Origin: Flavobacterium psychrophilum
GTDB lineage: Bacteria; Bacteroidota; Bacteroidia; Flavobacteriales; Flavobacteriaceae
Reading direction: 5' to 3'
Assembly: GCA_945874225.1 (NCBI GenBank)
Contig: CAMCFT010000003.1
Coordinates: forward strand, 119,541-183,540
DNA: 64,000 nucleotides
Both the position numbers and the translations under genes were made by a program. The notes below the pieces were generated by a model that did no database searches, had not been told where the DNA came from, and worked only from the letters and a program-made list of their open reading frames with translations. Positions 1 through 64,000 of this stretch are shown piece by piece; position 1 is the first letter of the stretch; each line of letters starts with the position of its first letter.

Positions 1-705
1 TGGAGTCAATTTTACGTTTCCTGGTTTGTAAACACCGTGAACATTACCAAAAGAAGCGGCAATTGTAAAACGTGGGCTAACTTTTAATAATTCTTCGTAA
101 GCATAAGAAACTTCAGAAGGTTGTGTGTATAATTTTGAGCTATCAACGTCTGAGTTGTCAACACCATCTTCTTCGCCACCTGTTATTCCTAGTTCGATTT
201 CTAATGTCATTCCCATTTTGCTCATTCGAGCTAAATAACCGCTACAAATTTTGATGTTTTCTTCGATTGGTTCTTCAGATAAATCAATCATGTGAGAAGA
301 GAATAATGGTTTTCCTGTTTCAGCAAAATGTTTTTCAGAAGCATCCAATAATCCGTCAATCCAAGGCAATAATTTTTTTGCACAGTGGTCAGTATGTAAA
401 ATTACTGTTGCTCCATATGCTTCAGCCAATGTATGAATGTGTTTTGCTCCAGCAATTGCTCCAAAGATAGCTGCTTTTTCGCCTGCATTAGTAAGTCCTT
501 TTCCAGCATTAAACTGTGCTCCACCATTCGAAAACTGAATAATAACGGGTGCATTTAGTTTTGCTGCAGTTTCAAGAACTCCGTTTATTGTGTTTGAACC
601 AGTAACATTTACTGCTGGAAGTGCAAACCCTTTTTCTTTTGCATAGTTGAAAATTTCTTGTACTTGGTCTCCTGTAGCTACTCCCGGTTTGATATTGTGT
701 GCCAT
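1..705 (-). CDS. fbaA: Class II fructose-bisphosphate aldolase (partial, C-terminus outside window)
   Basis: The protein would cleave fructose 1,6-bisphosphate to dihydroxyacetone phosphate and glyceraldehyde 3-phosphate in cytosolic glycolysis and gluconeogenesis. The reverse strand opens with MAHNIKPGVATGDQV and runs in frame off the left edge, giving 235 residues of an enzyme that is usually about 350. The zinc-site stretch ATVILHTDHCAKK, followed by the acidic helix and the GGEEDGVDNS loop, is typical of the class II Zn-dependent family. The start is the ATG at 705, with an exact -7 box about 45 bases upstream. It is transcribed in the same direction as tamL but has its own promoter. Nothing is unusual apart from the truncation. 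Confidence 0.95.
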   Translation of the reverse strand, partial: MAHNIKPGVATGDQVQEIFNYAKEKGFALPAVNVTGSNTINGVLETAAKLNAPVIIQFSNGGAQFNAGKGLTNAGEKAAIFGAIAGAKHIHTLAEAYGATVILHTDHCAKKLLPWIDGLLDASEKHFAETGKPLFSSHMIDLSEEPIEENIKICSGYLARMSKMGMTLEIELGITGGEEDGVDNSDVDSSKLYTQPSEVSYAYEELLKVSPRFTIAASFGNVHGVYKPGNVKLTP

Positions 706-747
706 CGTAATTTTTTTATTTGTTGTTATAAGTTGTTTTTCAGATTG

Positions 748-755
748 CAAAAATA
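748..755 (-). promoter_or_regulatory. Bacteroidetes -7 promoter box for fbaA
   Basis: The reverse strand reads TATTTTTG, an exact TAnnTTTG, 43 bases before the fbaA start codon. I see no clear -33 TTTG at the expected distance. Confidence 0.5.
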
Positions 756-769
756 AGAATTAATTAGCA

Positions 770-3328
770 TTAGAAAGGATAATTTATTCCAAAATTAAAA
801 ACAGAATGTGCGAAATCGTAATCGTAAAACCATTGTTTGCCTACTTCATTGGCAGGATTATAGGTTTTAAAACCCAAATCAAATCGGACTACAAAAAAAC
901 TCAGGTCATACCGCAACCCAAATCCAGTGCCTAAAGCGATTTCTTTTAAATCTTTTAAACCATCAAAAGTGGCTCTTTCATCCGTGATATTGTCAAATAC
1001 GTTCCAAATATTGCCTGCATCAGCAAATAGAGCGCCTTTTATGCTTCCTAATATTTTAAATCGGAACTCGGCACTTAATGCAATTTTCATATTAGCTTCA
1101 TTATAATCATTTACTGCGCCAGTACTTCCTGGACCTAAACGATAAGGAGCCCAAGCTCTATTGTCATTTGAACCTCCGGCAAAATAACTTCTTGAAAAAG
1201 GAATGTTATTTGAATTTCCGTAAGGAATGGCAATGCCAAAAAAGCTTCTGAATGCTATAACTTTTTCTTTGGTTAAATCCCAATGTTTAATATAATCGAA
1301 TTCTGTTTTTATATATTCAGAATATTCTAAGTTGAATATTTCATAGTTTCCATTCTGGTTTTCGGGTAGGTTAGCGGCATTTGCCACTAATGATAACAGC
1401 GAACCTGCTGATTCGATTTTTGTTCTGAAAAGATAAAACGTATTGTCTAGCGGGTCAGTTTTAGTTGTTTTTGAAAAAGAATAACTTGTAGCCAAAATAA
1501 AGTCATTTTCGGTAAGTCTAATTCTTCGTTCTTCAATGCTGCTCACGGTTTTATAATCAGCATCCGCAGGTGTCAGAGCAGTGGTTCCTGACAGGACATC
1601 ATTGGTAAATCCTGCCGTTCCTTTTTCTATTATCAAATTGCCGGTATCTGGATCTACATAATCAGTATTTGTATTGTAGACTTTTCCTATATCATTTAAA
1701 GCGGTATAAGATGATTCATAGATATTGAAATAATTTTCCGGATTTAGATTTCGCACATATTGTACATTAAAAAGATCAAAACGAGCTGTATTATTCCTTT
1801 TTGGATTCCAATTATATGCCAAACCACTAGTAAAATTTTGTTTATCTAAACCAATATTTTTTTGTGTCGCTAAACCACTCGATAGTAGTGTCGAGGGAAT
1901 CATGCTTTTGGGGATGATTTTTTCAGAAGCCACTGGGAACCATATTCTGGGAATATTCAGTTTTACATCAACTCCTAATTCGGATACATTAAGAAATTTA
2001 CTTTGTGGATTTGCAAAATCTTTTGATGCACCCAAGTTTCCGCGTCCAGCAATTTCTAATGTTTCCGCTCCATTAAATATATTTCTGATAGTTTCTGAAA
2101 TACTTCCTGCAAATCCAATGGTTTGTATATTTGAATGGGTTACATCAAATGTGGTTTCTAAGCTGTATTTTTTTCGGGGAGACAAATAGACTTTTGCAAT
2201 TAACGATTGAGCTGTGGTATCTCTTTTGTCTAATTCATATAATATGGTTGGATAATTAAATATTTTAAGATTATTCAAATATCGTGTTGTCAAAACGGTT
2301 TTAGAATCAGCAAACAAACTTCCCTTTGTAATAAAAACAGCATCAGTTATTGCCTTTGGTTTGTATTTTAATTTGGAATGGCTGTATAAATTGAAATTAT
2401 TATAAGATGTGCTATCCGTGATTTTTAAATTATTATTGGCAGCAGAATAATCAGTGTAAATATTTACATCACTTATTTTATATATTTTGAAAGGCACTGT
2501 TCTGGTGGTATCCTGATCCTGATAAGAATAATCGTCAATAATCAAATTAACATTTACCTTTTTATCATTGTTAAGGGTGTCTAAATCAAAAGTCACATAA
2601 TTAGGCTGAAAATTATACACACCATTGTTTCTAAAATAAGTATTAATTCGATCTTTTTCACTGTCGAAATCTTTAGTTTGGTATTGATTCCCTGATTTTA
2701 TAAAGGTATTCGATATTTTAGTTCGGTACATTGAATCCAGAACAGGAGTGTGAATTGTAGTTGTTAATGAGTCTAATAAATAAGGAGTTCCGGTAGTAAC
2801 AGTATATTTAATTTTGGCCTTTTTTTGACTTAAACTGTCTAATTTATATTTTGCTTGCACATTAAAAAAACCATTGTTAAAATAATAGTATTTTAATCTC
2901 GAAAGTGATTTTTCAGTTCTTGCAGTATCAACAATTACTGGAGGTTCTCCGGTTTTCTTTAAAAAATCGTGTATACCGTGATACCAGAAAGATTGCCCCA
3001 ATCTATCCACTTGTTTTGCGGAAAGCAATTTTGACATTCGCTCGTATTTGCCGGGATGATTCGTGAATTTAGCTTGATAAGTGGAGTCTGGATTTGGGTT
3101 AGCCCAGTTATTTAAAGTAAGGCGTATACGCAAACCAAGAATAGAACTGTTAGGTTTTTGGTACAACTGATTAATAACATCATCGTCCTTTGTGGCTTTC
3201 TCGTTTACTAAAATTTCATTTTTAGTAAGGAGTTGTTTGCCTTCTGGAACTCGTTTCACAGCATCACAAGCTGAGATAATTATTCCAATTAGAATAAATG
3301 TTGCTATTTTTGTGCTAATCTTTTTCAA
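770..3328 (-). CDS. tamL: TamL-type outer-membrane lipoprotein of the BamA/Omp85 family
   Basis: This is an 852-residue outer-membrane assembly protein. It starts with a lipoprotein signal peptide whose lipobox ISAC places the lipidated Cys at residue 21. The middle of the protein looks like POTRA repeats. The C-terminal half is a 16-strand-type surface-antigen barrel, with the GSNDNRAWAPYRLGPGS loop around residue 720 and a closing aromatic strand ending in NYPF. In Bacteroidetes the TamA homologue is a lipoprotein, which fits. Its usual partner TamB is not in this window. It is expected to help insert or translocate outer-membrane proteins. The start at 3328 is supported by the signal peptide and by a -7 box just upstream. 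Confidence 0.85.
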   Translation of the reverse strand: MKKISTKIATFILIGIIISACDAVKRVPEGKQLLTKNEILVNEKATKDDDVINQLYQKPNSSILGLRIRLTLNNWANPNPDSTYQAKFTNHPGKYERMSKLLSAKQVDRLGQSFWYHGIHDFLKKTGEPPVIVDTARTEKSLSRLKYYYFNNGFFNVQAKYKLDSLSQKKAKIKYTVTTGTPYLLDSLTTTIHTPVLDSMYRTKISNTFIKSGNQYQTKDFDSEKDRINTYFRNNGVYNFQPNYVTFDLDTLNNDKKVNVNLIIDDYSYQDQDTTRTVPFKIYKISDVNIYTDYSAANNNLKITDSTSYNNFNLYSHSKLKYKPKAITDAVFITKGSLFADSKTVLTTRYLNNLKIFNYPTILYELDKRDTTAQSLIAKVYLSPRKKYSLETTFDVTHSNIQTIGFAGSISETIRNIFNGAETLEIAGRGNLGASKDFANPQSKFLNVSELGVDVKLNIPRIWFPVASEKIIPKSMIPSTLLSSGLATQKNIGLDKQNFTSGLAYNWNPKRNNTARFDLFNVQYVRNLNPENYFNIYESSYTALNDIGKVYNTNTDYVDPDTGNLIIEKGTAGFTNDVLSGTTALTPADADYKTVSSIEERRIRLTENDFILATSYSFSKTTKTDPLDNTFYLFRTKIESAGSLLSLVANAANLPENQNGNYEIFNLEYSEYIKTEFDYIKHWDLTKEKVIAFRSFFGIAIPYGNSNNIPFSRSYFAGGSNDNRAWAPYRLGPGSTGAVNDYNEANMKIALSAEFRFKILGSIKGALFADAGNIWNVFDNITDERATFDGLKDLKEIALGTGFGLRYDLSFFVVRFDLGFKTYNPANEVGKQWFYDYDFAHSVFNFGINYPF

Positions 3329-3348
3329 GGGTCATTAAATATTTAATT

Positions 3349-3356
3349 CAAAAGTA
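3349..3356 (-). promoter_or_regulatory. -7 promoter box for tamL
   Basis: The reverse strand reads TACTTTTG, an exact TAnnTTTG, 20 bases before the tamL ATG. It lies in the 37-base gap shared with the divergent RNA methyltransferase gene, so the two promoters must overlap. Confidence 0.5.
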
Positions 3357-3365
3357 CATTATTTT

Positions 3366-4094
3366 ATGCTTAGTAAAAACCAAATAAAACTTATAACGAG
3401 TTTACAACAAAAAAAACAGCGATTTGCTAATCAAATGTTTTTTGCCGAAGGCATAAAAGTAATTCAAGAATTACTGGAATCCAATTTTGAATTAGTTCAA
3501 TTGTACTCGACCCAAAATGATTTTGAACAAGTTTCGAATGACAGAAAGGTACTTGTCGATGAAAGCGACTTAAAAAAAATAAGCGCATTGTCAACGCCAA
3601 ATACTTGTTTGGCGGTATTTAAAATTCCAACTGAGAAAAAAATCATTGAATCCGGATTAATAATTGCGCTTGATTCCATTCGCGACCCAGGAAATTTAGG
3701 GACAATTTTGCGATTGTGCGACTGGTTTGGGATTGGACAATTAATTTGTTCCAAAGAAACTGTAGATATTTACAATCCAAAAGTAGTTCAGGCCACAATG
3801 GGTTCCATTGCCAGAGTCAATGTGAATTATATTGATTTGGAAGCCTTTGTTAGCCAAACCAAATTAGCTGTTTTCGGCACTTTTATGGATGGAAACAATA
3901 TTTATAAAACGGAGCTGCCCCAAGAAGGAATTATTATTATGGGCAATGAAGCCAATGGAATCTCACCAGAACTTGAAAAATTAATTAAAAACAGACTTAC
4001 AATTCCACGTTTTGGAACTATTCAAAAAACCGAAAGTTTGAATGTAGCCACTGCGACAGCGATTATTTTGAGTGAGTTTAGAAGAAACAATTAG
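3366..4094 (+). CDS. TrmH/SpoU family RNA 2'-O-methyltransferase
   Basis: This 242-residue cytosolic enzyme is predicted to transfer a methyl group from SAM to a ribose 2'-OH of rRNA or tRNA. The N-terminal part (residues 1-95) is the SpoU substrate-binding domain. The C-terminal SPOUT knot carries the three family motifs: LDSIRDPGNLGTILR near residue 105, IIMGNEANGIS near 190, and SLNVATATAIILSEF at the end. The gene diverges from tamL across 37 bases, an arrangement I have often seen in flavobacteria. The exact target nucleotide cannot be read from the sequence. Confidence 0.9.
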   Translation: MLSKNQIKLITSLQQKKQRFANQMFFAEGIKVIQELLESNFELVQLYSTQNDFEQVSNDRKVLVDESDLKKISALSTPNTCLAVFKIPTEKKIIESGLIIALDSIRDPGNLGTILRLCDWFGIGQLICSKETVDIYNPKVVQATMGSIARVNVNYIDLEAFVSQTKLAVFGTFMDGNNIYKTELPQEGIIIMGNEANGISPELEKLIKNRLTIPRFGTIQKTESLNVATATAIILSEFRRNN

Positions 4095-4167
4095 TCAGTT
4101 ATTAATGGAAATCCGTTGGGTGCAATTAATAGAAATTCAGAATTTCAAAAAAATAGAAAATTAACCA

Positions 4168-4308
4168 CATAGAAACATAGAAAAACGAGTTGGATAGACC
4201 AATTGCTTCGCCTGTTCGCTATCGCTCGGGTCTTGGTTTCACACAACTATGATTAACTAAATTAAAGTGAAACGCCTTGATAAAATCAATAAAAACTATG
4301 TTTCTATG
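4168..4308. repeat. Fold-back repeat filling the trmH-porT gap
   Basis: Two perfect 13-base inverted arms, CATAGAAACATAG at 4168-4180 and CTATGTTTCTATG at 4296-4308, enclose about 115 bases without an open frame. The enclosed segment includes another short GC-richer run near 4205-4235. The gap lies between two convergent genes, so it may also act as a transcription end, but there is no clear T-run. Confidence 0.6.
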
Positions 4309-4332
4309 CGTTTAAAAGATATAAATAACAGG

Positions 4333-5064
4333 TTAGTGGAAAGCAAAATTGATAAAAACGGCTCTTGTTTTCATCGATTCAATATTACCAGTCCAAGGAC
4401 TAATAGGGTCGTTTTTATCACGGATTAATTCGTCATTAAGCCCAAAAACACCTCTTATGGAAGGGGAAAATATAAAATATTCTGAAAAAATATCAATGCC
4501 AAAACCAATCTCATAATTTGTTGTCCAAGGATGCATTCTGAAGCGTTCTTGATAATTATCATCAATAGATTTCGAATTGCTGGACAAATTTAATGTTGCC
4601 GAAACGCCACCCAATAAATAAGGTCTGACATTTCCAGTTCTTAGTGATAAAAACTTAAGCAATATCGGAAAATGAAGGTTGGTGCTATTCACTTCCCTGA
4701 GCTTGTCTGAAGGCGTAGGTGGTGTAGGTGTTGTCGGGAAATAGTTTGCAGGATAATGTAAATTCCTCTGGGTATAATATAATCCGGGTTCAAATCGCAA
4801 ACGAATGTATTCCTGAAGTTTCAAATCAGCGATAAGCCCTACATTGAAACCGGTTGTTTTGTCAACCAGAATGTCTTGGCTAACCTTTTTATAATCTATT
4901 TTGAAATCATAGGAATTGAAGCCGAGAAAAAAGCCAAAATACAATCGTTGCTTTTGGAAATTTTCCAAATTAATAATGGGGTCTCTGCCAAATAATTTAT
5001 TAGGATTCTGCGCTTGTCCTTTTATGGCTATGACTAATAAAATTATAACAACGATTTTTCTCAT
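4333..5064 (-). CDS. porT: PorT/SprT-like protein (type IX secretion-associated)
   Basis: The 243-residue protein has a signal peptide (MRKIVVIILLVIAIKGQAQ) and a small outer-membrane-type beta-barrel fold with alternating aromatic strands (RLRFEPGLYYTQR, YLLGGVSATLNL), ending in a terminal Phe-His. PorT (SprT in gliding flavobacteria) is required for the type IX secretion system. The ubiE-porT order seen here is common in Bacteroidetes. The chosen start at 5064 leaves one base after the ubiE stop, so the two genes are probably translationally coupled. A longer frame starting at 5121 would run back inside ubiE and lose the signal peptide. An ordinary porin-like protein remains possible. Confidence 0.75.
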   Translation of the reverse strand: MRKIVVIILLVIAIKGQAQNPNKLFGRDPIINLENFQKQRLYFGFFLGFNSYDFKIDYKKVSQDILVDKTTGFNVGLIADLKLQEYIRLRFEPGLYYTQRNLHYPANYFPTTPTPPTPSDKLREVNSTNLHFPILLKFLSLRTGNVRPYLLGGVSATLNLSSNSKSIDDNYQERFRMHPWTTNYEIGFGIDIFSEYFIFSPSIRGVFGLNDELIRDKNDPISPWTGNIESMKTRAVFINFAFH

Positions 5065-5065
5065 A

Positions 5066-5797
5066 TTATTTCTTGGAAGCTGAATAAATTGTAGCCACAC
5101 CAAATGTTTGTGGCAATGCAACTACATCTATAAACCCAATTTTTTTCAAAATATTGTTTAAAGCCTCGCCATAAGGAAAAGCAGCCGCTGATTCCGATAG
5201 ATAACCATAGGCAACATTGTCTTTTGAAAACAATTTTCCAATAATTGGCAGAATGTTTTCACTATAAAAAGTGTAACCTTGTTTATATGGTGTTTTATCC
5301 GGAACCGAAGTTTCAAGGATGACAAATACACCATTTGGCTTCAAAACTCTTAGGATTTCAGCCAATCCTTTTTCTAGATTTTCGAAATTTCTAACCCCAA
5401 AAGCTACTGTAATAGCGTCAAAATAGTTGTCTTCAAAAGGCATACTTTCTGAATCGGCCAAAACCATTTCTATTCTGTCAGACAATTTTTTATCAATAAT
5501 TTTTTGCTGCCCCACTTCCAGCATTCCGGATGAAATGTCCAATCCAATAATTTTTTCAGCCTTGGTTTGTGCCATCAAAATAGCCAAATCACCTGTTCCG
5601 GTTGCAATATCCAGAATTGTTTTTGGATTTGATTCAGCTACAATTTGCAAGACTTTTTTTCGCCATTTTACATCAATTCCAAACGAAATAACCCGATTAA
5701 GATTATCATAATTCCCAGAAATGGTATCGAACATTGAGGCAACCTGCTCTTTTTTGCTTAAAGTAGAATCTTTATAAGGTGTTATGTTTTTTGACAT
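5066..5797 (-). CDS. ubiE: Demethylmenaquinone methyltransferase
   Basis: This 243-residue class I SAM methyltransferase performs the last methylation of menaquinone synthesis in the cytosol. The SAM-binding motif I is [32 protein letters not shown] and the family signature [16 protein letters not shown] follow. The length matches the family. Flavobacteria make menaquinone only, so the MenG activity is the relevant one. It ends one base before the porT start. A 48-base gap separates it from folA upstream, so these genes probably form one transcript with folA and the 2TM gene. Confidence 0.95.
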
Positions 5798-5845
5798 TTT
5801 CTAAAATTTGAAGCAAAGGTAAACTAGATTATTGGATAATAAATT

Positions 5846-6331
5846 TTATTTTTTTCGAGTGTATTTTTGAAAAGTATAATCATAAAGGTGTTTCTCATCT
5901 TTTGGATTAAACGTTTCGGAAGTTAAATCCCAGATATCGGAATCTATTTCCGGAAAATAAACATCAGCTTCAAACGAATGATGCACGCGGGTAATATCAA
6001 GCTCATCTGCTAAAGTAATGGATTGAGAGTAAATTTGGCCACCGCCAATAATAAATGAATCTTCATTTTTTGGGCATATAGCAATGGCTTTTTCTAAATT
6101 CTCAACAACGATACAGCCTTCTAGAAGATAGTCTTTATGACGCGAAACAACAATATGAGTTCTGTTTGGTAAGGGTTTTGGGAAACTTTCAAATGTTTTT
6201 CTTCCCATAATAATGTGATGCCCGGAAGTAAGTTCCTTGAATCTCTTGAAGTCACTGGGCAAATGCCAAAGTAAATCATTGTTTTTCCCCAATGCATTGT
6301 TTTCGGCAACAGCCGCAATCATAATAATCAT
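5846..6331 (-). CDS. folA: Dihydrofolate reductase
   Basis: The 161-residue enzyme reduces dihydrofolate to tetrahydrofolate with NADPH. The N-terminus IAAVAENNALGKNNDLLWHL contains the substrate-binding LPxD region. The NADPH loop GRKTFESFPKPLPNRTHIVV and the motif FIIGGGQIYSQS follow at the expected spacing. It regenerates the folate used by ThyA at 8.3-9.1 kb and supplies C1 units to MetF and MetH. It starts three bases after the stop of the upstream 2TM gene and probably shares its transcript. Confidence 0.95.
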   Translation of the reverse strand: MIIMIAAVAENNALGKNNDLLWHLPSDFKRFKELTSGHHIIMGRKTFESFPKPLPNRTHIVVSRHKDYLLEGCIVVENLEKAIAICPKNEDSFIIGGGQIYSQSITLADELDITRVHHSFEADVYFPEIDSDIWDLTSETFNPKDEKHLYDYTFQKYTRKK

Positions 6332-6334
6332 TTT

Positions 6335-6676
6335 CTATTGTGGTTTTTTAGAAGATTCTTCTTCTATGTGTGTTTGCAACTGGTCAATTTTTCTTTGTTG
6401 TTGTGCAACAAGGCGGTCGATTTGTTCTCTTTCCCAATTTTTATTCATAAAACGATCTGTAATATATACTTTTATAAAATGCAAAAGAAATAGGAAAAGC
6501 CAAAATGTAATTACCCAAATGGACCAATTAGAAGTATATCCAAAAACTAAAAAATAATTAGCTATACACATAAATATGCTGCCTAAAATTAACAAGACAA
6601 AATGAAAATAAAGTACTTTTTTTTGGTTTAGTCTTTTTCTGGCGTATTCATATAGTTTGTGTTGTTCTTTTTCCAT
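6335..6676 (-). CDS. 2TM domain-containing small membrane protein
   Basis: The 113-residue protein has a charged N-terminal helix (YEYARKRLNQKK), two hydrophobic segments at about 22-45 and 51-70, and a charged coiled-coil-like C-terminus (EREQIDRLVAQQQRKIDQLQ). This is the 2TM domain family common in flavobacteria, sometimes fused to histidine kinases. Function is unknown. It heads the run into folA, ubiE and porT, but nothing ties it to folate or quinone metabolism. Confidence 0.8.
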   Translation of the reverse strand: MEKEQHKLYEYARKRLNQKKVLYFHFVLLILGSIFMCIANYFLVFGYTSNWSIWVITFWLFLFLLHFIKVYITDRFMNKNWEREQIDRLVAQQQRKIDQLQTHIEEESSKKPQ

Positions 6677-6915
6677 ATAGCATTATTTTGATTATAAAGA
6701 TAAAATATATTTTGAAATTCTATTATTTTTTGTCTAAGATTATTCAAAGAGAAAACGTTTTCTGGTTTAGAATATAAAAATTTTTACTATTGAAATATAA
6801 GAATACGTTTAAAATTTAAGATGGTTTTTGCCAAACTCCTAAAACTTCACTTCAGCTATTGAAAGTTCACGAGAATTTGTTTCCTTTGCCCCATAATTCT
6901 AAAAATGAAATAGTT

Positions 6916-7212
6916 ATGTCAATAAAGAAACAAGTTATAAAAACAAAACCGGTTTGTAAAGTTACATTTTCGGTAGAAGCAAAGGAAGCAAATTCAGCTT
7001 CAGTTGTAGGAGATTTCAATAATTGGAATCCAGCAGAAGGCGAATTGTCAAAATTGAAAAACGGAACTTTCAAAGGTGTTTTTGATTTAGCAAAAGACGC
7101 GTCTTACGAATTCAAGTATCTAATTGATGGTGCTTATGTGAACGAAAGCGAAGCGGATTCTTTCAAATGGAATGAATTTGCAGGAACTGAAAACGGTGTT
7201 TTAACTGTTTAA
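6916..7212 (+). CDS. Isoamylase early-set (CBM48) domain protein
   Basis: The 98-residue protein is essentially a single glycogen-binding early-set domain. VVGDFNNWNP at residues 31-40 is the classic CBM48/AMPK-beta signature, followed by FKYLIDGAYVNE. It has no catalytic domain. It may bind glycogen or starch, or act as a scaffold, but no enzyme of glycogen metabolism is adjacent. I chose the ATG at 6916 because the sequence upstream in the same frame looks like leader and the domain starts right after MSIKKQ. A strong terminator follows. Confidence 0.85.
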   Translation: MSIKKQVIKTKPVCKVTFSVEAKEANSASVVGDFNNWNPAEGELSKLKNGTFKGVFDLAKDASYEFKYLIDGAYVNESEADSFKWNEFAGTENGVLTV

Positions 7213-7232
7213 TCAGCTTTTCTTAAAAAATC

Positions 7233-7268
7233 AAAATCCGTTCCGATTTATTGGAACGGATTTTTTGT
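7233..7268 (+). terminator. Intrinsic terminator after the CBM48 gene
   Basis: A perfect 12-bp stem, AAAATCCGTTCC with GGAACGGATTTT, has an 8-base loop and a following T-run. It starts 20 bases after the stop codon. Confidence 0.85.
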
Positions 7269-7325
7269 TTTTATATTTGGATTATTTGTGAGATTTTGTA
7301 ACGGTTGCCTTTTTTACCTTTAGGT

Positions 7326-7625
7326 TTATTCTTGAATTCTATTTTTCAAATCCATTCTTGAATGTAAAAATCTAATAATTTCTATTTCATTTGCATTTTG
7401 AATTCTGTAAAAAATAATATGCTGACCTGATTTGTAGCCGAAAATTCCTTTTTGTATTTCAATATAATTTTTGCCTAAATCTTGATTTTCGGATAATTCT
7501 TGACAATTATTAAGTAACTCATAGTAATATTTATCAGCTTGATTTTCAGACCAAACTTCATAAGTATAATCCCAAATTTTAGACAAATCATCTACAGCTT
7601 TGTTAGTTAGATGATATTTAGTCAT
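7326..7625 (-). CDS. parE: ParE/RelE family toxin
   Basis: The 99-residue protein has the RelE/ParE fold pattern: an N-terminal strand and helices (LTNKAVDDLSKIWDYTYEVW), then C-terminal strands FGYKSGQHIIFYRI and EIEIIRFLHSRMDLKNR. Such toxins inhibit DNA gyrase (ParE) or cleave mRNA on ribosomes (RelE). The partner being ParD-like favours ParE. Its first eight bases overlap the end of the antitoxin gene, as expected for a coupled toxin-antitoxin operon. Confidence 0.9.
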   Translation of the reverse strand: MTKYHLTNKAVDDLSKIWDYTYEVWSENQADKYYYELLNNCQELSENQDLGKNYIEIQKGIFGYKSGQHIIFYRIQNANEIEIIRFLHSRMDLKNRIQE

Positions 7626-7866
7626 TTCTTTTTTTGGCTTTTAAAGATTCAAGATGTTGTTTAGGATTAAAATTTTCAGTAATTCCGCTTTCAATTCCTT
7701 CATTAATCGCTTTTTTAAGAGCAACTATTTTATTTTCCTCTTCTTCTAACAATCTTAAACCTGCGCGAATAACTTCACTGGCATTTTTAAATCTACCTTC
7801 AGAAACAGTATTGTCAACAAAGTTTTCAAAGTAATCCCCTAAAGATACTGATGTATTTCGTCCCAT
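7618..7866 (-). CDS. parD: ParD-like type II antitoxin
   Basis: The 82-residue antitoxin starts with a ribbon-helix-helix domain (MGRNTSVSLGDYFENFVD, then GRFKNASEVIRAGLRLLEEEE), the CopG/ParD DNA-binding fold. A charged, probably disordered tail wraps the toxin. It precedes parE and overlaps it by eight bases. A near-perfect 25-base palindrome lies 17 bases upstream of the start and is the likely operator for autorepression by the ParD-ParE complex. The pair sits alone between housekeeping genes beside repeat-rich DNA, which suggests acquisition as a small cassette. Confidence 0.9.
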   Translation of the reverse strand: MGRNTSVSLGDYFENFVDNTVSEGRFKNASEVIRAGLRLLEEEENKIVALKKAINEGIESGITENFNPKQHLESLKAKKRND

Positions 7867-7883
7867 AATTTATTATTTTTTGT

Positions 7884-7908
7884 AAAGTTACCAAATTTTG
7901 GTAACTTT
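7884..7908. promoter_or_regulatory. Palindromic operator upstream of parDE
   Basis: Arms AAAGTTACCAAA and TTTGGTAACTTT (12 bases each) flank one central T at 7896. It lies just upstream of parD and includes TAACTTT, close to a -7 box, so bound antitoxin would block RNA polymerase. The role is inferred from position and symmetry. Confidence 0.65.
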
Positions 7909-7978
7909 CAAAGAAAAATTTGTTTTTTTGCTTGTGTTTATGGGCACAGATTACTTCGTCAGTTCGCTGCGCTCGTGT

Positions 7979-8187
7979 GCAAATCTGCGCTATCGGGTTT
8001 TTATGTTTCTAGTATTTACTTCTCTCGCCTCGCTCCGCAAAGTCTCTGACTTTGAGGTGGTGGTTTCGGTTTTTAACCGATTTAGTTTTGTGCTATTTGA
8101 TTTTTTTTCAGTCAAAGACTGATAAACACATTCTCAAAGTCGGAGACTTTGCGGAGCGAACACAGATTGCAAATCTGCGCTATCGGG
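7979..8187. repeat. Repeat-filled gap between parD and thyA
   Basis: The 390 bases between parD and thyA have no convincing gene. They hold a 26-base inverted repeat with one mismatch (8031-8056 and 8133-8158, core CGCTCCGCAAAGTCT) and a 19-base direct repeat (7979-7997 and 8169-8187, core GCAAATCTGCGCTATCGGG). The short open frames across it follow the repeat symmetry and are rejected as genes. Confidence 0.7.
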
Positions 8188-8258
8188 CTAGCAAAATCAT
8201 CACAATCCGCCCTTATTCAATCGATTTGTATGATAAAATTCAAGGTTAATTTATGCAA

Positions 8259-9083
8259 TTACACCGCCACACTTCCTTTTATCAAAGGATGTGGTTCGTA
8301 ACCTTCGAGCGTGAAATCTTCAAAAGTAAAATCAAAAATATCTTTTATAGCTGGATTCAAAATCATTTTTGGTAATGGTTTTGGTTCACGAGACAATTGT
8401 AATTCGACTTGCTCAAAATGGTTGTTGTAAATGTGTGCATCGCCAAAAGTGTGAATGAATTCGCCTACTTCCAAACCGCAAACTTGAGCAATCATCATTG
8501 TCAGCAAGGCATAAGAAGCAATATTAAAAGGAACGCCAAGAAAAATATCGGCGCTTCGTTGGTATAATTGGCAGGATAATTTTCCGTCGGAAACATAAAA
8601 TTGGAAAAAAGCGTGACAAGGAGGCAAGGCTGCTTTATTGTTGGCCACATTCTCCGAAAATGATTTTGCATTGTCCGGCAAAACACTAGGATTCCAAGCC
8701 GAAACCAGCATTCTTCTGCTGTTTGGGTTGGTTTTTAGTTCTTTTATAAGTTCTGAGATTTGGTCAATTTCTTCACTGTTCCAATTGCGCCATTGATGAC
8801 CGTAAACCGGTCCTAAATTGCCATTTTCATCAGCCCATGCATCCCAAATTTTAACGCCATTTTCTTGAAGATATTCAATATTTGTGTCTCCTTTTAGGAA
8901 CCAAAGCAATTCATAAATAATAGATTTCAAGTGTAATTTTTTGGTTGTCACCATCGGAAAACCTTCATTTAAATCAAAACGCATTTGGTAACCAAAAACA
9001 CTTTTTGTTCCCGTTCCTGTTCGATCTCCTTTTTGATTTCCGTTTTCTAAAACGTGTTGTACTAAATCTAGATATTGTTTCAT
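8259..9083 (-). CDS. thyA: Thymidylate synthase
   Basis: The 274-residue enzyme methylates dUMP to dTMP using methylene-tetrahydrofolate. The folate/dUMP start [20 protein letters not shown], the catalytic Cys in [12 protein letters not shown], the arginine motif [20 protein letters not shown] and the C-terminal [11 protein letters not shown] all match. It is slightly longer than the 264-residue E. coli enzyme because of a short internal stretch near residues 150-165. Its ATG directly abuts a dispersed repeat unit. Its dihydrofolate product is recycled by FolA nearby. Confidence 0.97.
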
Positions 9084-9107
9084 GTCATTGCGAGGAACGA
9101 AGCAATC
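9084..9107. repeat. Dispersed short repeat next to the thyA start
   Basis: GTCATTGCGAGGAACGAAGC starts immediately next to the thyA ATG. The same word recurs at 35566-35585 inside a different repeat, showing that it is a dispersed unit. Confidence 0.65.
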
Positions 9108-9176
9108 TGTTCGTTTTTAAGGTTAAAAGTTTATGAGTTTAGATTGGTAAGCTTTCTGAAATCTGCTATTCGAAAA

Positions 9177-9800
9177 CTATCTTTTAGAAATTTCATCCCT
9201 AATCTTAGCTGCTTTTTCATAATCTTCGTGTTCTACAGCCTGATCCAGCAATTCGTTTAATTCCTGCAAACTATGTTTTGAATAGGTTTCGCCAGATTGA
9301 TTGCTTTCTTCTCCTTGTCTGAAAGTTTCAGGATTAGAAAGTACATCGTCTATTTCCTGAGAATCTTTGTTGGGATCTAATGGGTTTGATTTCAGGAAGA
9401 TTCCGGCTTTGTCCAGAATGTTTTTGTAAGTAAAAATAGGAGCGTTAAATCGCAAGGCTAATGCAATGGCATCAGAAGTTCTAGCGTCAATAATTTCTTC
9501 GATTTTATCTCTTTCGCAAATGATGCTAGAATAAAAAACACCATCAACTAGTTTGTGAATAATGACCTGTTTTACCACAATATCGAAACGATCGGCAAAA
9601 TTTTTGAATAAATCGTGGGTCAAAGGGCGAGGTGGTTTTATTTCTTTTTCCAAAGCAATTGCTATGGATTGAGCTTCGAAAGCACCAATAACAATAGGCA
9701 ACTTTCTCTCCCCATCAACCTCATTCAAAATCAAGGCATAAGCACCGTTTTGGGTTTGACTGTACGAAATTCCTTTTATGGATAATTTGACTAAGCTCAT
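9177..9800 (-). CDS. Bifunctional nuclease (BFN) domain protein with UVR motif
   Basis: The 207-residue protein has an N-terminal DUF151/BFN domain (residues 3-135; LPIVIGAFEAQSIAIALE and IIDARTSDAIALALRFNAPI are characteristic). A linker leads to a C-terminal UvrB/UvrC-type motif (LDQAVEHEDYEKAAKIRDEI, about 183-204). BFN proteins have been described with DNase and RNase activity, and the UVR motif suggests contact with excision-repair partners. The fused layout is usual in Bacteroidetes. It lies upstream of etfA in the opposite sense to nothing obvious and probably has its own promoter. The substrate is not known from sequence. Confidence 0.85.
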   Translation of the reverse strand: MSLVKLSIKGISYSQTQNGAYALILNEVDGERKLPIVIGAFEAQSIAIALEKEIKPPRPLTHDLFKNFADRFDIVVKQVIIHKLVDGVFYSSIICERDKIEEIIDARTSDAIALALRFNAPIFTYKNILDKAGIFLKSNPLDPNKDSQEIDDVLSNPETFRQGEESNQSGETYSKHSLQELNELLDQAVEHEDYEKAAKIRDEISKR

Positions 9801-9964
9801 TTTTTATATATAAAAAGCATCCAGTGCTTTATTAATTAATTTTTTTCTGTAAAAAATAAAATGCAATTCTAATCAAAAAATTTTGAACAAAAAAGCTACC
9901 TATAACAAAGATACGAATATCTTAAGTGTAGGTAGCTAGTTTTGGGACTAGAATTAGAAAAATA

Positions 9965-10930
9965 TTAATGCTGTGCTTTAAAAGCTTTTAATTTTTCGGT
10001 TAATCTTGGAACAATATCAAAAGCATCTCCTACAATTCCATAGTCGGCAACTTTGAAAAATGGTGCTTCAGGATCCGTATTTATGACCACTTTTACCTTT
10101 GAAGCGTTAATTCCGGCAATGTGCTGAATCGCTCCCGAAATTCCGATGGCAATATATAAATTAGCGGCGACAGGTTTTCCAGTTTGCCCTACGTGTTCTG
10201 AATGAGGTCTCCAATCTAAATCGGAAACTGGTTTTGAACAAGCTGTTGCAGCACCAAGAACTTCGGCTAAATCTTCAAGTAGTCCCCAGTTTTCGGGACC
10301 TTTTAGTCCACGACCTCCTGAAACTACAATATCAGCATCAGCAATGGAAACTTTTCCGGAAACTTTTTCTACTGATTCTACTTTTATTCCAAAATCATTT
10401 TCTCCAATAGTTGGATTAAAATCTTCGGTTGTCAAGGTGGAAGCTTTTTCAAAAACACCATAAGAGTTTTTGGCTAGACCAAGAATTTTTACATCGGTAG
10501 CAATTTCGGTGATATTGAATGCTTTGGTCGAAAAGGCATTTCTTCGAACCTGAAAAGGTGAAGTACTCACAGGCAATCCCACCACATTTGAAGCGAAACC
10601 GGCTTCTAGCGAAACGGCAACAAATGGCGAAAGATAAATGCTGTCAGTAGTTGACGAAAGTAAAATTAATTTTGCTCCTTCTTTTTGTGCTGCTTGTTTG
10701 ATAACATCGGCATAAGCTTTGGCAGAAAAACCAGCTAATTTGTCGTTTGTTACTTTCAAAACTTTATCGACTCCGTATTTTGATAAATCCGAAACGTCTG
10801 CAGTATTTATGGTTACTGCTGTGACAGTGGTTCCTAATGTTTCAGCTACTTTTTTTGCATAAGAAGCTAATTCGAAAGCTACTTTTCTGAATTTTCCTTC
10901 TGCTGATTCTGCATATATTAATATTGACAT
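9965..10930 (-). CDS. etfA: Electron transfer flavoprotein alpha subunit
   Basis: The 321-residue subunit binds FAD and passes electrons from acyl-CoA and related dehydrogenases toward the quinone pool. The C-terminal FAD domain shows VSGGRGLKGPENW, SKPVSDLDWRPHSEHVGQTG and YIAIGISGAIQHIAG in the family order. It follows etfB after a 103-base spacer, so the two subunits are probably co-transcribed. That spacer holds an inverted repeat. Length is normal. Confidence 0.95.
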   Translation of the reverse strand: MSILIYAESAEGKFRKVAFELASYAKKVAETLGTTVTAVTINTADVSDLSKYGVDKVLKVTNDKLAGFSAKAYADVIKQAAQKEGAKLILLSSTTDSIYLSPFVAVSLEAGFASNVVGLPVSTSPFQVRRNAFSTKAFNITEIATDVKILGLAKNSYGVFEKASTLTTEDFNPTIGENDFGIKVESVEKVSGKVSIADADIVVSGGRGLKGPENWGLLEDLAEVLGAATACSKPVSDLDWRPHSEHVGQTGKPVAANLYIAIGISGAIQHIAGINASKVKVVINTDPEAPFFKVADYGIVGDAFDIVPRLTEKLKAFKAQH

Positions 10931-10939
10931 AATGATTTT

Positions 10940-11027
10940 AGATTTTAGATTAACGATTTTAGATTTTTGAAGTAAGATAAAATTTTAGATTTTCACACTG
11001 CGATTTGCAATCTGCAATCTAAAATCT
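10940..11027. repeat. Inverted repeat in the etfB-etfA spacer
   Basis: Perfect 12-base arms AGATTTTAGATT (10940-10951) and AATCTAAAATCT (11016-11027) lie close to the two gene ends. Extra degenerate copies of TTTAGATT lie between them. A transcript could fold back between the two cistrons. Confidence 0.55.
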
Positions 11028-11033
11028 GCAATC

Positions 11034-11780
11034 TTATATCACCTTAGCTTCGTTGTGTAATAAGTTGATTAATTCGTCCAAATTATCGGCAGCAACTAAT
11101 TTAACAGCTGATTTTGGTGCAGGTTTTTCGAATTTCACGGCTTTTGTATTTATCGAAGCATCTACAGGTTCTATAACAGTCAGCGTTTTTGTTCTGGCAG
11201 TCATAATTCCTCTCATATTCGGGATGCGCAAATCTTTTTCTTCTACCAATCCTTTTTGTCCGCCAATGATTAAAGGCAAAGTTGTTGAAACGGTTTCTCT
11301 TCCGCCATCAATTTCGCGAATTGCTTTTACAGTAGTACCATCAACAATTATATCGGTACAGGAATTCAAGAAATTATATCCAAGAATACCGGCAATCATT
11401 CCGGGAACCATTCCGCCATTATAATCCAATGATTCTTTTCCAGCAATTATGATGTCGTATGCGCCATTTTTTATCACTTCAGCAAGTTGTTTGGCAACAA
11501 AAAAACTGTCAGTTGGATTTGCGTTTACTCGAATCGCATCGTTTGCTCCAATGGCCAATGCTTTTCTTAAAGTAGGCTCTGTTTCTGGTCCGCCAACATT
11601 GGCAACAGTTATCGTCGCGCCTTGTTGTTCCTGAAACCAAACAGCACGAGTTAAGCCATATTCATCGTTGGGATTGATCACAAACTGAACGCCATTAGCA
11701 TCAAATTGCGAGTCATCATTGGTGAAATTAATTTTTGAAGTAGTATCAGGAACGTGACTGATGCAAACTAATATTTTCAT
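11034..11780 (-). CDS. etfB: Electron transfer flavoprotein beta subunit
   Basis: The 248-residue partner of EtfA starts MKILVCISHVPDTTSKI. It has the AMP-binding core NPNDEYGLTRAVWF and the signature AIREIDGGRETVSTTLPLIIG. The ATG at 11780 fits the family N-terminus better than an in-frame ATG 33 bases upstream. It is divergent from pdhB across 243 bases, with separate -7 boxes for each direction. Pairing of ETF genes with a pyruvate dehydrogenase subunit links two entry points of reducing power, but no direct functional tie is visible. Confidence 0.95.
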   Translation of the reverse strand: MKILVCISHVPDTTSKINFTNDDSQFDANGVQFVINPNDEYGLTRAVWFQEQQGATITVANVGGPETEPTLRKALAIGANDAIRVNANPTDSFFVAKQLAEVIKNGAYDIIIAGKESLDYNGGMVPGMIAGILGYNFLNSCTDIIVDGTTVKAIREIDGGRETVSTTLPLIIGGQKGLVEEKDLRIPNMRGIMTARTKTLTVIEPVDASINTKAVKFEKPAPKSAVKLVAADNLDELINLLHNEAKVI

Positions 11781-11812
11781 AATTATAGATTTTATTTTCA
11801 AAATTTCCTCCA

Positions 11813-11820
11813 CAAAATTA
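11813..11820 (-). promoter_or_regulatory. -7 promoter box for etfBA
   Basis: The reverse strand reads TAATTTTG, an exact TAnnTTTG, 32 bases before the etfB start codon. Confidence 0.45.
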
Positions 11821-11993
11821 TAATATTAATTTGAATAATATACTATGCGTGCATAATATTTTTTGGTAATATATCGATTTCGTAATCCTTATAAAAAAGA
11901 CATCCGATACTTTGTTCGTGGAAATAGTGAATAGCAAGATTGTCACCTTGTTATTTTAAACATATTTTATGCTTTTAAGTGATATAAAATATT

Positions 11994-12001
11994 TATTTTT
12001 G
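11994..12001 (+). promoter_or_regulatory. -7 promoter box for pdhB
   Basis: TATTTTTG is an exact match to TAnnTTTG, 22 bases before the pdhB start. No clear -33 element is seen. Confidence 0.5.
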
Positions 12002-12023
12002 CGATTCGAAAATTATACACATA

Positions 12024-13010
12024 ATGAAAAAAATGAGAACGATACAATTTAGAGAGGCTATTTGCGAAGCAATGAGTGAAGAAATGCGTCGCGATGAGTC
12101 TATATATTTAATGGGTGAGGAAGTAGCTGAATACAATGGTGCTTACAAAGCGTCAAAGGGAATGCTTGCCGAATTTGGTGAAAAAAGAGTTATCGATACG
12201 CCAATTGCAGAGCTTGGTTTTACTGGAATCGCAGTTGGTTCTGCAATGAATGGATGTAGACCAATCGTTGAATATATGACCTTCAATTTCTGTCTAGTTG
12301 GTATCGACCAGATTATAAATAATGCTGCCAAAATGCGTCAAATGACTGGTGGACAATTTAATGTTCCTATTGTTTTTCGTGGGCCAACGGCTTCGGCGGG
12401 ACAACTTGGAGCAACACACTCACAAGCTTTAGAAAATTGGTTTGCCAATACTCCAGGTCTAAAAGTAGTAGTTCCTTCTACAGTTTATGATGCTAAAGGC
12501 TTGCTGAAATCAGCGATTCGTGATAATGATCCTGTAATTTTTATGGAATCAGAGCAAATGTATGGTGACAAAGGAGAAGTTCCGGAAGGAGAATATACTA
12601 TTCCTATTGGTCTTGCTGATGTAAAAAGAGTGGGAACTGATGTCACGATTGTCTCTTTTGGAAAAATTATTAAAGAAGCTTTTATCGCTGCCGATGAGTT
12701 AGAGAAAGAAGGAATTTCTTGTGAAATTGTCGATTTAAGAACGGTTCGTCCTATGGATCACGAAACCATTCTGACTTCAGTGCGAAAAACAAATAGATTA
12801 GTAATTCTTGAGGAGGCTTGGCCGTTTGCAAGTGTATCTTCGGAGATTGCTTATATTGTTCAAGAGCGTGCTTTTGATTTTCTTGATGCTCCAATTCAGC
12901 GTATCACAACAGCTGATACTCCGGCGCCATATTCACCAGTTTTACTGAAAGAATGGTTGCCAAATGCTGACGATGTTATCAAAGCAGTAAAAAAAGTATT
13001 GTATAAATAA
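12024..13010 (+). CDS. pdhB: Pyruvate dehydrogenase E1 component, beta subunit
   Basis: The 328-residue transketolase-like subunit works with the alpha subunit in thiamine-dependent decarboxylation of pyruvate. The N-terminus TIQFREAICEAMSEEM, the glutamate region VIDTPIAELGFTGIAVGSAM, and GPTASAGQLGATHSQALENW are typical. The C-terminal domain carries VRPMDHETI and ITTADTPAPYSP. Length is standard. The alpha and E2/E3 genes are not nearby, as is common in flavobacteria. ATG codons at 12024 and 12033 are both possible starts. I keep the first. Confidence 0.95.
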   Translation: MKKMRTIQFREAICEAMSEEMRRDESIYLMGEEVAEYNGAYKASKGMLAEFGEKRVIDTPIAELGFTGIAVGSAMNGCRPIVEYMTFNFCLVGIDQIINNAAKMRQMTGGQFNVPIVFRGPTASAGQLGATHSQALENWFANTPGLKVVVPSTVYDAKGLLKSAIRDNDPVIFMESEQMYGDKGEVPEGEYTIPIGLADVKRVGTDVTIVSFGKIIKEAFIAADELEKEGISCEIVDLRTVRPMDHETILTSVRKTNRLVILEEAWPFASVSSEIAYIVQERAFDFLDAPIQRITTADTPAPYSPVLLKEWLPNADDVIKAVKKVLYK

Positions 13011-13115
13011 GGTGTTAAACTTTTCCGAATATTAGAGAGATTAAAAAATCTAGTATAAGGAATTAACTATATTTGAAACTTCATCAGAATTCTATGTTTG
13101 ATGGAGTCTTTTATT

Positions 13116-15602
13116 ATGAAAAATAAGATTTTACTTAATCTGTTCTTGTTATTTGCATTTGTAAGCACTATTTTTTCTCAAACAAAAGTTAGCGGTGTAG
13201 TTTTAGACAAATCAAATCATCCTGTTCCTTTTGCCAATGTGGCTTTCAAAAACTCGAGCGAAGGTGTTGTGTGTAATGAAGACGGCATTTTTTATTTAGA
13301 ATCTCCAAAAACGTATAAAACACTCGTAATTACTTCGGTGGGATATTCCGATAAGGAAATTGAATTGGAAAAATCAGTCAATTATAATTTTAAAATTCAA
13401 TTAAAAGAAATTGAGACTTTAAAAGAAGTGATGATTTATAGAGGTAAAACCTCAAAAAAGAACAATCCAGCTTTAGACATTCTTAGAAAAATTTGGGAAA
13501 GAAGACGTCAAAATGGTCTTCATATGTTTAACCAATACCAAATGGAAAAATATGAAAAGATCGAGTTTGATATGAACACTATTGATAGTGCTTATATGAA
13601 AAATAAGCTTTTCAAAGGGATGGAATTTATTTTCAAGCACGTAGATACATCAAAAATAACGGGAAAAACGTATTTGCCTATTTTTATAAATGAAGCCTTG
13701 TCAGATGTTTATGGAGATAACAAATTAAAGAAAGTTAAAGAAAAAGTAAAAGCCAACAAAACCTCTGGATTCAACGGAAATCAGCAAATTTTAGCTTTTG
13801 TAAATGATTTATATACGGACTTTGATGTGTATAATAATCACATCACTTTTTTTGACAAAAGCTTTACCAGCCCTATTTCTACAACAGGAATTGATGTCTA
13901 TAATTATGTATTAAGGGATAGCGCTTACATTGATAAAAAATGGTGTTACAATATTGTTTTTTATCCAAGGCGTCAAAACGAATTGACATTCAAAGGCGAT
14001 TTTTGGGTAAGTGACACCACTTATGCTATAAAAAACATCAACATGGCGGTTACTAAAAGCGCTAATATTAACTGGGTAAAGGATATCTATATCGAACAGG
14101 AATTTGAAGTTTTAAATGATTCTGTTTTTCTTTTGTCCAAAGATTATATGATGACGGATTTTGCTTTAAACGAAAAAGAAAATTCTAAAGGGGTTTATGG
14201 AAAACGAACCACTTTCTACAGAGACCATAAATTTAACAACGAAAAACCCGAAAAATTTTATAAGGATGAAGTGAATTATTTAGACAAAGAAGTTTATAAT
14301 AAATCAGAAGAATATTGGCAGGAAAACCGTTTCGAAAATTTGACCAAAGATGAAAAAGGGGTTTATAAAATGCTTGACACACTGCAAACTGTCAAGAAAT
14401 TCAAACAAATATATAGTTTGGTCGAAATATTGGATAGTGGTTACATTCATTTAGGAGATTTAGATTATGGACCAATTTATTCGGTGGTTGGACAAAATTC
14501 AGTCGAAGGATTGCGATTGCGAACCGGAGTAAGAACTTATTTTGGACCCAATGATCCTTGGAGATTGCAATCTTATGTTGCCTATGGATTTAAAGACAAT
14601 AAATTCAAATATGGAGTCACTGGAAAATGGATGGTTAATCCCCAAAAAAGAGTTATAATAGCAGCAGGTAATCGAAGAGATATTGAACAAATTGGAGCTT
14701 CGCTCACCACAACAAATGATATATTGGGACGCAATTACGCTTCCTCAGGATTATTGACATTTGGAAGTAACGACAAATTAACTAATGTCAATTTGAGCAA
14801 TGTTCAAGTTGAAATAGAGCCCATAAAAAATCTAACTTTTGGAGCAGGAGTCACTTATAGAACTTTAATATCGGCTAGTCCTGAGTTTAGCTTGGATTAT
14901 TATACGGATTTATCACAAACAACCATAAAAAGTCAAGTAAAACAATCTGAATTTAATCTCCAAGTTGAATATACTCCAAACAGAAGCCCTATTGGTTTTG
15001 CTGTCGAAAGATACAATACAGACAGCCCTTTTACCAGCTTTTTTGTAAACTATAGTCAGGGATTCAAAGGATTGCTTTCAAGTGATTTTGAGTATAAAAA
15101 ACTGCAGCTTTATTATAAGCAACCCATCATTATTGGGCCATTGGGACGTTCAAATATCACTTTTGAAATGGGAAAAACATTTGGGAATATTCCACTCGGA
15201 TTAATGAGTGTTGTGCCCGGGAATCAATCGCTTTTTGATATTTCAAACACTTTTAGCAATCTTCAATATTACGAATTTGTTACGGATCAATATGTAACTT
15301 TAAAGTGGGATCACGATTTTCAGGGAAGGTTTTTTGCCAGAATTCCTTTTATGCGAAAACTAAATTGGCGTGAAAATATTGGCATCAAATCAGTTTACGG
15401 AACAGTTTCGGATGAAAATAGAATGATAAATGCTTCTGGTTTAGTTTATAATGCTCCAGATAAGGTGTATTGGGAATATAGTGCAGGTGTAGGTAATATT
15501 TTCAAATTTTTTCGTGTCGATTTTTCGTGGAGAGGCAATTATCTCAATATGCCTGATGCTAATAAATTTTCCACAAAAATCTCGATGGGATTTTATTTTT
15601 AG
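13116..15602 (+). CDS. DUF5686 outer-membrane protein with carboxypeptidase-like N-domain
   Basis: The 828-residue exported protein starts with a signal peptide (MKNKILLNLFLLFAFVSTIFSQ). A CarboxypepD_reg-like beta-sandwich follows (residues about 22-110, VSGVVLDKSNHPVPFANVAF). The remainder is the DUF5686 region, ending in a predicted barrel with a terminal aromatic strand (KISMGFYF). The N-domain resembles the plug-side domain of SusC-type transporters. The rest is conserved in Bacteroidetes without a known function. I chose the ATG at 13116 since it starts the signal peptide. TTG and ATG codons 15-18 bases upstream are in frame but add nothing recognisable. Confidence 0.85.
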   Translation: MKNKILLNLFLLFAFVSTIFSQTKVSGVVLDKSNHPVPFANVAFKNSSEGVVCNEDGIFYLESPKTYKTLVITSVGYSDKEIELEKSVNYNFKIQLKEIETLKEVMIYRGKTSKKNNPALDILRKIWERRRQNGLHMFNQYQMEKYEKIEFDMNTIDSAYMKNKLFKGMEFIFKHVDTSKITGKTYLPIFINEALSDVYGDNKLKKVKEKVKANKTSGFNGNQQILAFVNDLYTDFDVYNNHITFFDKSFTSPISTTGIDVYNYVLRDSAYIDKKWCYNIVFYPRRQNELTFKGDFWVSDTTYAIKNINMAVTKSANINWVKDIYIEQEFEVLNDSVFLLSKDYMMTDFALNEKENSKGVYGKRTTFYRDHKFNNEKPEKFYKDEVNYLDKEVYNKSEEYWQENRFENLTKDEKGVYKMLDTLQTVKKFKQIYSLVEILDSGYIHLGDLDYGPIYSVVGQNSVEGLRLRTGVRTYFGPNDPWRLQSYVAYGFKDNKFKYGVTGKWMVNPQKRVIIAAGNRRDIEQIGASLTTTNDILGRNYASSGLLTFGSNDKLTNVNLSNVQVEIEPIKNLTFGAGVTYRTLISASPEFSLDYYTDLSQTTIKSQVKQSEFNLQVEYTPNRSPIGFAVERYNTDSPFTSFFVNYSQGFKGLLSSDFEYKKLQLYYKQPIIIGPLGRSNITFEMGKTFGNIPLGLMSVVPGNQSLFDISNTFSNLQYYEFVTDQYVTLKWDHDFQGRFFARIPFMRKLNWRENIGIKSVYGTVSDENRMINASGLVYNAPDKVYWEYSAGVGNIFKFFRVDFSWRGNYLNMPDANKFSTKISMGFYF

Positions 15603-15604
15603 AA

Positions 15605-15743
15605 GCCAATCCAGCTGTACATTACAAGCTTTCTTAAAAACGGCTATTTTTGTAAAAAGGAAAAAGAGCTTCCTTTGGTCGCTTTTTTCTTCAACAAAAA
15701 TTTACCATTTTTTTCAAAAGGCTTTCCTTTTCCATCTGGGCTA
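15605..15743. repeat. Dispersed structured repeat, copy A
   Basis: This gap element shares its two ends with the copy at 42741-42833. The left words are GCTGTACATTACAAGCTTT here and GCTGTACGTTGCAATCTTT there. The right end is AAAAGGCTTTCC followed by TTCCATCTGGGCTA, against AAAAGGATTTCC and TTCCATCAGGGCTA there. The interior differs between copies but can fold in both. It fills the gap between the DUF5686 gene and the glycosylase gene. Confidence 0.6.
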
Positions 15744-15756
15744 AAAAAATGAAACT

Positions 15757-16359
15757 ATGCAAAAAGCCGTTAAATATCTTTTAGAAAAAGACATTATTTT
15801 CAATCATATTATTGATAAATATGGTTTACCAATAATTCCAAAACGACCACAAGGTTTTGAAACCTTGGTATTATTAATTCTCGAACAGCAGGTTTCTATT
15901 GATTCAGCAAAAGCAACTTTTTTAAAACTAAAAGCGAAAGAGCAGAACTTTCAGCCGGAATCATTGCTATCTTTTTCAGATGAAGAGTATAGAAACATTG
16001 GCGTAAGCCGACAAAAAACTTCTTATATCAAGGCTTTGTCCAGTTCGATAATTAACAATGAAATTGATATTGAAAGTCTGGCGAACAAAACTTCTCAACA
16101 AGTTCGTGAGGAATTAATCAAAATCAAGGGAATTGGCAATTGGACAATCGACGTTTATTTAATGTTCTCGCTTCAAGCACCAGATATAATGCCACTTGGC
16201 GATATTGCGGTAGTAAACACAATAAAAGAGTTGCTTGATATTCACGACAAACAAGAAATGGAAATTTATGTATCAAAATGGAGTCCGCATAAATCTGTAG
16301 CGACTTTTCTTTTGTGGCATTATTATTTGAGCAAAAGGAATCGGAAAGTTAGTTATTAA
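15757..16359 (+). CDS. DNA-3-methyladenine glycosylase family protein (HhH-GPD)
   Basis: The 200-residue protein is predicted to excise alkylated bases from DNA. It has the all-helical HhH-GPD core: GFETLVLLILEQQVSIDSA near residue 32, the helix-hairpin-helix IKGIGNWTIDVYLMF near 125, and the catalytic-type Asp in MPLGDIAVVNTIKE near 148. It lacks the N-terminal TBP-like domain of E. coli AlkA and is a compact form. A second copy of its last 80 codons lies 2.1 kb downstream. It converges on the WD40 gene with a 13-base gap. Confidence 0.85.
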   Translation: MQKAVKYLLEKDIIFNHIIDKYGLPIIPKRPQGFETLVLLILEQQVSIDSAKATFLKLKAKEQNFQPESLLSFSDEEYRNIGVSRQKTSYIKALSSSIINNEIDIESLANKTSQQVREELIKIKGIGNWTIDVYLMFSLQAPDIMPLGDIAVVNTIKELLDIHDKQEMEIYVSKWSPHKSVATFLLWHYYLSKRNRKVSY

Positions 16360-16372
16360 AATGTTGATACCT

Positions 16373-17338
16373 TTATTCAACTGTCCCTATTTTTTCGCCT
16401 TTATCATTCCAAAGCAGTACACTTTGCGCTGAAGTAATGATTTTATTCCCCTGTTTATTCCATGAAACTCCCCATAAAAAATGATTCTTTTCATTGCCCT
16501 CTGAAATGAGGTTGCCTTTGGTATCCCAAATTCTTAATGTGTCACTTGCTGTTGCTAATCTGTTTCCTTTTGGATTCCAACTCAAATTTCGGTATTCCCC
16601 TTTGCCAATATCAATGGAACGAATAAGTTTGCCTTGTTCACTCCAATATTGAAGTAATGATTTGTCTTTTTCATCTCCGTAGTCACCTGTGACAAAAAAA
16701 GTGCCTGATTTGGGCCAAGCAACACTTAATATCAAAACATCTTCAGCTCTATGTTTTACTGTATTTAACAGATTTCCTTCAATATCAAAAAACCTAATTT
16801 TGTCTGAAACAGTTATCAATATATTTTTATTTGGATGCCAATCTAAAGCCGTAATACTCTTAGTCGAATTGGTTTGATTAGTAAACTTTCTTATCAGTTC
16901 TCCTTTTATGTTGTAAATTAATACTAGTCCGTTATTGTCACCAACAGCTAAATATTCACCAGTATAGTTCCAGCCAATCCCTCTGGCTCCATCTGATGAA
17001 ATTCCGTTTAATTCAATTTTTTCATCAGTTTCCAAATTGATAATACTTGATTTGTCTTTTGAAATTTGTGTTGCTACGGCAATTATATTTTTTGAAGGAT
17101 GCCACTTTACACGTGTAATAGCGTTGTTTATATAAAATGATTTGTATGGTTTTAAATCCTTTTCACTGTAAATTTTTAAAGAGTCTATGCTGCCGCCAAT
17201 CGCAATGAATTTCCCATTTTGACTCCAGTCTGTTGACCAAATAATAGGTCTATAAACACTATCTTGTTGTGCGAAAAGTGGATTGCTGATTACTATTAGT
17301 AGAATTATAAATTTCATTAATCTATTTTTTAGTTTCAT
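16373..17338 (-). CDS. Exported WD40-repeat protein
   Basis: The 321-residue protein has a signal peptide (hydrophobic residues 9-20, cleavage near LFAQQ) and about six WD40-type blades. Recurrent units look like SWNPKGNRLATASDTLRIWD and GVSWNKQGNKIITSAQSVLL, so it should form a beta-propeller in the periplasm or on the surface. An ATG at 17317 could be the real start and gives a cleaner signal peptide. The gene is divergent from a membrane-bound winged-helix regulator, so the two may form a sensor-target pair. Its partner and function are unknown. Confidence 0.75.
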   Translation of the reverse strand: MKLKNRLMKFIILLIVISNPLFAQQDSVYRPIIWSTDWSQNGKFIAIGGSIDSLKIYSEKDLKPYKSFYINNAITRVKWHPSKNIIAVATQISKDKSSIINLETDEKIELNGISSDGARGIGWNYTGEYLAVGDNNGLVLIYNIKGELIRKFTNQTNSTKSITALDWHPNKNILITVSDKIRFFDIEGNLLNTVKHRAEDVLILSVAWPKSGTFFVTGDYGDEKDKSLLQYWSEQGKLIRSIDIGKGEYRNLSWNPKGNRLATASDTLRIWDTKGNLISEGNEKNHFLWGVSWNKQGNKIITSAQSVLLWNDKGEKIGTVE

Positions 17339-17543
17339 AAGTTTTTATTTTAAATGGTTAAAAAAAAGCATCATTTTTTGTTATGTCATTTTTCAAAAAG
17401 CAAATAATTTTGTCAGGTTTACTCGTGCAAACCTACTGTCCTTTCGCAACAAACTATAAATTATTATGTAAAAAAAGTGTAAAAAGATTTAAATTTTTAT
17501 TAAATGTGTTTTTAATAAGCTTTAAAAAAAATACTTTTGAAGC

Positions 17544-18437
17544 ATGAAACAAAAACACTTATTTACCTCACTTATAACGGTATTGGCTTTTTTAATAATT
17601 TTTATTTTTCTGGCTTTTCAACAAGAGTCAGACATTGAGAATCCCAAAAACCAAATAATATTAAGGGAAATAGGTCATGAATTACTTAATAGCTCAAAGG
17701 ATAGCACTTCTAAAGTAATGCCCATAAAAACGCTATCGGCAAATGAATTTCAGATTAGTTTCGAAAATAAATTTTCATTTTCACCAGATTCGTTGGTTGC
17801 TATTGTTCAGAAAAACATGGAGAGAAGCACTTTTCCAAGGGAATATTCTGTGAATGTATTAAAGTGTTCAAGTGGTGAGGTTATCTATGGCTTTTTAATT
17901 TCATTAAATGATAAAGAGGATATAATTCCTTGTATAGGTAGAAGCATGCCAAGTGATTGCTACATTATTAATATTAAGTTTATTCCAACGAACAATGTTT
18001 TTTTCAATACTAAATACCTCTTTTTTGCTTTATTGCTTTTAGTTTTATCTGTTTTATTTTGGTTTATTTTAAATAGAAAAAAAGAAAAATTTCATCAAAA
18101 AGAGTCCGTTAAAAATATCCAAATTGGAAAATATTTTTTTTACCATGAACAACATTATGTTCAATATGAAGATGTAAAAATTTTATTAACATCGAAAGAA
18201 TCAAAATTATTATACATTTTTTTCACATCCCCTAACGAAATTATTGACAGGAATATTTTGCAGAAAGAAGTATGGGAAAATGAAGGGGTAATAGTTACTA
18301 GAAGTTTAGATATGTTTATTTCAAAACTGCGTAAGAAACTGAATAAAGATACTTTAGTAAATATTGTTAACATTCATGGTATTGGATATAAGTTAGAAAT
18401 TAATCTAATTGAAACTACCAAAACAAAGGTTGTGTAG
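17544..18437 (+). CDS. Membrane-anchored winged-helix transcriptional regulator
   Basis: The 297-residue protein has one transmembrane segment near residues 8-25 and a 125-residue extracytoplasmic region containing two Cys. A second segment follows near 155-173, then a cytoplasmic OmpR/PhoB-type winged helix (about 195-290; LLTSKESKLLYIFF, NEIIDRNILQKEVWENEGV, VNIHGIGYKLEI). The layout is that of one-component regulators that sense an outside signal and bind DNA directly. The divergent WD40 gene 205 bases away is the first candidate target. The region is AT-rich and lies between two copies of a glycosylase 3' end, so it may have been inserted. Confidence 0.8.
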   Translation: MKQKHLFTSLITVLAFLIIFIFLAFQQESDIENPKNQIILREIGHELLNSSKDSTSKVMPIKTLSANEFQISFENKFSFSPDSLVAIVQKNMERSTFPREYSVNVLKCSSGEVIYGFLISLNDKEDIIPCIGRSMPSDCYIINIKFIPTNNVFFNTKYLFFALLLLVLSVLFWFILNRKKEKFHQKESVKNIQIGKYFFYHEQHYVQYEDVKILLTSKESKLLYIFFTSPNEIIDRNILQKEVWENEGVIVTRSLDMFISKLRKKLNKDTLVNIVNIHGIGYKLEINLIETTKTKVV

Positions 18438-18472
18438 CATTCGACACTAAATAATACTTAGTTTTTGAAAGT

Positions 18473-18727
18473 TTGTCAACTAAATCTGCTCAACAAGTTC
18501 GTGAGGAATTAATCAAAATCAAGGGAATTAGCAATTGGACAATCGACGTTTATCTAATGTTCTCGCTCCAGGCGCCAGATATTATTCCGCTTGGCGACAT
18601 TGCTATAGTAAATACAATAAAGGACTTGCTTGATATTCACAACAAACCAGAAATGGAAATTTATGTGTCAAAATGGAGACCTCATCGATCTTTTGCCACT
18701 TTTCTATTGTGGCATTATTATTTGTAA
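18473..18727 (+). pseudogene. Broken second copy of the glycosylase C-terminus
   Basis: The translated frame SAQQVREELIKIKGISNWTI and what follows reproduces residues about 112-192 of the glycosylase at 15757-16359. At the DNA level the first 60 bases are nearly identical and the rest diverges more, about 85-90% overall by eye. It has no start codon of its own in a sensible place. It lacks the N-terminal half of the fold, and the helix-hairpin-helix Gly is changed (GISNW for GIGNW). It ends with a stop eight codons earlier than the intact copy. It is most likely the leftover of a duplication or insertion event. Confidence 0.8.
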
Positions 18728-18800
18728 AAAAGAAATAGAACCATTGTATATTAAAGTCTTGTATAATTAACATTTAACCAATAGATAATACCTGATTTTC

Positions 18801-18831
18801 ATTGTAAAAATGTATATTTTGCTTACTTTTG
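18801..18831 (+). promoter_or_regulatory. Promoter of ppa
   Basis: A -33 ATTG (18801-18804) and an exact -7 TACTTTTG (18824-18831) are separated by 19 bases and lie 29 bases upstream of the ppa start. Confidence 0.6.
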
Positions 18832-18860
18832 CGAGATAAATAAAATATATATAAAAAGTA

Positions 18861-19391
18861 ATGACTGCAGACAGAAAAAAAACTTTCGATGTTTTAATCG
18901 AAATACCAAGAGGGAGTAGAAATAAGTACGAATATGATTTCAAAATAAAAAGAATGCGTTTTGACAGAATGTTATTCTCGTCAATGATGTATCCTGCAGA
19001 TTACGGATTTATACCTGAAACATTAGCATTAGACGGTGACCCTTTGGACGTTTTAGTTTTGATCAATGAACCTACTTTTCCTGGATGTGTAATGGAAGTG
19101 AAGCCAATTGGTGTTTTTCACATGGCAGATGATAAAGGACCGGACGAAAAAATTATCTGTGTACCGGTATCAGATCCAATTTGGAATACATTAGAAAATC
19201 TTTCAGATGTTAATCCGCATTTATTAAAAGAAATCGAGCATTTCTTTCAAGTTTATAAAGACCTAGAAAATAAAATTGTTGACGTAGAGGGTTGGGGTGA
19301 TATAAATCAGGCATTTGCAATTATTGAAGAGTGTACTCGACGTTTTGATGAAATCGAAAACAAACCAAAAGGATTGTTTAGTATAAAATAA
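18861..19391 (+). CDS. ppa: Inorganic pyrophosphatase (soluble, family I)
   Basis: The 176-residue cytosolic enzyme hydrolyses pyrophosphate to two phosphates, driving biosynthetic reactions. The metal-binding signature is DGDPLDVLVLI (near residue 57), with YPADYGFIPETLA before it and KGPDEKIICVPVSDP after it. Length is normal. It is followed by a terminator and then by the membrane pyrophosphatase gene, so soluble and ion-pumping pyrophosphatases are adjacent but separately transcribed. Confidence 0.96.
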   Translation: MTADRKKTFDVLIEIPRGSRNKYEYDFKIKRMRFDRMLFSSMMYPADYGFIPETLALDGDPLDVLVLINEPTFPGCVMEVKPIGVFHMADDKGPDEKIICVPVSDPIWNTLENLSDVNPHLLKEIEHFFQVYKDLENKIVDVEGWGDINQAFAIIEECTRRFDEIENKPKGLFSIK

Positions 19392-19412
19392 TTTTTTACT
19401 AAAATTTTTATC

Positions 19413-19448
19413 AAAAAAGCAATATTCTGTATGGAATATTGCTTTTTT
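19413..19448 (+). terminator. Intrinsic terminator between ppa and hppA
   Basis: A perfect 15-bp stem (AAAAAAGCAATATTC with GAATATTGCTTTTTT), a 6-base loop and a T-run. Confidence 0.85.
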
Positions 19449-19464
19449 ATTTATTAAGGTTTGT

Positions 19465-19472
19465 TACATTTG
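19465..19472 (+). promoter_or_regulatory. -7 promoter box for hppA
   Basis: TACATTTG is an exact TAnnTTTG, 31 bases before the start codon and just after the ppa terminator. Confidence 0.5.
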
Positions 19473-19503
19473 CAAAGATTAACACTAACCAAAAACAATT
19501 TTT

Positions 19504-22098
19504 ATGAATACAATAATGATTTATGTGCCAATAATATTGGCAATAATAGGATTAGCTTTTATGGCTTTTAAAAGAGCCTGGGTTTTAAAACAAGATGCTG
19601 GAGATGGTAAAATGAAAGAAATTTCAGAATATATCCACGAAGGCGCATTGGCTTTTCTTAATGCAGAGTATAGATTATTGACAATTTTTGTGGTTTTGGC
19701 AAGTGTTGTTTTGGCAGCGATTACTTTCATACCAGGAACATCAACACATTTATTAATAGTTGTTGCCTTTATTTTTGGAGCAATTTTCTCGGCTTTGGCG
19801 GGAAATTTGGGAATGAAAATAGCAACAAAAACAAATGTTAGAACAACGCAAGCAGCTCGAACAAGTTTGCCAAAAGCGCTAAAAGTTTCTTTTGGTGGCG
19901 GAACGGTTATGGGATTAGGTGTTGCTGGACTGGCTGTTTTAGGACTTACAGGATTCTTCATTTTATTTTATTATGTATTTATGGGAGGAGTTTGGACTTC
20001 AACCGAAGATATGACTACTGTTCTGGAAACATTAGCTGGTTTTTCTCTTGGAGCTGAATCTATTGCTTTGTTTGCACGTGTTGGTGGTGGAATTTACACA
20101 AAAGCTGCCGATGTTGGAGCTGATTTAGTAGGTAAAGTCGAAGCTGGGATTCCAGAAGACGATCCAAGAAATCCTGCTACAATTGCAGATAATGTTGGAG
20201 ATAACGTAGGTGACGTTGCAGGAATGGGTGCTGATTTATTCGGTTCTTATGTTGCAACAGTACTTGCTACTATGGTTCTTGGGAACTATGTAATTAAAGA
20301 TATGGGTGGAAACATCCAAGATGCCTTTGGTGGAATTGGACCTATTTTATTGCCAATGGCAATCGCTGGTTTTGGAATATTATCCTCAATCATTGGAACT
20401 ATGTTAGTTAAAATTACCGATAATGACGCAAAAGAAGCACAAGTTCAAAGAGCGTTAAATATTGGAAACTGGGTTTCTATTTTACTTACAGCTATTGCTT
20501 GTTTCTTATTAATTAAATATATGTTGCCTTCAACAATGAAAATGAATTTCTTTGGTGAAGGAATAAAAGAAATTTCTTCAATGAGAGTTTTCTATGCTTC
20601 AATCGTAGGATTAGTAGTTGGAGCAATTATCTCATCAGTTACTGAATATTATACTGGTCTGGGAACAAAACCAGTATTGGCAATTGTTGCAAAATCTTCA
20701 ACTGGAGCAGGAACTAATATCATTGCTGGTTTATCAACTGGTATGATTTCTACTTTTCCAAAAGTACTTGTTTTAGCTGCTGCCATTTGGATCTCTTATT
20801 CTTTTGCAGGTTTCTACGGAGTGGCACTTGCTGCATCTGCAATGATGGCTACAACAGCTATGCAATTAGCAATTGATGCTTTCGGACCAATATCTGACAA
20901 TGCCGGTGGAATAGCCGAAATGAGTGAATTACCAAAAGAAGTTCGTACAAGGACCGATATTTTAGATTCAGTTGGAAACACAACTGCTGCAACCGGAAAG
21001 GGATTTGCAATCGCTTCGGCGGCATTGACCTCTTTAGGGTTGTTTGCTGCTTATGTCACTTTCACAGGAATCGACGGAATCAATATTTTTAAAGCGCCAG
21101 TTTTATCAATGTTATTCGTTGGCGCAATGATACCAGTAGTTTTCTCTGCATTGGTAATGAATTCTGTTGGAAAAGCTGCGATGGATATGGTAAATGAAGT
21201 GCGTCGTCAGTTCAGGGAAATTCCAGGAATTATGGAAGGAACCGGAAAACCTGAATATGCAAAATGTGTTGATATTTCTACAAAAGCTGCTTTGAACGAA
21301 ATGATATTACCTGGGATTTTGACTATTGGTTTTCCTATTGGAATTGTCTTGTTGGGTAAATTTGTTTATATGGGTGATGCTTTTGCAAACTCAATGGTAG
21401 CTGAAATGTTAGGTGGATATATGGCTGGGGTTACCGTTTCAGGTGTGGTTTGGGCTATTTTCCAAAACAATGCTGGTGGTGCTTGGGATAATGCAAAAAA
21501 ATCTTTTGAAGCTGGAGTTTTAGTTGATGGAGCAATGAGTTTTAAAGGTTCTGATGCGCATAAAGCAGCGGTTACTGGAGATACTGTTGGAGATCCATTC
21601 AAAGATACTTCTGGACCATCAATGAATATCTTAATTAAATTAACTTGTTTGATTGGATTGGTAATTGCTCCAATTTTAGGAAACGAAAGCGCTTCTAATG
21701 AAACCAACAAAAGTGTTAAAATGGAGATGATGATGCAATCAAAATATCCAATGATGAATGGGAAAGAAGCTATGCCAATGGGTTGTGATATGTCAAAATG
21801 TGCCACAATGTCTAAAGACGAATGTGCTGCAATGTGTGATGCCAGAGGATGTACTCCAGATCAAAAAGCGATATGTATGTCACGTTATGATGCAAATGGA
21901 AAGTTCATTGGAGCTGAAAAAGGAAAAGCATGTTGTGCTAAAAAAGGAACGAATGATAAAAACATTAAAGTTGAAATCATCAATACTAATGGAAAAGCAA
22001 AAGCTACGGTAACCACTTCCGAAAAAGGAAATGTAAACGTTCAAGTTTTTGAAGGTTCATTAGAAGAAGTTAAGGCTAAAGTGGAAGCTTTGAAATAG
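19504..22098 (+). CDS. hppA: Membrane ion-translocating pyrophosphatase with Cys/Met-rich tail
   Basis: The 864-residue inner-membrane protein couples pyrophosphate hydrolysis to H+ and/or Na+ export. The substrate site DNVGDNVGDVAGMGADLFGS, SDNAGGIAEM and DTVGDPFKDTSGPSMN are all present, with about 16 transmembrane helices up to residue 733. The motif GNTTAATGKG has Ala where K+-independent enzymes have Lys, so the family rule predicts K+ dependence. Unusually, a tail of about 130 residues follows the last helix. It is Met-rich at 739-760, has eight Cys between about 761 and 811, and ends in a small domain. The tail should face the periplasm. It has its own -7 box. Confidence 0.95.
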   Translation: MNTIMIYVPIILAIIGLAFMAFKRAWVLKQDAGDGKMKEISEYIHEGALAFLNAEYRLLTIFVVLASVVLAAITFIPGTSTHLLIVVAFIFGAIFSALAGNLGMKIATKTNVRTTQAARTSLPKALKVSFGGGTVMGLGVAGLAVLGLTGFFILFYYVFMGGVWTSTEDMTTVLETLAGFSLGAESIALFARVGGGIYTKAADVGADLVGKVEAGIPEDDPRNPATIADNVGDNVGDVAGMGADLFGSYVATVLATMVLGNYVIKDMGGNIQDAFGGIGPILLPMAIAGFGILSSIIGTMLVKITDNDAKEAQVQRALNIGNWVSILLTAIACFLLIKYMLPSTMKMNFFGEGIKEISSMRVFYASIVGLVVGAIISSVTEYYTGLGTKPVLAIVAKSSTGAGTNIIAGLSTGMISTFPKVLVLAAAIWISYSFAGFYGVALAASAMMATTAMQLAIDAFGPISDNAGGIAEMSELPKEVRTRTDILDSVGNTTAATGKGFAIASAALTSLGLFAAYVTFTGIDGINIFKAPVLSMLFVGAMIPVVFSALVMNSVGKAAMDMVNEVRRQFREIPGIMEGTGKPEYAKCVDISTKAALNEMILPGILTIGFPIGIVLLGKFVYMGDAFANSMVAEMLGGYMAGVTVSGVVWAIFQNNAGGAWDNAKKSFEAGVLVDGAMSFKGSDAHKAAVTGDTVGDPFKDTSGPSMNILIKLTCLIGLVIAPILGNESASNETNKSVKMEMMMQSKYPMMNGKEAMPMGCDMSKCATMSKDECAAMCDARGCTPDQKAICMSRYDANGKFIGAEKGKACCAKKGTNDKNIKVEIINTNGKAKATVTTSEKGNVNVQVFEGSLEEVKAKVEALK

Positions 22099-22132
22099 TC
22101 TTTAAATATACCCTTTGACAAAGGTTTATAAA

Positions 22133-22165
22133 AAATGCCTCGCAATTGCAAATTGCGAGGCATTT
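22133..22165. terminator. Palindromic terminator after hppA
   Basis: Perfect 15-base arms (AAATGCCTCGCAATT and AATTGCGAGGCATTT) flank a 3-base loop. It lies between the convergent hppA and deoxynucleoside kinase genes and could serve both. Confidence 0.75.
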
Positions 22166-22210
22166 GTATTTAGCTTAAATTTCGAGCCCGAAATTTCAAT
22201 CTAGTTTCGG

Positions 22211-22241
22211 CTCCCTCTCCCTTGGAGAGGTCGGGGTGAGG
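22211..22241. repeat. GC-rich hairpin repeat at the kinase stop
   Basis: One copy of the family with ends CTCCCTCTCC and GGGGTGAGG and a self-complementary core. It ends one base from the kinase stop codon. Relative to that reverse-strand gene it has the orientation always found after stop codons in this window. Confidence 0.7.
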
Positions 22242-22242
22242 A

Positions 22243-22857
22243 CTAAAACAACCCGTTCAGCTCTGCATCAATTCTATTGATAATCATTCCCAAATCTTCT
22301 GGATTGTCTACAAAATTGATGTTATCCACATCAATAATTAGTAATTTTCCTTTGGTATAAGTCTGAATCCAGGCCTCATAACGTTCATTCAATCGGTTGA
22401 GGTAATCGATAGAAATAGTATTTTCATATTCACGACCGCGTTTGTGAATTTGGCTTACTAAATTTGGGATAGAACTTCGTAAATAGATAAGCATATCTGG
22501 AGCTTCTACCTTAGATTCCATTAATTCAAATAATGAAGAATAGTTTTGAAAATCACGGTTGGTCATCAATCCCATTGCATGAAGATTGGGAGCAAAAATA
22601 TGTGCATCTTCGTAAATGGTTCTGTCTTGAATGATTTTTTTACCACTTTCGCGAATTTGTAACACTTGGCGAAAACGACTGTTCAGGAAATAAATCTGTA
22701 AATTAAATGACCAACGTTCCATTTGGTGATAAAAATCGTCCAAATATGGATTGTCAACCACGTCTTCAAAATGCGGTTCCCATTTAAAATGTTTCGCTAA
22801 TAAACGTGTCAATGTTGTTTTTCCTGCGCCTATGTTTCCTGCTACTGCTATGTGCAT
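22243..22857 (-). CDS. Deoxynucleoside kinase
   Basis: The 204-residue enzyme phosphorylates deoxynucleosides for salvage. The P-loop is AVAGNIGAGKTTLTR, the DRS-type motif is DRTIYEDAHIF, and the lid arginines are near LRSSIPNLVSQIHKRGRE. The family includes deoxyadenosine, deoxyguanosine and deoxycytidine kinases. The substrate cannot be fixed from sequence. Its first base overlaps the last base of the upstream secreted-protein gene, so the two are co-transcribed. Confidence 0.9.
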   Translation of the reverse strand: MHIAVAGNIGAGKTTLTRLLAKHFKWEPHFEDVVDNPYLDDFYHQMERWSFNLQIYFLNSRFRQVLQIRESGKKIIQDRTIYEDAHIFAPNLHAMGLMTNRDFQNYSSLFELMESKVEAPDMLIYLRSSIPNLVSQIHKRGREYENTISIDYLNRLNERYEAWIQTYTKGKLLIIDVDNINFVDNPEDLGMIINRIDAELNGLF

Positions 22858-23651
22858 TATGGTATCGTGATTTTATAATTTATAATTTCCTGATCGGTAA
22901 AAATAGAAAAAATTTGGTCTTTGTAATAGAAATTTTTAAATGATTTTTCCACATTTTCAATTATGTAAATACTATTCTTGCTCAAATCCTGCAGATGTAA
23001 TTTTCCGTCTTTTGAAAAAACCAGAACTTGGTTTGTAATAACTTGAATTTGGTCAAAATTTGAGACTTTTCCCAAAGTAGAAACTTTTCCAAATACATCA
23101 CAAGAATACCAATTCAATTTGTCATCAATCCATTGAAAAGCATTGAAATCTGAGCTATAGTATTTTAAATTTCCTTGAAAAGAAGGTGTTATTGATAAGT
23201 ATGTGTTTTTCAAATAGTCAAAAAGTCCAATTTGTTGCGATAAACTATTGTAAATCCACAGTCTGTTTTGAGAGGCAATTCCTGTTGCTGCAACTAGTAT
23301 TGGAATATCAATTTCAGAAAAGTTGATTTTTTGGGTTTCATTCAATTGATTATCTAATGTTATAACGGTGTTGAAATTTTCATAAAACAAAACAATTTTC
23401 AGTGGATTTTGGAGGTCTATTTTTGTGATTTTACCTAAAGAGAGGTTTTTATATTGCCACAATTCATCCTTATGTTGCTTATAAAAAATATTGTTTTTAA
23501 TATAATATAGGTTGTCCAAACCATCAAAACCAACAAAAGCATCGGCCTCGATTTTCTGTGTCGAAATAAGTTGTGCTTTCAAGCTTTGTTCTTGCGAAAA
23601 AGCAGAAACAAGCGGAAATATTAAAAGCAGAAGAATTAATTTTTTACTCAT
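22857..23651 (-). CDS. Exported protein of unknown function, probable beta-propeller
   Basis: The 264-residue protein starts with a signal peptide (MSKKLILLLLIFPLVSAFSQ). Repeating short strands of the type DGLDNLYYIKNNIFYK, QNRLWIYNSL and SKDGKLHLQDLS suggest a propeller-like fold. I do not recognise a catalytic motif. It is positioned directly upstream of the kinase gene with a one-base overlap. This is an operonic link without an evident functional one. Confidence 0.7.
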   Translation of the reverse strand: MSKKLILLLLIFPLVSAFSQEQSLKAQLISTQKIEADAFVGFDGLDNLYYIKNNIFYKQHKDELWQYKNLSLGKITKIDLQNPLKIVLFYENFNTVITLDNQLNETQKINFSEIDIPILVAATGIASQNRLWIYNSLSQQIGLFDYLKNTYLSITPSFQGNLKYYSSDFNAFQWIDDKLNWYSCDVFGKVSTLGKVSNFDQIQVITNQVLVFSKDGKLHLQDLSKNSIYIIENVEKSFKNFYYKDQIFSIFTDQEIINYKITIP

Positions 23652-23747
23652 ATAATTTTAAAAATCGTAATCCTTCGATTTTACCGAAAGCTAAATTACA
23701 AAAAATAGAATGAAAGTGCTCTTCTTTATGGATAATCTAAAAACTAA

Positions 23748-23778
23748 AAAGCCTGACTATTATATTTAGTCAGGCTTT
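23748..23778 (-). terminator. Terminator downstream of metK
   Basis: A perfect 12-bp stem (AAAGCCTGACTA and TAGTCAGGCTTT) followed on the reverse strand by TTTTTAGTTTTTAG. It lies 57 bases beyond the metK stop. Confidence 0.75.
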
Positions 23779-23798
23779 GTTGTTTTTGTATGTTTTTG

Positions 23799-23833
23799 CT
23801 CCCCTCTCCTTTGGAGAGGGGCTGGGGGTGAGG
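23799..23833. repeat. GC-rich hairpin repeat at the metK stop
   Basis: A copy with core CTCTCCTTTGGAGAGG and flank GGGGGTGAGG ends one base from the metK stop codon, in the same gene-relative orientation as the copy after the kinase gene. Confidence 0.7.
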
Positions 23834-23834
23834 A

Positions 23835-25085
23835 CTATAGCCCAAAAGCAGCTTTCACTTGATCAACAAAATCTAATTTTTCCCAAGTAAACAATTCAAC
23901 TGTAACAGTTTTTTCGATTCCTCCCGGAGCAGAAAAAGTTTTTGTCACCGTTTCTGGAGTACGACCCATATGTCCGTAAGCAGCAGTTTCGCTATAGATT
24001 GGGTTCCTTAATTTTAAACGTTGCTCAATAAAGTAAGGACGCATATCAAAAAGTGATTCTACTTTTTTGGCGATTTCACCATTAGTCAAATTCACTTTTG
24101 AAGTTCCGTAAGTTTCAATAAAAATCCCCATTGGTTTTGCAACACCAATAGCATACGAAACCTGAACTAAAATCTCATCGGCAACACCAGCTGCAACAAG
24201 GTTTTTAGCGATGTGACGTGTTGCATAAGCAGCACTTCTGTCTACTTTACTTGGGTCTTTTCCTGAGAAAGCTCCGCCACCGTGAGCGCCTTTCCCACCG
24301 TAAGTATCAACAATAATTTTTCTTCCGGTTAATCCACTATCACCGTGTGGTCCGCCAATAACGAATTTTCCGGTTGGATTAATATGATAGGTAATTTTAT
24401 CGTTGAATAAATGAGCATATTGTGGATTGCTTTTGATAATTCTTGGAATCAAAATCCCAACTAAATCACTTTTGATTTTTGCCAACATTGCAGCTTCTTC
24501 ATCAAAATCATCGTGTTGAGTAGAAATTACAATTGCATCAATTCTAGATGGTTTGTTGTTGTCGTCATATTCTAAAGTTACCTGTGATTTTGCATCAGGA
24601 CGCAAATAGGTAATTTCATTGTTTTCACGACGTATAACGGCTAATTCCTGCAATAATTTATGGGATAAATCCAAAGCCAAAGGCATAAAATTATCAGTCT
24701 CGTTGGTTGCGTAACCAAACATCATTCCTTGGTCACCAGCTCCTTGCTCTTCTTTGCTTGCTCTGTCAACACCTTGATTGATATCAGCAGATTGTTCGTG
24801 AATGGCAGAAAGAACTCCACAAGAATTCGCTTCAAACATATATTCACTCTTGGTGTAACCAATTTTCTTGATAACATCTCTTGCTATAGTTTGAACATCT
24901 AAATAAGTTTCAGATTTCACTTCGCCCGCCAAGACTACTAATCCGGTCGTTACCAATGTTTCACAAGCTACTTTTGACTCAGGGTCAAATGCCAAGAAAT
25001 TATCAATTAATGCGTCTGAAATTTGATCAGCTACTTTGTCCGGATGTCCTTCACTCACTGATTCTGACGTAAATAAATAAGCCAT
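23835..25085 (-). CDS. metK: Methionine adenosyltransferase (SAM synthetase)
   Basis: The 416-residue cytosolic enzyme makes SAM from methionine and ATP. The signatures [14 protein letters not shown] (residue 12), [12 protein letters not shown] (about 118) and [16 protein letters not shown] (about 262) are complete. It is longer than the 384-residue E. coli form by an insertion near residues 170-215, usual in Bacteroidetes. I chose the ATG at 25085 ([10 protein letters not shown]). An in-frame ATG at 25163 lies inside the upstream SAM-II-type aptamer and its extension is not conserved-looking. The gene has a promoter with -33 and -7 boxes and about 125 bases of leader holding that aptamer. 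It closes the methionine pathway encoded downstream. Confidence 0.97.
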
Positions 25086-25151
25086 AATAATGTAATTTTT
25101 TAAATTAAGCGAGGAAAAAAATAATTGCTGGGAAATACTAAAGGAGGGTTT

Positions 25152-25204
25152 CTGCTTTAGCATTTTTTTAACGAGGTTGCAATCAGTTCAAATTTTTCCT
25201 CTAA
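25152..25204 (-). ncRNA. SAM-II-type riboswitch in the metK leader
   Basis: On the reverse strand, P1 is GAGG (25201-25198) with CCTC (25176-25173). The loop reads AATTTGAACTGATTGCAA and the tail reads TTAAAAAAATGCTAAAGCAG, which follows the conserved SAM-II layout (AUUGCA in the loop, UAAA then GCUAAA in the tail). The H-type pseudoknot can form: loop GCA with tail TGC, and loop CTG with tail CAG. It begins about 5 bases after the predicted transcription start and precedes a SAM-synthetase gene, which fits feedback by SAM. Recognised by eye. A covariance-model search would settle it. Confidence 0.75.
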
Positions 25205-25215
25205 TATTTCGAGTG

Positions 25216-25245
25216 CAAATGTATGAAACCAAATTGAATTCCAAA
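25216..25245 (-). promoter_or_regulatory. Promoter of metK
   Basis: On the reverse strand a -33 TTTG (25245-25242) and an exact -7 TACATTTG (25223-25216) are 18 bases apart. Transcription would begin near 25209, just ahead of the aptamer. Confidence 0.65.
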
Positions 25246-25399
25246 TTAATCTTAACTTTTTTTTTGATGTTAAAAATAAAAAAAGGCATTTATTGTATTT
25301 GTTGATTGTGTAAAGATTTGTTAACTTATGTATATTTTTTTATAATTTATTTGGATTTCTAAATAAAAGTATAGACATTTGTCAAATAAAAGATAGAAA

Positions 25400-25468
25400 A
25401 TGAAATTTAATGTTTGCAATATTTTTAAATCGATGCAGGAAAAATCCTGTGGGTCGTTTGTTGCTTAA
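25400..25468 (+). CDS. Putative leader peptide 1 upstream of metY
   Basis: A 22-codon frame (ATG at 25400, TAA at 25466-25468) encodes MKFNVCNIFKSMQEKSCGSF plus two residues, with two Cys and one internal Met. It ends 24 bases before a strong terminator, the arrangement of an attenuation leader. Its CNIFKSM resembles CNVKSM of the second leader downstream, which suggests a tandem duplication. Its TGTGGG (25448-25453) can pair with CCCACA in the terminator (25500-25505). The pairing element lies inside the frame, so the classic stalling logic fits less well than for leader 2. Confidence 0.5.
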   Translation: MKFNVCNIFKSMQEKSCGSFVA

Positions 25469-25491
25469 ATTTTAAATCAAAATTATATAGC

Positions 25492-25525
25492 AAAAGCCTC
25501 CCACAAAACGGGAGGCTTTTTTTTT
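25492..25525 (+). terminator. Terminator following leader 1
   Basis: A stem GCCTCCC (25496-25502) and GGGAGGC (25510-25516) with a 7-base loop, flanked by AAAA and nine T's. It lies 290 bases before metY with no gene in between except leader 2, so it is either an attenuator or the end of a small RNA. Confidence 0.85.
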
Positions 25526-25555
25526 GAATTATAGTAAACACAAATCATAAATACA

Positions 25556-25645
25556 ATGAACAACTTTAAACAAAAACAGATGAATTCGTGCAATGTCAAA
25601 TCGATGATTTGTGCCAATGTAATGATGTGCATTTATGTCTGTTGA
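25556..25645 (+). CDS. Putative Cys/Met leader peptide 2 upstream of metY
   Basis: A 29-codon frame (ATG 25556, TGA 25643-25645; an internal ATG at 25580 could also start) encodes a peptide with five Met and four Cys. They are concentrated at the end, where it reads SMICANVMMCIYVC. A terminator follows 30 bases after the stop. Between them, TCCGAAAG (25647-25654) can pair with CTTTTGGA (25682-25689) of the terminator's left arm, an antiterminator of eight pairs with one G-U. Stalling on Met or Cys codons would therefore permit read-through into metY. Inference from architecture. Part of the DNA resembles short dispersed repeats, so chance is not excluded. Confidence 0.6.
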   Translation: MNNFKQKQMNSCNVKSMICANVMMCIYVC

Positions 25646-25675
25646 TTCCGAAAGTATAAGTTTATAACACAACTT

Positions 25676-25712
25676 AAAACCCTTTTGGATACGCCTCTAA
25701 AAGGGTTTTTTG
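25676..25712 (+). terminator. Terminator/attenuator before metY
   Basis: Perfect arms AAAACCCTTTT (25676-25686) and AAAAGGGTTTT (25699-25709) with a T-run, 103 bases before the metY start and after leader peptide 2. No stop codon of a long gene lies upstream on this strand, which argues for attenuation instead of ordinary termination. Confidence 0.85.
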
Positions 25713-25814
25713 TTTTTTATGTCCCAAAAAACAAATCATTTAAAAATTAAATAAAACAAAACTGAAACGAATTCAGTTTAAAATCTAAAATCAATTATAA
25801 AAAGTAAAGAAATA

Positions 25815-27095
25815 ATGAGTACTCCAAAATTCGCAACAAACGCATTACACGCAGGTCACGACGTTACTAAAACAGCAGGAACCAGAGCGGTGCCTATTTA
25901 TCAAACCAGTTCTTATGTGTTTAATAATTCGGATCACGCGGCCAATTTATTTGGTCTTGCCGAAGCAGGATTTATATATACCCGATTAAATAATCCAACT
26001 AATGATATTCTAGAACAACGATTAGCAGCGCTTGAAGGCGGAATCGCCGCAGTGGTTACTGCATCCGGAACGGCTGCAATTGCTACATCATTATTGGTTT
26101 TACTGAAGACGGGAGATCATATTGTGGCTTCGAACAGTTTGTATGGCGGAACTTATAATTTGTTGAAAGCGACTTTGCCAAGATTGGGAATCACAACCAC
26201 ATTTGTAGATCCATCAGACGCAAGCAATTTTACTAAAGCAGCAAATGAAAACACTAAAGTATTCTTTGCAGAAAGTTTAGGAAATCCAAAATTAGATGTT
26301 TTGGATTTGAAAGCCATTTCGGCGGAAGCCAAAGCTTTTAAAGTCCCGTTTATTGTGGACAATACGGTTCCCTCGCCTTATTTGCTAAACCCAATTGAAC
26401 ACGGAGCCAATATTGTGATTCATTCCTTGACCAAATATATTGCAGGAAACGGAACCTCTCTAGGAGGAGCTGTTATTGATGCCGGAACATTTGATTGGAG
26501 TAGCGGAAAATTCCCTGAGTTTACCGAACCATCTGAAGCTTATCACGGATTAGTGTATCACGAAGCACTAGGAAATGCCGCTTTTATTGCTAAAGTTCGA
26601 ATCGAAGGTTTACGGGATTTTGGTGCAGCCTTGAGTCCGTTTAATGCCTTCCAGATTATTCAGGGACTTGAAACTTTACCAATTCGTGTCCAGAAGCACA
26701 GTGAAAACGGATTGGCTTTAGCCAAATGGTTAGAAAGTCAAGATCAAGTCGCTTGGGTTAATTATCCAGGATTGAAGTCCAGTAAATATTATGATTTGGC
26801 AACACAGTATTTACCTAAAGGACAGAACGGATTGCTAACTTTCGGCCTTAAAGGAGGCTTTGAAGCTGCTAAGAAAATAGCCGATGAAACGAAGTTATTT
26901 TCACTTTTGGCCAATATTGGAGACACAAAATCATTGATTATTCATCCGGCGAGCACCACGCACCAGCAATTGTCAGATGCAGAGCAAGTAGCGACAGGAG
27001 TAACCAAGGATTTAATCAGACTCTCGGTTGGACTCGAAGACATCGAAGACTTGAAAGCCGATTTAAAGGCTGTTTTCGAAAATTTAAAAGTATAA
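25815..27095 (+). CDS. metY: O-acetylhomoserine sulfhydrylase
   Basis: The 426-residue PLP enzyme makes homocysteine from O-acetylhomoserine and sulfide. The N-terminus FATNALHAGHDVTKTAGTRA, the motif YTRLNNPTNDILEQRLAALE, the PLP lysine in HSLTKYIAGNGTSLGG and the late IIHPASTTHQQLS are characteristic of the MetY branch of the Cys/Met PLP family. It uses acetylhomoserine from the MetX domain and sulfide from the downstream assimilation genes. Two leader-peptide/terminator units precede it. Cysteine-synthase side activity is possible. Confidence 0.93.
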   Translation: MSTPKFATNALHAGHDVTKTAGTRAVPIYQTSSYVFNNSDHAANLFGLAEAGFIYTRLNNPTNDILEQRLAALEGGIAAVVTASGTAAIATSLLVLLKTGDHIVASNSLYGGTYNLLKATLPRLGITTTFVDPSDASNFTKAANENTKVFFAESLGNPKLDVLDLKAISAEAKAFKVPFIVDNTVPSPYLLNPIEHGANIVIHSLTKYIAGNGTSLGGAVIDAGTFDWSSGKFPEFTEPSEAYHGLVYHEALGNAAFIAKVRIEGLRDFGAALSPFNAFQIIQGLETLPIRVQKHSENGLALAKWLESQDQVAWVNYPGLKSSKYYDLATQYLPKGQNGLLTFGLKGGFEAAKKIADETKLFSLLANIGDTKSLIIHPASTTHQQLSDAEQVATGVTKDLIRLSVGLEDIEDLKADLKAVFENLKV

Positions 27096-27177
27096 AAAAA
27101 GTAACATATTTGAACTTAGGAAAACTGAATTCAATATGTTTAAAAATAAAAAAGTAAACATCCAAAAATATAATATT

Positions 27178-27387
27178 ATGAAAATTCTAAAATATATTTC
27201 AAAAGTAATTCCGTTTTTCAAAAGTTTGAACATAAGTACAAAAGCAAATACTGCAGATAAAGATGACTTTGAATTCACACATACAAAAATTGGAGTGAAT
27301 TTAAAGCAAACTTCGGATTCAGGGAAAGTTCCGAATTCTTTGTTTCATCAAATGTATTCTGAGGAAAACGAAACGCTTTTTATCTAA
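27178..27387 (+). CDS. Small hypothetical protein
   Basis: A 69-residue frame with a basic, amphipathic N-terminus (MKILKYISKVIPFFKSLNIS) and an acidic, polar C-terminus ending in MYSEENETLFI. An in-frame ATG at 27136 would add 14 residues. I do not recognise it. It follows metY by 82 bases and precedes a strong hairpin and the SAM-I aptamer, so it could be the last gene of the metY transcript. Confidence 0.45.
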   Translation: MKILKYISKVIPFFKSLNISTKANTADKDDFEFTHTKIGVNLKQTSDSGKVPNSLFHQMYSEENETLFI

Positions 27388-27423
27388 AATAATTGGGATA
27401 AAAAGTAATTAAATTTTAAAATA

Positions 27424-27469
27424 AGCAACGGCGAGAGTCTGTTAATGGACTCTTTCCGATGCTGGTTTT
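27424..27469 (+). terminator. Long hairpin before the SAM-I leader
   Basis: A 16-position stem (AGCAACGGCGAGAGTC with GACTCTTTCCGATGCT) has two symmetric mismatches and one G-U, an 8-base loop, and then GGTTTTAATTTT. It probably ends the metY transcript. The unusual stem length leaves room for another role. Confidence 0.6.
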
Positions 27470-27562
27470 AATTTTAAATGTAGAAACCAACTTATGTTAA
27501 ATTTGGTTGTTAAAAAAAATTGTAGTTAATTTGTGCCTTTAAGTTCACAACTGTATTGAAAT

Positions 27563-27664
27563 GTTATAAAGAAAGGCAGAGGGATTAGACCCGATGAAGC
27601 CTTAGCAACCCTTCGGTAAACGAAGAAGGTGCTGCATTCTACCACTTTTTTGTGGAAAGATAAC
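27563..27664 (+). ncRNA. SAM-I (S-box) riboswitch upstream of metX-thrA
   Basis: The conserved core is present in order: AGAGGGATTAGACCCGATGA, then AGCCTTAGCAACC, then GAAGGTGCTGCATTCTACC and AAAGATAAC. P1 closes with GTTAT (27563-27567) and ATAAC (27660-27664). It lies 83 bases before the metX start. I see no strong terminator after it, so control may act on translation or through a weak hairpin near 27680. This is the classical SAM feedback on methionine synthesis. Confidence 0.93.
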
Positions 27665-27747
27665 TCAAAAGAAATCATCTAGTTTACTTCTAGCTTTCTT
27701 TCTAATATTTCCAGACACAAATCAAAAAATTATAAAAGATTTGAAAA

Positions 27748-30700
27748 TTGGAAAATAAACCAACAACAATTATCATTCAAAATTTCACCACCGAAAGTGG
27801 CGAATTTTATGCGTCCTTAAACTTAAGTTTTCAGGTTTTTGGACAAGCATTGAATACCGCTCCAATAGTTTTGGTGAATCACGCCTTGACAGGAAATTCC
27901 CAAGTAGTTGGCGAAAATGGCTGGTGGAACGATTTGATTGGCATTGATAAAACAATCGATATTCGCAAATACACAATATTGGCTTTCAATGTTCCCGGAA
28001 ATGGTTTCGATAGAAATATTATAGAGAAATATTTGGATTTTAATACCAGAGACATCGCCAGACTTTTCTTGGAAGGCCTTCGGTTTTTGAAAATAAAAGA
28101 ATTATTCGCCATTATTGGCGGTTCTGTTGGTGGAGGGATTGCATGGGAAATGGTGGCTTTGGAGCCAAAATTAACCCATAATTTTATACCTATTGCTACC
28201 GATTGGAAATCGACCGATTGGTTGATTGCCAATTGTTATTTGCAAGAGAAAATATTAAATAATTCGTCTCATCCCATCGAAGATGCCCGCATTCACGCAA
28301 TGATGTGCTATAGAACGCCCGAATCTTTTAAAGAAAAATTTCAAAGAAATTCTACTGAATCTTCGGAGTCGTTTCAAGTGGAAAGTTGGCTGAATCATCA
28401 CGGAGAAAAATTGCAAAAAAGGTTTCAGCTTTCTGCATACAAAATGATGAATCAGTTGCTGAAAACCATCGATATTACCAGAGGCAGAACTTCATTGGAA
28501 AAAATAATTTCCGAAGTGGATGCCAATATTTATATTATCGGAATCAACTCGGATTTGTTTTTTACGGCGAATGAAAACCGGGAGACATACCACGAAATAA
28601 AGAAATTCAAGAACAATGTATTTTATAGTGAAATTGATTCGCAACACGGGCACGATGCGTTTTTAATGGAATACGACCAACTAGGCAATTTGCTGGATGT
28701 TGTTTTTAAAAATAAAAAAGACAAAATGAAAATATTGAAATTTGGCGGAAAATCATTGGCCAACGGTGAAGGAATAAATAAAGTTTTAGACATCATAATC
28801 GACAAAAAAAGCAAAGACGAAAATATTGCTGTTGTAGTTTCTGCACGAGGAAATGCAACCGACGAATTGGAAGATATTTTGACGATTGCTGCCAAAAACG
28901 GTAATTACAAACCCTTACTTGAAAGTTTCAAAAGCTATCAACAAAATGGTTTCACGAATATTGATCTCTCGCAAGAATTTGGAATATTAGACAAGCTTTT
29001 TGAAGGCATAAGTTTGACAGGCGATTATAGCGAAAAAATTAAGGATCAGGTTTTGTCACAAGGCGAAGTAATTTCGGCCAAAACAATAACTTCTCTTTTA
29101 AATGAAAAAGGGATAAATGCCCAATTCGCCGATTCGCGTGAATTGATAAAAACGGATTCCAAGTTTGGCGATGCCCAACCTTTGGAACAAATTTCGAAGA
29201 AAAACGTGGTAGACTATTTCAAGAAAAATACCGATAAAGTCATTATTATCACTGGTTTTATTGGTTCGAACGCAAATCACGAAACAACTACTTTAGGCAG
29301 AAACGGCAGTAATTATTCAGCTTCTTTGATTGCCAATTTTCTCGATGCTGAAGAATTGCAAAATTACACGCATGTTGATGGGATTTACACAGCCAACCCG
29401 GATTTAGTTCCTGATGCCAAGAAAATTGACCGTTTGTCTTTTAATGAAGCCAATGAAATTGCCAATTTTGGAGCAACCATTTTGCACGCCAAAACGATTA
29501 TTCCATTATTGGAAAGAAATATTCCTTTGCGAATTTTAAACACATTCAACCACGAAAATCAAGGAACATTAATCACGTCTAAATCAAATAAAGAAGGCAT
29601 AAAAACACTTTCGGTTTTAGAAAACGTGTCATTGGTAAACCTCGAAGGAAGAGGATTGCTGGGAAAAACCGGTGTCGATGCTCGTATTTTTAGGGTTATG
29701 GGCGACAATGATATTAGCGTGAGCATCATTTCTCAAGGTTCATCCGAACGTGGAATTGGGCTTGTGGTTGCCGCCGACAAAGCGACAAAAGCAATGATTG
29801 AACTCGAAAAAGAATTCGAGAATGATTTCTATTCGAAAGACGTCAACAAAATCTCGATTACTGATGATGTTTCGGTGATTTCGATCATTGGTCAGGATTT
29901 GAGTACTTTTCATAAACCATATACAGCTTTGATTAAAAACAAAGTCATCCCGATTCTTTTCAACAACACGGTAACGGGTAAAAACGTGAGTTTGGTGGTT
30001 AAAAAATCACAATTGAACAAGGCGTTGAATGTTATTCACGGGGAGATTTTTGGAGTTTCAAAGAAAATAAATATTGCTATTTTCGGTCACGGATTAGTTG
30101 GCGGAACTTTGATTAACCAAATTCTGGAATCGGCTGCAGCAATCGAAAAACGCAAGGATATAAAACTGAATATTTTTGCGATTGCCAATTCTAAAAACTT
30201 GCTTTTGAACAAAAACGGAGTTTCACAAAATTGGAAAAACGAGATTCAAAACAATGGTTTTTCGTATACAATTGATGACGTTATTGATTATGCTACTGCG
30301 AATAATTTAGAGAACTTAATTGCTATTGATAATACAGCAAGTGCTACGTTTGTGGAGAATTATGTTAAATTGGCCGAAAGCAGTTTCGACTTGATTTCAT
30401 CTAATAAAGTAGCGAATACCCTAAGTTATAAATTTTATAAAGACTTGAGAAAAGTATTGGCAGAAAATCAGAAGTCTTATTTGTATGAAACCAATGTTGG
30501 TGCAGGTTTGCCATTGATTGACACCATAAAATTATTGCATCTTTCAGGTGAAAATATCACCAAAATCAAAGGAGTTTTCTCCGGAACATTGAGTTATTTA
30601 TTCAATAATTTCTCGGCAAAAGATGTTCCTTTTAGTGAAATTCTAAAAGAAGCAATCGCCAACGGTTACACAGAACCCGATCCAAGAGAAGATTTATGTG

Positions 30701-31137
30701 GGAACGATGTGGGAAGAAAATTACTAATTTTGGCAAGAGAATTGGACTTGCAAAACGAATTCGAAGAAATCAATATTCAAAACCTGATTCCGGAACATTT
30801 AAGAGAAGGAAACGCTTCGGAATTTTTGACTAAATTAAGAGAATTTGATCCAATTTACGCTAAAATAAAAGAAGAACAAGAACCCAATCACGTCTTGAGA
30901 TACATTGGCGAATTGTCAGGAGATTTACAAAACGACAAAGGAAATCTTGAAGTTAAATTAGTTTCCGTACCTTCGGATACCGCTTTGGGTGGATTGAAAG
31001 GTTCCGATTCTTTCTTCGAAATTTACACCGAATCGTATGGCGACAGACCTATTGTAATTCAGGGTGCTGGCGCAGGTTCAGCAGTGACAGCGAGAGGAGT
31101 TTTTGGCGATATTTTGAGATTGTCAGAGAAAGGGTAG
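27748..31137 (+). CDS. Trifunctional homoserine O-acetyltransferase - aspartokinase - homoserine dehydrogenase
   Basis: The 1129-residue protein joins three steps. Residues 1-325 are a MetX alpha/beta-hydrolase: nucleophile region IIGGSVGGGIAWEM, late Asp/His in NSDLF and DSQHGHDAF. From 327, at an internal ATG (28726), comes a ThrA-like protein: aspartokinase KILKFGGKSLANGEG, ACT-type regulatory region near 620-780, then homoserine dehydrogenase with IFGHGLVGGTLINQ and YLYETNVGAGLPLIDTIK. It would carry aspartate-phosphate chemistry and acetylate homoserine for MetY. The start is a TTG, as no ATG fits. A SAM-I aptamer lies upstream. Separate MetX from an internal start is possible for the second part. 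Confidence 0.93.
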   Translation: MENKPTTIIIQNFTTESGEFYASLNLSFQVFGQALNTAPIVLVNHALTGNSQVVGENGWWNDLIGIDKTIDIRKYTILAFNVPGNGFDRNIIEKYLDFNTRDIARLFLEGLRFLKIKELFAIIGGSVGGGIAWEMVALEPKLTHNFIPIATDWKSTDWLIANCYLQEKILNNSSHPIEDARIHAMMCYRTPESFKEKFQRNSTESSESFQVESWLNHHGEKLQKRFQLSAYKMMNQLLKTIDITRGRTSLEKIISEVDANIYIIGINSDLFFTANENRETYHEIKKFKNNVFYSEIDSQHGHDAFLMEYDQLGNLLDVVFKNKKDKMKILKFGGKSLANGEGINKVLDIIIDKKSKDENIAVVVSARGNATDELEDILTIAAKNGNYKPLLESFKSYQQNGFTNIDLSQEFGILDKLFEGISLTGDYSEKIKDQVLSQGEVISAKTITSLLNEKGINAQFADSRELIKTDSKFGDAQPLEQISKKNVVDYFKKNTDKVIIITGFIGSNANHETTTLGRNGSNYSASLIANFLDAEELQNYTHVDGIYTANPDLVPDAKKIDRLSFNEANEIANFGATILHAKTIIPLLERNIPLRILNTFNHENQGTLITSKSNKEGIKTLSVLENVSLVNLEGRGLLGKTGVDARIFRVMGDNDISVSIISQGSSERGIGLVVAADKATKAMIELEKEFENDFYSKDVNKISITDDVSVISIIGQDLSTFHKPYTALIKNKVIPILFNNTVTGKNVSLVVKKSQLNKALNVIHGEIFGVSKKINIAIFGHGLVGGTLINQILESAAAIEKRKDIKLNIFAIANSKNLLLNKNGVSQNWKNEIQNNGFSYTIDDVIDYATANNLENLIAIDNTASATFVENYVKLAESSFDLISSNKVANTLSYKFYKDLRKVLAENQKSYLYETNVGAGLPLIDTIKLLHLSGENITKIKGVFSGTLSYLFNNFSAKDVPFSEILKEAIANGYTEPDPREDLCGNDVGRKLLILARELDLQNEFEEINIQNLIPEHLREGNASEFLTKLREFDPIYAKIKEEQEPNHVLRYIGELSGDLQNDKGNLEVKLVSVPSDTALGGLKGSDSFFEIYTESYGDRPIVIQGAGAGSAVTARGVFGDILRLSEKG

Positions 31138-31313
31138 CCCCTAGCCCCCGAAGGGGGAACAGAAAATTTGGGATTTTTGATTGCAGATTAACGATTTTTG
31201 ATTTCAGATTTTTTATCTCGAGAGTCAGCAAATTGTGATAGTATTTCAATTTTAAAAAAAACAACAATGCTCCAGTTTTGGCACCCTCTCCTTTGGAGAG
31301 GGACGGGGAGAGG
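31138..31313. repeat. Inverted pair of GC-rich hairpins between metX-thrA and DUF2007
   Basis: A reverse copy (31138-31160, core CCCCCGAAGGGGG) starts right after the stop codon. A forward copy (31283-31313, core CCCTCTCCTTTGGAGAGGG) lies 13 bases before the next start. Between them lie AT-rich bases with degenerate GATTTTTGATT words and no gene. Confidence 0.7.
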
Positions 31314-31326
31314 AAAAACAATAGTT

Positions 31327-31569
31327 ATGATAATAGTCTTTAATGGTCCGTATTTTGAAGCAATGAATGTTAGAAATTTATTGGAAGAAAAAGAAATTAC
31401 AGTTTTTACTCAAAATGAATATATGTCAAGCATCGAACCTTGGGTTGTGACTTCGGGAGGTCTAAATCCTGTAAAATTACAAGTTGACGAATCAGATTTT
31501 GAGCAAGCCAAAAAAATAATTGAAGATTATATATCTGGAAATAATAATTTAGAAATCGGAGATAAATAA
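31327..31569 (+). CDS. DUF2007 (putative signal-transducing) protein
   Basis: The 80-residue protein matches the small DUF2007 fold: IVFNGPYFEAMNVRNLLEEK, then VKLQVDESDFEQAKKIIEDY at the end. Function is unknown; the family is thought to bind peptides or act in signalling. The ATG at 31327 is chosen because everything upstream in frame translates the hairpin repeat. It sits in the methionine cluster between metX-thrA and an OsmC gene. Confidence 0.8.
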   Translation: MIIVFNGPYFEAMNVRNLLEEKEITVFTQNEYMSSIEPWVVTSGGLNPVKLQVDESDFEQAKKIIEDYISGNNNLEIGDK

Positions 31570-31627
31570 AAAACCCGTTGAATCGGCGTTTGAAAATCCG
31601 ATTAATCCGCGTCCAAAAAAATAAATA

Positions 31628-32077
31628 ATGAAAATAACATTAAACAGAGTAAACGACAACTTCCACTTCGAATTAAAAAATGATCGTGGACATATAGTAA
31701 ATGTAGATGCCAGACCTGATTTTGGAGGTAACGATATGGGACCAAGTCCAATGGAATTAATTTTAATGGGCGTTGCTGGCTGCAGCGGAATTGATATGAT
31801 TTCGATACTAAAAAAACAACGTCAGGAAATTACGTCTTTCAAAGCTGAGGTTCAAGGCGAACGCGTTCAAGTTGGCGAAGCAAAACCATTCAAAGATATT
31901 TATGTGGTTTTTTATTTAGAAGGAAACATCAAAGAAGATAAAGCAGCAAAAGCAGCCCAATTATCTTTTGAAAAATACTGTTCGGTTTCTAAAACATTGG
32001 AACCAACAGCAACAATACATTATAAAGTAGTTTTGAACGGAAGCCCCCTAACCCCCGAAGGGGGAACTAGCAACTAA
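31628..32077 (+). CDS. OsmC family peroxiredoxin-like protein
   Basis: The 149-residue protein has the two family cysteines at residues 52 (VAGCSGIDM) and 118 (EKYCSVSKTLEPTATI). OsmC proteins reduce organic hydroperoxides with thiols. The last ten residues (SPLTPEGGTS) are encoded by a copy of the GC-rich repeat, which also brings the stop codon, so the natural C-terminus has been replaced or extended. It lies between DUF2007 and the MetB/MetZ-like gene. A role in sulfur redox balance is plausible but inferred. Confidence 0.88.
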   Translation: MKITLNRVNDNFHFELKNDRGHIVNVDARPDFGGNDMGPSPMELILMGVAGCSGIDMISILKKQRQEITSFKAEVQGERVQVGEAKPFKDIYVVFYLEGNIKEDKAAKAAQLSFEKYCSVSKTLEPTATIHYKVVLNGSPLTPEGGTSN

Positions 32078-32160
32078 TAAATAGAAATATTTTTTGCTAA
32101 TTAAAATAAAACAATAACAATCCACTTTCGGCACCACGCCTTGGCGTGGCTGGGGTGAGG
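32043..32160. repeat. Inverted hairpin pair between osmC and the trans-sulfuration gene
   Basis: A reverse copy (32043-32066, core CCCCCGAAGGGGG) overlaps the end of osmC. A forward copy (32131-32160; the arms are changed to CCACGCC/GGCGTGG, so complementarity is kept) precedes the next start by 12 bases. The compensatory change supports selection or mechanism acting on the hairpin. Confidence 0.7.
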
Positions 32161-32172
32161 AAAACAATTACA

Positions 32173-33345
32173 ATGGACGAACAAGAATTTGGTTTTGAAA
32201 CCCAAGCCATACGCACTCAGTTAGAACGCACTCAATATCTGGAACACTCAGTACCTTTGTATTTAACTTCTAGTTTTGTATTTGAAGATGCCGAAGATAT
32301 GCGTGCCTCATTTGCCGAAGAGAAAGAGCGCAATATTTATAGCCGTTACAGCAATCCAAACAATAACGAGTTTGTGGATAAAGTTTGCCAAATGGAAGGC
32401 GCAGCGGCTGGTTTTGCATTCGCCTCTGGAATGGCGGCAGTATATTCAACCCTTGCAGCTTTGTTAAACTCAGGAGATCATATTGTTTCGGCGGGAAGTG
32501 TTTTTGGAGCAACACATTCTTTGTTTATCAATTATTTTCCAAAATGGGGAATAGAAACTTCATATTTTGACATTAATAGGCCGGGAACTATTGAAAGTTT
32601 TATCAAACCAAACACCAAAATTCTTTTTGCCGAATCGCCAACCAATCCAGCGGTAGATATCATAGATCTTGAATTGTTAGGGGCAATTGCCAAAAAACAC
32701 AATTTAATTTTGATAATCGACAACTGCTTTGCAACACCTTATTTGCAGCAACCTATAAAGTGGGGCGCACATTTGGTAGTGCATTCTGCCACGAAATTAA
32801 TGGACGGTCAAGGTAGGGTTTTGGGCGGGATTACTGTTGGTGAAACCGAATTGATTCAAAAAATCTATTTGTTTTCACGACTTACAGGGCCTTCATTATC
32901 TCCATTTAATGCTTGGGTATTGTCGAAAAGTTTAGAAACTTTGGCGATTCGATTAGACAGACATTGTGAAAATGCCTTGAAAGTAGCTGAGTTTTTAGAA
33001 CAGCATCCAAAGGTAAATAAGGTAAAATATCCGTTTTTAAAATCACATCCTCAATATGAAATTGCACAAAAACAAATGAAGTTAGGCGGCAATATTGTGG
33101 CTTTTGAAATTAATGGAGGTCTTGAAGCGGGTAGAAATTTTTTAGATAAAATAAAATTGTGTTCGCTTTCGCCAAATTTGGGAGATACCAGAACCATTGT
33201 AACACATCCAGCATCAACAACACATAGCAAATTATCTGTCGAAGAACGTTTGGCAGTGAGTATTACCGATGGTTTGGTTCGAGTTTCAGTAGGATTGGAA
33301 ACTGTGAAAGATGTAATTGCTGATTTGGAGCAGGCATTAGCTTAA
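32173..33345 (+). CDS. Trans-sulfuration PLP enzyme (MetB/MetZ-like)
   Basis: The 390-residue PLP enzyme is a second Cys/Met-family member, closer to cystathionine gamma-synthase or O-succinylhomoserine sulfhydrylase than to MetY. It shows IYSRYSNPNNNEFVDKVCQM, the PLP lysine in VHSATKLMDGQGRVLGG, and IVTHPASTTHSKLS. It would make cystathionine or homocysteine from activated homoserine. I chose ATG 32173, since upstream in-frame sequence is repeat. Co-transcribed with the genes before and after it, it gives the cell two routes to homocysteine. Confidence 0.9.
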   Translation: MDEQEFGFETQAIRTQLERTQYLEHSVPLYLTSSFVFEDAEDMRASFAEEKERNIYSRYSNPNNNEFVDKVCQMEGAAAGFAFASGMAAVYSTLAALLNSGDHIVSAGSVFGATHSLFINYFPKWGIETSYFDINRPGTIESFIKPNTKILFAESPTNPAVDIIDLELLGAIAKKHNLILIIDNCFATPYLQQPIKWGAHLVVHSATKLMDGQGRVLGGITVGETELIQKIYLFSRLTGPSLSPFNAWVLSKSLETLAIRLDRHCENALKVAEFLEQHPKVNKVKYPFLKSHPQYEIAQKQMKLGGNIVAFEINGGLEAGRNFLDKIKLCSLSPNLGDTRTIVTHPASTTHSKLSVEERLAVSITDGLVRVSVGLETVKDVIADLEQALA

Positions 33346-33378
33346 AATTTAATTTCGAAACTCATTCTAAATCAGAAT

Positions 33379-34029
33379 ATGACAGAAGAATTCATAACAT
33401 TTCAAAAATTTAACGACCAAAATTCTGCCTCAGAACTAGGAGATTTTTTCAAAGAAAAAAAACTAGAATATTTACTTGAGGATAATTCTCTGAGTTTTGA
33501 TCCCACTTTTGCAAATAATGGATTTGGTAAAGAATTTTGTATCAAGCTCAAGAAAAGTGATTTTGAAAAAGGAAACGCATTTTTAAATGAAAAGGCAGAA
33601 AAAGAAATTGTTGAAATTGATAACGATTACTATTTATTAAGTTTTACTGACAAGGAATTATTTGAATTAATCGCAGCTAATGACGAATGGAGTCCTTTTG
33701 ATGTTTCTTTAGCTGAAAGATTATTAAAACAAAGAGGAAAAGAAGTTACTCCTGAAGAAATAGAAAAAATAAAAACGGACAGAATTGTTGAACTTTCGAA
33801 ACCAGAAGAAAGCCAAAGAACTTATATAATTATTGGCTATATTACTGCAGTTTTAGGGGGTTTTCTAGGAATATTTATTGGTTGGCATTTGTTGTCATTT
33901 AAAAAAACATTGCCAAATGGAAATAGAATTTATGCCTATTCAGATAATGACAGGAAACAAGGAAATCGTATTTTAATAATAGGTGGAATTTTTTTAGTAA
34001 TTTGGCTAATCTATAGATTAATTAAATAA
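33379..34029 (+). CDS. Membrane protein with DUF2007-like N-terminus
   Basis: The 216-residue protein begins with a region resembling DUF2007 (FQKFNDQNSASELGDFFKEK, then EFCIKLKKSDFEKGNAFLNE). A helical linker follows, then two C-terminal transmembrane segments near residues 150-170 and 196-213. I do not know its function. It stops one base before the Rrf2 regulator gene, so the two are translationally linked. Association with a sulfur-metabolism regulator is the only clue. Confidence 0.65.
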   Translation: MTEEFITFQKFNDQNSASELGDFFKEKKLEYLLEDNSLSFDPTFANNGFGKEFCIKLKKSDFEKGNAFLNEKAEKEIVEIDNDYYLLSFTDKELFELIAANDEWSPFDVSLAERLLKQRGKEVTPEEIEKIKTDRIVELSKPEESQRTYIIIGYITAVLGGFLGIFIGWHLLSFKKTLPNGNRIYAYSDNDRKQGNRILIIGGIFLVIWLIYRLIK

Positions 34030-34030
34030 A

Positions 34031-34441
34031 ATGCTCTCAAAAAAAACAAAATACGGAATAAAAGCACTGACTTTCTTGGCTCACCAAGAAGACAAAACAC
34101 CTGTGCAAATTGCTGAAATTGCAAAAAGTGAGCATATTTCTATTAAATTTCTAGAAAGTATTTTGTTGCTTTTGCGCCATTCTGGTTTTCTTGGAGCCAA
34201 AAAAGGAAAAGGTGGCGGTTATTATTTAATAAAAGACCCCAAAGACATCAATATGGCCGATGTGTATCGCATCCTCGAAGGACCAATAGCTTTATTGCCT
34301 TGCGTGAGCCATAATTTCTACGAAAAATGCGATGATTGTGTCGATGAAGTGAAATGTTCGGTTCATAAATTGATGACCGAAGTTCGGGACAATACCCTGA
34401 TGATATTGGAAAACAACTCCTTGGCGGATATTTCATTTTAG
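34031..34441 (+). CDS. Rrf2 family transcriptional regulator
   Basis: The 136-residue protein has the Rrf2 winged helix (MLSKKTKYGIKALTFLAHQE, then the wing in GFLGAKKGKGGGYYLIKDP) and a Cys cluster near residues 97-117 (LPCVSHNFYEKCDDC, VKCSVH). Relatives bind Fe-S clusters (IscR, NsrR) or control cysteine metabolism (CymR). Four Cys favour a metal or Fe-S ligand. It lies directly upstream of the sulfate assimilation operon, whose promoter carries an imperfect palindrome, so it is the prime candidate to regulate it. Confidence 0.9.
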   Translation: MLSKKTKYGIKALTFLAHQEDKTPVQIAEIAKSEHISIKFLESILLLLRHSGFLGAKKGKGGGYYLIKDPKDINMADVYRILEGPIALLPCVSHNFYEKCDDCVDEVKCSVHKLMTEVRDNTLMILENNSLADISF

Positions 34442-34546
34442 GCGAAAATTTTTTCAATCTTTTCATTTCTATGTAGGAGAAAAGATATACTAAAACATTT
34501 TTGGAATTAAAAATCAATAAAAATCGTGAATTCAGGTCTGATAAAT

Positions 34547-34576
34547 TTTGTAGTTTACCAAAAAATAGTATTTTTG
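34547..34576 (+). promoter_or_regulatory. Promoter of the sulfate assimilation operon
   Basis: A -33 TTTG (34547-34550) and an exact -7 TATTTTTG (34569-34576), 18 bases apart, predict transcription from about 34583, 50 bases before the TauE start. Confidence 0.7.
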
Positions 34577-34586
34577 CAAACTTAAT

Positions 34587-34609
34587 CTACTATCCCGATG
34601 GGGTAATAG
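34587..34609. promoter_or_regulatory. Candidate operator at the sulfate operon start site
   Basis: An imperfect palindrome pairs CTACTATCC (34587-34595) with GGTAATAG (34602-34609), with one mismatch and one T-G. It begins about four bases after the predicted start of transcription, a repressor position. The neighbouring Rrf2 protein is the likely binder, by inference. Confidence 0.45.
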
Positions 34610-34635
34610 ATTTAAAAATAAAACACAATAAAATT

Positions 34636-35547
34636 ATGATTAAGAAATTCGTTAAAAATTTTAATGGTACCGCGGGTGTAATGCAGAACAGTTCTTTTGC
34701 CAAGCAGCTTTGGATTATTCTTCCAGTGTTTTTAATTATAGTGTTATTGACATTTTTAATTTACAATCATTATTCGGATTTTACGTGGAATGGTTTTTTA
34801 GCAGGATTTAATCAGGAGTTTTTAATCTTTTTCTTGATAGGAATTTTTGCTCAGATGGTTGACGGAACATTGGGAATGGGTTATGGCGCCACTTCTACTT
34901 CGTTTTTATTGGCTTATGGAGTTCCTCCGGCAGTCAGCAGTACCGGAGTTCACGTTGCTGAAATGTTTACTACAGGTGCATCAGCAATTTCTCATCATAG
35001 ATTTGGAAACATAAACAAAAAATTGGTAAGACACCTTTTGATTCCGGGAGTTTTAGGTTCAATTACTGGAGCATATTTACTTTCAGATGTAATTGATGGA
35101 GATGTAATCAAACCATTTATTGCAGTATATATGATTGTTTTGGCTTTTATAATTATTAGAAAAGCATTACAAAGCAATATCATAAAAAAGAAAACAAAAC
35201 ACCTTGGGTTTTTGGCTTCTTTTGGGGGCTTTATGGATGCTGTTGGAGGTGGAGGTTGGGGGCCAATTGTGACTTCAACATTGCTCGGACGCGGAAGACA
35301 TCCTCGATATACCATCGGTTCTGTGAATGCTGCTGAATTTGCAGTTTCATTTGCCAGTGGGGTGACATTTATGATTTTTGGAGGAATACAAGGATGGCAA
35401 GTAATTATTGGATTGATTTTAGGAGGCGTAATCGCTGCGCCAATTGCGGCTAAATTGGTCAATAGAATCCAAAGAAAACCAATGATGATTGCAGTCGGGA
35501 TTTTGATTATCATTTTGAGTTTAAGAACACTATCTAAATTAATATAA
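34636..35547 (+). CDS. TauE/SafE family sulfite/sulfate transporter
   Basis: The 303-residue inner-membrane protein has about eight to nine hydrophobic helices. It shows the two TauE/SafE half-repeats with MVDGTLGMGYGATSTSFLL and GFMDAVGGGGWGPIVTSTLL, both near membrane re-entry positions. As first gene of the cys operon it probably moves sulfate or a related anion. ATG 34636 is chosen because it follows the promoter and candidate operator. A TTG 135 bases upstream is in frame but precedes the promoter. Confidence 0.88.
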   Translation: MIKKFVKNFNGTAGVMQNSSFAKQLWIILPVFLIIVLLTFLIYNHYSDFTWNGFLAGFNQEFLIFFLIGIFAQMVDGTLGMGYGATSTSFLLAYGVPPAVSSTGVHVAEMFTTGASAISHHRFGNINKKLVRHLLIPGVLGSITGAYLLSDVIDGDVIKPFIAVYMIVLAFIIIRKALQSNIIKKKTKHLGFLASFGGFMDAVGGGGWGPIVTSTLLGRGRHPRYTIGSVNAAEFAVSFASGVTFMIFGGIQGWQVIIGLILGGVIAAPIAAKLVNRIQRKPMMIAVGILIIILSLRTLSKLI

Positions 35548-35557
35548 ATCCACTTTT

Positions 35558-35608
35558 CTCCCTCTGTCATTGCGAGGAACGAAGCAACTAGAGAGGGTTG
35601 GGGTGAGG
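35558..35608. repeat. Nested repeat before cysH
   Basis: A GC-rich hairpin unit (CTCCCTCT at 35558-35565 and GAGAGGGTTGGGGTGAGG at 35591-35608) is split in its loop by the other dispersed word, GTCATTGCGAGGAACGAAGC (35566-35585), the one found next to thyA. One repeat has therefore landed in another. It ends 13 bases before the cysH start. Confidence 0.75.
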
Positions 35609-35621
35609 AAAAACTATTATA

Positions 35622-36323
35622 ATGAGCACAACAATTGCAAATACGTTATCAGAAAAAACCAAAGGATTTTCTATCGAAGAAACCCTTGCTTTTTTGGCGA
35701 ATGAATACAAAGGAAAAGTGATTTTTTCAACTTCTTTTGGACAGGAAGACCAAGTGATTACGGCTTTAATAGCCACAAATGATTTACCAATTACCATTTT
35801 TACGTTGGACACAGGCAGATTATTTCAGGAAACCTACGATGTTTTTCACAAGACATTGAAAAAATACAAGAAAGAAATCAAGGTTTATTTCCCAGAAGCT
35901 TCGGCTGTGGAGAAATTATTGGAAGAAAAAGGTCCAAACAGTTTCTACGATTCAGTCGAAAACAGAAAAGAATGTTGTTTCATTCGAAAAGTGGCGCCTT
36001 TGACCAAAGCTTTGAAAGGAAATGCCATTTGGATTACAGGTTTACGCGCCGAACAATCCGAAAACAGAAATGACTTAGCGCTTTTTGAATATGATGCCCA
36101 TTTTGATATCATAAAATTCAATCCATTGTTAAAATGGACATTGAAAGAAGTTGAAGACTATTTAGAAAAAAATAATGTGCCACAAAATACACTTCATAAA
36201 CAAGGATTTGTAAGCATTGGATGTGCGCCTTGTACCAGAGCAATCACTGCTGACGAAGATATTCGAGCCGGAAGATGGTGGTGGGAATCGAGTCATAAAG
36301 AATGTGGCTTGCACCAAAAATAA
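35622..36323 (+). CDS. cysH: Assimilatory APS reductase (CysH family)
   Basis: The 233-residue enzyme reduces activated sulfate to sulfite. PP-loop-type VIFSTSFGQEDQVI comes first. The paired cysteines of a [4Fe-4S] cluster follow: KECCFIRKVAPL near residue 111 and GCAPCTRAI near 195. Then comes the C-terminal ECGLHQK catalytic Cys. The CC...CxxC pattern marks the APS-using, Fe-S branch, which fits the absence of an APS kinase gene here. It belongs to the operon TauE-cysH-cysD-cysN-sulfite reductase-cobA-cysG. Confidence 0.95.
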   Translation: MSTTIANTLSEKTKGFSIEETLAFLANEYKGKVIFSTSFGQEDQVITALIATNDLPITIFTLDTGRLFQETYDVFHKTLKKYKKEIKVYFPEASAVEKLLEEKGPNSFYDSVENRKECCFIRKVAPLTKALKGNAIWITGLRAEQSENRNDLALFEYDAHFDIIKFNPLLKWTLKEVEDYLEKNNVPQNTLHKQGFVSIGCAPCTRAITADEDIRAGRWWWESSHKECGLHQK

Positions 36324-36397
36324 TCAAGAATTATAAATTATGAATGATTGTTAGAATCTTTAAATTTTTCAATCATTTAAATCTTTAAATATAAAAA

Positions 36398-37297
36398 ATG
36401 AGTTCCATATTAAAAACAAATGCTTTAGAAAGCGAAGCGATTTACATATTCAGAGAAGTAATTTCTCAGTTTGACAAACCAGTTTTGCTTTTCTCTGGTG
36501 GAAAAGATTCGATTACATTGGTGCGTTTGGCGCAAAAAGCTTTCTTTCCTGCAAAGATTCCGTTTCCATTGTTACACGTTGACACAGGACACAATTTTCC
36601 TGAAACAATTGAATTTAGAGACAGATTAGTGGCCGAATTAGGTTTGGAATTAATTGTTCGTAATGTACAAGATTCAATCAATGAAGGAAAAGTAATTGAA
36701 GAAACAGGCCGTTATTCAAGCCGAAATATGCTACAAACCACTACACTTTTAGATGCAATTGAAGAATTTAAATTTGATGCTTGCATTGGTGGCGCTCGTC
36801 GTGATGAAGAAAAAGCGAGAGCCAAAGAACGTATTTTTTCGGTTCGTGATGACTTTGGTCAGTGGGACGAAAAAAATCAACGCCCGGAATTATTTGATTT
36901 ATTGAATGGAAAAATTGAAAATGGTCAAAACGTTCGTGTTTTCCCAATTTCGAACTGGACAGAATTAGACGTGTGGAGTTACATCGAACAAGAAGAAATC
37001 GAAATCCCATCAATATATTTTTCACACAAGCGTAAAGTGTTTTTGAGAGACGGTATGATTTGGTCACATTCTCCATTCGTTTACCAAGAAGAAGACGAAG
37101 CTGTCGAAGAAAGAATTGTTCGTTTTAGAACAGTAGGAGATATGAGTTGTACTGCAGCTGTCGAATCGTATGCTGCAACAATTGCAGAGGTAGTTGGCGA
37201 AATCAGGACTTCGACAATTTCAGAAAGAGGCGCCAGAATTGATGATAAACGCTCGGAAGCAGCAATGGAGAAAAGAAAACAACAAGGTTATTTTTAG
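36398..37297 (+). CDS. cysD: Sulfate adenylyltransferase subunit 2
   Basis: The 299-residue subunit forms APS from sulfate and ATP together with the GTPase CysN. The PP-loop is LLFSGGKDSITLVRLAQKA, followed by LLHVDTGHNFPE and the ACIGGARRDEEKARAKER motif. Length matches E. coli CysD. The short upstream gap holds an inverted repeat (AATGATTG at 36343-36350 and CAATCATT at 36370-36377). The gap to cysN holds a mirror pair of GC-rich hairpins. Confidence 0.97.
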   Translation: MSSILKTNALESEAIYIFREVISQFDKPVLLFSGGKDSITLVRLAQKAFFPAKIPFPLLHVDTGHNFPETIEFRDRLVAELGLELIVRNVQDSINEGKVIEETGRYSSRNMLQTTTLLDAIEEFKFDACIGGARRDEEKARAKERIFSVRDDFGQWDEKNQRPELFDLLNGKIENGQNVRVFPISNWTELDVWSYIEQEEIEIPSIYFSHKRKVFLRDGMIWSHSPFVYQEEDEAVEERIVRFRTVGDMSCTAAVESYAATIAEVVGEIRTSTISERGARIDDKRSEAAMEKRKQQGYF

Positions 37298-37300
37298 AAT

Positions 37301-37469
37301 CCTCACCCCAGCCCACTCCAAAGGAGAGGGAGTTGAAACCGGATTAGTATTCGTTTTAATTTTTGGGAAATGAAATGCAAAAAGAGGCAATAAAATAATT
37401 GAATTATAATAAGGTATAACAACATTTCCAGACTCGGCTCCCTCTCCTTCGGAGAGGGCTGGGGTGAGG
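37301..37469. repeat. Mirror pair of GC-rich hairpins between cysD and cysN
   Basis: A reverse copy (37301-37332, starting CCTCACCCCAGCCC) lies three bases after the cysD stop. A forward copy (37435-37469, ending GGGCTGGGGTGAGG) lies 16 bases before the cysN start. Each copy folds on itself, and the two copies could pair with each other over about 30 bases across a 100-base AT-rich loop. Confidence 0.8.
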
Positions 37470-37485
37470 ATAAATTTAAAAGAAT

Positions 37486-38730
37486 ATGGAAGTTTTAAAA
37501 ATAGCAACAGCAGGAAGTGTAGATGATGGAAAGAGCACATTAATCGGACGATTATTGTATGATACAAAATCGTTGACTACCGATAAAATTGAAGCAATAG
37601 AAAGAAGTAGCAAGCAAAAAGGTTATGATTATCTTGATTTCTCATTGGCTACCGACGGTTTGGTTGCTGAGCGTGAACAAGGAATTACGATTGACGTGGC
37701 ACATATTTACTTTTCGACAGCTAAGAAAAGTTACATTATTGCCGATACGCCAGGTCACGTTGAATATACAAGAAATATGGTTACCGGAGCTTCGACATCG
37801 CAAGTTTCAATTATTTTGATTGATGCTCGAAAAGGAGTTATTGAGCAAACCTATCGTCACTTTTTTATCAATAATTTATTGCGTGTAAAAGAAGTGATTG
37901 TTGCAGTAAACAAAATGGATTTGGTTGATTATTCCGAAGAAGTGTACAACAAAATCAAAGCCGATTTTCAAGCCTTGAATGCCAAAAGCACTTTCAAAGA
38001 ACAAGTGGTAAGTTACATTCCTTTAAGTGCTATCAATGGTGGGAATGTGGTGGATAAATCTAAAAATATGCCTTGGTACACTGGACAAACTGTTTTGGAG
38101 CATTTAGAAGGTTTAGAACCAAAAGATGTTTTCGAAAAAGGAGAAGTTCGTTTCCCGGTTCAAACGGTGATCAGACCAAAAACCGAAGAATACCACGATT
38201 TTAGAGGATACGCTGGAAAATTATACGGAAATAACATCAAAGTTGGTGATGCGGTAACCGTGCTTCCTTCATTAACCGAATCGAAAGTTTCGAAAATTCA
38301 CTTTTTCGACAAACAATTTGACGAAGCCACGGCAGGTTCTTCTATAGTTTTAGAATTGGAAAATGACATCAACGTGACTCGCGGAGATATGATTGTAAAA
38401 TCAGGCGAATTGCCAAGAATAGAGAAAGATATCAATACCACAATTTGTTGGATGGATAGCAAAAAGCTGGTAGCAGGAACAAAATACATCGTTCAGCATA
38501 ACACGAATCGTGTTTTGGCCAAAATAGATAGTGTGAAAAATACAATTTCTACTGATTATTCAGGGACAAAAGAAGCGACTCAATTGAGCATTAATGAAAT
38601 CGGCGAAGTCAATATTAAGTTAAGCAAAGCTTTGTATTTTGACGCTTACAATCATAACAAATCAAATGGAGCTTTTATCTTGATAGATGTGGCAACCAAC
38701 ACAACCGCAGGGGTTGGATTTATAAAATAG
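37486..38730 (+). CDS. cysN: Sulfate adenylyltransferase subunit 1 (GTPase)
   Basis: The 414-residue EF-Tu-like GTPase drives APS formation with CysD. G1 is GSVDDGKSTLIGRLLYD, the G3 region DTPGHVEY and G4 NKMD, with the beta-barrel domains following. It has no C-terminal APS kinase domain (no CysC fusion). This agrees with an APS-reducing pathway. It is shorter than E. coli CysN (475) mainly at the ends. Mirror repeats flank it on both sides. Confidence 0.96.
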   Translation: MEVLKIATAGSVDDGKSTLIGRLLYDTKSLTTDKIEAIERSSKQKGYDYLDFSLATDGLVAEREQGITIDVAHIYFSTAKKSYIIADTPGHVEYTRNMVTGASTSQVSIILIDARKGVIEQTYRHFFINNLLRVKEVIVAVNKMDLVDYSEEVYNKIKADFQALNAKSTFKEQVVSYIPLSAINGGNVVDKSKNMPWYTGQTVLEHLEGLEPKDVFEKGEVRFPVQTVIRPKTEEYHDFRGYAGKLYGNNIKVGDAVTVLPSLTESKVSKIHFFDKQFDEATAGSSIVLELENDINVTRGDMIVKSGELPRIEKDINTTICWMDSKKLVAGTKYIVQHNTNRVLAKIDSVKNTISTDYSGTKEATQLSINEIGEVNIKLSKALYFDAYNHNKSNGAFILIDVATNTTAGVGFIK

Positions 38731-38879
38731 TCCCCTCCCCAGCCCTCCCCGAAGGGGAGGGAGCCAAAGCCGGATAAATGTTTGTTTTGAGTTTTGGAAA
38801 TTAGAATAATAAACAAATATTAAAATATAAAAACATATCAGACTCGACACCCCCTCCTTCGGAGGGGGCTGGGGGGAGG
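38731..38879. repeat. Mirror pair of GC-rich hairpins between cysN and sulfite reductase
   Basis: A reverse copy (38731-38765, core CCCTCCCCGAAGGGGAGGG) begins at the base after the cysN stop. A forward copy (38846-38879, core CCCCCTCCTTCGGAGGGGG) ends 15 bases before the next start. The arm sequences differ from the cysD-cysN pair but remain complementary within each copy. Confidence 0.8.
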
Positions 38880-38894
38880 ATCAAAATAGTTTAA

Positions 38895-40985
38895 ATGGAA
38901 AGTTTTAGAACAGAAATAGAGAATCCGCTGGTGCAAAAGGACATCATTGATTTAGAGAGAAAAATTGCTTTATTCCGTGACGGGAAAATTGACGAGGAAC
39001 GTTTCCGCAGCTTACGTTTAGCGCGTGGTGTTTATGGTCAGCGTCAGGAAGGCGTTCAAATGATTCGTATCAAATTGCCTTTTGGTAAAGTATCGAGTGA
39101 GCAATTAGTGCGAATTTCAGATGTTTCGGATGAATATTCTAGAGGTCGTTTGCATATCACAACCCGTCAGGATATCCAAATCCATTTTGTAAGTTTGGAT
39201 AGAACTCCTGAACTTTGGGCCGAATTAGAAAAAAGCGACATCACACTTCGTGAAGCTTGTGGTAACGCGGTACGAAATATTACGGCTAGCGAAACAGCGG
39301 GAATCGATATTAACGAACCTTTTGACGTTTCGCCTTATGCGTATGCTTTGTTCCAGTTTTTCTTAAGAAATCCAGTTTGTCAGGAAATGGGACGTAAATT
39401 CAAAATATCATTTTCATCTTCTGATAAAGATACCGCTTTGAGTTATTTACACGATTTAGGTTTTATTCCTAAAATTGTAAACGGCGAAAGAGGATTTAAA
39501 GTAATGATTGGTGGCGGATTAGGTTCTCAGCCACATCACGCCGAATTATTATCGGAATTTATTCCCGTAAACCAAATTATCCCAACAACAGAAGGGGTTT
39601 TAAGAATATTCGATCGTTTTGGTGAAAGAAACAAACGTTTGAAAGCACGTATGAAATTCTTAATCAAAGATTTAGGAAGAGATGCGTTTTTGAAATTGGT
39701 TGAAGAAGAGAAAAAAGCCTTGGCTTACCAAACGGTTGAAATCGATACGACTGCTTTTGATGCTCCGATTGCCGAACCTTTATTGGTGGCTCCAAAAGTA
39801 GAAATAACAGATGTTGCCGCTTTTGAAGCTTGGAAAAAATCGAATGTTATTCAACAAAAACAAGCCGGATATGTAGCCATTGGAATCAAAGTTTCATTAG
39901 GTGATTTCTACACAGATAAAGCAAGATTATTAGCCGATTTGATTAAAAATTATGGAGCGAATGAATTGCGTTTTTCATTGAGACAAGACATTCTTATTCG
40001 TAACATAAAACAGGACAATTTAGTCTTCTTTTACCAAGAATTGGCCAAACTAGATTTCGTTACTTTAGGATATAATTCTACTGCCGATATTACTGCTTGT
40101 CCGGGAACAGATACTTGTAATCTTGGGATTGCGAGCAGCACAGGAATTGCAACGGAACTAGAAAGAGTTTTGGCTACAGAATATCCACAATACAATAATA
40201 ATCATGGAATTACTATCAAAATTAGTGGTTGTATGAATGCTTGCGGACAACACAATATGGCAGAAATTGGTTTTCAAGGAATGTCAATCAATTCAGGAAA
40301 ATTAGTAGCTCCGGCACTTCAAGTCTTATTGGGTGGCGGAAATTTAGGAAATGGCGAAGGCAGATTTGCTGATAAAGTAATCAAAATTCCTAGTCGACGT
40401 GGCCCAGAAGCCTTGCGTTCTATTCTGAATGATTTCGAAGCGAATGCAAACGGACTATCCTTTTTGGGTTATTACGATGCCAAAGGAGAAAATTATTTCT
40501 TCGAATTATTAAAACCACTCGCTGATATCACGAATCTTACTGAAGCTGATTTTGTAGATTGGGGAAATGCCGACAACTATGTAAAAGCTATTGGTGTGGG
40601 CGAATGCGCCGGTGTTGTAATTGATTTAGTGACCACATTGATATACGAGGCCAAAGACAAAATGACTTTCGCAGCCGAAGCTTTCGACGATAAAAATTGG
40701 GCAGATGCAATCTACCTAACTTATGCAGGTTTTGTAAATGGTGCCAAAGCATTATTGCTTTCGGAAAACGAAAAAACAAATCATCACGCAGGAATCATCG
40801 ATTTGTTCGACACTGTTTTTACTGCGGCAAACAAAATCGAATTGAAATCGACTTTCAGAGAATTGGTTTACCAAATTAACCAAAACGAACCTTCGGAAGC
40901 CTTTTCAAAAAGTTATATTCAAGATGCAACAGCATTTTTCGAAGCAATAGAATTATACAGAGCCAAAGATTTAGCAAATGAATAA
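38895..40985 (+). CDS. Siroheme nitrite/sulfite reductase with C-terminal HEPN domain
   Basis: The 696-residue protein has the duplicated nitrite/sulfite reductase fold in residues 1 to about 565. GRLHITTRQDIQIHFV is in the first half. The Fe-S/siroheme cysteines are in TACPGTDTCNLGIAS (about 400) and KISGCMNACGQHNMAEIG (about 445). It should reduce sulfite to sulfide. After it, residues about 575-696 form a helical HEPN-like domain (YLTYAGFVNGAKALLLSENE, HHAGIIDLFDTVF). HEPN domains are often RNases or nucleotide-binding. Its role here is unknown. The stop overlaps the cobA start by eight bases. Ferredoxin is the probable donor. Confidence 0.92.
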   Translation: MESFRTEIENPLVQKDIIDLERKIALFRDGKIDEERFRSLRLARGVYGQRQEGVQMIRIKLPFGKVSSEQLVRISDVSDEYSRGRLHITTRQDIQIHFVSLDRTPELWAELEKSDITLREACGNAVRNITASETAGIDINEPFDVSPYAYALFQFFLRNPVCQEMGRKFKISFSSSDKDTALSYLHDLGFIPKIVNGERGFKVMIGGGLGSQPHHAELLSEFIPVNQIIPTTEGVLRIFDRFGERNKRLKARMKFLIKDLGRDAFLKLVEEEKKALAYQTVEIDTTAFDAPIAEPLLVAPKVEITDVAAFEAWKKSNVIQQKQAGYVAIGIKVSLGDFYTDKARLLADLIKNYGANELRFSLRQDILIRNIKQDNLVFFYQELAKLDFVTLGYNSTADITACPGTDTCNLGIASSTGIATELERVLATEYPQYNNNHGITIKISGCMNACGQHNMAEIGFQGMSINSGKLVAPALQVLLGGGNLGNGEGRFADKVIKIPSRRGPEALRSILNDFEANANGLSFLGYYDAKGENYFFELLKPLADITNLTEADFVDWGNADNYVKAIGVGECAGVVIDLVTTLIYEAKDKMTFAAEAFDDKNWADAIYLTYAGFVNGAKALLLSENEKTNHHAGIIDLFDTVFTAANKIELKSTFRELVYQINQNEPSEAFSKSYIQDATAFFEAIELYRAKDLANE

Positions 40986-41760
40986 AATTGTAAAACCAAG
41001 AGTAACTTTAGTAGGCGCTGGTCCTGGCGATCCGGATTTGCTTACCATCAAAGGAGCAAAAGCGCTTGCCGATGCCAATGTGGTTTTGTATGATGCTTTG
41101 GCAAACGAAGAAATATTGACGTATGCACCCAAAAAATCCATCAAGATATTTGTTGGAAAAAGAAAAGGTTGTCACGAATATTCGCAAGATCAAATCAATC
41201 AATTGATTGTTGACAATGCGCTGACTTACGGAAATGTGGTGCGACTAAAAGGTGGCGATCCATTTATTTTTGGTCGCGGAAGCGAAGAAATCGAATACAT
41301 TGAAAGTTTCGGAATCCCTACATCTGTTGTTCCAGGAATTTCTTCCTCGATAGCCGTTCCTGCAAATCAGGGAATTTCGTTGACTAAAAGAGGTGTTTCC
41401 GAAAGTTTTTGGGTAATCACTGGCACAACTTCCGACAGAAAATTGTCCAAAGATGTTGCTCTTGCAGCACAATCATCGGCAACTGTCGTGGTTTTGATGG
41501 GAATGAGTAAACTCGAACAAATTGTAGCGCTTTTCCAAAGCGAATCCAAAGGTGAAACTCCGGTTGCAATTATCCAAAACGGAACAATGCCCAACGAAAA
41601 AATAGGAATTGGAACGATAAATTCTATTTCACAAGTCGTAAAAGAAAATAATTTAAGTTCTCCTGCGATTATTGTAATTGGCGAAGTAGTAAGAAAAAGC
41701 AACAAGTTGAAAAATTTCAACGAAAAATTTGCCTCCAATAAAGTTTGCGCAAGAGAATAA
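40978..41760 (+). CDS. cobA: Uroporphyrinogen-III C-methyltransferase
   Basis: The 260-residue enzyme methylates uroporphyrinogen III twice with SAM to give precorrin-2, the first step to siroheme. The motifs VGAGPGDPDLLTIKGAKAL and VVRLKGGDPFIFGRG, and GISSSIAVPANQGISLTKRG are complete. It overlaps the sulfite reductase gene by eight bases and supplies its cofactor together with the following cysG-type gene. Length is normal for the single-domain form. Confidence 0.97.
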   Translation: MNKIVKPRVTLVGAGPGDPDLLTIKGAKALADANVVLYDALANEEILTYAPKKSIKIFVGKRKGCHEYSQDQINQLIVDNALTYGNVVRLKGGDPFIFGRGSEEIEYIESFGIPTSVVPGISSSIAVPANQGISLTKRGVSESFWVITGTTSDRKLSKDVALAAQSSATVVVLMGMSKLEQIVALFQSESKGETPVAIIQNGTMPNEKIGIGTINSISQVVKENNLSSPAIIVIGEVVRKSNKLKNFNEKFASNKVCARE

Positions 41761-41932
41761 TCCCCACCCCAGCCCTCCCCAAAGGAGAGGGAGCTAGGAA
41801 AGGGAAAAAATATGACAAATTCCCAGTTTCACCAGACCTCTTTTAGAGAGGGAAAATAAAATGAAGAAAAACGAGTTACATTCCAACGCTCAAGACTCGG
41901 CTCCCTCTCCTTTGGAGAGGGCCGGGGAGAGG
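41761..41932. repeat. Mirror pair of GC-rich hairpins around the cobA-cysG junction
   Basis: A reverse copy (41761-41795) begins immediately after the cobA stop. The forward copy (41896-41932, core CCCTCTCCTTTGGAGAGGG) lies inside the first codons of the next gene. Confidence 0.8.
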
Positions 41933-42502
41933 AATGAACTATACCCAATTTTCCTAAAACTACACCAACTCAATGTGCTCATTGTTGGTGGAGGAAGCGT
42001 AGGTTTGGAAAAATTATCGTTCTTGTTAAAATCAAGTCCAAATGCCAATGTTGAAGTAGTTGCAATGCATTTTTTACCAGAACTTTTGGCCTTGGCCGAA
42101 AAGCATAATGTAATAATTACCCATTCAAAGTTCAAGAAAAAAATGCTCAAAAAACGACATATGGTTATCGCTTGCACCGATGATTTGAAAGTCAACAAGC
42201 GAGTGTACGATTTATCCAGAAAAAGATACTTGATTTGCAACATCGCAGATACGCCACCATTGTGTGATTTTTATTTAGGCGGAATCGTTACCAAAGGAAA
42301 CGTGAAAATCGCTATTTCTACCAACGGAAAATCACCAACAACTGCCAAAAGATTACGCGAATTCTTCGAAGAAATAATCCCGGACGACATCAATTCAATG
42401 GTCGAAAATCTGAATGAATACCGCAAAACCCTAAAAGGTGATTTTCAGGAGAAAGTTGATAAAATGAACGAAATCACCCAATCGTTAAAGGGCAAACAAT
42501 AA
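41861..42502 (+). CDS. cysG: Precorrin-2 dehydrogenase / sirohydrochlorin ferrochelatase
   Basis: The 213-residue protein corresponds to the N-terminal half of CysG or to yeast Met8: NAD-dependent oxidation of precorrin-2 and iron insertion to make siroheme. The Rossmann motif is VLIVGGGSVGLEKL, followed by VIACTDDLKVNKRVYDL, CNIADTPPLCDFYLGG and IAISTNGKSPTTAKRLREF. Odd: residues about 12-25 (DSAPSPLERAGER) are translated from a GC-rich repeat between a short new start (MKKNELHSNAQ) and the conserved body ELYPIFLKLHQLNV. No other in-frame start is available, so the repeat is really coding. Confidence 0.92.
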   Translation: MKKNELHSNAQDSAPSPLERAGERNELYPIFLKLHQLNVLIVGGGSVGLEKLSFLLKSSPNANVEVVAMHFLPELLALAEKHNVIITHSKFKKKMLKKRHMVIACTDDLKVNKRVYDLSRKRYLICNIADTPPLCDFYLGGIVTKGNVKIAISTNGKSPTTAKRLREFFEEIIPDDINSMVENLNEYRKTLKGDFQEKVDKMNEITQSLKGKQ

Positions 42503-42572
42503 AATATACCTTGAATATTTGCAATTAATCGCGCTATGTACGTACTTTGCAGCGTTCATACATTTATTGATT

Positions 42573-42673
42573 GTTATCACGAAAGGCGGAGGGAAAGACC
42601 CGATGAAACCTTAGCAACCCTTTATCTGTAAAGAAGGTGCTACATTCTGTCCCAATTATCGGGAAAAGATAAC
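42573..42673 (+). ncRNA. SAM-I (S-box) riboswitch upstream of metH
   Basis: The core AGGGAAAGACCCGATGAAAC, CTTAGCAACCC, GAAGGTGCTACATTCTGTCC and AAAAGATAAC is in the canonical order. P1 pairs GTTATC (42573-42578) with GATAAC (42668-42673). It is 200 bases upstream of the homocysteine methyltransferase start. A repeat element with a large palindrome lies between. The expression platform is unclear: a weak GAGA/TCTC hairpin with TTTTT follows at about 42677-42697. Confidence 0.93.
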
Positions 42674-42740
42674 CACGAGAAATCCTCTCACTTTTTACGA
42701 TAACATTACAATTTTTTGAAACAGCAGCTTTTTTTGGAGC

Positions 42741-42833
42741 TATTTCCTGCTGTACGTTGCAATCTTTTTTATACCTGACAGGTTTTAAAAACCTGTCAGG
42801 TATAAAAAAGGATTTCCTCTTCCATCAGGGCTA
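42741..42833. repeat. Dispersed structured repeat, copy B, with 45-base palindrome
   Basis: The same ends as the copy at 15605-15743 enclose a perfect palindrome at 42765-42809: 22-base arms around one A, core ATACCTGACAGG and CCTGTCAGGTAT. The flanking AATC and GGATT extend the stem. It lies between the riboswitch and metH and would form a very stable hairpin in the leader. A related degenerate palindrome follows metF. Confidence 0.7.
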
Positions 42834-42875
42834 GTCAGAAAATGCGATGAACATTTAGAATTTTAAAAAACCAAT

Positions 42876-43919
42876 ATGTCAAACAACTCAAAAGATACTG
42901 CAGCAACTCCCCCTTCGGGGGTTAGGGTGGCTATTCAAAAACGAATTCTCGTACTCGACGGAGCAATGGGAACGATGTTACAACGCTATAATTTTTCCGA
43001 AGAAGATTTTAGAGGAGAACGTTTCAAAGACTTTCCGTATTCCTTAAAAGGGAATAACGATTTGTTGTCCATAACGCAACCGCAAGCCATTGCAGCTATT
43101 CACGCACAATATTTCGAAGCGGGAGCTGATATTGTCGAAACCAATACATTTTCAGGAACTACAATCGGTATGGCCGATTATCATCTCGAAGATATTGTTT
43201 ACGAATTAAACTTCCAATCGGCAAAAATCGCTCGCGAAGTAGCTGATGAATTTACTGCCAAAAATCCAGAAAAATCTCGTTTTGTTGCCGGTTCAATCGG
43301 ACCAACAAACCGTACAGCAAGTATGTCGCCAGACGTAAACGATCCAGGTTACAGAGCCGTAACTTTCGACGATTTGCGCATTGCTTACAAACAACAAGTC
43401 GAAGCTTTGATTGATGGTGGCGTAGATTTACTTTTGGTCGAAACTATTTTCGATACATTAAATGCAAAAGCTGCTCTTTTCGCCATCGAAGAAGTTAAAG
43501 ACGAACGCAAAATCGATATTCCAATAATGGTCTCAGGAACGATTACTGATGCTTCTGGAAGAACGCTTTCAGGGCAAACCGTCGAAGCTTTCTTGATTTC
43601 GATTTCGCATATTCCGTTGTTGAGCGTAGGTTTCAATTGTGCTCTTGGAGCGCACCAACTGAAACCGTATTTGAAACAATTATCACAAAATACGTCTTTC
43701 AATATTTCGGCGCATCCTAATGCTGGATTGCCAAACGCTTTTGGGCAATACGACGAAACACCAAAAGAAATGCAAACGCAAATCAAGGAATATTTAGACG
43801 AAAATTTAATCAATATTATTGGCGGTTGTTGCGGTACAAATCCAGATCATATTAAATTAATTGCTGAGGTTGCGAAGGATTATAAACCGAGGGTTTCAGA
43901 GGCAACAGTTCAAGAATAG
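42876..43919 (+). CDS. metH: Methionine synthase, homocysteine-binding part
   Basis: The 347-residue protein is the N-terminal module of cobalamin-dependent methionine synthase as a separate chain: [17 protein letters not shown], then the zinc cysteines in [15 protein letters not shown] (about 252) and [17 protein letters not shown] (about 320). It activates homocysteine for methylation by the larger chain encoded at 44758-47841. A split MetH is usual in flavobacteria. Residues about 11-18 (ATPPSGVR) are translated from a GC-rich hairpin repeat just after the start. A SAM-I aptamer controls the transcript. Confidence 0.95.
42907..42932. repeat. GC-rich hairpin repeat inside the metH start region
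   Basis: A forward copy with core CCCCCTTCGGGGG lies at codons 11-19 of the first metH gene and is read in frame without a stop. Confidence 0.7.
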
Positions 43920-43987
43920 CTTAAAAGTTAAATATTCAAATTAATTTTGGTAATTGACAAAACCTACTTCCTTTAAAAGACAATAAT

Positions 43988-44749
43988 ATGACAACATTAA
44001 CATATCCAATTATAGTTTTGGTTTTATTTTTACTCGCAAAAATTGTTCCTCATAAACATAAGGTGGATTCTTTAGAAGTAGATTTTATTACCCTTAGAAA
44101 TAAGTATAAAAAATGGGATTTACTTTCAATAATTTTATTGTTTATATTAATGCCTGGAATGACATATTTACTTGGTTTGTTATTTTCAACTATATATTAT
44201 TCACCTGAAAATGAGAACCCTGAAATTATTTATCATATAGCCACAAGTAGATTGATGTGGTTTATGCCGGGACTACTTTTATCTTTTTCCCTTATCAGAT
44301 TTCCAATGACATTTATATATAAACTTATTTTAAAAGAAGATTACAATCAATTTATGTTGTATTCTGATTTAAAAACAGGAGCCGATGGAATGAAAATAAT
44401 GAATTACATTTCTTGGATATCTGGACTAGGTTCGGTTATTTTATTGGTTTTGTTGTCTGATTATTCTGTTGATATTTATAAAGAAAAGATTGTATTAAAT
44501 GATTTTTTAACTTTTTCAAATAAGTCATATTCTTTTTCTGAAATACAATCTATTAATTGTATTCAACCAATAAATCCAAATACAGGCGAGTCTGAAAAAA
44601 CTTCTTATTTTATTAGATTTAAAGATAATGGGCATTGGGATACAGCTAGAGGTCTCGAAGATGATAATAATAGACAAGAAGAAATAATTAATTATTTATC
44701 TGAAAAAACTAAATTAAAAATTAATGCATTGCAGGTGAATCCTGAATAA
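43988..44749 (+). CDS. Hypothetical membrane protein between the two metH genes
   Basis: The 253-residue protein has about four hydrophobic helices (near 3-20, 46-70, 88-108 and 133-152). A soluble C-terminal part follows ([39 protein letters not shown]) that resembles a small PH-like or DUF sensory fold. I do not recognise it. It is visibly more AT-rich than the metH genes around it and ends eight bases before the second one, so it seems inserted into the operon. No link with methionine synthesis is evident. Confidence 0.65.
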
Positions 44750-44757
44750 AACATAAA

Positions 44758-47700
44758 ATGTCAAAAACAAATAAATATTTAAAATTATCAGGTCTTGAAC
44801 CATTAATCATTACGCCAGAAACCAACTTTGTAAACGTTGGTGAAAGAACAAATGTAACCGGTTCCCGAAAATTTTTGCGTCTTATCAAAGAAGAAAAATA
44901 TGCCGAAGCACTAGCTGTGGCTCGTGACCAAGTAGAAGGTGGCGCACAAATCATCGATATCAATATGGATGAAGGAATGCTTGACGGCGTTTATGCAATG
45001 ACCACTTTCTTGAATTTAATCGCTTCGGAACCAGATATTTCTCGAGTTCCTTTGATGATTGACAGTTCGAAATGGGAAATTATCGAAGCCGGTTTGAAAG
45101 TTGCCCAAGGTAAAAGTGTAGTTAATTCTATTTCTTTGAAAGAAGGGGAAGAGCGATTTATTCATCACGCCAAATTGGTGAAACGCTACGGAGCTGCCGT
45201 AATTGTTATGGCTTTCGACGAAAAAGGTCAAGCCGATAACTACGAAAGACGTATCGAAATTTGCAAACGTTCTTATGATATTTTGGTGAATGAAGTGGGT
45301 TTTCCAGCCGAAGACATCATATTCGATCCTAATATTTTTCCTGTTGCCACAGGAATGGACGAACATAAATTAAACGCTTTAGATTTCTTCCGAGCCACAA
45401 AATGGATTAGAGAAAATCTTCCTTATGCGCACGTTTCTGGCGGTGTGAGTAATGTTTCGTTCTCTTTTAGAGGAAATGACACGGTGCGTGAAGCGATGCA
45501 CTCGGCTTTCTTGTATCACGCCATCAAAAACGGAATGACAATGGGAATTGTAAATCCTGAAATGTTGTCAATTTATGACGAAATTCCAAAAGATCTTTTG
45601 GAACACGTTGAAGATGTTTTGTTGAACCGAAGAGAAGATGCCACAGAACGATTATTAGACTTCGCCGAAAATGTAAAAGGCGATGTAAAAGTCAATGAAA
45701 AAGCCGTTCAGGAATGGCGTTCAGGAACCATTCAAGAACGATTAACGCATTCTTTGGTAAGAGGAATTGACGAATTTATAGAATTAGATATTGAAGAAGC
45801 CCGATTAGCAGCTGAAAAACCAATCGAAGTTATTGAAATCAACTTGATGACGGGAATGAATGTGGTGGGAGATTTATTCGGAAGTGGTAAAATGTTTTTG
45901 CCGCAAGTGGTTAAATCGGCACGTGTAATGAAAAAAGCAGTGGCGTATCTTTTGCCTTATATTGAAGCAAGCAAACGCCCCCTAGCCCCCAAAGGGGGAA
46001 TTAAAACGGCGCAACATTGGGAAACCGCGGATCCAATGAATTATGGATTGTTAAAGCAATTTGCATTTGATATGCGAAATATGCCAACTGATGCCGAAAG
46101 GTTTTTGTGGGACGCTTTGAGTGGAAAAAAATTAGAGGGATATAAATTCAGAAGACAACATATAATAGGTAATTATATTGCAGATTTTATTTGTTTAAAA
46201 GAAAATTTGATAATAGAAATAGATGGTCTTATACATCAATTGCCTGAAAATAAAACGAATGACGAAGAAAGAACCAAATGGTTAAATGGCGAAGGATTTC
46301 AAGTTATTCGTTTTACAAATAAGGAAGTTTTGTTTGAACTAGATAAAGTGTTAGATAAAATTGAACTAACATTGGTAGCTCCCCCTTCGGGGGCGGGGGG
46401 GGCTGGAAAAATCCTGATGGCAACCGTAAAAGGTGATGTTCACGACATTGGAAAAAATATTGTTTCAGTGGTTTTGGCTTGCAACAATTACGAAATCATT
46501 GATCTTGGCGTAATGGTTGCTCCAGAGAAAATCATTGCAGCTGCCATTGAACACAACGTAGATATCATTGGATTAAGCGGATTAATCACACCATCTTTGG
46601 ACGAAATGGTTTATTTGGCCAAAGAATTAGACAAGCAAAACGTCAAAATTCCAATAATGATTGGTGGTGCAACAACTTCAAGAGCGCATACCGCCGTGAA
46701 AATTGCGCCTCAATATAGAGAAACCGTGATTCACGTAAACGATGCTTCGAGAGCCGTAACGGTGGCGGGAAATTTATTGAATAGCGATAAAGAAACGTAT
46801 ACCAATTCGATTCGAGTCGAATATGACGCTTTTAGAGAAACTTTTTTGAACCGTTCTCGCGATAAGAATTTCTTGACCATTGAGCAAGCGCGTGTCAATA
46901 AATTAAAATTAGATTGGGAAAATTATAACCCAAAGAAACCCAATTTTATTGGAACAAAAACCATCGAAGTCGATTTGGATGTGTTGGTTCCTTATATTGA
47001 CTGGACTCCGTTTTTCAGAACTTGGGAATTGTTCGGGAAATATCCTGCGATTCTGACTGATGCGGTTGTGGGCGAACAAGCGCACTCCGTTTTTCACGAT
47101 GCTCAAGAAATGTTGAAGGTTATTTTGAAAGAAAAGAGACTTACCGCCAAAGGAATTTACGGAATTTTCCCGGCGAATACAATAAATGATGATGATATTG
47201 AGCTTTTGCCAACAACAGATAACCGACAACCGATAACCTTTCTCACTTTACGTCAGCAAGCTCAAAAAACAAAAGGGGCTCCAAATATAGCTTTGGCTGA
47301 TTTTATTGCTCCAAAAGAAAGCGGGAAAACCGATTATATGGGCGCTTTTTGTGTAACTACAGGTTTTGGAGTTGATGAATGGGCAGCCGAATTCGAAAAA
47401 GATTTGGATGATTATAATTCGATTATGGTCAAAGCATTGGCAGACCGTTTTGCAGAAGCATTCGCCGAATATTTACACGAAAAAGTGCGAAAAGAAATTT
47501 GGGGTTATGCATCAGATGAGGTTTTATCAACAGAAGCATTAATAGAAGAAATCTACAAAGGAATTCGCCCAGCACCAGGTTATCCGGCTTGTCCTGACCA
47601 TTTAGAAAAACCAACAATTTGGAAATTGCTAAATGTAGAACAAGAAATTGGAGTAACTTTGACCGAAAGTATGGCAATGTGGCCAGCTTCATCGGTTTCT

Positions 47701-47841
47701 GGATATTATTTTGGAAACCCTGAAAGCAAGTATTTTGGACTCGGAAAAATAAAAGAAGACCAAGTTGTAGATTACGCCAAACGAAGAAGTATCCCAACGG
47801 AAACTGCCGTGAAATGGTTGAATCCTAATATAGCAGACTAG
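44758..47841 (+). CDS. metH: Methionine synthase, folate/cobalamin/activation part with inserted DUF559 domain
   Basis: The 1027-residue chain carries the remaining MetH modules. The pterin-binding barrel ([18 protein letters not shown], residues about 20-270) is first. The cap helices (about 330-406) follow, then the B12 domain with the Dx-HxxG loop [17 protein letters not shown] and [16 protein letters not shown]. The SAM-dependent activation domain (about 770-1027; [15 protein letters not shown]) ends it. Between cap and B12 domain, residues about 407-550 are foreign: a DUF559 endonuclease domain bounded by GC-rich repeats. Without it the chain is about 885 residues, as expected. Frame and all catalytic motifs are intact, so the enzyme may still work. 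Confidence 0.95.
45976..46406 (+). mobile_element. In-frame DUF559 endonuclease insertion bounded by inverted GC-rich hairpins
   Basis: The left end (45978-45998) reads CCCCCTAG then CCCCCAAAGGGGG. The right end (46379-46406) is its inverse, CCCCCTTCGGGGG followed by GGCTGG. Between them about 120 codons encode a DUF559/VSR-like PD-(D/E)XK nuclease: [46 protein letters not shown], then [20 protein letters not shown]. The probable catalytic Asp (ADF) and Glu (IEIDG) are kept. Neither stop nor frameshift exists, so it is translated within MetH. It looks like a small selfish unit tolerated in a domain linker. Mobility is inferred. Confidence 0.7.
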
Positions 47842-47853
47842 GTTTTTGTTGTT

Positions 47854-48338
47854 AGTTGATGGTTGTCAGATTAAAATCGGAATCAACATCTACAATAATT
47901 AGAAAGGAAATAAATTATGGAGTACAATAAATTAGAAGTTTGGATAGAAGCTAGAAAACTAGTTAATTTATTGTACGATTCATCCAAATTATTCCCAAAA
48001 GAGGAATTGTTTGGTTTGACAAATCAAATGCGAAGAGCTGTTGTTTCGATACCTTCGAACATTGCTGAAGGCTGTGGACGCCAAACATCTAAAGACACAT
48101 TGCATTTTTTGCATATTTCAAGAGGTTCTTTATATGAATTAGAAACTCAATATTATTTAGCTTTTGATCAGAAATATATTGATATTAATAATTTTAATAT
48201 TGCTTTTGAACAGATTCAGATTTGTAAAAAATTAATAAATGGGTTTATAAACTATTATAAAAATAAAATTTAGTTGATGGTAAATAGTTGTTTGTTTTAG
48301 CATTAGGACCATCAACTATCAACCATCAACCATCAACT
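47854..48338. mobile_element. Inverted-repeat unit carrying a four-helix-bundle gene between metH and metF
   Basis: Perfect 12-base arms AGTTGATGGTTG (47854-47865) and CAACCATCAACT (48327-48338) enclose one gene. The right side has further copies of the word (CCATCAAC repeated three times at 48309-48338, and an opposite GTTGATGGT at 48273-48281). The unit fills the whole gap from 13 bases after metH to 8 bases before metF. Confidence 0.6.
47917..48273 (+). CDS. Four-helix-bundle (S23/IVS-type) protein
   Basis: The 118-residue all-helical protein matches the family first found inside intervening sequences of 23S rRNA genes: LEVWIEARKLVNLLYDSSKL, then QMRRAVVSIPSNIAEGCGRQ, then FLHISRGSLYELETQYYLA. 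These form pentamers of four-helix bundles. The molecular role is unknown. Here it lies in a protein-coding operon between metH and metF, enclosed by inverted repeats. A second, divergent member is at 61200-61556. Confidence 0.9.
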   Translation: MEYNKLEVWIEARKLVNLLYDSSKLFPKEELFGLTNQMRRAVVSIPSNIAEGCGRQTSKDTLHFLHISRGSLYELETQYYLAFDQKYIDINNFNIAFEQIQICKKLINGFINYYKNKI

Positions 48339-48346
48339 TTAGTAAA

Positions 48347-49303
48347 ATGAAAGTAACAGAACATATAGAAGACGCACAAGGAAAAACATTGTTTTCTTTC
48401 GAAATTATTCCGCCACAAAAAGGGAAAAGCATTCAGGAATTATACGACAATATTGATCCGTTGATGGAGTTCAAACCGCCTTTTATAGACGTGACAACTT
48501 CGCGTGAAGAATATATTTATGTGGATAAAGGCAACGGTTTATTGGATAAAAAATTGACCAGAATGCGTCCAGGAACTTTGGGAATTTGTGCTTCCATAAA
48601 ACATAAATATTCTGTTGATACCGTTCCTCACGTGCTTTGCGGAGGTTTTACAAAAGAGGAAACTGAGTATTTATTAGTAGATTGTCATTATTTAGGAATT
48701 AATAATGTAATGGCTTTGCGCGGTGATGCAATGAAAGATGAGCAATCTTTTGTAGCAAAAGAAGGCGGTAATAATTACGCGGTAGACTTGGTTAAACAAA
48801 TCCACCAATTGAATCAAGGGAAGTATTTACACGATGTAATGCACATTGACAACAAAGCTGATTTTTGCATTGGTGTTGCTGGTTATCCGGAGAAACACTT
48901 AGAGTCTCCATCCTTGATTTCGGACTTAAAAAGGCTGAAAGAAAAAGTGGATGCCGGTGCGGATTATGTAGTTACCCAAATGTTTTTTGACAATGCTAAA
49001 TACTTTGAATTTGTTGCCAAAGCCAGAGAAATAGGTATAGCAGTTCCAATTATTCCGGGAATCAAACCAATAGCTGTACAAAGACATTTGCAAATTTTGC
49101 CACAAATTTTCCGAATCGACTTGCCGGAAGATTTAATTCACGCTATCGAGAAATGCAAATCTCCTGCCGATATCAAACAAGTAGGAGTGGAATGGGCTAT
49201 TCAACAATCGCTAGAATTGAAAGCTTCCGGCGTTCCTGTTTTGCATTATTATTCTATGGGAAAGTCTGAAAATATTAGACAAATAGCGAGTAAAGTTTTT
49301 TAG
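48347..49303 (+). CDS. metF: 5,10-Methylenetetrahydrofolate reductase
   Basis: The 318-residue flavoprotein reduces methylene-THF to methyl-THF, the methyl donor for MetH. The N-terminal SFEIIPPQKG, the FAD region NNVMALRGD, AGYPEKHLESPSLISDLKRL and the substrate-site VTQMFFDNAKYF are all in place. It is the last gene of the methionine cluster. It is followed by a perfect 13-bp hairpin that could end the transcript. Confidence 0.96.
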   Translation: MKVTEHIEDAQGKTLFSFEIIPPQKGKSIQELYDNIDPLMEFKPPFIDVTTSREEYIYVDKGNGLLDKKLTRMRPGTLGICASIKHKYSVDTVPHVLCGGFTKEETEYLLVDCHYLGINNVMALRGDAMKDEQSFVAKEGGNNYAVDLVKQIHQLNQGKYLHDVMHIDNKADFCIGVAGYPEKHLESPSLISDLKRLKEKVDAGADYVVTQMFFDNAKYFEFVAKAREIGIAVPIIPGIKPIAVQRHLQILPQIFRIDLPEDLIHAIEKCKSPADIKQVGVEWAIQQSLELKASGVPVLHYYSMGKSENIRQIASKVF

Positions 49304-49323
49304 AATTCAAAATAGTTCTGTTT

Positions 49324-49366
49324 CAATAAGACCTCAAAGGTTTTTAAAATCTGTGAGGTCTTATTG
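49324..49366. terminator. Hairpin after metF
   Basis: Arms CAATAAGACCTCA (49324-49336) and TGAGGTCTTATTG (49354-49366) are perfect. The loop AAGGTTTTTAAAATCTG continues the palindrome imperfectly and resembles the ACCTGACAGGTTTT palindrome at 42771. No T-run follows, so it may be a repeat instead of a true terminator. Confidence 0.5.
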
Positions 49367-49590
49367 TATGCTTGTCATTCTAATTTTGACGATGTGTGGG
49401 TTTTACCAACTTTGATTTACTTTTTTCTAAAAAAGGCATATCAATTTTGATATTTAAGAGGAATTAATCTATATATTAGCAATGAAAGAAAAGTGCATTT
49501 TATAAAAAAACTTGTCAAATTTGAATTAATTTTAACAGCTTTATTATCATTTAAATTAGTAAGACATAATGAAAACAAAAACTCTAAAAA

Positions 49591-50259
49591 ATGAAAAATA
49601 AAACTTTAGTTGTAACACTATGGATATCAAGTTTTGTCTCTGTACTTTTAGCAGTAGTTTTTTATATTATAAAGTTTAAAAACAATGGACTTTCTGATGA
49701 CCCAGAAAAATGGGCTCAATTTGGCGAGTATTTTGGAGGAATATTAAATCCTTTCTTCTCGGTATTAAATCTTATAATACTTGCATATTTATCCATTAGA
49801 TTAGTGAAAAGTGAGGAAGAACGCAATAAGTGGACATTACAAGAGTTAGCAAGGCCTTATGGTGAAATTGAATTCAGTAAAAATACTTTTGGGATAGATA
49901 TTTCAGTACAAAATATAGGGCTTGGACCGATGATTATAACCGATATAATTATTAAAAACATTGATGGAATATCCTATGATAATTTTTCCGACATTGTAGC
50001 ACCAAAAGAAAATTCTGTAAATGTAGAAATCCATTCTTTTAGAATAGCAAAAAATCATTGTGCAATAGGAAAGGATAGTGATTTGTCATTATTAAAAATA
50101 ACTGGAAAAGGTGACGATTTGCTTTATAAAGAGTTTCTCGAGAATGTGATTATTAATCTTCAACAGTTTAGCCTAGAAATAAAGTACAATGATATGTACA
50201 AAAGAAAAATAGATGTTCTCTTTGACGAAATTAATTTTAATGTTTCAACTATATTTTAA
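49591..50259 (+). CDS. Hypothetical two-helix membrane protein, putAbiC-like N-terminus
   Basis: The 222-residue protein has transmembrane segments at about 7-27 and 47-70, joined by WAQFGEYFGGILNPFFSVLN. That loop pattern (W-x-FG-x-F-GG-x-L-NP) recalls the membrane module of putative phage abortive-infection proteins. The rest (about 85-222) is a predicted beta-rich soluble domain (IDISVQNIGLGPMIITDIII). It has no nuclease motif I can see. It stands alone with AT-rich flanks of about 290 and 240 bases in which I see no other gene. Function unknown. Confidence 0.65.
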   Translation: MKNKTLVVTLWISSFVSVLLAVVFYIIKFKNNGLSDDPEKWAQFGEYFGGILNPFFSVLNLIILAYLSIRLVKSEEERNKWTLQELARPYGEIEFSKNTFGIDISVQNIGLGPMIITDIIIKNIDGISYDNFSDIVAPKENSVNVEIHSFRIAKNHCAIGKDSDLSLLKITGKGDDLLYKEFLENVIINLQQFSLEIKYNDMYKRKIDVLFDEINFNVSTIF

Positions 50260-50498
50260 ATTGATAGAATGAATTTATTTTCAAAATCTCCTGACTAGCA
50301 GATAATTCGTGTGTTTACAAATTAGTATTTATGCAATTTTTAAACCAAAACTAAATATTCAAAATCTGAAAGAGAACTTGAATTGCAGAATAGACAATCA
50401 ATGATGGATTATTAGAAAAAGTGAAGGTTTTAGAAAAACAATTGGTAACGGATTTTAGTGATTTACTTTTAGTTTAGAGGATAGTTGCAATGGTCACT

Positions 50499-51332
50499 TT
50501 AATAATATTCGACTTCTTGATTACTAATGTATTTTGCTTTTCCATCCTTAAATTCAATTTCATTTGCCCAATTTCCTATGTAATCATATTCGTATTTGTA
50601 TGTCACTATGGATGATTTACGATTATCCAAAATATTGCTGGTATTACATTCTATAATGTTGTTTCTTTTATCATAGTTATATATGCTTTTGCTTAATAGA
50701 CTATCCTCAGTAATATAACAATTTGATTCTTTGGTATTACCTTTTTTATCAAACTTTACGATATATTTCAAAAACAAACTGCCGTCAAATGTGTAAATAT
50801 TTTCTACTGATAAATTGCTTTTATGGCTATATATGGATTTACCATACAAACTCCCGTCTGAATGATAATTATTTTGCTCTGTTTTGTTGCCATCACTGTC
50901 ATATTTTGTAATAGTCTTAAAATTGAGACTGCCATCTGAATTATAGTTATTATACTCTTTTTCATTGCCTTTTATGTCATAGATAATTTTGATGATTGTG
51001 CTACCATCAGGTCTAATTCCATTTTGTTCTATTTTATTATTTTTTTCGTCATATTTCATTATGTATGTATTGTCTAAACTGCCGTTGAAATTATAAGACT
51101 TGGACTCTAATTCATTACCTTTTCTATCGTATTTAGTAATGTTTTTATAGTTGAAACTATCTTTTTGAATTTCGCCAAACTTCTCTATGACAGTATATCT
51201 TGTAATAGTGATTTGCTTCACATTTCCTTTTAAGTTAGCTAATTCTAAAGCATTTTTTTTATAGGTATTTGTTTGTCCGTAACAAATTGCAATTGTATAA
51301 AAAGCAAGAATAATTAATGCTGTTTTTTTCAT
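50499..51332 (-). CDS. Exported protein with YD/RHS-like repeats
   Basis: The 277-residue protein has a signal peptide (MKKTALIILAFYTIAICYGQ). Six to seven repeats of about 33 residues follow, of the form KYDxKGNxxE-xNxYxxDGSL, for example KYDEKNNKIEQNGIRPDGS and KYDSDGNKTEQNNYHSDGSL. These are RHS/YD-type beta-hairpin repeats that probably build a small surface or periplasmic sheet. No enzyme domain is attached and the partner is unknown. A 239-base AT-rich stretch downstream shows no gene. Confidence 0.75.
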   Translation of the reverse strand: MKKTALIILAFYTIAICYGQTNTYKKNALELANLKGNVKQITITRYTVIEKFGEIQKDSFNYKNITKYDRKGNELESKSYNFNGSLDNTYIMKYDEKNNKIEQNGIRPDGSTIIKIIYDIKGNEKEYNNYNSDGSLNFKTITKYDSDGNKTEQNNYHSDGSLYGKSIYSHKSNLSVENIYTFDGSLFLKYIVKFDKKGNTKESNCYITEDSLLSKSIYNYDKRNNIIECNTSNILDNRKSSIVTYKYEYDYIGNWANEIEFKDGKAKYISNQEVEYY

Positions 51333-51501
51333 AATTTTTAATTTTAAATTGGTTACAAGATTTTAAGACTCAAATGTAATCTATAAATTGAAATGAGCTA
51401 AAATATTATTAGCCGCTTATTGAAGCAGATATTGCTAATTGAGTTAGATGAGTTGTTGTAAAAAATATTTAAACGAGCTTTTTTTGATTTGGAATATGTT
51501 T

Positions 51502-52401
51502 TTATTTTTTTGTTATTTCCCTAAAAACGGCTTCTAAATTCTTATTTTTCTGGTTGAGTTGCAGTGTCTTTAAACCATTGGCATTGGCAAAATCAAAAAC
51601 TGCTGGACGCATATCTTTATCAGCGTTGAAAGTCAATTCCCAAATCATATCGTGGGTGTTCTTGAAAGAAGTCAGATTCTCGATTTTGGCAATCAATTGT
51701 TCTTCGACTTTATAGTCAAATTCCACTTCGATTACTTGCTCTTTTTCTGCAGAAATTAAGTTGTCCAGTTTTTTGTCAGCGACAATTTTCCCGTTATTGA
51801 TGATAATCACACGGTCGCAAATCGCCTCAACTTCCTGCATAATATGCGTCGAAAGGAAAACGGTTTTGTCTTTCCCTACGTTTTTGATCACGTTTCTAAT
51901 TTCGACCAATTGATTTGGGTCCAATCCAGTTGTTGGTTCGTCCAGAATTAAAACATCCGGATTGTGTAATAAAGCGTTGGCAAGGCCCACACGCTGGCGA
52001 AACCCTTTAGATAATTGTCCTATTTTCTTGTGGCTTTCATTGGATAAACCAGTAAGTTGTATCACTTCTTCGATTCGGGATTTGGCTACTTTATAAACAT
52101 CAGCATTAAAGGATAAATATTCCCGAACATATAAATCTAAATACAATGGATTGTGTTCCGGTAAATAGCCAATAGATTGCTGAACGGCTTTGGCTTGGGT
52201 GTTAACATCAAATCCATTTACACTTGCAGAACCTTCGTCGGCGGAAATATAGGTGGTCAATATTTTCATTAGAGTTGATTTTCCGGCACCATTTGGACCC
52301 AAGAAACCAACGATTTCTCCTTTTTTGACAGAAAACGAAATGTTGTCCAATGCTTTTTGCGCACTGTAACTTTTCGATATTTTATTTACTTCTATTGACA
52401 T
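51502..52401 (-). CDS. gldA: Gliding motility ABC transporter ATP-binding protein GldA
   Basis: The 299-residue cytosolic ATPase has Walker A GFLGPNGAGKSTLMKILTT, signature LSKGFRQRVGLANALL and Walker B VLILDEPTTGLDPNQL. A C-terminal extension (residues about 215-299, VIEVEFDYKVEEQLIAKIEN) is typical of GldA. In Flavobacterium, GldA works with the membrane parts GldF and GldG, which are not in this window, as is usual. With PorT this points to a gliding, type IX-secreting relative. An ABC exporter ATPase of another type is less likely given the tail. Confidence 0.88.
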   Translation of the reverse strand: MSIEVNKISKSYSAQKALDNISFSVKKGEIVGFLGPNGAGKSTLMKILTTYISADEGSASVNGFDVNTQAKAVQQSIGYLPEHNPLYLDLYVREYLSFNADVYKVAKSRIEEVIQLTGLSNESHKKIGQLSKGFRQRVGLANALLHNPDVLILDEPTTGLDPNQLVEIRNVIKNVGKDKTVFLSTHIMQEVEAICDRVIIINNGKIVADKKLDNLISAEKEQVIEVEFDYKVEEQLIAKIENLTSFKNTHDMIWELTFNADKDMRPAVFDFANANGLKTLQLNQKNKNLEAVFREITKK

Positions 52402-52417
52402 TGTATTTTATTTGTAG

Positions 52418-52425
52418 CAAAAGTA
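52418..52425 (-). promoter_or_regulatory. -7 promoter box for gldA
   Basis: The reverse strand reads TACTTTTG, an exact TAnnTTTG, 16 bases before the gldA start. The 5' leader must be very short. Confidence 0.5.
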
Positions 52426-52453
52426 AACAGAAAAATCTTTGATTTATTATTTC

Positions 52454-52548
52454 TTTTGCCACAGATTTAAAGGATTTACACAGATTTTTTTCAATATATC
52501 AATTCGGGTTTTTTTAATCTGTGTTAATCTGTGAAATCTGTGGCAAAA
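52454..52548. repeat. Fold-back repeat upstream of gldA
   Basis: Perfect 15-base arms TTTTGCCACAGATTT (52454-52468) and AAATCTGTGGCAAAA (52534-52548), with the inner words ACACAGATT and AATCTGTGT extending the hairpin imperfectly. No open frame is inside. It occupies the divergent gap between gldA and the symporter gene. Confidence 0.65.
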
Positions 52549-52654
52549 ATTATTGATGGGATTTGTGCAAATTTGTGTAATTCGTGGCCAAATAATTTGT
52601 AATAATTGCAGACAGTCGTTTAGATTTCTATATTTACCGTAAACTTTATAAATA

Positions 52655-53905
52655 ATGGTAATAGAAAATCCATCATCAGGCAGCTTCTTGAAAAACTACA
52701 GCAGTATTTTATTGCTTTTGGGGGGAATATTGACAGGAAGTATTTTAGGATTGGTTTTTGGAAAAGGTGTCGACGTGATAAAACCGTTGGGTGATATTTT
52801 TCTGAACTTGTTGTTTACAGCCATTATTCCATTGATTTTCTTTACGATTTCATCTTCGATTGCTACTTTAGAAAAAACGGAGAAACTAGGGAAATTATTT
52901 ACTATCGTAATTAGTGTTTTTTTAGGAACAGTTCTGATTTCTGCTATTTTGATGATTCTAGGTATTTTATTTTTTCCTATTCAGCAAGATATTGTTCTTT
53001 CAAAAATTCCATTGGAAACGATTCAGGGAAGCAATGCAGGTTCACAAATTACGCAGTTGCTTACCGCCAATGATTTTTATGAATTGTTGTCTCGAAAAAG
53101 TATGCTGGCACTAATTATTTTTTCTTTTTTAATTGGCTTTGCCACATTGCAATCTGGCGAAAAAGGGCAAAATTTCAAGAGTTTCCTTAAATCCGGTGAT
53201 GAAGTGATGAAACAATTATTGCACCTGATAATGAAAACGGCTCCAATAGGTTTGGGTGCTTATTTTGCTTATCAAGTTGGAATATTTGGACCACAATTAT
53301 TTGGCGCTTATGCCAAGCCATTAGGGCTTTATTATGCCGTTTGTGCTTTCTATTTTGTCGTTTTTTTCAGTCTGTATGCTTTTATGGCTGGAGGAAAAAA
53401 AGGACTTTCAGTATTTTGGAAAAACAATTTTACACCTTCATTAACCGCACTTGGAACGTGTAGCAGCATTGCCACGATTCCTGCAAATCTTGAAGCTGCC
53501 GAGGATATGAAAATTCCAAATCACATTAGTAATATAGTAATTCCGCTTGGTGCTCCTTTGCATAAAGATGGTTCTGCAATGTCATCAATTATTAAAATAG
53601 CGGTTATTTTTGCGATGTTTGGTAAAGATTTCACGGAACCCAGCACCTTACTTATGGCTTTGGGAATTACAGTAATCGTTTCAGTGGTCGAAGGCGGAAT
53701 TCCAAACGGTGGCTACATTGGAGAAATTTTAGCCATTACGGTTTATGGTTTCCCAATGGAACAAGCCTTGCCGGCAGCGATGATTATTGGGACTTTGGTT
53801 GATCCAATGGCAACTTTGTTGAATGCTAATGGTGACTTGGTTTCAGCGATGATGGTCACTCGAATTTCCGAAGGGAAGAAATGGCTTTCTGGTTCAGGGA
53901 AATAA
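52655..53905 (+). CDS. Dicarboxylate/amino acid:cation symporter
   Basis: The 416-residue inner-membrane carrier belongs to the DAACS family (DctA, GltP). It has about eight helices plus two hairpins. The conserved serine-rich and NMDG-type regions are represented by GTCSSIATIPANLEAAEDM and PLGAPLHKDGSAMSSIIKIA, with VDPMATLLNANGDL near the end. It imports glutamate, aspartate or C4-dicarboxylates with Na+ or H+. Which substrate cannot be told. It appears monocistronic. Confidence 0.93.
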   Translation: MVIENPSSGSFLKNYSSILLLLGGILTGSILGLVFGKGVDVIKPLGDIFLNLLFTAIIPLIFFTISSSIATLEKTEKLGKLFTIVISVFLGTVLISAILMILGILFFPIQQDIVLSKIPLETIQGSNAGSQITQLLTANDFYELLSRKSMLALIIFSFLIGFATLQSGEKGQNFKSFLKSGDEVMKQLLHLIMKTAPIGLGAYFAYQVGIFGPQLFGAYAKPLGLYYAVCAFYFVVFFSLYAFMAGGKKGLSVFWKNNFTPSLTALGTCSSIATIPANLEAAEDMKIPNHISNIVIPLGAPLHKDGSAMSSIIKIAVIFAMFGKDFTEPSTLLMALGITVIVSVVEGGIPNGGYIGEILAITVYGFPMEQALPAAMIIGTLVDPMATLLNANGDLVSAMMVTRISEGKKWLSGSGK

Positions 53906-53960
53906 TTAAAATGAAGAGTGAAATAGAAAACAGCCCTTTAAAATATAGTTAAATAAATTT

Positions 53961-54881
53961 ATGAAAAACAGAAGCATTTTATTTTTTCTCTTTCTTGGAC
54001 TTTTAGTTCAGGCACAAGAAAAACCGTTAATTCAACAACAAGAAATCGTAAGAATCGAAACCGAATTGGCTTCGGACAAAATGGAAGGAAGAGCAATTTT
54101 TACTCCTGGAATTGATTCTGCTTCTGCTTTTATTGAAAAGGAATTTAAAAAAATTAATCTTTCTTATTTTAAGGATTTAAATATATACCGACAGGAATTT
54201 GCTGTCAAAGGAAAACCGGCAAATAATGTAATTGGTATTCTTATTGGCAAATCCAGACCTGATGAATATGTTGTTTTTTCAGCTCATTATGATCATTTAG
54301 GAATTAAAAAAAATGGGGACGACAAGGTTTTTAATGGAGCAAATGATGATGCTTCGGGAACAACCGCTGTAATTGCTTTGGCAAAGTATTTTAAAGAATT
54401 AAATCAAAACGAAAGAACAATCATTTTTGTAACTTTTACTGGTGAAGAAGTAGGTGGTTATGGCTCTAAGTTTTTCTCTGAAAACATAGATGCTAACAAA
54501 GTTATTGCTATGTTTAATATTGAAATGATTGGTACGGAAAGTAAATGGGGCAAAAATTCGGGTTACATAACGGGTTTCGAAAAATCCGATTTTGGAACAA
54601 TCCTACAGAAAAATTTACAGGGCTCTAGTTTTAATTTCTATCCGGATCCATATCCACAAGAACAACTTTTTTATCGTTCTGACAATGCAAGACTGGCTTC
54701 TTTAGGAGTTCCTGCTCATACTATTTCTACTTCAAAAATGGATTCGGAACCCAATTATCATAAATTGAGTGATGAGGTCTCAACTTTGGATTTAGAAAAT
54801 ATGACCGAAATTGTGAAGTCAATTGCTATCAGTTCGCAGACCATTGTAAACGGACAGGATACGCCTTCAAGGGTGAAATAG
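53961..54881 (+). CDS. M28 family metallopeptidase
   Basis: The 306-residue exported peptidase has a signal peptide (MKNRSILFFLFLGLLVQAQE) and the two-zinc M28 core: FSAHYDHLG (first His/Asp), NGANDDASGTTAVIALA (bridging Asp), FTGEEVGGYGSKFF (catalytic Glu), and NIEMIG. The last ligand His is in VPAHTIS or SEPNYHKLSDE. It is probably an aminopeptidase acting in the periplasm or outside. No type IX C-terminal domain is visible. Confidence 0.92.
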   Translation: MKNRSILFFLFLGLLVQAQEKPLIQQQEIVRIETELASDKMEGRAIFTPGIDSASAFIEKEFKKINLSYFKDLNIYRQEFAVKGKPANNVIGILIGKSRPDEYVVFSAHYDHLGIKKNGDDKVFNGANDDASGTTAVIALAKYFKELNQNERTIIFVTFTGEEVGGYGSKFFSENIDANKVIAMFNIEMIGTESKWGKNSGYITGFEKSDFGTILQKNLQGSSFNFYPDPYPQEQLFYRSDNARLASLGVPAHTISTSKMDSEPNYHKLSDEVSTLDLENMTEIVKSIAISSQTIVNGQDTPSRVK

Positions 54882-55046
54882 CCGAATATCAATTATGGTT
54901 ATTAGAAAAAACGATTTTTTAGGGTTTGATATTGCTCAAAAGCAGTTGCTTAAAAGTTAATTTCGGACTCTATTTTTAAATATTACATAATTAAAAACAA
55001 GTTTTATCGAGAATTCTTTTTTTGTTCAATAAAATGAGCTTTTTTT

Positions 55047-55077
55047 TTTGGTTAGCAAGAAATAATTTATACATTCG
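55047..55077 (+). promoter_or_regulatory. Promoter of the aromatic amino acid operon
   Basis: A -33 TTTG (55047-55050) and a -7 TACATTCG (55070-55077, one change from TAnnTTTG) are 19 bases apart. Transcription near 55083 would give a 25-base leader before the attenuator peptide. Confidence 0.6.
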
Positions 55078-55107
55078 CAAAGAATTTTAACAAAAATCCA
55101 AAACAAG

Positions 55108-55164
55108 ATGTGCAATAACCAATTTTATTTTAGCAATACTTACTATTTCTTCTTTAGGAAGTAA
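55108..55164 (+). CDS. Phe/Tyr leader peptide of the aromatic operon
   Basis: The 18-codon frame encodes MCNNQFYFSNTYYFFFRK and a TAA stop (55162-55164). Eight of 18 residues are Phe or Tyr, including the run TAC TAT TTC TTC TTT at 55141-55155. It lies between a good promoter and a terminator directly in front of pheA. The run of aromatic codons is placed exactly in the loop of the first hairpin of an attenuator. Ribosome stalling when charged tRNA-Phe or tRNA-Tyr is scarce would favour read-through. Function is inferred from architecture, which fits the E. coli pheL model closely. Confidence 0.88.
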   Translation: MCNNQFYFSNTYYFFFRK

Positions 55165-55243
55165 GGATTGTCTATGGTTATTTGAAATACAACAAACAAA
55201 TAAAACTAATATACAATCCTGATGAAAATCAGGATTTTTTTTT
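55134..55243 (+). promoter_or_regulatory. Three-state attenuator before pheA
   Basis: 1:2 protector hairpin: CAATACTTAC (55134-55143) with GTAAGGATTG (55161-55170), nine of ten pairs. 2:3 antiterminator: AGGATTGT (55164-55171) with ACAATCCT (55213-55220), eight of eight. 3:4 terminator: AATCCTGAT (55215-55223) with ATCAGGATT (55228-55236) and a T-run to 55243. The three are mutually exclusive in the classical order. A ribosome at the leader stop codon would cover element 2 and allow termination. Confidence 0.88.
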
Positions 55244-55251
55244 GAATATTT

Positions 55252-56079
55252 ATGAACACAAGAATTGCAATTCAAGGTATAAAAGGCTCTTTTCACCATC
55301 AGGTGGCGCAGGAATATTTTGGCAATGATGTAGAAGTTGACGAATGTTTGTCCTTCGACAAATTGGTTGATAGCTTGTTGTCCGGAAAATCGAATCAGGC
55401 AGTTATGGCGATAGAAAATTCGATTGCCGGTCCAATTATTCCAAATTATGCTTTGATTGATAAGAACAATTTGCACATTATCGGCGAGCATTATTTAGAT
55501 ATTCATCAAAATTTAATGGCGCTTAAAGGGCAGAATATTAAAGATATTTTAGAAGTTCATTCCCATCCAATGGCGTTGTTACAATGTATGGAATTCTTGA
55601 AAAAATATCCGAAAATTAAATTAGTCGAAGATAAAGATACTGCCGAAACAGCCCGTAGAATTCAGAAAAAGCAACTTTCAGGAATTGCCGCAATTGCCAG
55701 TAAAACAGCAGCCGAAATGTATGATTTAGATATTTTGGCACCGGAAATCCAAACGATTAATAATAATATGACACGTTTTGTTATTATTAAAAAAGAGAAT
55801 TCATTTGTGGCGGAAAACGAAATTAATCGCGCTTCTATAAAATTTGAATTGGATCACAAACGGGGAAGTTTAGCTGCAGTTCTTAATGTAATGAGTGATT
55901 GCAAGTTGAATTTAACCAAAATACAATCCTTGCCAAAAATAGAAACGCCTTGGAAATATTCGTTTTTTGTGGACGTTACTTTCGAAAAATATGAAGATTA
56001 TGCAAAAGCAAAATCACTAATGACAATTATGGCAGAATATTTCAAAGTATTAGGCGAATATAAAAATACAAGACCGTGA
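55252..56079 (+). CDS. pheA: Prephenate dehydratase
   Basis: The 275-residue enzyme converts prephenate to phenylpyruvate for phenylalanine. The catalytic domain (1-180) has RIAIQGIKGSFHHQVAQEYF and the TRF motif in NNNMTRFVIIKK. The C-terminal ACT domain (about 198-275; KRGSLAAVLNVMSDCKLNLT) should bind phenylalanine for feedback inhibition. There is no fused chorismate mutase: that activity is on the last protein of the operon. Its stop overlaps the aminotransferase start by four bases. Expression is controlled by the attenuator 9 bases upstream. Confidence 0.95.
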   Translation: MNTRIAIQGIKGSFHHQVAQEYFGNDVEVDECLSFDKLVDSLLSGKSNQAVMAIENSIAGPIIPNYALIDKNNLHIIGEHYLDIHQNLMALKGQNIKDILEVHSHPMALLQCMEFLKKYPKIKLVEDKDTAETARRIQKKQLSGIAAIASKTAAEMYDLDILAPEIQTINNNMTRFVIIKKENSFVAENEINRASIKFELDHKRGSLAAVLNVMSDCKLNLTKIQSLPKIETPWKYSFFVDVTFEKYEDYAKAKSLMTIMAEYFKVLGEYKNTRP

Positions 56080-57221
56080 TACAAACAGCAAAACGTTTAG
56101 ATATAATTGAAGAATATTATTTCTCCTCTAAATTGAGAGAAGTAAGACAACTCGCTTCCGAAGGGAAACCAATTATCAATATGGGAATTGGTAGCCCGGA
56201 TTTGCGTCCGTCACAAACGGTAATCGATGCAGTTACTTTGGCAATGCAGGAAGAAAATGCGCATCAATATCAAAGTTACCAAGGTTTGCCGGAATTGAGA
56301 AAAGGTATGGCTGATTTTTATCAGAATAACTATGGAGTTGCCTTGAATCCTAATACGGAAATTTTGCCTTTGATGGGTTCCAAAGAAGGAATTATGCATA
56401 TTTCACTGGCATTTTTGAACGAGGGTGACCAAGTTTTGATTCCAAATCCAGGTTATCCTACGTATACTTCAGTGACGAATTTAGTGGGAGCTGTGCCGGT
56501 TTATTATGATTTAAAGGAAGTGAATAATTGGGAACCCGATTTTGAAGCTCTGGAAAAATTGGATTTATCCAAAGTAAAAATAATGTGGATGGGTTATCCG
56601 CATATGCCAACAGGAGCAAGAGGAAGTTTGGAATTGTTCGAGAAATTAGTGGCTTTCGCCAAAAAGCATAACATATTATTAATCAATGACAATCCGTATA
56701 GCTTTGTTTTGAATGATAATCCAATGAGTTTGTTGCAGGTTGCAGGCGCAAAAGATGTGGCATTGGAACTGAATTCACTTTCAAAAACCTTCAATATGGC
56801 AGGTTGGCGAGTGGGGATGGTTTTAGGAAATGCAGCTTGTATCGATGCAGTTTTGAAAGTAAAAAGCAATATGGACAGCGGAATGTTCTTCGGAATCCAA
56901 AAAGGAGCGATTGAAGCTTTGAAAAGTGATAAATCCTGGTTCGATTCGATGAATGCTGTTTACAAGAAACGAAGAGTTTTAACGGAACAATTGGCTGAGA
57001 AGCTAGGTTGTGAAGTTTACAAAGAAGGTGTTGGATTGTTTGTTTGGGCAAAATTGCCGGAAGGAATCACATCGGCAGAGAAGTTTATAGACGAAATATT
57101 ATACGAAAAATCGATTTTCATAACGCCGGGAACAATTTTTGGAAGTAATGGAGAAGGATATATTCGGTTTGCATTGTGTGTAAAAGAGGAAAAAATTCAA
57201 GAAGCAATTGATAGATTTTAA
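56076..57221 (+). CDS. Class I/II aminotransferase (aromatic amino acid type)
   Basis: The 381-residue PLP enzyme has GMGIGSPDLRPSQT-like substrate region, GYPTYTSV, the Asn/Asp/Tyr PLP contacts (LLINDNPYSFVL), the PLP lysine in ELNSLSKTFNMAGWRVGM and a C-terminal Arg in GYIRFALC. Placed between pheA and tyrA, it most likely transaminates phenylpyruvate and 4-hydroxyphenylpyruvate. The family also includes LL-diaminopimelate and aspartate aminotransferases. The start codon is GTG at 56076 (ATAC follows), overlapping pheA by four bases. Confidence 0.9.
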   Translation: MIQTAKRLDIIEEYYFSSKLREVRQLASEGKPIINMGIGSPDLRPSQTVIDAVTLAMQEENAHQYQSYQGLPELRKGMADFYQNNYGVALNPNTEILPLMGSKEGIMHISLAFLNEGDQVLIPNPGYPTYTSVTNLVGAVPVYYDLKEVNNWEPDFEALEKLDLSKVKIMWMGYPHMPTGARGSLELFEKLVAFAKKHNILLINDNPYSFVLNDNPMSLLQVAGAKDVALELNSLSKTFNMAGWRVGMVLGNAACIDAVLKVKSNMDSGMFFGIQKGAIEALKSDKSWFDSMNAVYKKRRVLTEQLAEKLGCEVYKEGVGLFVWAKLPEGITSAEKFIDEILYEKSIFITPGTIFGSNGEGYIRFALCVKEEKIQEAIDRF

Positions 57222-57224
57222 CTT

Positions 57225-58082
57225 ATGAAAATATACGTAATAGGAACAGGATTAATAGGAGGATCATTGGCATTAGGAGCTAAGGATTTTTTTGATGATG
57301 TCAAAATTTATGGTATTGATAGCAATGAAAATCATTTGCAAGAAGCTATAAAACTTGGAATTATTGATGAAGTTGCGGTTTTTGAAGATTTAGTCAATGC
57401 TGATTACGTAATCCTTTCGGTTCCTGTAGATGTTGCACTTGTCTTTTTGCCAAAAGTTTTGGATATAATTCCGGATACAGCGACTGTTTTTGATGTTGGT
57501 TCTACCAAAACGCCAATTTGTGAAGCGGTAACCAATCATCCTAAAAGAAGAAATTTCATCGCTGCGCATCCTATTGCGGGAACGGAATTTTCTGGTCCTT
57601 CGGCAGCAATAAAAGGATTGTTTCAAGGCAAAACGAATATCATTTGTGAGGTGGAAAAAACGACTTTCAAATTGCAGGAAAAAGCACTGGATTTATTCAA
57701 AAGTATGGGAATGAGAATCCGATATATGGATCCAAAATCGCACGACAAGCATATTGCTTATGTGTCGCATTTGTCGCATATTAGTTCATTTATGCTAGGA
57801 AAAACGGTAATAAACAAAGAGAAATCCGAGCAGGATATTTTTGATATGGCGGGTTCTGGTTTTGAAAGTACCGTTCGTTTGGCCAAAAGTTCACCCGCAA
57901 TGTGGACGCCAATTTTTAAACAGAATAAAAAACAAGTGGTGAAAGGATTAGAAGAATATATTTCTAATTTATCTAATTTCAAAGAATTATTAGAGAATGA
58001 CAATTACGATGCAATTTTCAACGAAATGCAAGGCGTAAATAGAATAAGGGAAATATTAAACGGAATGAACAGTAAAAAGTAA
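57225..58082 (+). CDS. tyrA: Prephenate dehydrogenase
   Basis: The 285-residue NAD-dependent enzyme makes 4-hydroxyphenylpyruvate for tyrosine. The Rossmann motif is VIGTGLIGGSLALGAKDF, the substrate histidine lies in AAHPIAGTEFSGPSAA, and the SHLSH motif in HIAYVSHLSHISSF. It is a monofunctional form without chorismate mutase or ACT domain. It starts three bases after the aminotransferase stop. Confidence 0.95.
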   Translation: MKIYVIGTGLIGGSLALGAKDFFDDVKIYGIDSNENHLQEAIKLGIIDEVAVFEDLVNADYVILSVPVDVALVFLPKVLDIIPDTATVFDVGSTKTPICEAVTNHPKRRNFIAAHPIAGTEFSGPSAAIKGLFQGKTNIICEVEKTTFKLQEKALDLFKSMGMRIRYMDPKSHDKHIAYVSHLSHISSFMLGKTVINKEKSEQDIFDMAGSGFESTVRLAKSSPAMWTPIFKQNKKQVVKGLEEYISNLSNFKELLENDNYDAIFNEMQGVNRIREILNGMNSKK

Positions 58083-58156
58083 GCGGAGTCCAATTGCATT
58101 TTACAGTAAGAAAAAAACAACACAGGATAAAATAATAAAATAAATAATTAGAAAAG

Positions 58157-59239
58157 ATGGAAAACAAGAAAGAAATGAGAAATTGGTTGAACGAATTCAA
58201 TTTGACTCATCCATTTGTGATAGCAGGACCTTGTAGTGCTGAAACAGAAGAACAAGTTTTGAAAATTGCTCACGCATTGAAAGATTCAGATGTAAGTGTT
58301 TTTAGAGCTGGAATCTGGAAACCAAGAACGCGTCCGGGAGGATTTGAAGGTGTTGGTGAAATTGGATTGAAATGGTTGAAAAAAGCAAAAGCGGAAACAG
58401 GATTGTTAATGGGAACTGAAGTTGCTACAGCTGCTCATTGTAAATTGGCTTTGGAAAATGATATCGATGTTTTATGGGTTGGTGCTCGTACAACTGCAAA
58501 TCCGTTTGCTGTTCAGGAAATTGCTGATACTCTAAAAGGAACAGATAAAATTGTATTGATTAAAAACCCAGTAAATCCAGATATGGCTTTATGGTTGGGT
58601 GGTGTGGAACGTTTGTATGCTGCAGGAATCAAAAATTTAGGAGTTATTCACAGAGGGTTTTCTACTTACGAAAAAACAAAATACAGAAATATCCCAGAAT
58701 GGCAGATTGCTATCGAATTGCAAAATAAATTCCCTGATTTACCTTTGATTATTGATCCATCTCACATTACAGGAAATCGCGATATGATTCTTGAAGTGAC
58801 TCAGGAAGCTTTGGATTTGAATTATGATGGTATGATTATCGAAACGCATAATGATCCAGAAAATGCTTGGAGCGATGCTGCGCAACAAGTGACACCAGAA
58901 GCTTTATTGCAAATTTTCAAAGATTTGAAAGTAAGAAAAGTGAGTGGTGACACAGCTGATTTTACAACTAAAATGACAAAATTGAGAGCAAACATCGATG
59001 TTTTGGATGCTAATTTATTGGAATTACTAGGAAAACGTATGAAAGTTGCAGACGAAATTGGCCAAGTGAAAAAAGATGCCAATGTTGCTGTACTTCAAAG
59101 CAATCGTTGGAATGAAATCCAGGCAAAAATGATTGCTGAAGGCGGAAAAAAAGGATTAACCGAAGAGTTTATCGTTAGGTTATTCAAAGATATTCACCAG
59201 GAAAGCATTGAACACCAAGAAAAAATATTGAATTCGTAA
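58157..59239 (+). CDS. Bifunctional DAHP synthase - chorismate mutase
   Basis: The 360-residue protein joins the first and a branch-point step of aromatic synthesis. Residues 1-260 are a type I-beta/KDO8P-like DAHP synthase (FVIAGPCSAETEEQV, RAGIWKPRTRPGGFEGVG, PLIIDPSHITGNRDM, metal ligands in the last). Residues about 275-360 are an AroQ-type chorismate mutase (LRANIDVLDANLLELLGKRM, ADEIGQVKK). It supplies both carbon and prephenate to the three genes before it. Feedback regulation through the fused mutase is known for this architecture. Confidence 0.95.
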   Translation: MENKKEMRNWLNEFNLTHPFVIAGPCSAETEEQVLKIAHALKDSDVSVFRAGIWKPRTRPGGFEGVGEIGLKWLKKAKAETGLLMGTEVATAAHCKLALENDIDVLWVGARTTANPFAVQEIADTLKGTDKIVLIKNPVNPDMALWLGGVERLYAAGIKNLGVIHRGFSTYEKTKYRNIPEWQIAIELQNKFPDLPLIIDPSHITGNRDMILEVTQEALDLNYDGMIIETHNDPENAWSDAAQQVTPEALLQIFKDLKVRKVSGDTADFTTKMTKLRANIDVLDANLLELLGKRMKVADEIGQVKKDANVAVLQSNRWNEIQAKMIAEGGKKGLTEEFIVRLFKDIHQESIEHQEKILNS

Positions 59240-59259
59240 TTCATATTTTTTAAAAACAG

Positions 59260-59298
59260 AATTCCCATGCTTATTTAAAAGAGTATGGGAATTTTTTA
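59260..59298 (+). terminator. Terminator of the aromatic operon
   Basis: A 9-bp stem AATTCCCAT (59260-59268) and ATGGGAATT (59285-59293) followed by TTTT, starting 20 bases after the last stop codon. Confidence 0.8.
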
Positions 59299-59300
59299 TT

Positions 59301-60041
59301 TTACAATGCTTTAAGTATTAAATCGATAATAAGAATTACTGAAATTAAACAACTTAAAAAAATCAATTGGCTCAATAATGTCAATAGCAATGATTTTCTC
59401 AAGCTCAGTTTGTTGAAAAACTGTGCATTAGTCCAATAGATAAACACAACATCAATACAATAAATGACTAAGGAAAGGATTTTCATTCTAGGTGTTCCAT
59501 TGAAGTAATAGAGCAAAGGAAATAGGGCAATATGAACGAACAATTTTTGAGAAGCCTTGAAAGTATTAAGGATAAAATATTCTACTAAACTATAGCCTTG
59601 TTTTCTGAAAGCTATGCTTGTGCCAATAGTATATAAAGGAATAGTCAAAAGGGTTGTCCAAGCATAATGAGTACCCATCCATTCGTTGAATTTGACGACA
59701 TCGATTCCGACTTTTGATGAGCTATCAGGAGAAGGATCTGCAAAACTAATGTGAAAATAATGGTACAATAAACCATAAAGAGTGGCCAAAACAATGACCA
59801 GAGAAATGGGCTTAAAATGTTTGACGCGCCTTCCTTCGATAAATTCTCTAATGGTATTGCCTGGTCTGGTAAATAATTGCTGTCCAGAATATAAAATTCC
59901 TTGGTCAAAATGGAATAAACTGTGTTGGATTTCGTGCCAAAGAAAATGAAAATTCAATTTATGGGTTTCGGCAGTTTGCCCACAATTACTACAAAAATGA
60001 CCTTTATAAATATGGTTGCAGTTCTTACAAGTTACATTCAT
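59301..60041 (-). CDS. DUF3667 zinc-ribbon membrane protein
   Basis: The 246-residue protein starts with a zinc ribbon (CKNCNHIYKGHFCSNCGQ; four Cys at residues 5-23). It continues with the family region LWHEIQHSLFHFDQGILYS and RPGNTIREFIEGRRVKHFKP, then four to five hydrophobic helices. DUF3667 proteins are widespread in Bacteroidetes. The function is unknown. It is convergent with the aromatic operon and shares that terminator region. Confidence 0.88.
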   Translation of the reverse strand: MNVTCKNCNHIYKGHFCSNCGQTAETHKLNFHFLWHEIQHSLFHFDQGILYSGQQLFTRPGNTIREFIEGRRVKHFKPISLVIVLATLYGLLYHYFHISFADPSPDSSSKVGIDVVKFNEWMGTHYAWTTLLTIPLYTIGTSIAFRKQGYSLVEYFILNTFKASQKLFVHIALFPLLYYFNGTPRMKILSLVIYCIDVVFIYWTNAQFFNKLSLRKSLLLTLLSQLIFLSCLISVILIIDLILKAL

Positions 60042-60135
60042 TTTTTATCGATTATAGTGGTTAATTGTGAATTATTGCAAAATCAGGTATATATAGATAA
60101 AAACAACTTTAAATGGTAAACCTAAAACAAAATTT

Positions 60136-60143
60136 TATATTTG
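60136..60143 (+). promoter_or_regulatory. -7 promoter box for rsgA
   Basis: TATATTTG is an exact TAnnTTTG, 48 bases before the rsgA start. Confidence 0.45.
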
Positions 60144-60191
60144 CAAAACCTTTAGATTTCAAATCTAAAAATCTAAAAACTAAAATTCTCA

Positions 60192-61169
60192 ATGACAGGA
60201 ACAGTTTATAAATCTACAGGAAGTTGGTACACCGTAAAATCCGAGCAAGGCGATTTTATTGAATGCCGTATGAAAGGGAAGTTCCGAATCAAAGGAATTA
60301 AAAGCACGAACCCAATTGCTGTGGGCGATATCGTAGATTATGAACTCGAAGAAACTTCGGATACGGTTACAGGAACCATTCATAAAATTCACGAAAGAAA
60401 GAATTATATCGTTCGAAAATCAGTGAATTTATCACATCAAATGCACATAATTGCTTCGAATATTGACCGAGTTTTCCTTTTGGTTACCATCAATAATCCG
60501 CCAACAACTCCGAATTTTATTGATCGTTTTCTAGTAACTGCCGAAGCATACGGAATTGAAACGGTTTTAGTTTTCAATAAAATTGACACTTTCGATGATT
60601 CAACATTGAACGAACAATTGTATTTGCAGCATATTTATGAAAACATTGGATATAAATGCCTTCGTGTTTCTGCCAAAGAAAGCAAAGGAATAGACAAATT
60701 GAAGGAAATGATGATTGGCAAAGTGAGTATGTTTTCCGGACATTCTGGTGTGGGAAAATCGACTTTGGTCAACGCTTTGGAACCCTCTTTACATCTAAAA
60801 ACAAAAACAATTTCAGAAGCAAGCAAGCAAGGGCAGCACACTACGACTTTTGCTGAAATGTATGATTTGTCCTTTGATGCTCGAATAATTGACACGCCGG
60901 GAATCAAAGGTTTTGGGATTGTCGATATGGAAAAGGAAGAAATCAGTGGTTATTTTCCGGAGTTTTTCAAGTTGAAGGAGCAATGCAAATTCAATAACTG
61001 CCTGCATAAAGAGGAACCACATTGTGCCATAAAAAAAGCATTGGAAAATGACGAAATTGCTTGGTCACGCTACAATTCTTATCTTAAAATCCTCGAAGGT
61101 GATGATGAAAATTACCGAACGGATTCATTCGATGAAGATCGAAAAGCAAGTGATGAAACCAGAAAGTAA
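60192..61169 (+). CDS. rsgA: Ribosome small-subunit GTPase RsgA
   Basis: The 325-residue GTPase helps the last steps of 30S maturation. It has an N-terminal OB fold, a circularly permuted G domain (G4 VFNKIDT before G1 MFSGHSGVGKSTLVNALE, then G3 IDTPGIKGFGI) and a C-terminal zinc finger (CKFNNCLHKEEPHC). All features match the family. The gap to dtd is wholly occupied by an inverted-repeat unit carrying a four-helix-bundle gene. Its left repeat begins at the stop codon. Confidence 0.96.
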   Translation: MTGTVYKSTGSWYTVKSEQGDFIECRMKGKFRIKGIKSTNPIAVGDIVDYELEETSDTVTGTIHKIHERKNYIVRKSVNLSHQMHIIASNIDRVFLLVTINNPPTTPNFIDRFLVTAEAYGIETVLVFNKIDTFDDSTLNEQLYLQHIYENIGYKCLRVSAKESKGIDKLKEMMIGKVSMFSGHSGVGKSTLVNALEPSLHLKTKTISEASKQGQHTTTFAEMYDLSFDARIIDTPGIKGFGIVDMEKEEISGYFPEFFKLKEQCKFNNCLHKEEPHCAIKKALENDEIAWSRYNSYLKILEGDDENYRTDSFDEDRKASDETRK

Positions 61170-61605
61170 TTGTGAATTGTAAATGGTAAATTGTGAATTA
61201 TGTCAGAGAATGTTATAAAAATAAAATCGTTTAATTTTGCTTTAAGAATTGTTAAACTATATCAATTTTTAAGTGCCGAAAAAAAAGAATTTGTTTTAAG
61301 TAAGCAATTATTACGAAGTGGAACTTCAATTGGCGCATTGGTTAGAGAATCAGAACACGCTGAAAGTAAACTAGATTTTATTCATAAATTGGCTATTGCA
61401 CAAAAAGAAGCTAATGAAAGCGATTATTGGGTAGAATTATTGTTTCATTCTGAATATTTAAATGAATCTCAATTTCAGTCATTAAATTCAGATATAATTG
61501 AAATTAATAAAATTTTAGCTTCTATAATTATTTCGAATAAAAACAACTTAAAATAGTAATTATGAATTGTCACGATAATTCACAATTCATAATTCACAAT
61601 TCACC
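61168..61605. mobile_element. Inverted-repeat unit carrying a four-helix-bundle gene between rsgA and dtd
   Basis: Left copies of AATTGTGAATT (61168-61201) face right copies of AATTCACAATT (61576-61601). The inner arms AATTGTGAATTAT (61189-61201) and ATAATTCACAATT (61575-61587) are perfect over 13 bases. The left end touches the rsgA stop codon and the right end is about ten bases from the TTG start of dtd, so the unit sits precisely between two housekeeping genes. The cargo is an S23-type gene as in the unit at 47854-48338, but the repeat sequence is unrelated. Confidence 0.6.
61200..61556 (+). CDS. Four-helix-bundle (S23/IVS-type) protein
   Basis: The 118-residue helical protein belongs to the same broad family as the one at 47917-48273 but a different branch: SFNFALRIVKLYQFLSAEKK, then LLRSGTSIGALVRESEHAES, then KLAIAQKEANESDYWVELLF. 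It has the conserved SxxSIGAxxxEs turn. Function unknown. Its start codon lies inside the left inverted repeat (AATTATG), so repeat and gene seem to form one unit. Confidence 0.9.
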   Translation: MSENVIKIKSFNFALRIVKLYQFLSAEKKEFVLSKQLLRSGTSIGALVRESEHAESKLDFIHKLAIAQKEANESDYWVELLFHSEYLNESQFQSLNSDIIEINKILASIIISNKNNLK

Positions 61606-61611
61606 ATTATT

Positions 61612-62064
61612 TTGAAAACCGTAATTCAAAGAGTTTCTCAAGCTTCCGTAACCATTGATGCTAAAATTGTGGCCGATATCCAAAACGGTTTGCTGGTTTT
61701 AGTTGGAATTGAAAATGCTGATTCGCAAGAAGATATAATTTGGCTTTGCCAAAAAATTGCAAATCTTCGCATTTTTGGTGATGAAAATGATGTAATGAAC
61801 CTTTCGGTAAAAGAGATTAATGGAGGTATTATTGTTGTTTCTCAATTTACCCTTCAGGCTTCGACCAAAAAAGGCAATCGTCCTTCTTATATCAAAGCGG
61901 CAAAACCTGAACTTGCCATTCCGCTTTATGAGAATTTCGTTCAACAATTAGAAAACGAATTAGGCAGGAAAGTACAAACCGGAATCTTTGGTGCCGATAT
62001 GAAAGTTTCATTGCTCAACGATGGACCGGTAACGATAATAATTGATTCTAAAAACAAAGAGTAA
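61612..62064 (+). CDS. dtd: D-aminoacyl-tRNA deacylase
   Basis: The 150-residue enzyme removes D-amino acids from tRNA. KTVIQRVSQASVTID at the N-terminus, the SQFTLQA motif (GIIVVSQFTLQAST) and NDGPVTIII near the end are diagnostic. The conserved N-terminus begins with a TTG codon. No ATG is available, because the inverted repeat of the four-helix-bundle unit ends just before it. The original start context was possibly altered by that insertion. Confidence 0.96.
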   Translation: MKTVIQRVSQASVTIDAKIVADIQNGLLVLVGIENADSQEDIIWLCQKIANLRIFGDENDVMNLSVKEINGGIIVVSQFTLQASTKKGNRPSYIKAAKPELAIPLYENFVQQLENELGRKVQTGIFGADMKVSLLNDGPVTIIIDSKNKE

Positions 62065-62116
62065 TTTAGGATTATTCTTAAGAAAAATTTCATAAATTTG
62101 AGGAAACATCCCTGAT

Positions 62117-64000
62117 ATGAAATTTATTACCTTTTCGTTCCTGATTTTTTTATTTACCACTTCGCTTTACTCCCAAAAGACGGAATATTCAACACTTCTT
62201 ATTTCGGATAGTTTAAAGCAAAATGCCAATGCCGTGGTGCGTATAGATCAGATTGACATTGTCATTTCTTCGCAACGAAATATGAATATCAAACAGAAAA
62301 GAATAGTTACTGTCTTAAACGAAAAAGGTCAAAGTGCAGTAGATGCCTATGAAAATTACGATAAGAGGACATCAGTTCAAAGTATTCAAGCGACCGTTTT
62401 TGATTCTTTTGGAAACGAAATAAAGAAAATAAAAAGAAAAGATTTCAAAGATCAAAGTGCTGTTGATGGCGGAACGCTTTTTTCAGATGATCGAATTGTG
62501 TATTTAGATTACACCCCAATTCAGTATCCCTACACAGTTGTATATGAAAGTGAAGTAGAAACCTCTACAACGGCACATATTCCGCAATGGTTTCCATTAA
62601 ATGATTATCTTTTAAGTGTAGAAAAAAGTGTTTTGAATGTGAGTTATCCCGAAAATCTTGGTTTCAGGAAAATGGAATTCAATTTTTCAAATTTCAAAAT
62701 TAATAAATCGTCCGAAACTTCAACTAAATTATCTTATGTAGCAACCAATATCCCTGCTGTTAAATATGAAGATCTTAGTCCAAATATCAGCAAAATTTTT
62801 CCTAGAGTAATGATGGGAGTAGAGTCATTTAATCTTGAAGGAGTTGATGGTAATGCAAAAACTTGGAAGGAATATGGTCAATGGTTTTCTAAAAACATTT
62901 TGACAGGAACCGATGAGTTATCTGAAGACACAAAATTAAAAATTAAGAATCTTGTTGGAAATGAAACTGAACCACTCAAGAAAGCAAAAATTGTGTATAA
63001 ATATATGCAAGAAAAATCGAGATATGTGGGAATTCAAGTTGGGATAGGTGGTTTTAAACCTATGTTGGCCAATGATGTAGATCGTTTGGGGTATGGCGAT
63101 TGCAAAGCTTTGTCAAATTATACGCGAGCACTTTTGAATGCGGTTGATGTTCCTTCCTATTACACCGAATTATATGGAGATAAAGACAAAAAAGACATTA
63201 GATCAGATTTTTGTTCAATACAAGGGAATCACGTGATTTTAGCTATTCCAAACGGTGATAATTATGTGTTTTTAGAATGTACCAGTCAGGATGATCCTTT
63301 CGGATATCAGGCTAATTTTACCGACGACAGAGATGTTTTAGTTTTAAAACCAGATGGTGGTGAAATAATTAGAACTAAAAATTATGAAAACAAAGACAAC
63401 TCTCAATTTAGTAAAGGAAATTATTCATTATCCGATAATGGAGATTTTTCGGGGAAAATAACAATTGTTTCTGAAGGATCACAATATGGCATGAAGGTTC
63501 GCGTTGAAAAAATGCAGCCTACAGACAAAGAAGCGCATTATAAAAATTATTGGGACAATATCAATAATTTGAAAATTAATAAAACAACCTTCTTAAACGA
63601 CAAAGAAAAAATAAGTTTTACTGAAAATGCTGATATCAGTGCAATAAATTATGGCACTATATCAAACAATAAAATGATTTTTGTGGTTAATGGCTACAAC
63701 CAAACTTCTGGTGCTGTGAAAAGAATCCGAAATCGTAAAAATCCTTTCGAAATACAAAGAGGCTATTATGACAATGATGAAATAGCTGTTGCTTTGCCAA
63801 CGGGATTTTCTATTGAATCAATGCCTACTACTTTTGAATTGAACAGCAAATTTGGCGAATACAAAACCGAAATCATAAAAAAAGACAACAACAATTTGAT
63901 TTATAAACGTTCTATTTTTATTAAAAAAGGATTGTACAAAAACACCGAATACGATGAATATCGACTTTTTATAGAGCAAATTTCCAAAAACGATAATGCC
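62117..64000 (+). CDS. DUF3857 / transglutaminase-like exported protein (partial)
   Basis: The first 628 residues are in the window and the frame is open at the right edge. A signal peptide (MKFITFSFLIFLFTTSLYSQ) is followed by the DUF3857 beta domain (residues about 30-220, with AVVRIDQIDIVIS and VYLDYTPIQYPYTVVYESEV). A transglutaminase-like papain fold comes next, whose probable catalytic Cys is in GYGDCKALSNYTRALL (about 335), and then a further beta-rich domain. Such proteins are common in Bacteroidetes and are thought to act in the periplasm. The reaction is not known. Start ATG at 62117. Confidence 0.9.
   Translation, partial: MKFITFSFLIFLFTTSLYSQKTEYSTLLISDSLKQNANAVVRIDQIDIVISSQRNMNIKQKRIVTVLNEKGQSAVDAYENYDKRTSVQSIQATVFDSFGNEIKKIKRKDFKDQSAVDGGTLFSDDRIVYLDYTPIQYPYTVVYESEVETSTTAHIPQWFPLNDYLLSVEKSVLNVSYPENLGFRKMEFNFSNFKINKSSETSTKLSYVATNIPAVKYEDLSPNISKIFPRVMMGVESFNLEGVDGNAKTWKEYGQWFSKNILTGTDELSEDTKLKIKNLVGNETEPLKKAKIVYKYMQEKSRYVGIQVGIGGFKPMLANDVDRLGYGDCKALSNYTRALLNAVDVPSYYTELYGDKDKKDIRSDFCSIQGNHVILAIPNGDNYVFLECTSQDDPFGYQANFTDDRDVLVLKPDGGEIIRTKNYENKDNSQFSKGNYSLSDNGDFSGKITIVSEGSQYGMKVRVEKMQPTDKEAHYKNYWDNINNLKINKTTFLNDKEKISFTENADISAINYGTISNNKMIFVVNGYNQTSGAVKRIRNRKNPFEIQRGYYDNDEIAVALPTGFSIESMPTTFELNSKFGEYKTEIIKKDNNNLIYKRSIFIKKGLYKNTEYDEYRLFIEQISKNDNA

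Follow-up and report, generated by a model that had tools for sequence, protein, structure and literature searches.

Analysis of a 64,000-nucleotide stretch of Flavobacterium psychrophilum DNA (hereafter the window) raised the question of how a nuclease domain comes to lie in frame inside methionine synthase (MetH), and whether it lives there as a selfish element. Inteins and introns restore the product of the gene that they occupy and, to our knowledge, homing elements in coding genes have been thought to need one or the other for this reason.

The host gene codes for the C-terminal part of MetH, with its pterin-binding, cap, B12-binding and activation domains, in an open reading frame of 1027 amino acids with no internal stop (44758..47841, plus strand). 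A Pfam search of this frame placed Pterin_bind at residues 28-266, the cap (B12-binding_2) at 326-398, B12-binding at 550-641 and Met_synt_B12 at 739-1010, with DUF559 (433-538, E 9.8e-34) between the cap and the B12-binding domain. Comparison with empty alleles sets the insert at about 144 residues (407-550; 45976..46407, plus strand), give or take a few codons since about 8 linker residues were replaced. Its left end (45977..45999, plus strand) consists of an outward C-run tail and the hairpin CCCCC(AAA)GGGGG (stem 45986-45998) and is read as PLAPKGG. The DUF559 (PF04480) nuclease domain follows (46054..46371, plus strand), with its E, D, E, D and H residues kept, and the right end (46377..46404, plus strand), read as APPSGAGGA, combines the hairpin CCCCC(TTC)GGGGG (stem 46381-46393) with an outward G-run tail. 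The right end is inverted relative to the left one, the outward C and G runs mark both as inverted repeats, and neither contains a stop. The in-frame nuclease with hairpin ends described in the sequence-only reading is thus confirmed. The closest empty allele, P0121, has 891 amino acids, and the net gain is 136 rather than 144 because about eight linker residues of the empty allele (QVGDKQGN) are gone from the window allele. Neither end is unusually stable when folded as single-stranded RNA (z -0.53 and -1.73). A structure prediction of the whole fusion, which had been proposed as a check, was run with AlphaFold and gave a poor model (mean pLDDT 65.3, 32 sequences), used solely for the low pLDDT (below 50) at residues 407-415 and 542-548.

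Other features of the gene and its surroundings deserve mention. The gene for the homocysteine domain of MetH begins with a hairpin-encoded peptide, TPPSGVR (42876-42940), as if its N-terminus had been supplied by an element end, and an open reading frame of 253 amino acids with the appearance of a membrane protein (43988-44749) lies between the two MetH genes. The second linker of the window MetH, at which the empty allele P0121 has VRDESGKLLEK, is encoded by a CAACAAC-rich stretch (47190-47260) that may be a further remnant of an in-frame repeat.

The insert matches DUF559 with 120.5 bits (Pfam cut-off 20.6), and its only Pfam matches are DUF559 and the overlapping MTES_1575; a PADLOC search at E 0.01 gave no match. 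A genome paper assigns a DUF559 gene to the EDxHD family (PMC9403480), and the predicted DUF559 fold matches the catalytic domain of the EDxHD (Vsr-like) homing endonuclease I-Bth0305I. Five residues (E15, D44, E55, D57 and H61 in domain numbering, a register set within the DUF559 copies) are jointly kept in 61 of 65 in-host and in all 42 free-standing copies. The nuclease coding sequence is conserved, and decayed copies also exist. A review (PMC3943268) describes the EDxHD homing enzymes as derived from phages, with long targets and additional, extended regions for DNA binding, whereas the MetH insert offers a nuclease domain of about 105 amino acids, is embedded in frame in its host and has no splicing element that could be found. 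No recognised extra DNA-binding domain was detected in the 144 amino acids with Pfam, which, in contrast to the described EDxHD homing enzymes, counts against a homing reading; target recognition may be provided by the host protein or by a partner.

Could the segment be removed or skipped at the protein or RNA level, as an unrecognised intein, an intron or a bypassed element? Hairpins at both ends do recall, from general knowledge, elements that are excised or bypassed. Yet Arg407 and Gly550-Lys551 form the junctions, and the reading frame is uninterrupted, with a conserved coding sequence. Pfam at E 0.001 shows no intein or splicing domain and Rfam at the gathering threshold gives no match over 44700-48400, group I and II introns included; a missing match is not proof of absence, and taken with the junctions and the frame we consider a removed or skipped segment very improbable.

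The comparison of filled and empty alleles bears directly on mobility. Among the best 80 of at least 596 matching MetH loci, the linker between cap and B12-binding domain is filled in six (L011, L016, L039, L046, L059 and L072), one more (L062) carries DUF559 at another place in MetH, and the best match, L001, is empty with 96% identity over the first 406 residues. DUF559 is likewise found in 8 of the 120 MetH proteins closest to residues 1-395 (best 120 of 8000 scored). The domain is therefore no constant feature of this site among relatives, and its presence in all of them, which the sequence-only reading had named as a refuting finding, was not observed. Homologues with and without it, sought on the suggestion of that reading, were both found and define its ends to within a few codons; the target-site duplication that was also looked for was not found. 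Host identity to the window MetH, computed without linkers and inserts, is 843/864 for the empty P0121 and 840/864 for P0122, in which the cap/B12 linker is empty and the linker before the activation domain is filled. P0011 (834/864) is filled with an insert 96% alike, and P0132 (833/863) has the same linker filled with an element that is 51% identical and has a different left boundary. In P0154 (801/863), the second linker holds two ends only, in frame and with the nuclease gone, which reads as the remnant of an internal deletion. The existence of near-identical genes with and without the insert suggests selfish DNA that resides within proteins and is not spliced out. As a separate observation, the second MetH linker of P0132 contains SVIPSVSSRAQSRDEGQPITF, possibly an in-frame copy of a different palindromic repeat family.

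The occurrence of the domain in other proteins was surveyed in 150 genomes of the genus, and copy numbers refer to these relatives and not to the species of the window. A DUF559 match occurs in 80 of them; 104 matches score above 75 bits, and another 44 are weak, at less than 40 bits. Every strong match was taken except G045:C32, which contains stops, and the weak ones were excluded apart from L085 and L086. The final set of 111 distinct domains (126 with identical copies) includes the window and the seven MetH loci with DUF559 named above. It comprises MetH copies at the cap/B12 linker (22), the second linker (6) and a third site (1), copies in LeuRS (17), AddA/RecB-like helicase (11), RecG (8) and a type ISP restriction enzyme (4), representative hosts being verified by Pfam, and 42 free-standing copies; the 150 genomes alone account for 61 in-host and 42 free-standing copies (103). 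In a protein search (best 120 of 1331), MetRS and IleRS, named from source annotation and Pfam, appeared as extra hosts with two sites each, and further sites were seen in the homocysteine domain of MetH. In a sample of the phylum, 82 of 158 genomes have a match, and the long-frame copies that were read lie in LeuRS (at a second site too), MetH, RecG and restriction-type hosts, names that rest on the reading of flanks.

Within conserved housekeeping proteins, the in-host copies occupy linkers or loops. In nearly all of them the frame continues into host sequence at either end for as long as the available sequence lasts, partly owing to the use of long open frames as a criterion for recognising them, and seven end at a contig or locus edge on one side, where the frame is not judgeable. 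In L118, a copy in the second MetH linker, the host goes out of frame at the left hairpin, just upstream of DUF559, which reflects either damage to the copy or a sequencing error in a homopolymer. One free-standing copy, L115, has an internal stop.

Phylogeny of the domains shows lineages that are largely faithful to their sites. Host-site labels take 11 changes on the tree of 111 domains (62.6 on average when shuffled) and 38 on a tree of 306 domains (153.6 when shuffled). In the former, the RecG copies form one group and the AddA copies another, and two cap-linker copies (L087 and L088) nest among second-linker copies, which is a site switch; many forks stay open because only 104 columns were available. 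Site-faithful lineages, together with a fixed site that is filled in some alleles and empty in others, form the pattern expected of homing.

The domain could instead be an accessory useful to the host, for instance in the regulation of MetH, spread by ordinary homologous recombination and not selfish. Its conservation and its location in interdomain linkers would agree with this, as would the correlation between host and insert identity (r 0.60 in 129 MetH sequences filled at the cap/B12 linker), which also weighs against the homing reading in that vertical inheritance may account for some of the spread. Nevertheless, hosts that are 90-93% identical can carry inserts only 50-55% identical, and hosts 60% identical can carry inserts 74% identical. 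The presence of the same nuclease family in unrelated proteins, the near-identical alleles that lack the domain and the decayed copies all speak against a useful accessory, which we regard as improbable.

Recent transfer was sought at silent sites in 449 same-site pairs, 260 of which have at least 15 usable insert sites. After Bonferroni correction, the insert is younger than the host in two pairs (L103/L120 and L135/L114) and, in L122/L132, older than or unrelated to that of the partner. Recent transfer is therefore shown for few pairs, the remaining ones being uninformative at this level. Identity drops clearly away from the insert in the same two of six profiled pairs and on one side only, and co-conversion of flanks, coming from two of six chosen pairs, is only suggestive. 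Pooled four-fold identity near the site is about the same for full-full and empty-empty pairs, with no clear co-conversion (the pool being 20 filled MetH genes plus those of the 43 empty genes that are numbered up to L028).

The hairpins accompany in-host copies well beyond MetH. Under strict criteria (a GC-rich stem of 5 or more near the domain, with a run of C or G pointing outwards), both are present at 36 of 69 in-host copies and at least one at 55 of 69. Displaced windows gave both hairpins in 0 of 586 cases and single ends four and six times, and the paired hairpins at in-host DUF559 exceed chance. Only 2 of 42 free-standing copies have the pair, and none of the four type ISP copies has hairpins; the expectation that other DUF559 loci would carry them was thus borne out for about half of the in-host copies and not for 40 of the free-standing genes, which are mostly lineages separate from in-host copies. 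The hairpin class of the MetH element, CCCCCNAAGGGGGARY, was seen in 51 of the 150 genomes. In a tally made by hand, with up to two hairpins of this class subtracted per in-host element, it remained in 28 of the 42 genomes in which DUF559 lies inside a host protein (type ISP excluded), against 18 of 108 others (Fisher p 8e-9) and 4 of 18 with free-standing copies only (p 0.002), an association only, because the genomes are not independent.

Might the inverted hairpins themselves be the mobile ends, BIME- or MITE-like, moved by an enzyme in trans with DUF559 as cargo or helper? The window does contain inverted pairs that enclose no nuclease, at 31138..31315 (at a gene junction, with ends of two hairpin classes), 32045..32160, 37295..37471 (with a right end, CAGACTCGGCTCCC, like that of some LeuRS and AddA elements), 38726..38881 (the junction at which L227 has a degenerate copy) and 41756..41934; inverted pairs of this kind occur in relatives as well. 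Some window pairs have a subterminal motif in common with the LeuRS and AddA elements of other genomes. At right ends it is found, with 5 or 6 of 6 bases, in 4/14 LeuRS and 4/7 AddA elements, 1/19 at MetH site 1 and 0/6 in RecG, which is weak as a general rule. Moreover, genome G057 holds 24 hairpins of class CCCCCNAAGGGGGARY and no DUF559 match, which favours hairpin-driven movement and, together with the frame-shifted L118, counts against reading the unit as a homing element.

Tyrosine transposases do not follow these hairpins, however. In 12 genomes picked by hairpin count, Y1_Tnp matches, to which the transposase test was directed, number 3, 4, 4, 1, 1 and 2 in the hairpin-bearing G015, G057, G063, G139, G106 and G033 (with the G139 match and the two G033 matches weak) and 5, 7, 4, 0, 0 and 1 in the hairpin-free G053, G043, G058, G012, G013 and G014. 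In 30 loci, with at most six hairpins listed for each, class CCCCCNAAGGGGGARY was seen in L219 only, about 1.2 kb from the transposase, and the remaining loci have other hairpin families. Site-faithful clades are also unlike free transposition, and we judge hairpin-driven transposition unlikely, if less so than a useful accessory domain. The earlier proposal that hairpins of the cluster are non-autonomous derivatives of the nuclease unit keeps some support in the nuclease-less inverted pairs, the common subterminal motif and the P0154 remnant, but most window pairs differ in hairpin class from the MetH element, and the hairpins of G057 do not fit a DUF559 origin.

Other paired repeats were noted nearby. 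An 8-base repeat beside the 38726-38881 pair was considered as a target-site duplication and was unsupported at the junctions in 30 relatives. The two junctions of 37295-38881 and their counterparts in L227-L256 hold differing families of paired inverted repeats among relatives (GC hairpins, GTTGATGG type and AGCTTTTAGCC type), in L227-L256 often with the left half directly after a stop codon. In the metH-metF gap (47848-48338), a four-helix-bundle gene (23S rRNA IVP, PF05635) has inverted GTTGATGGTTG / CAACCATCAAC ends; it is found in 1 of 19 relatives having metH then metF (L013, 93% identical) and so looks like another cargo-bearing inverted-repeat element.

Taken together, these data probably describe a family of small mobile elements, about 0.43 kb long and with a DUF559 nuclease between hairpins, which insert in frame and spread by homing. 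Comparison documents their in-frame presence, gain or loss between near-identical alleles, a conserved nuclease and decay that keeps the frame; it likewise documents repeated, independent occupation of the same linker and clades that are mostly faithful to their site, with occasional switches. In the putative cycle, a coding segment of Vsr/EDxHD fold, between inverted GC-rich ends devoid of stops, would be translated into an additional domain, tolerated by the host. From within the host protein, the nuclease would break or nick the empty allele, into which recombination would copy the filled one. The hairpins are the ends of the element and may be recognised by an enzyme or may serve just as flexible linkers free of stops. 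We lean slightly towards the fuller version, in which a minimal EDxHD-fold nuclease with stop-free hairpins enters linkers of essential proteins and stays as an extra domain with no splicing, elements compete for the linker, and loss of the nuclease leaves in-frame mini-elements. The original idea of a selfish, homing-like unit that does not splice is well supported by comparison as regards occupancy, site-faithful clades, the several hosts and the missing intein or intron match; the sequence-only interpretation as a whole, non-autonomous derivatives included, is only partly supported.

Several known systems resemble these elements in part. I-Bth0305I has the predicted catalytic fold and a site-faithful spread in common with them. 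Inteins with a homing endonuclease also bring an in-frame nuclease to conserved genes, at several sites per gene and with filled, empty and decayed alleles, but they splice out, whereas no splicing domain was found in the DUF559 element and its product apparently stays fused. Rickettsia palindromic elements are short and palindromic, lie in frame in unrelated genes and are translated along with them (PMC10969869), a way of life that, compared by description only, recalls a palindromic unit in frame in several unrelated hosts. The accessible text of that account gives them about 150 bp and mentions no nuclease, while DUF559 units have a conserved nuclease and their lineages revisit the same sites. 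REP/BIME repeats with RAYT transposases likewise form GC hairpins in inverted pairs, in many copies in some genomes, but their conserved GTAG/CGTC tag is as a rule absent from MetH elements: near the inner hairpin end, GTAG was seen at 6/25 right and 2/20 left ends and CGTC at 0/25 and 0/20. AddA elements often have CGTC just inside the hairpin (5/7 right and 3/3 left ends), which recalls CGTC-tagged repeats. Among the papers listed in searches of the open literature, subscription journals lying mostly beyond their scope, we recognised none on in-frame DUF559 elements, which does not prove that none exists. We regard the arrangement as a variant of homing elements and possibly as a class of its own.

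A nuclease of homing fold thus appears to invade essential enzymes such as tRNA synthetases, methionine synthase and RecG and to stay in their product. If true, this would widen the definition of a homing element, account for proteins annotated by pipelines as DUF559 fusions and mean that selfish DNA can add whole domains to essential proteins. Natural filled and empty alleles at more than 96% host identity make homing directly testable.
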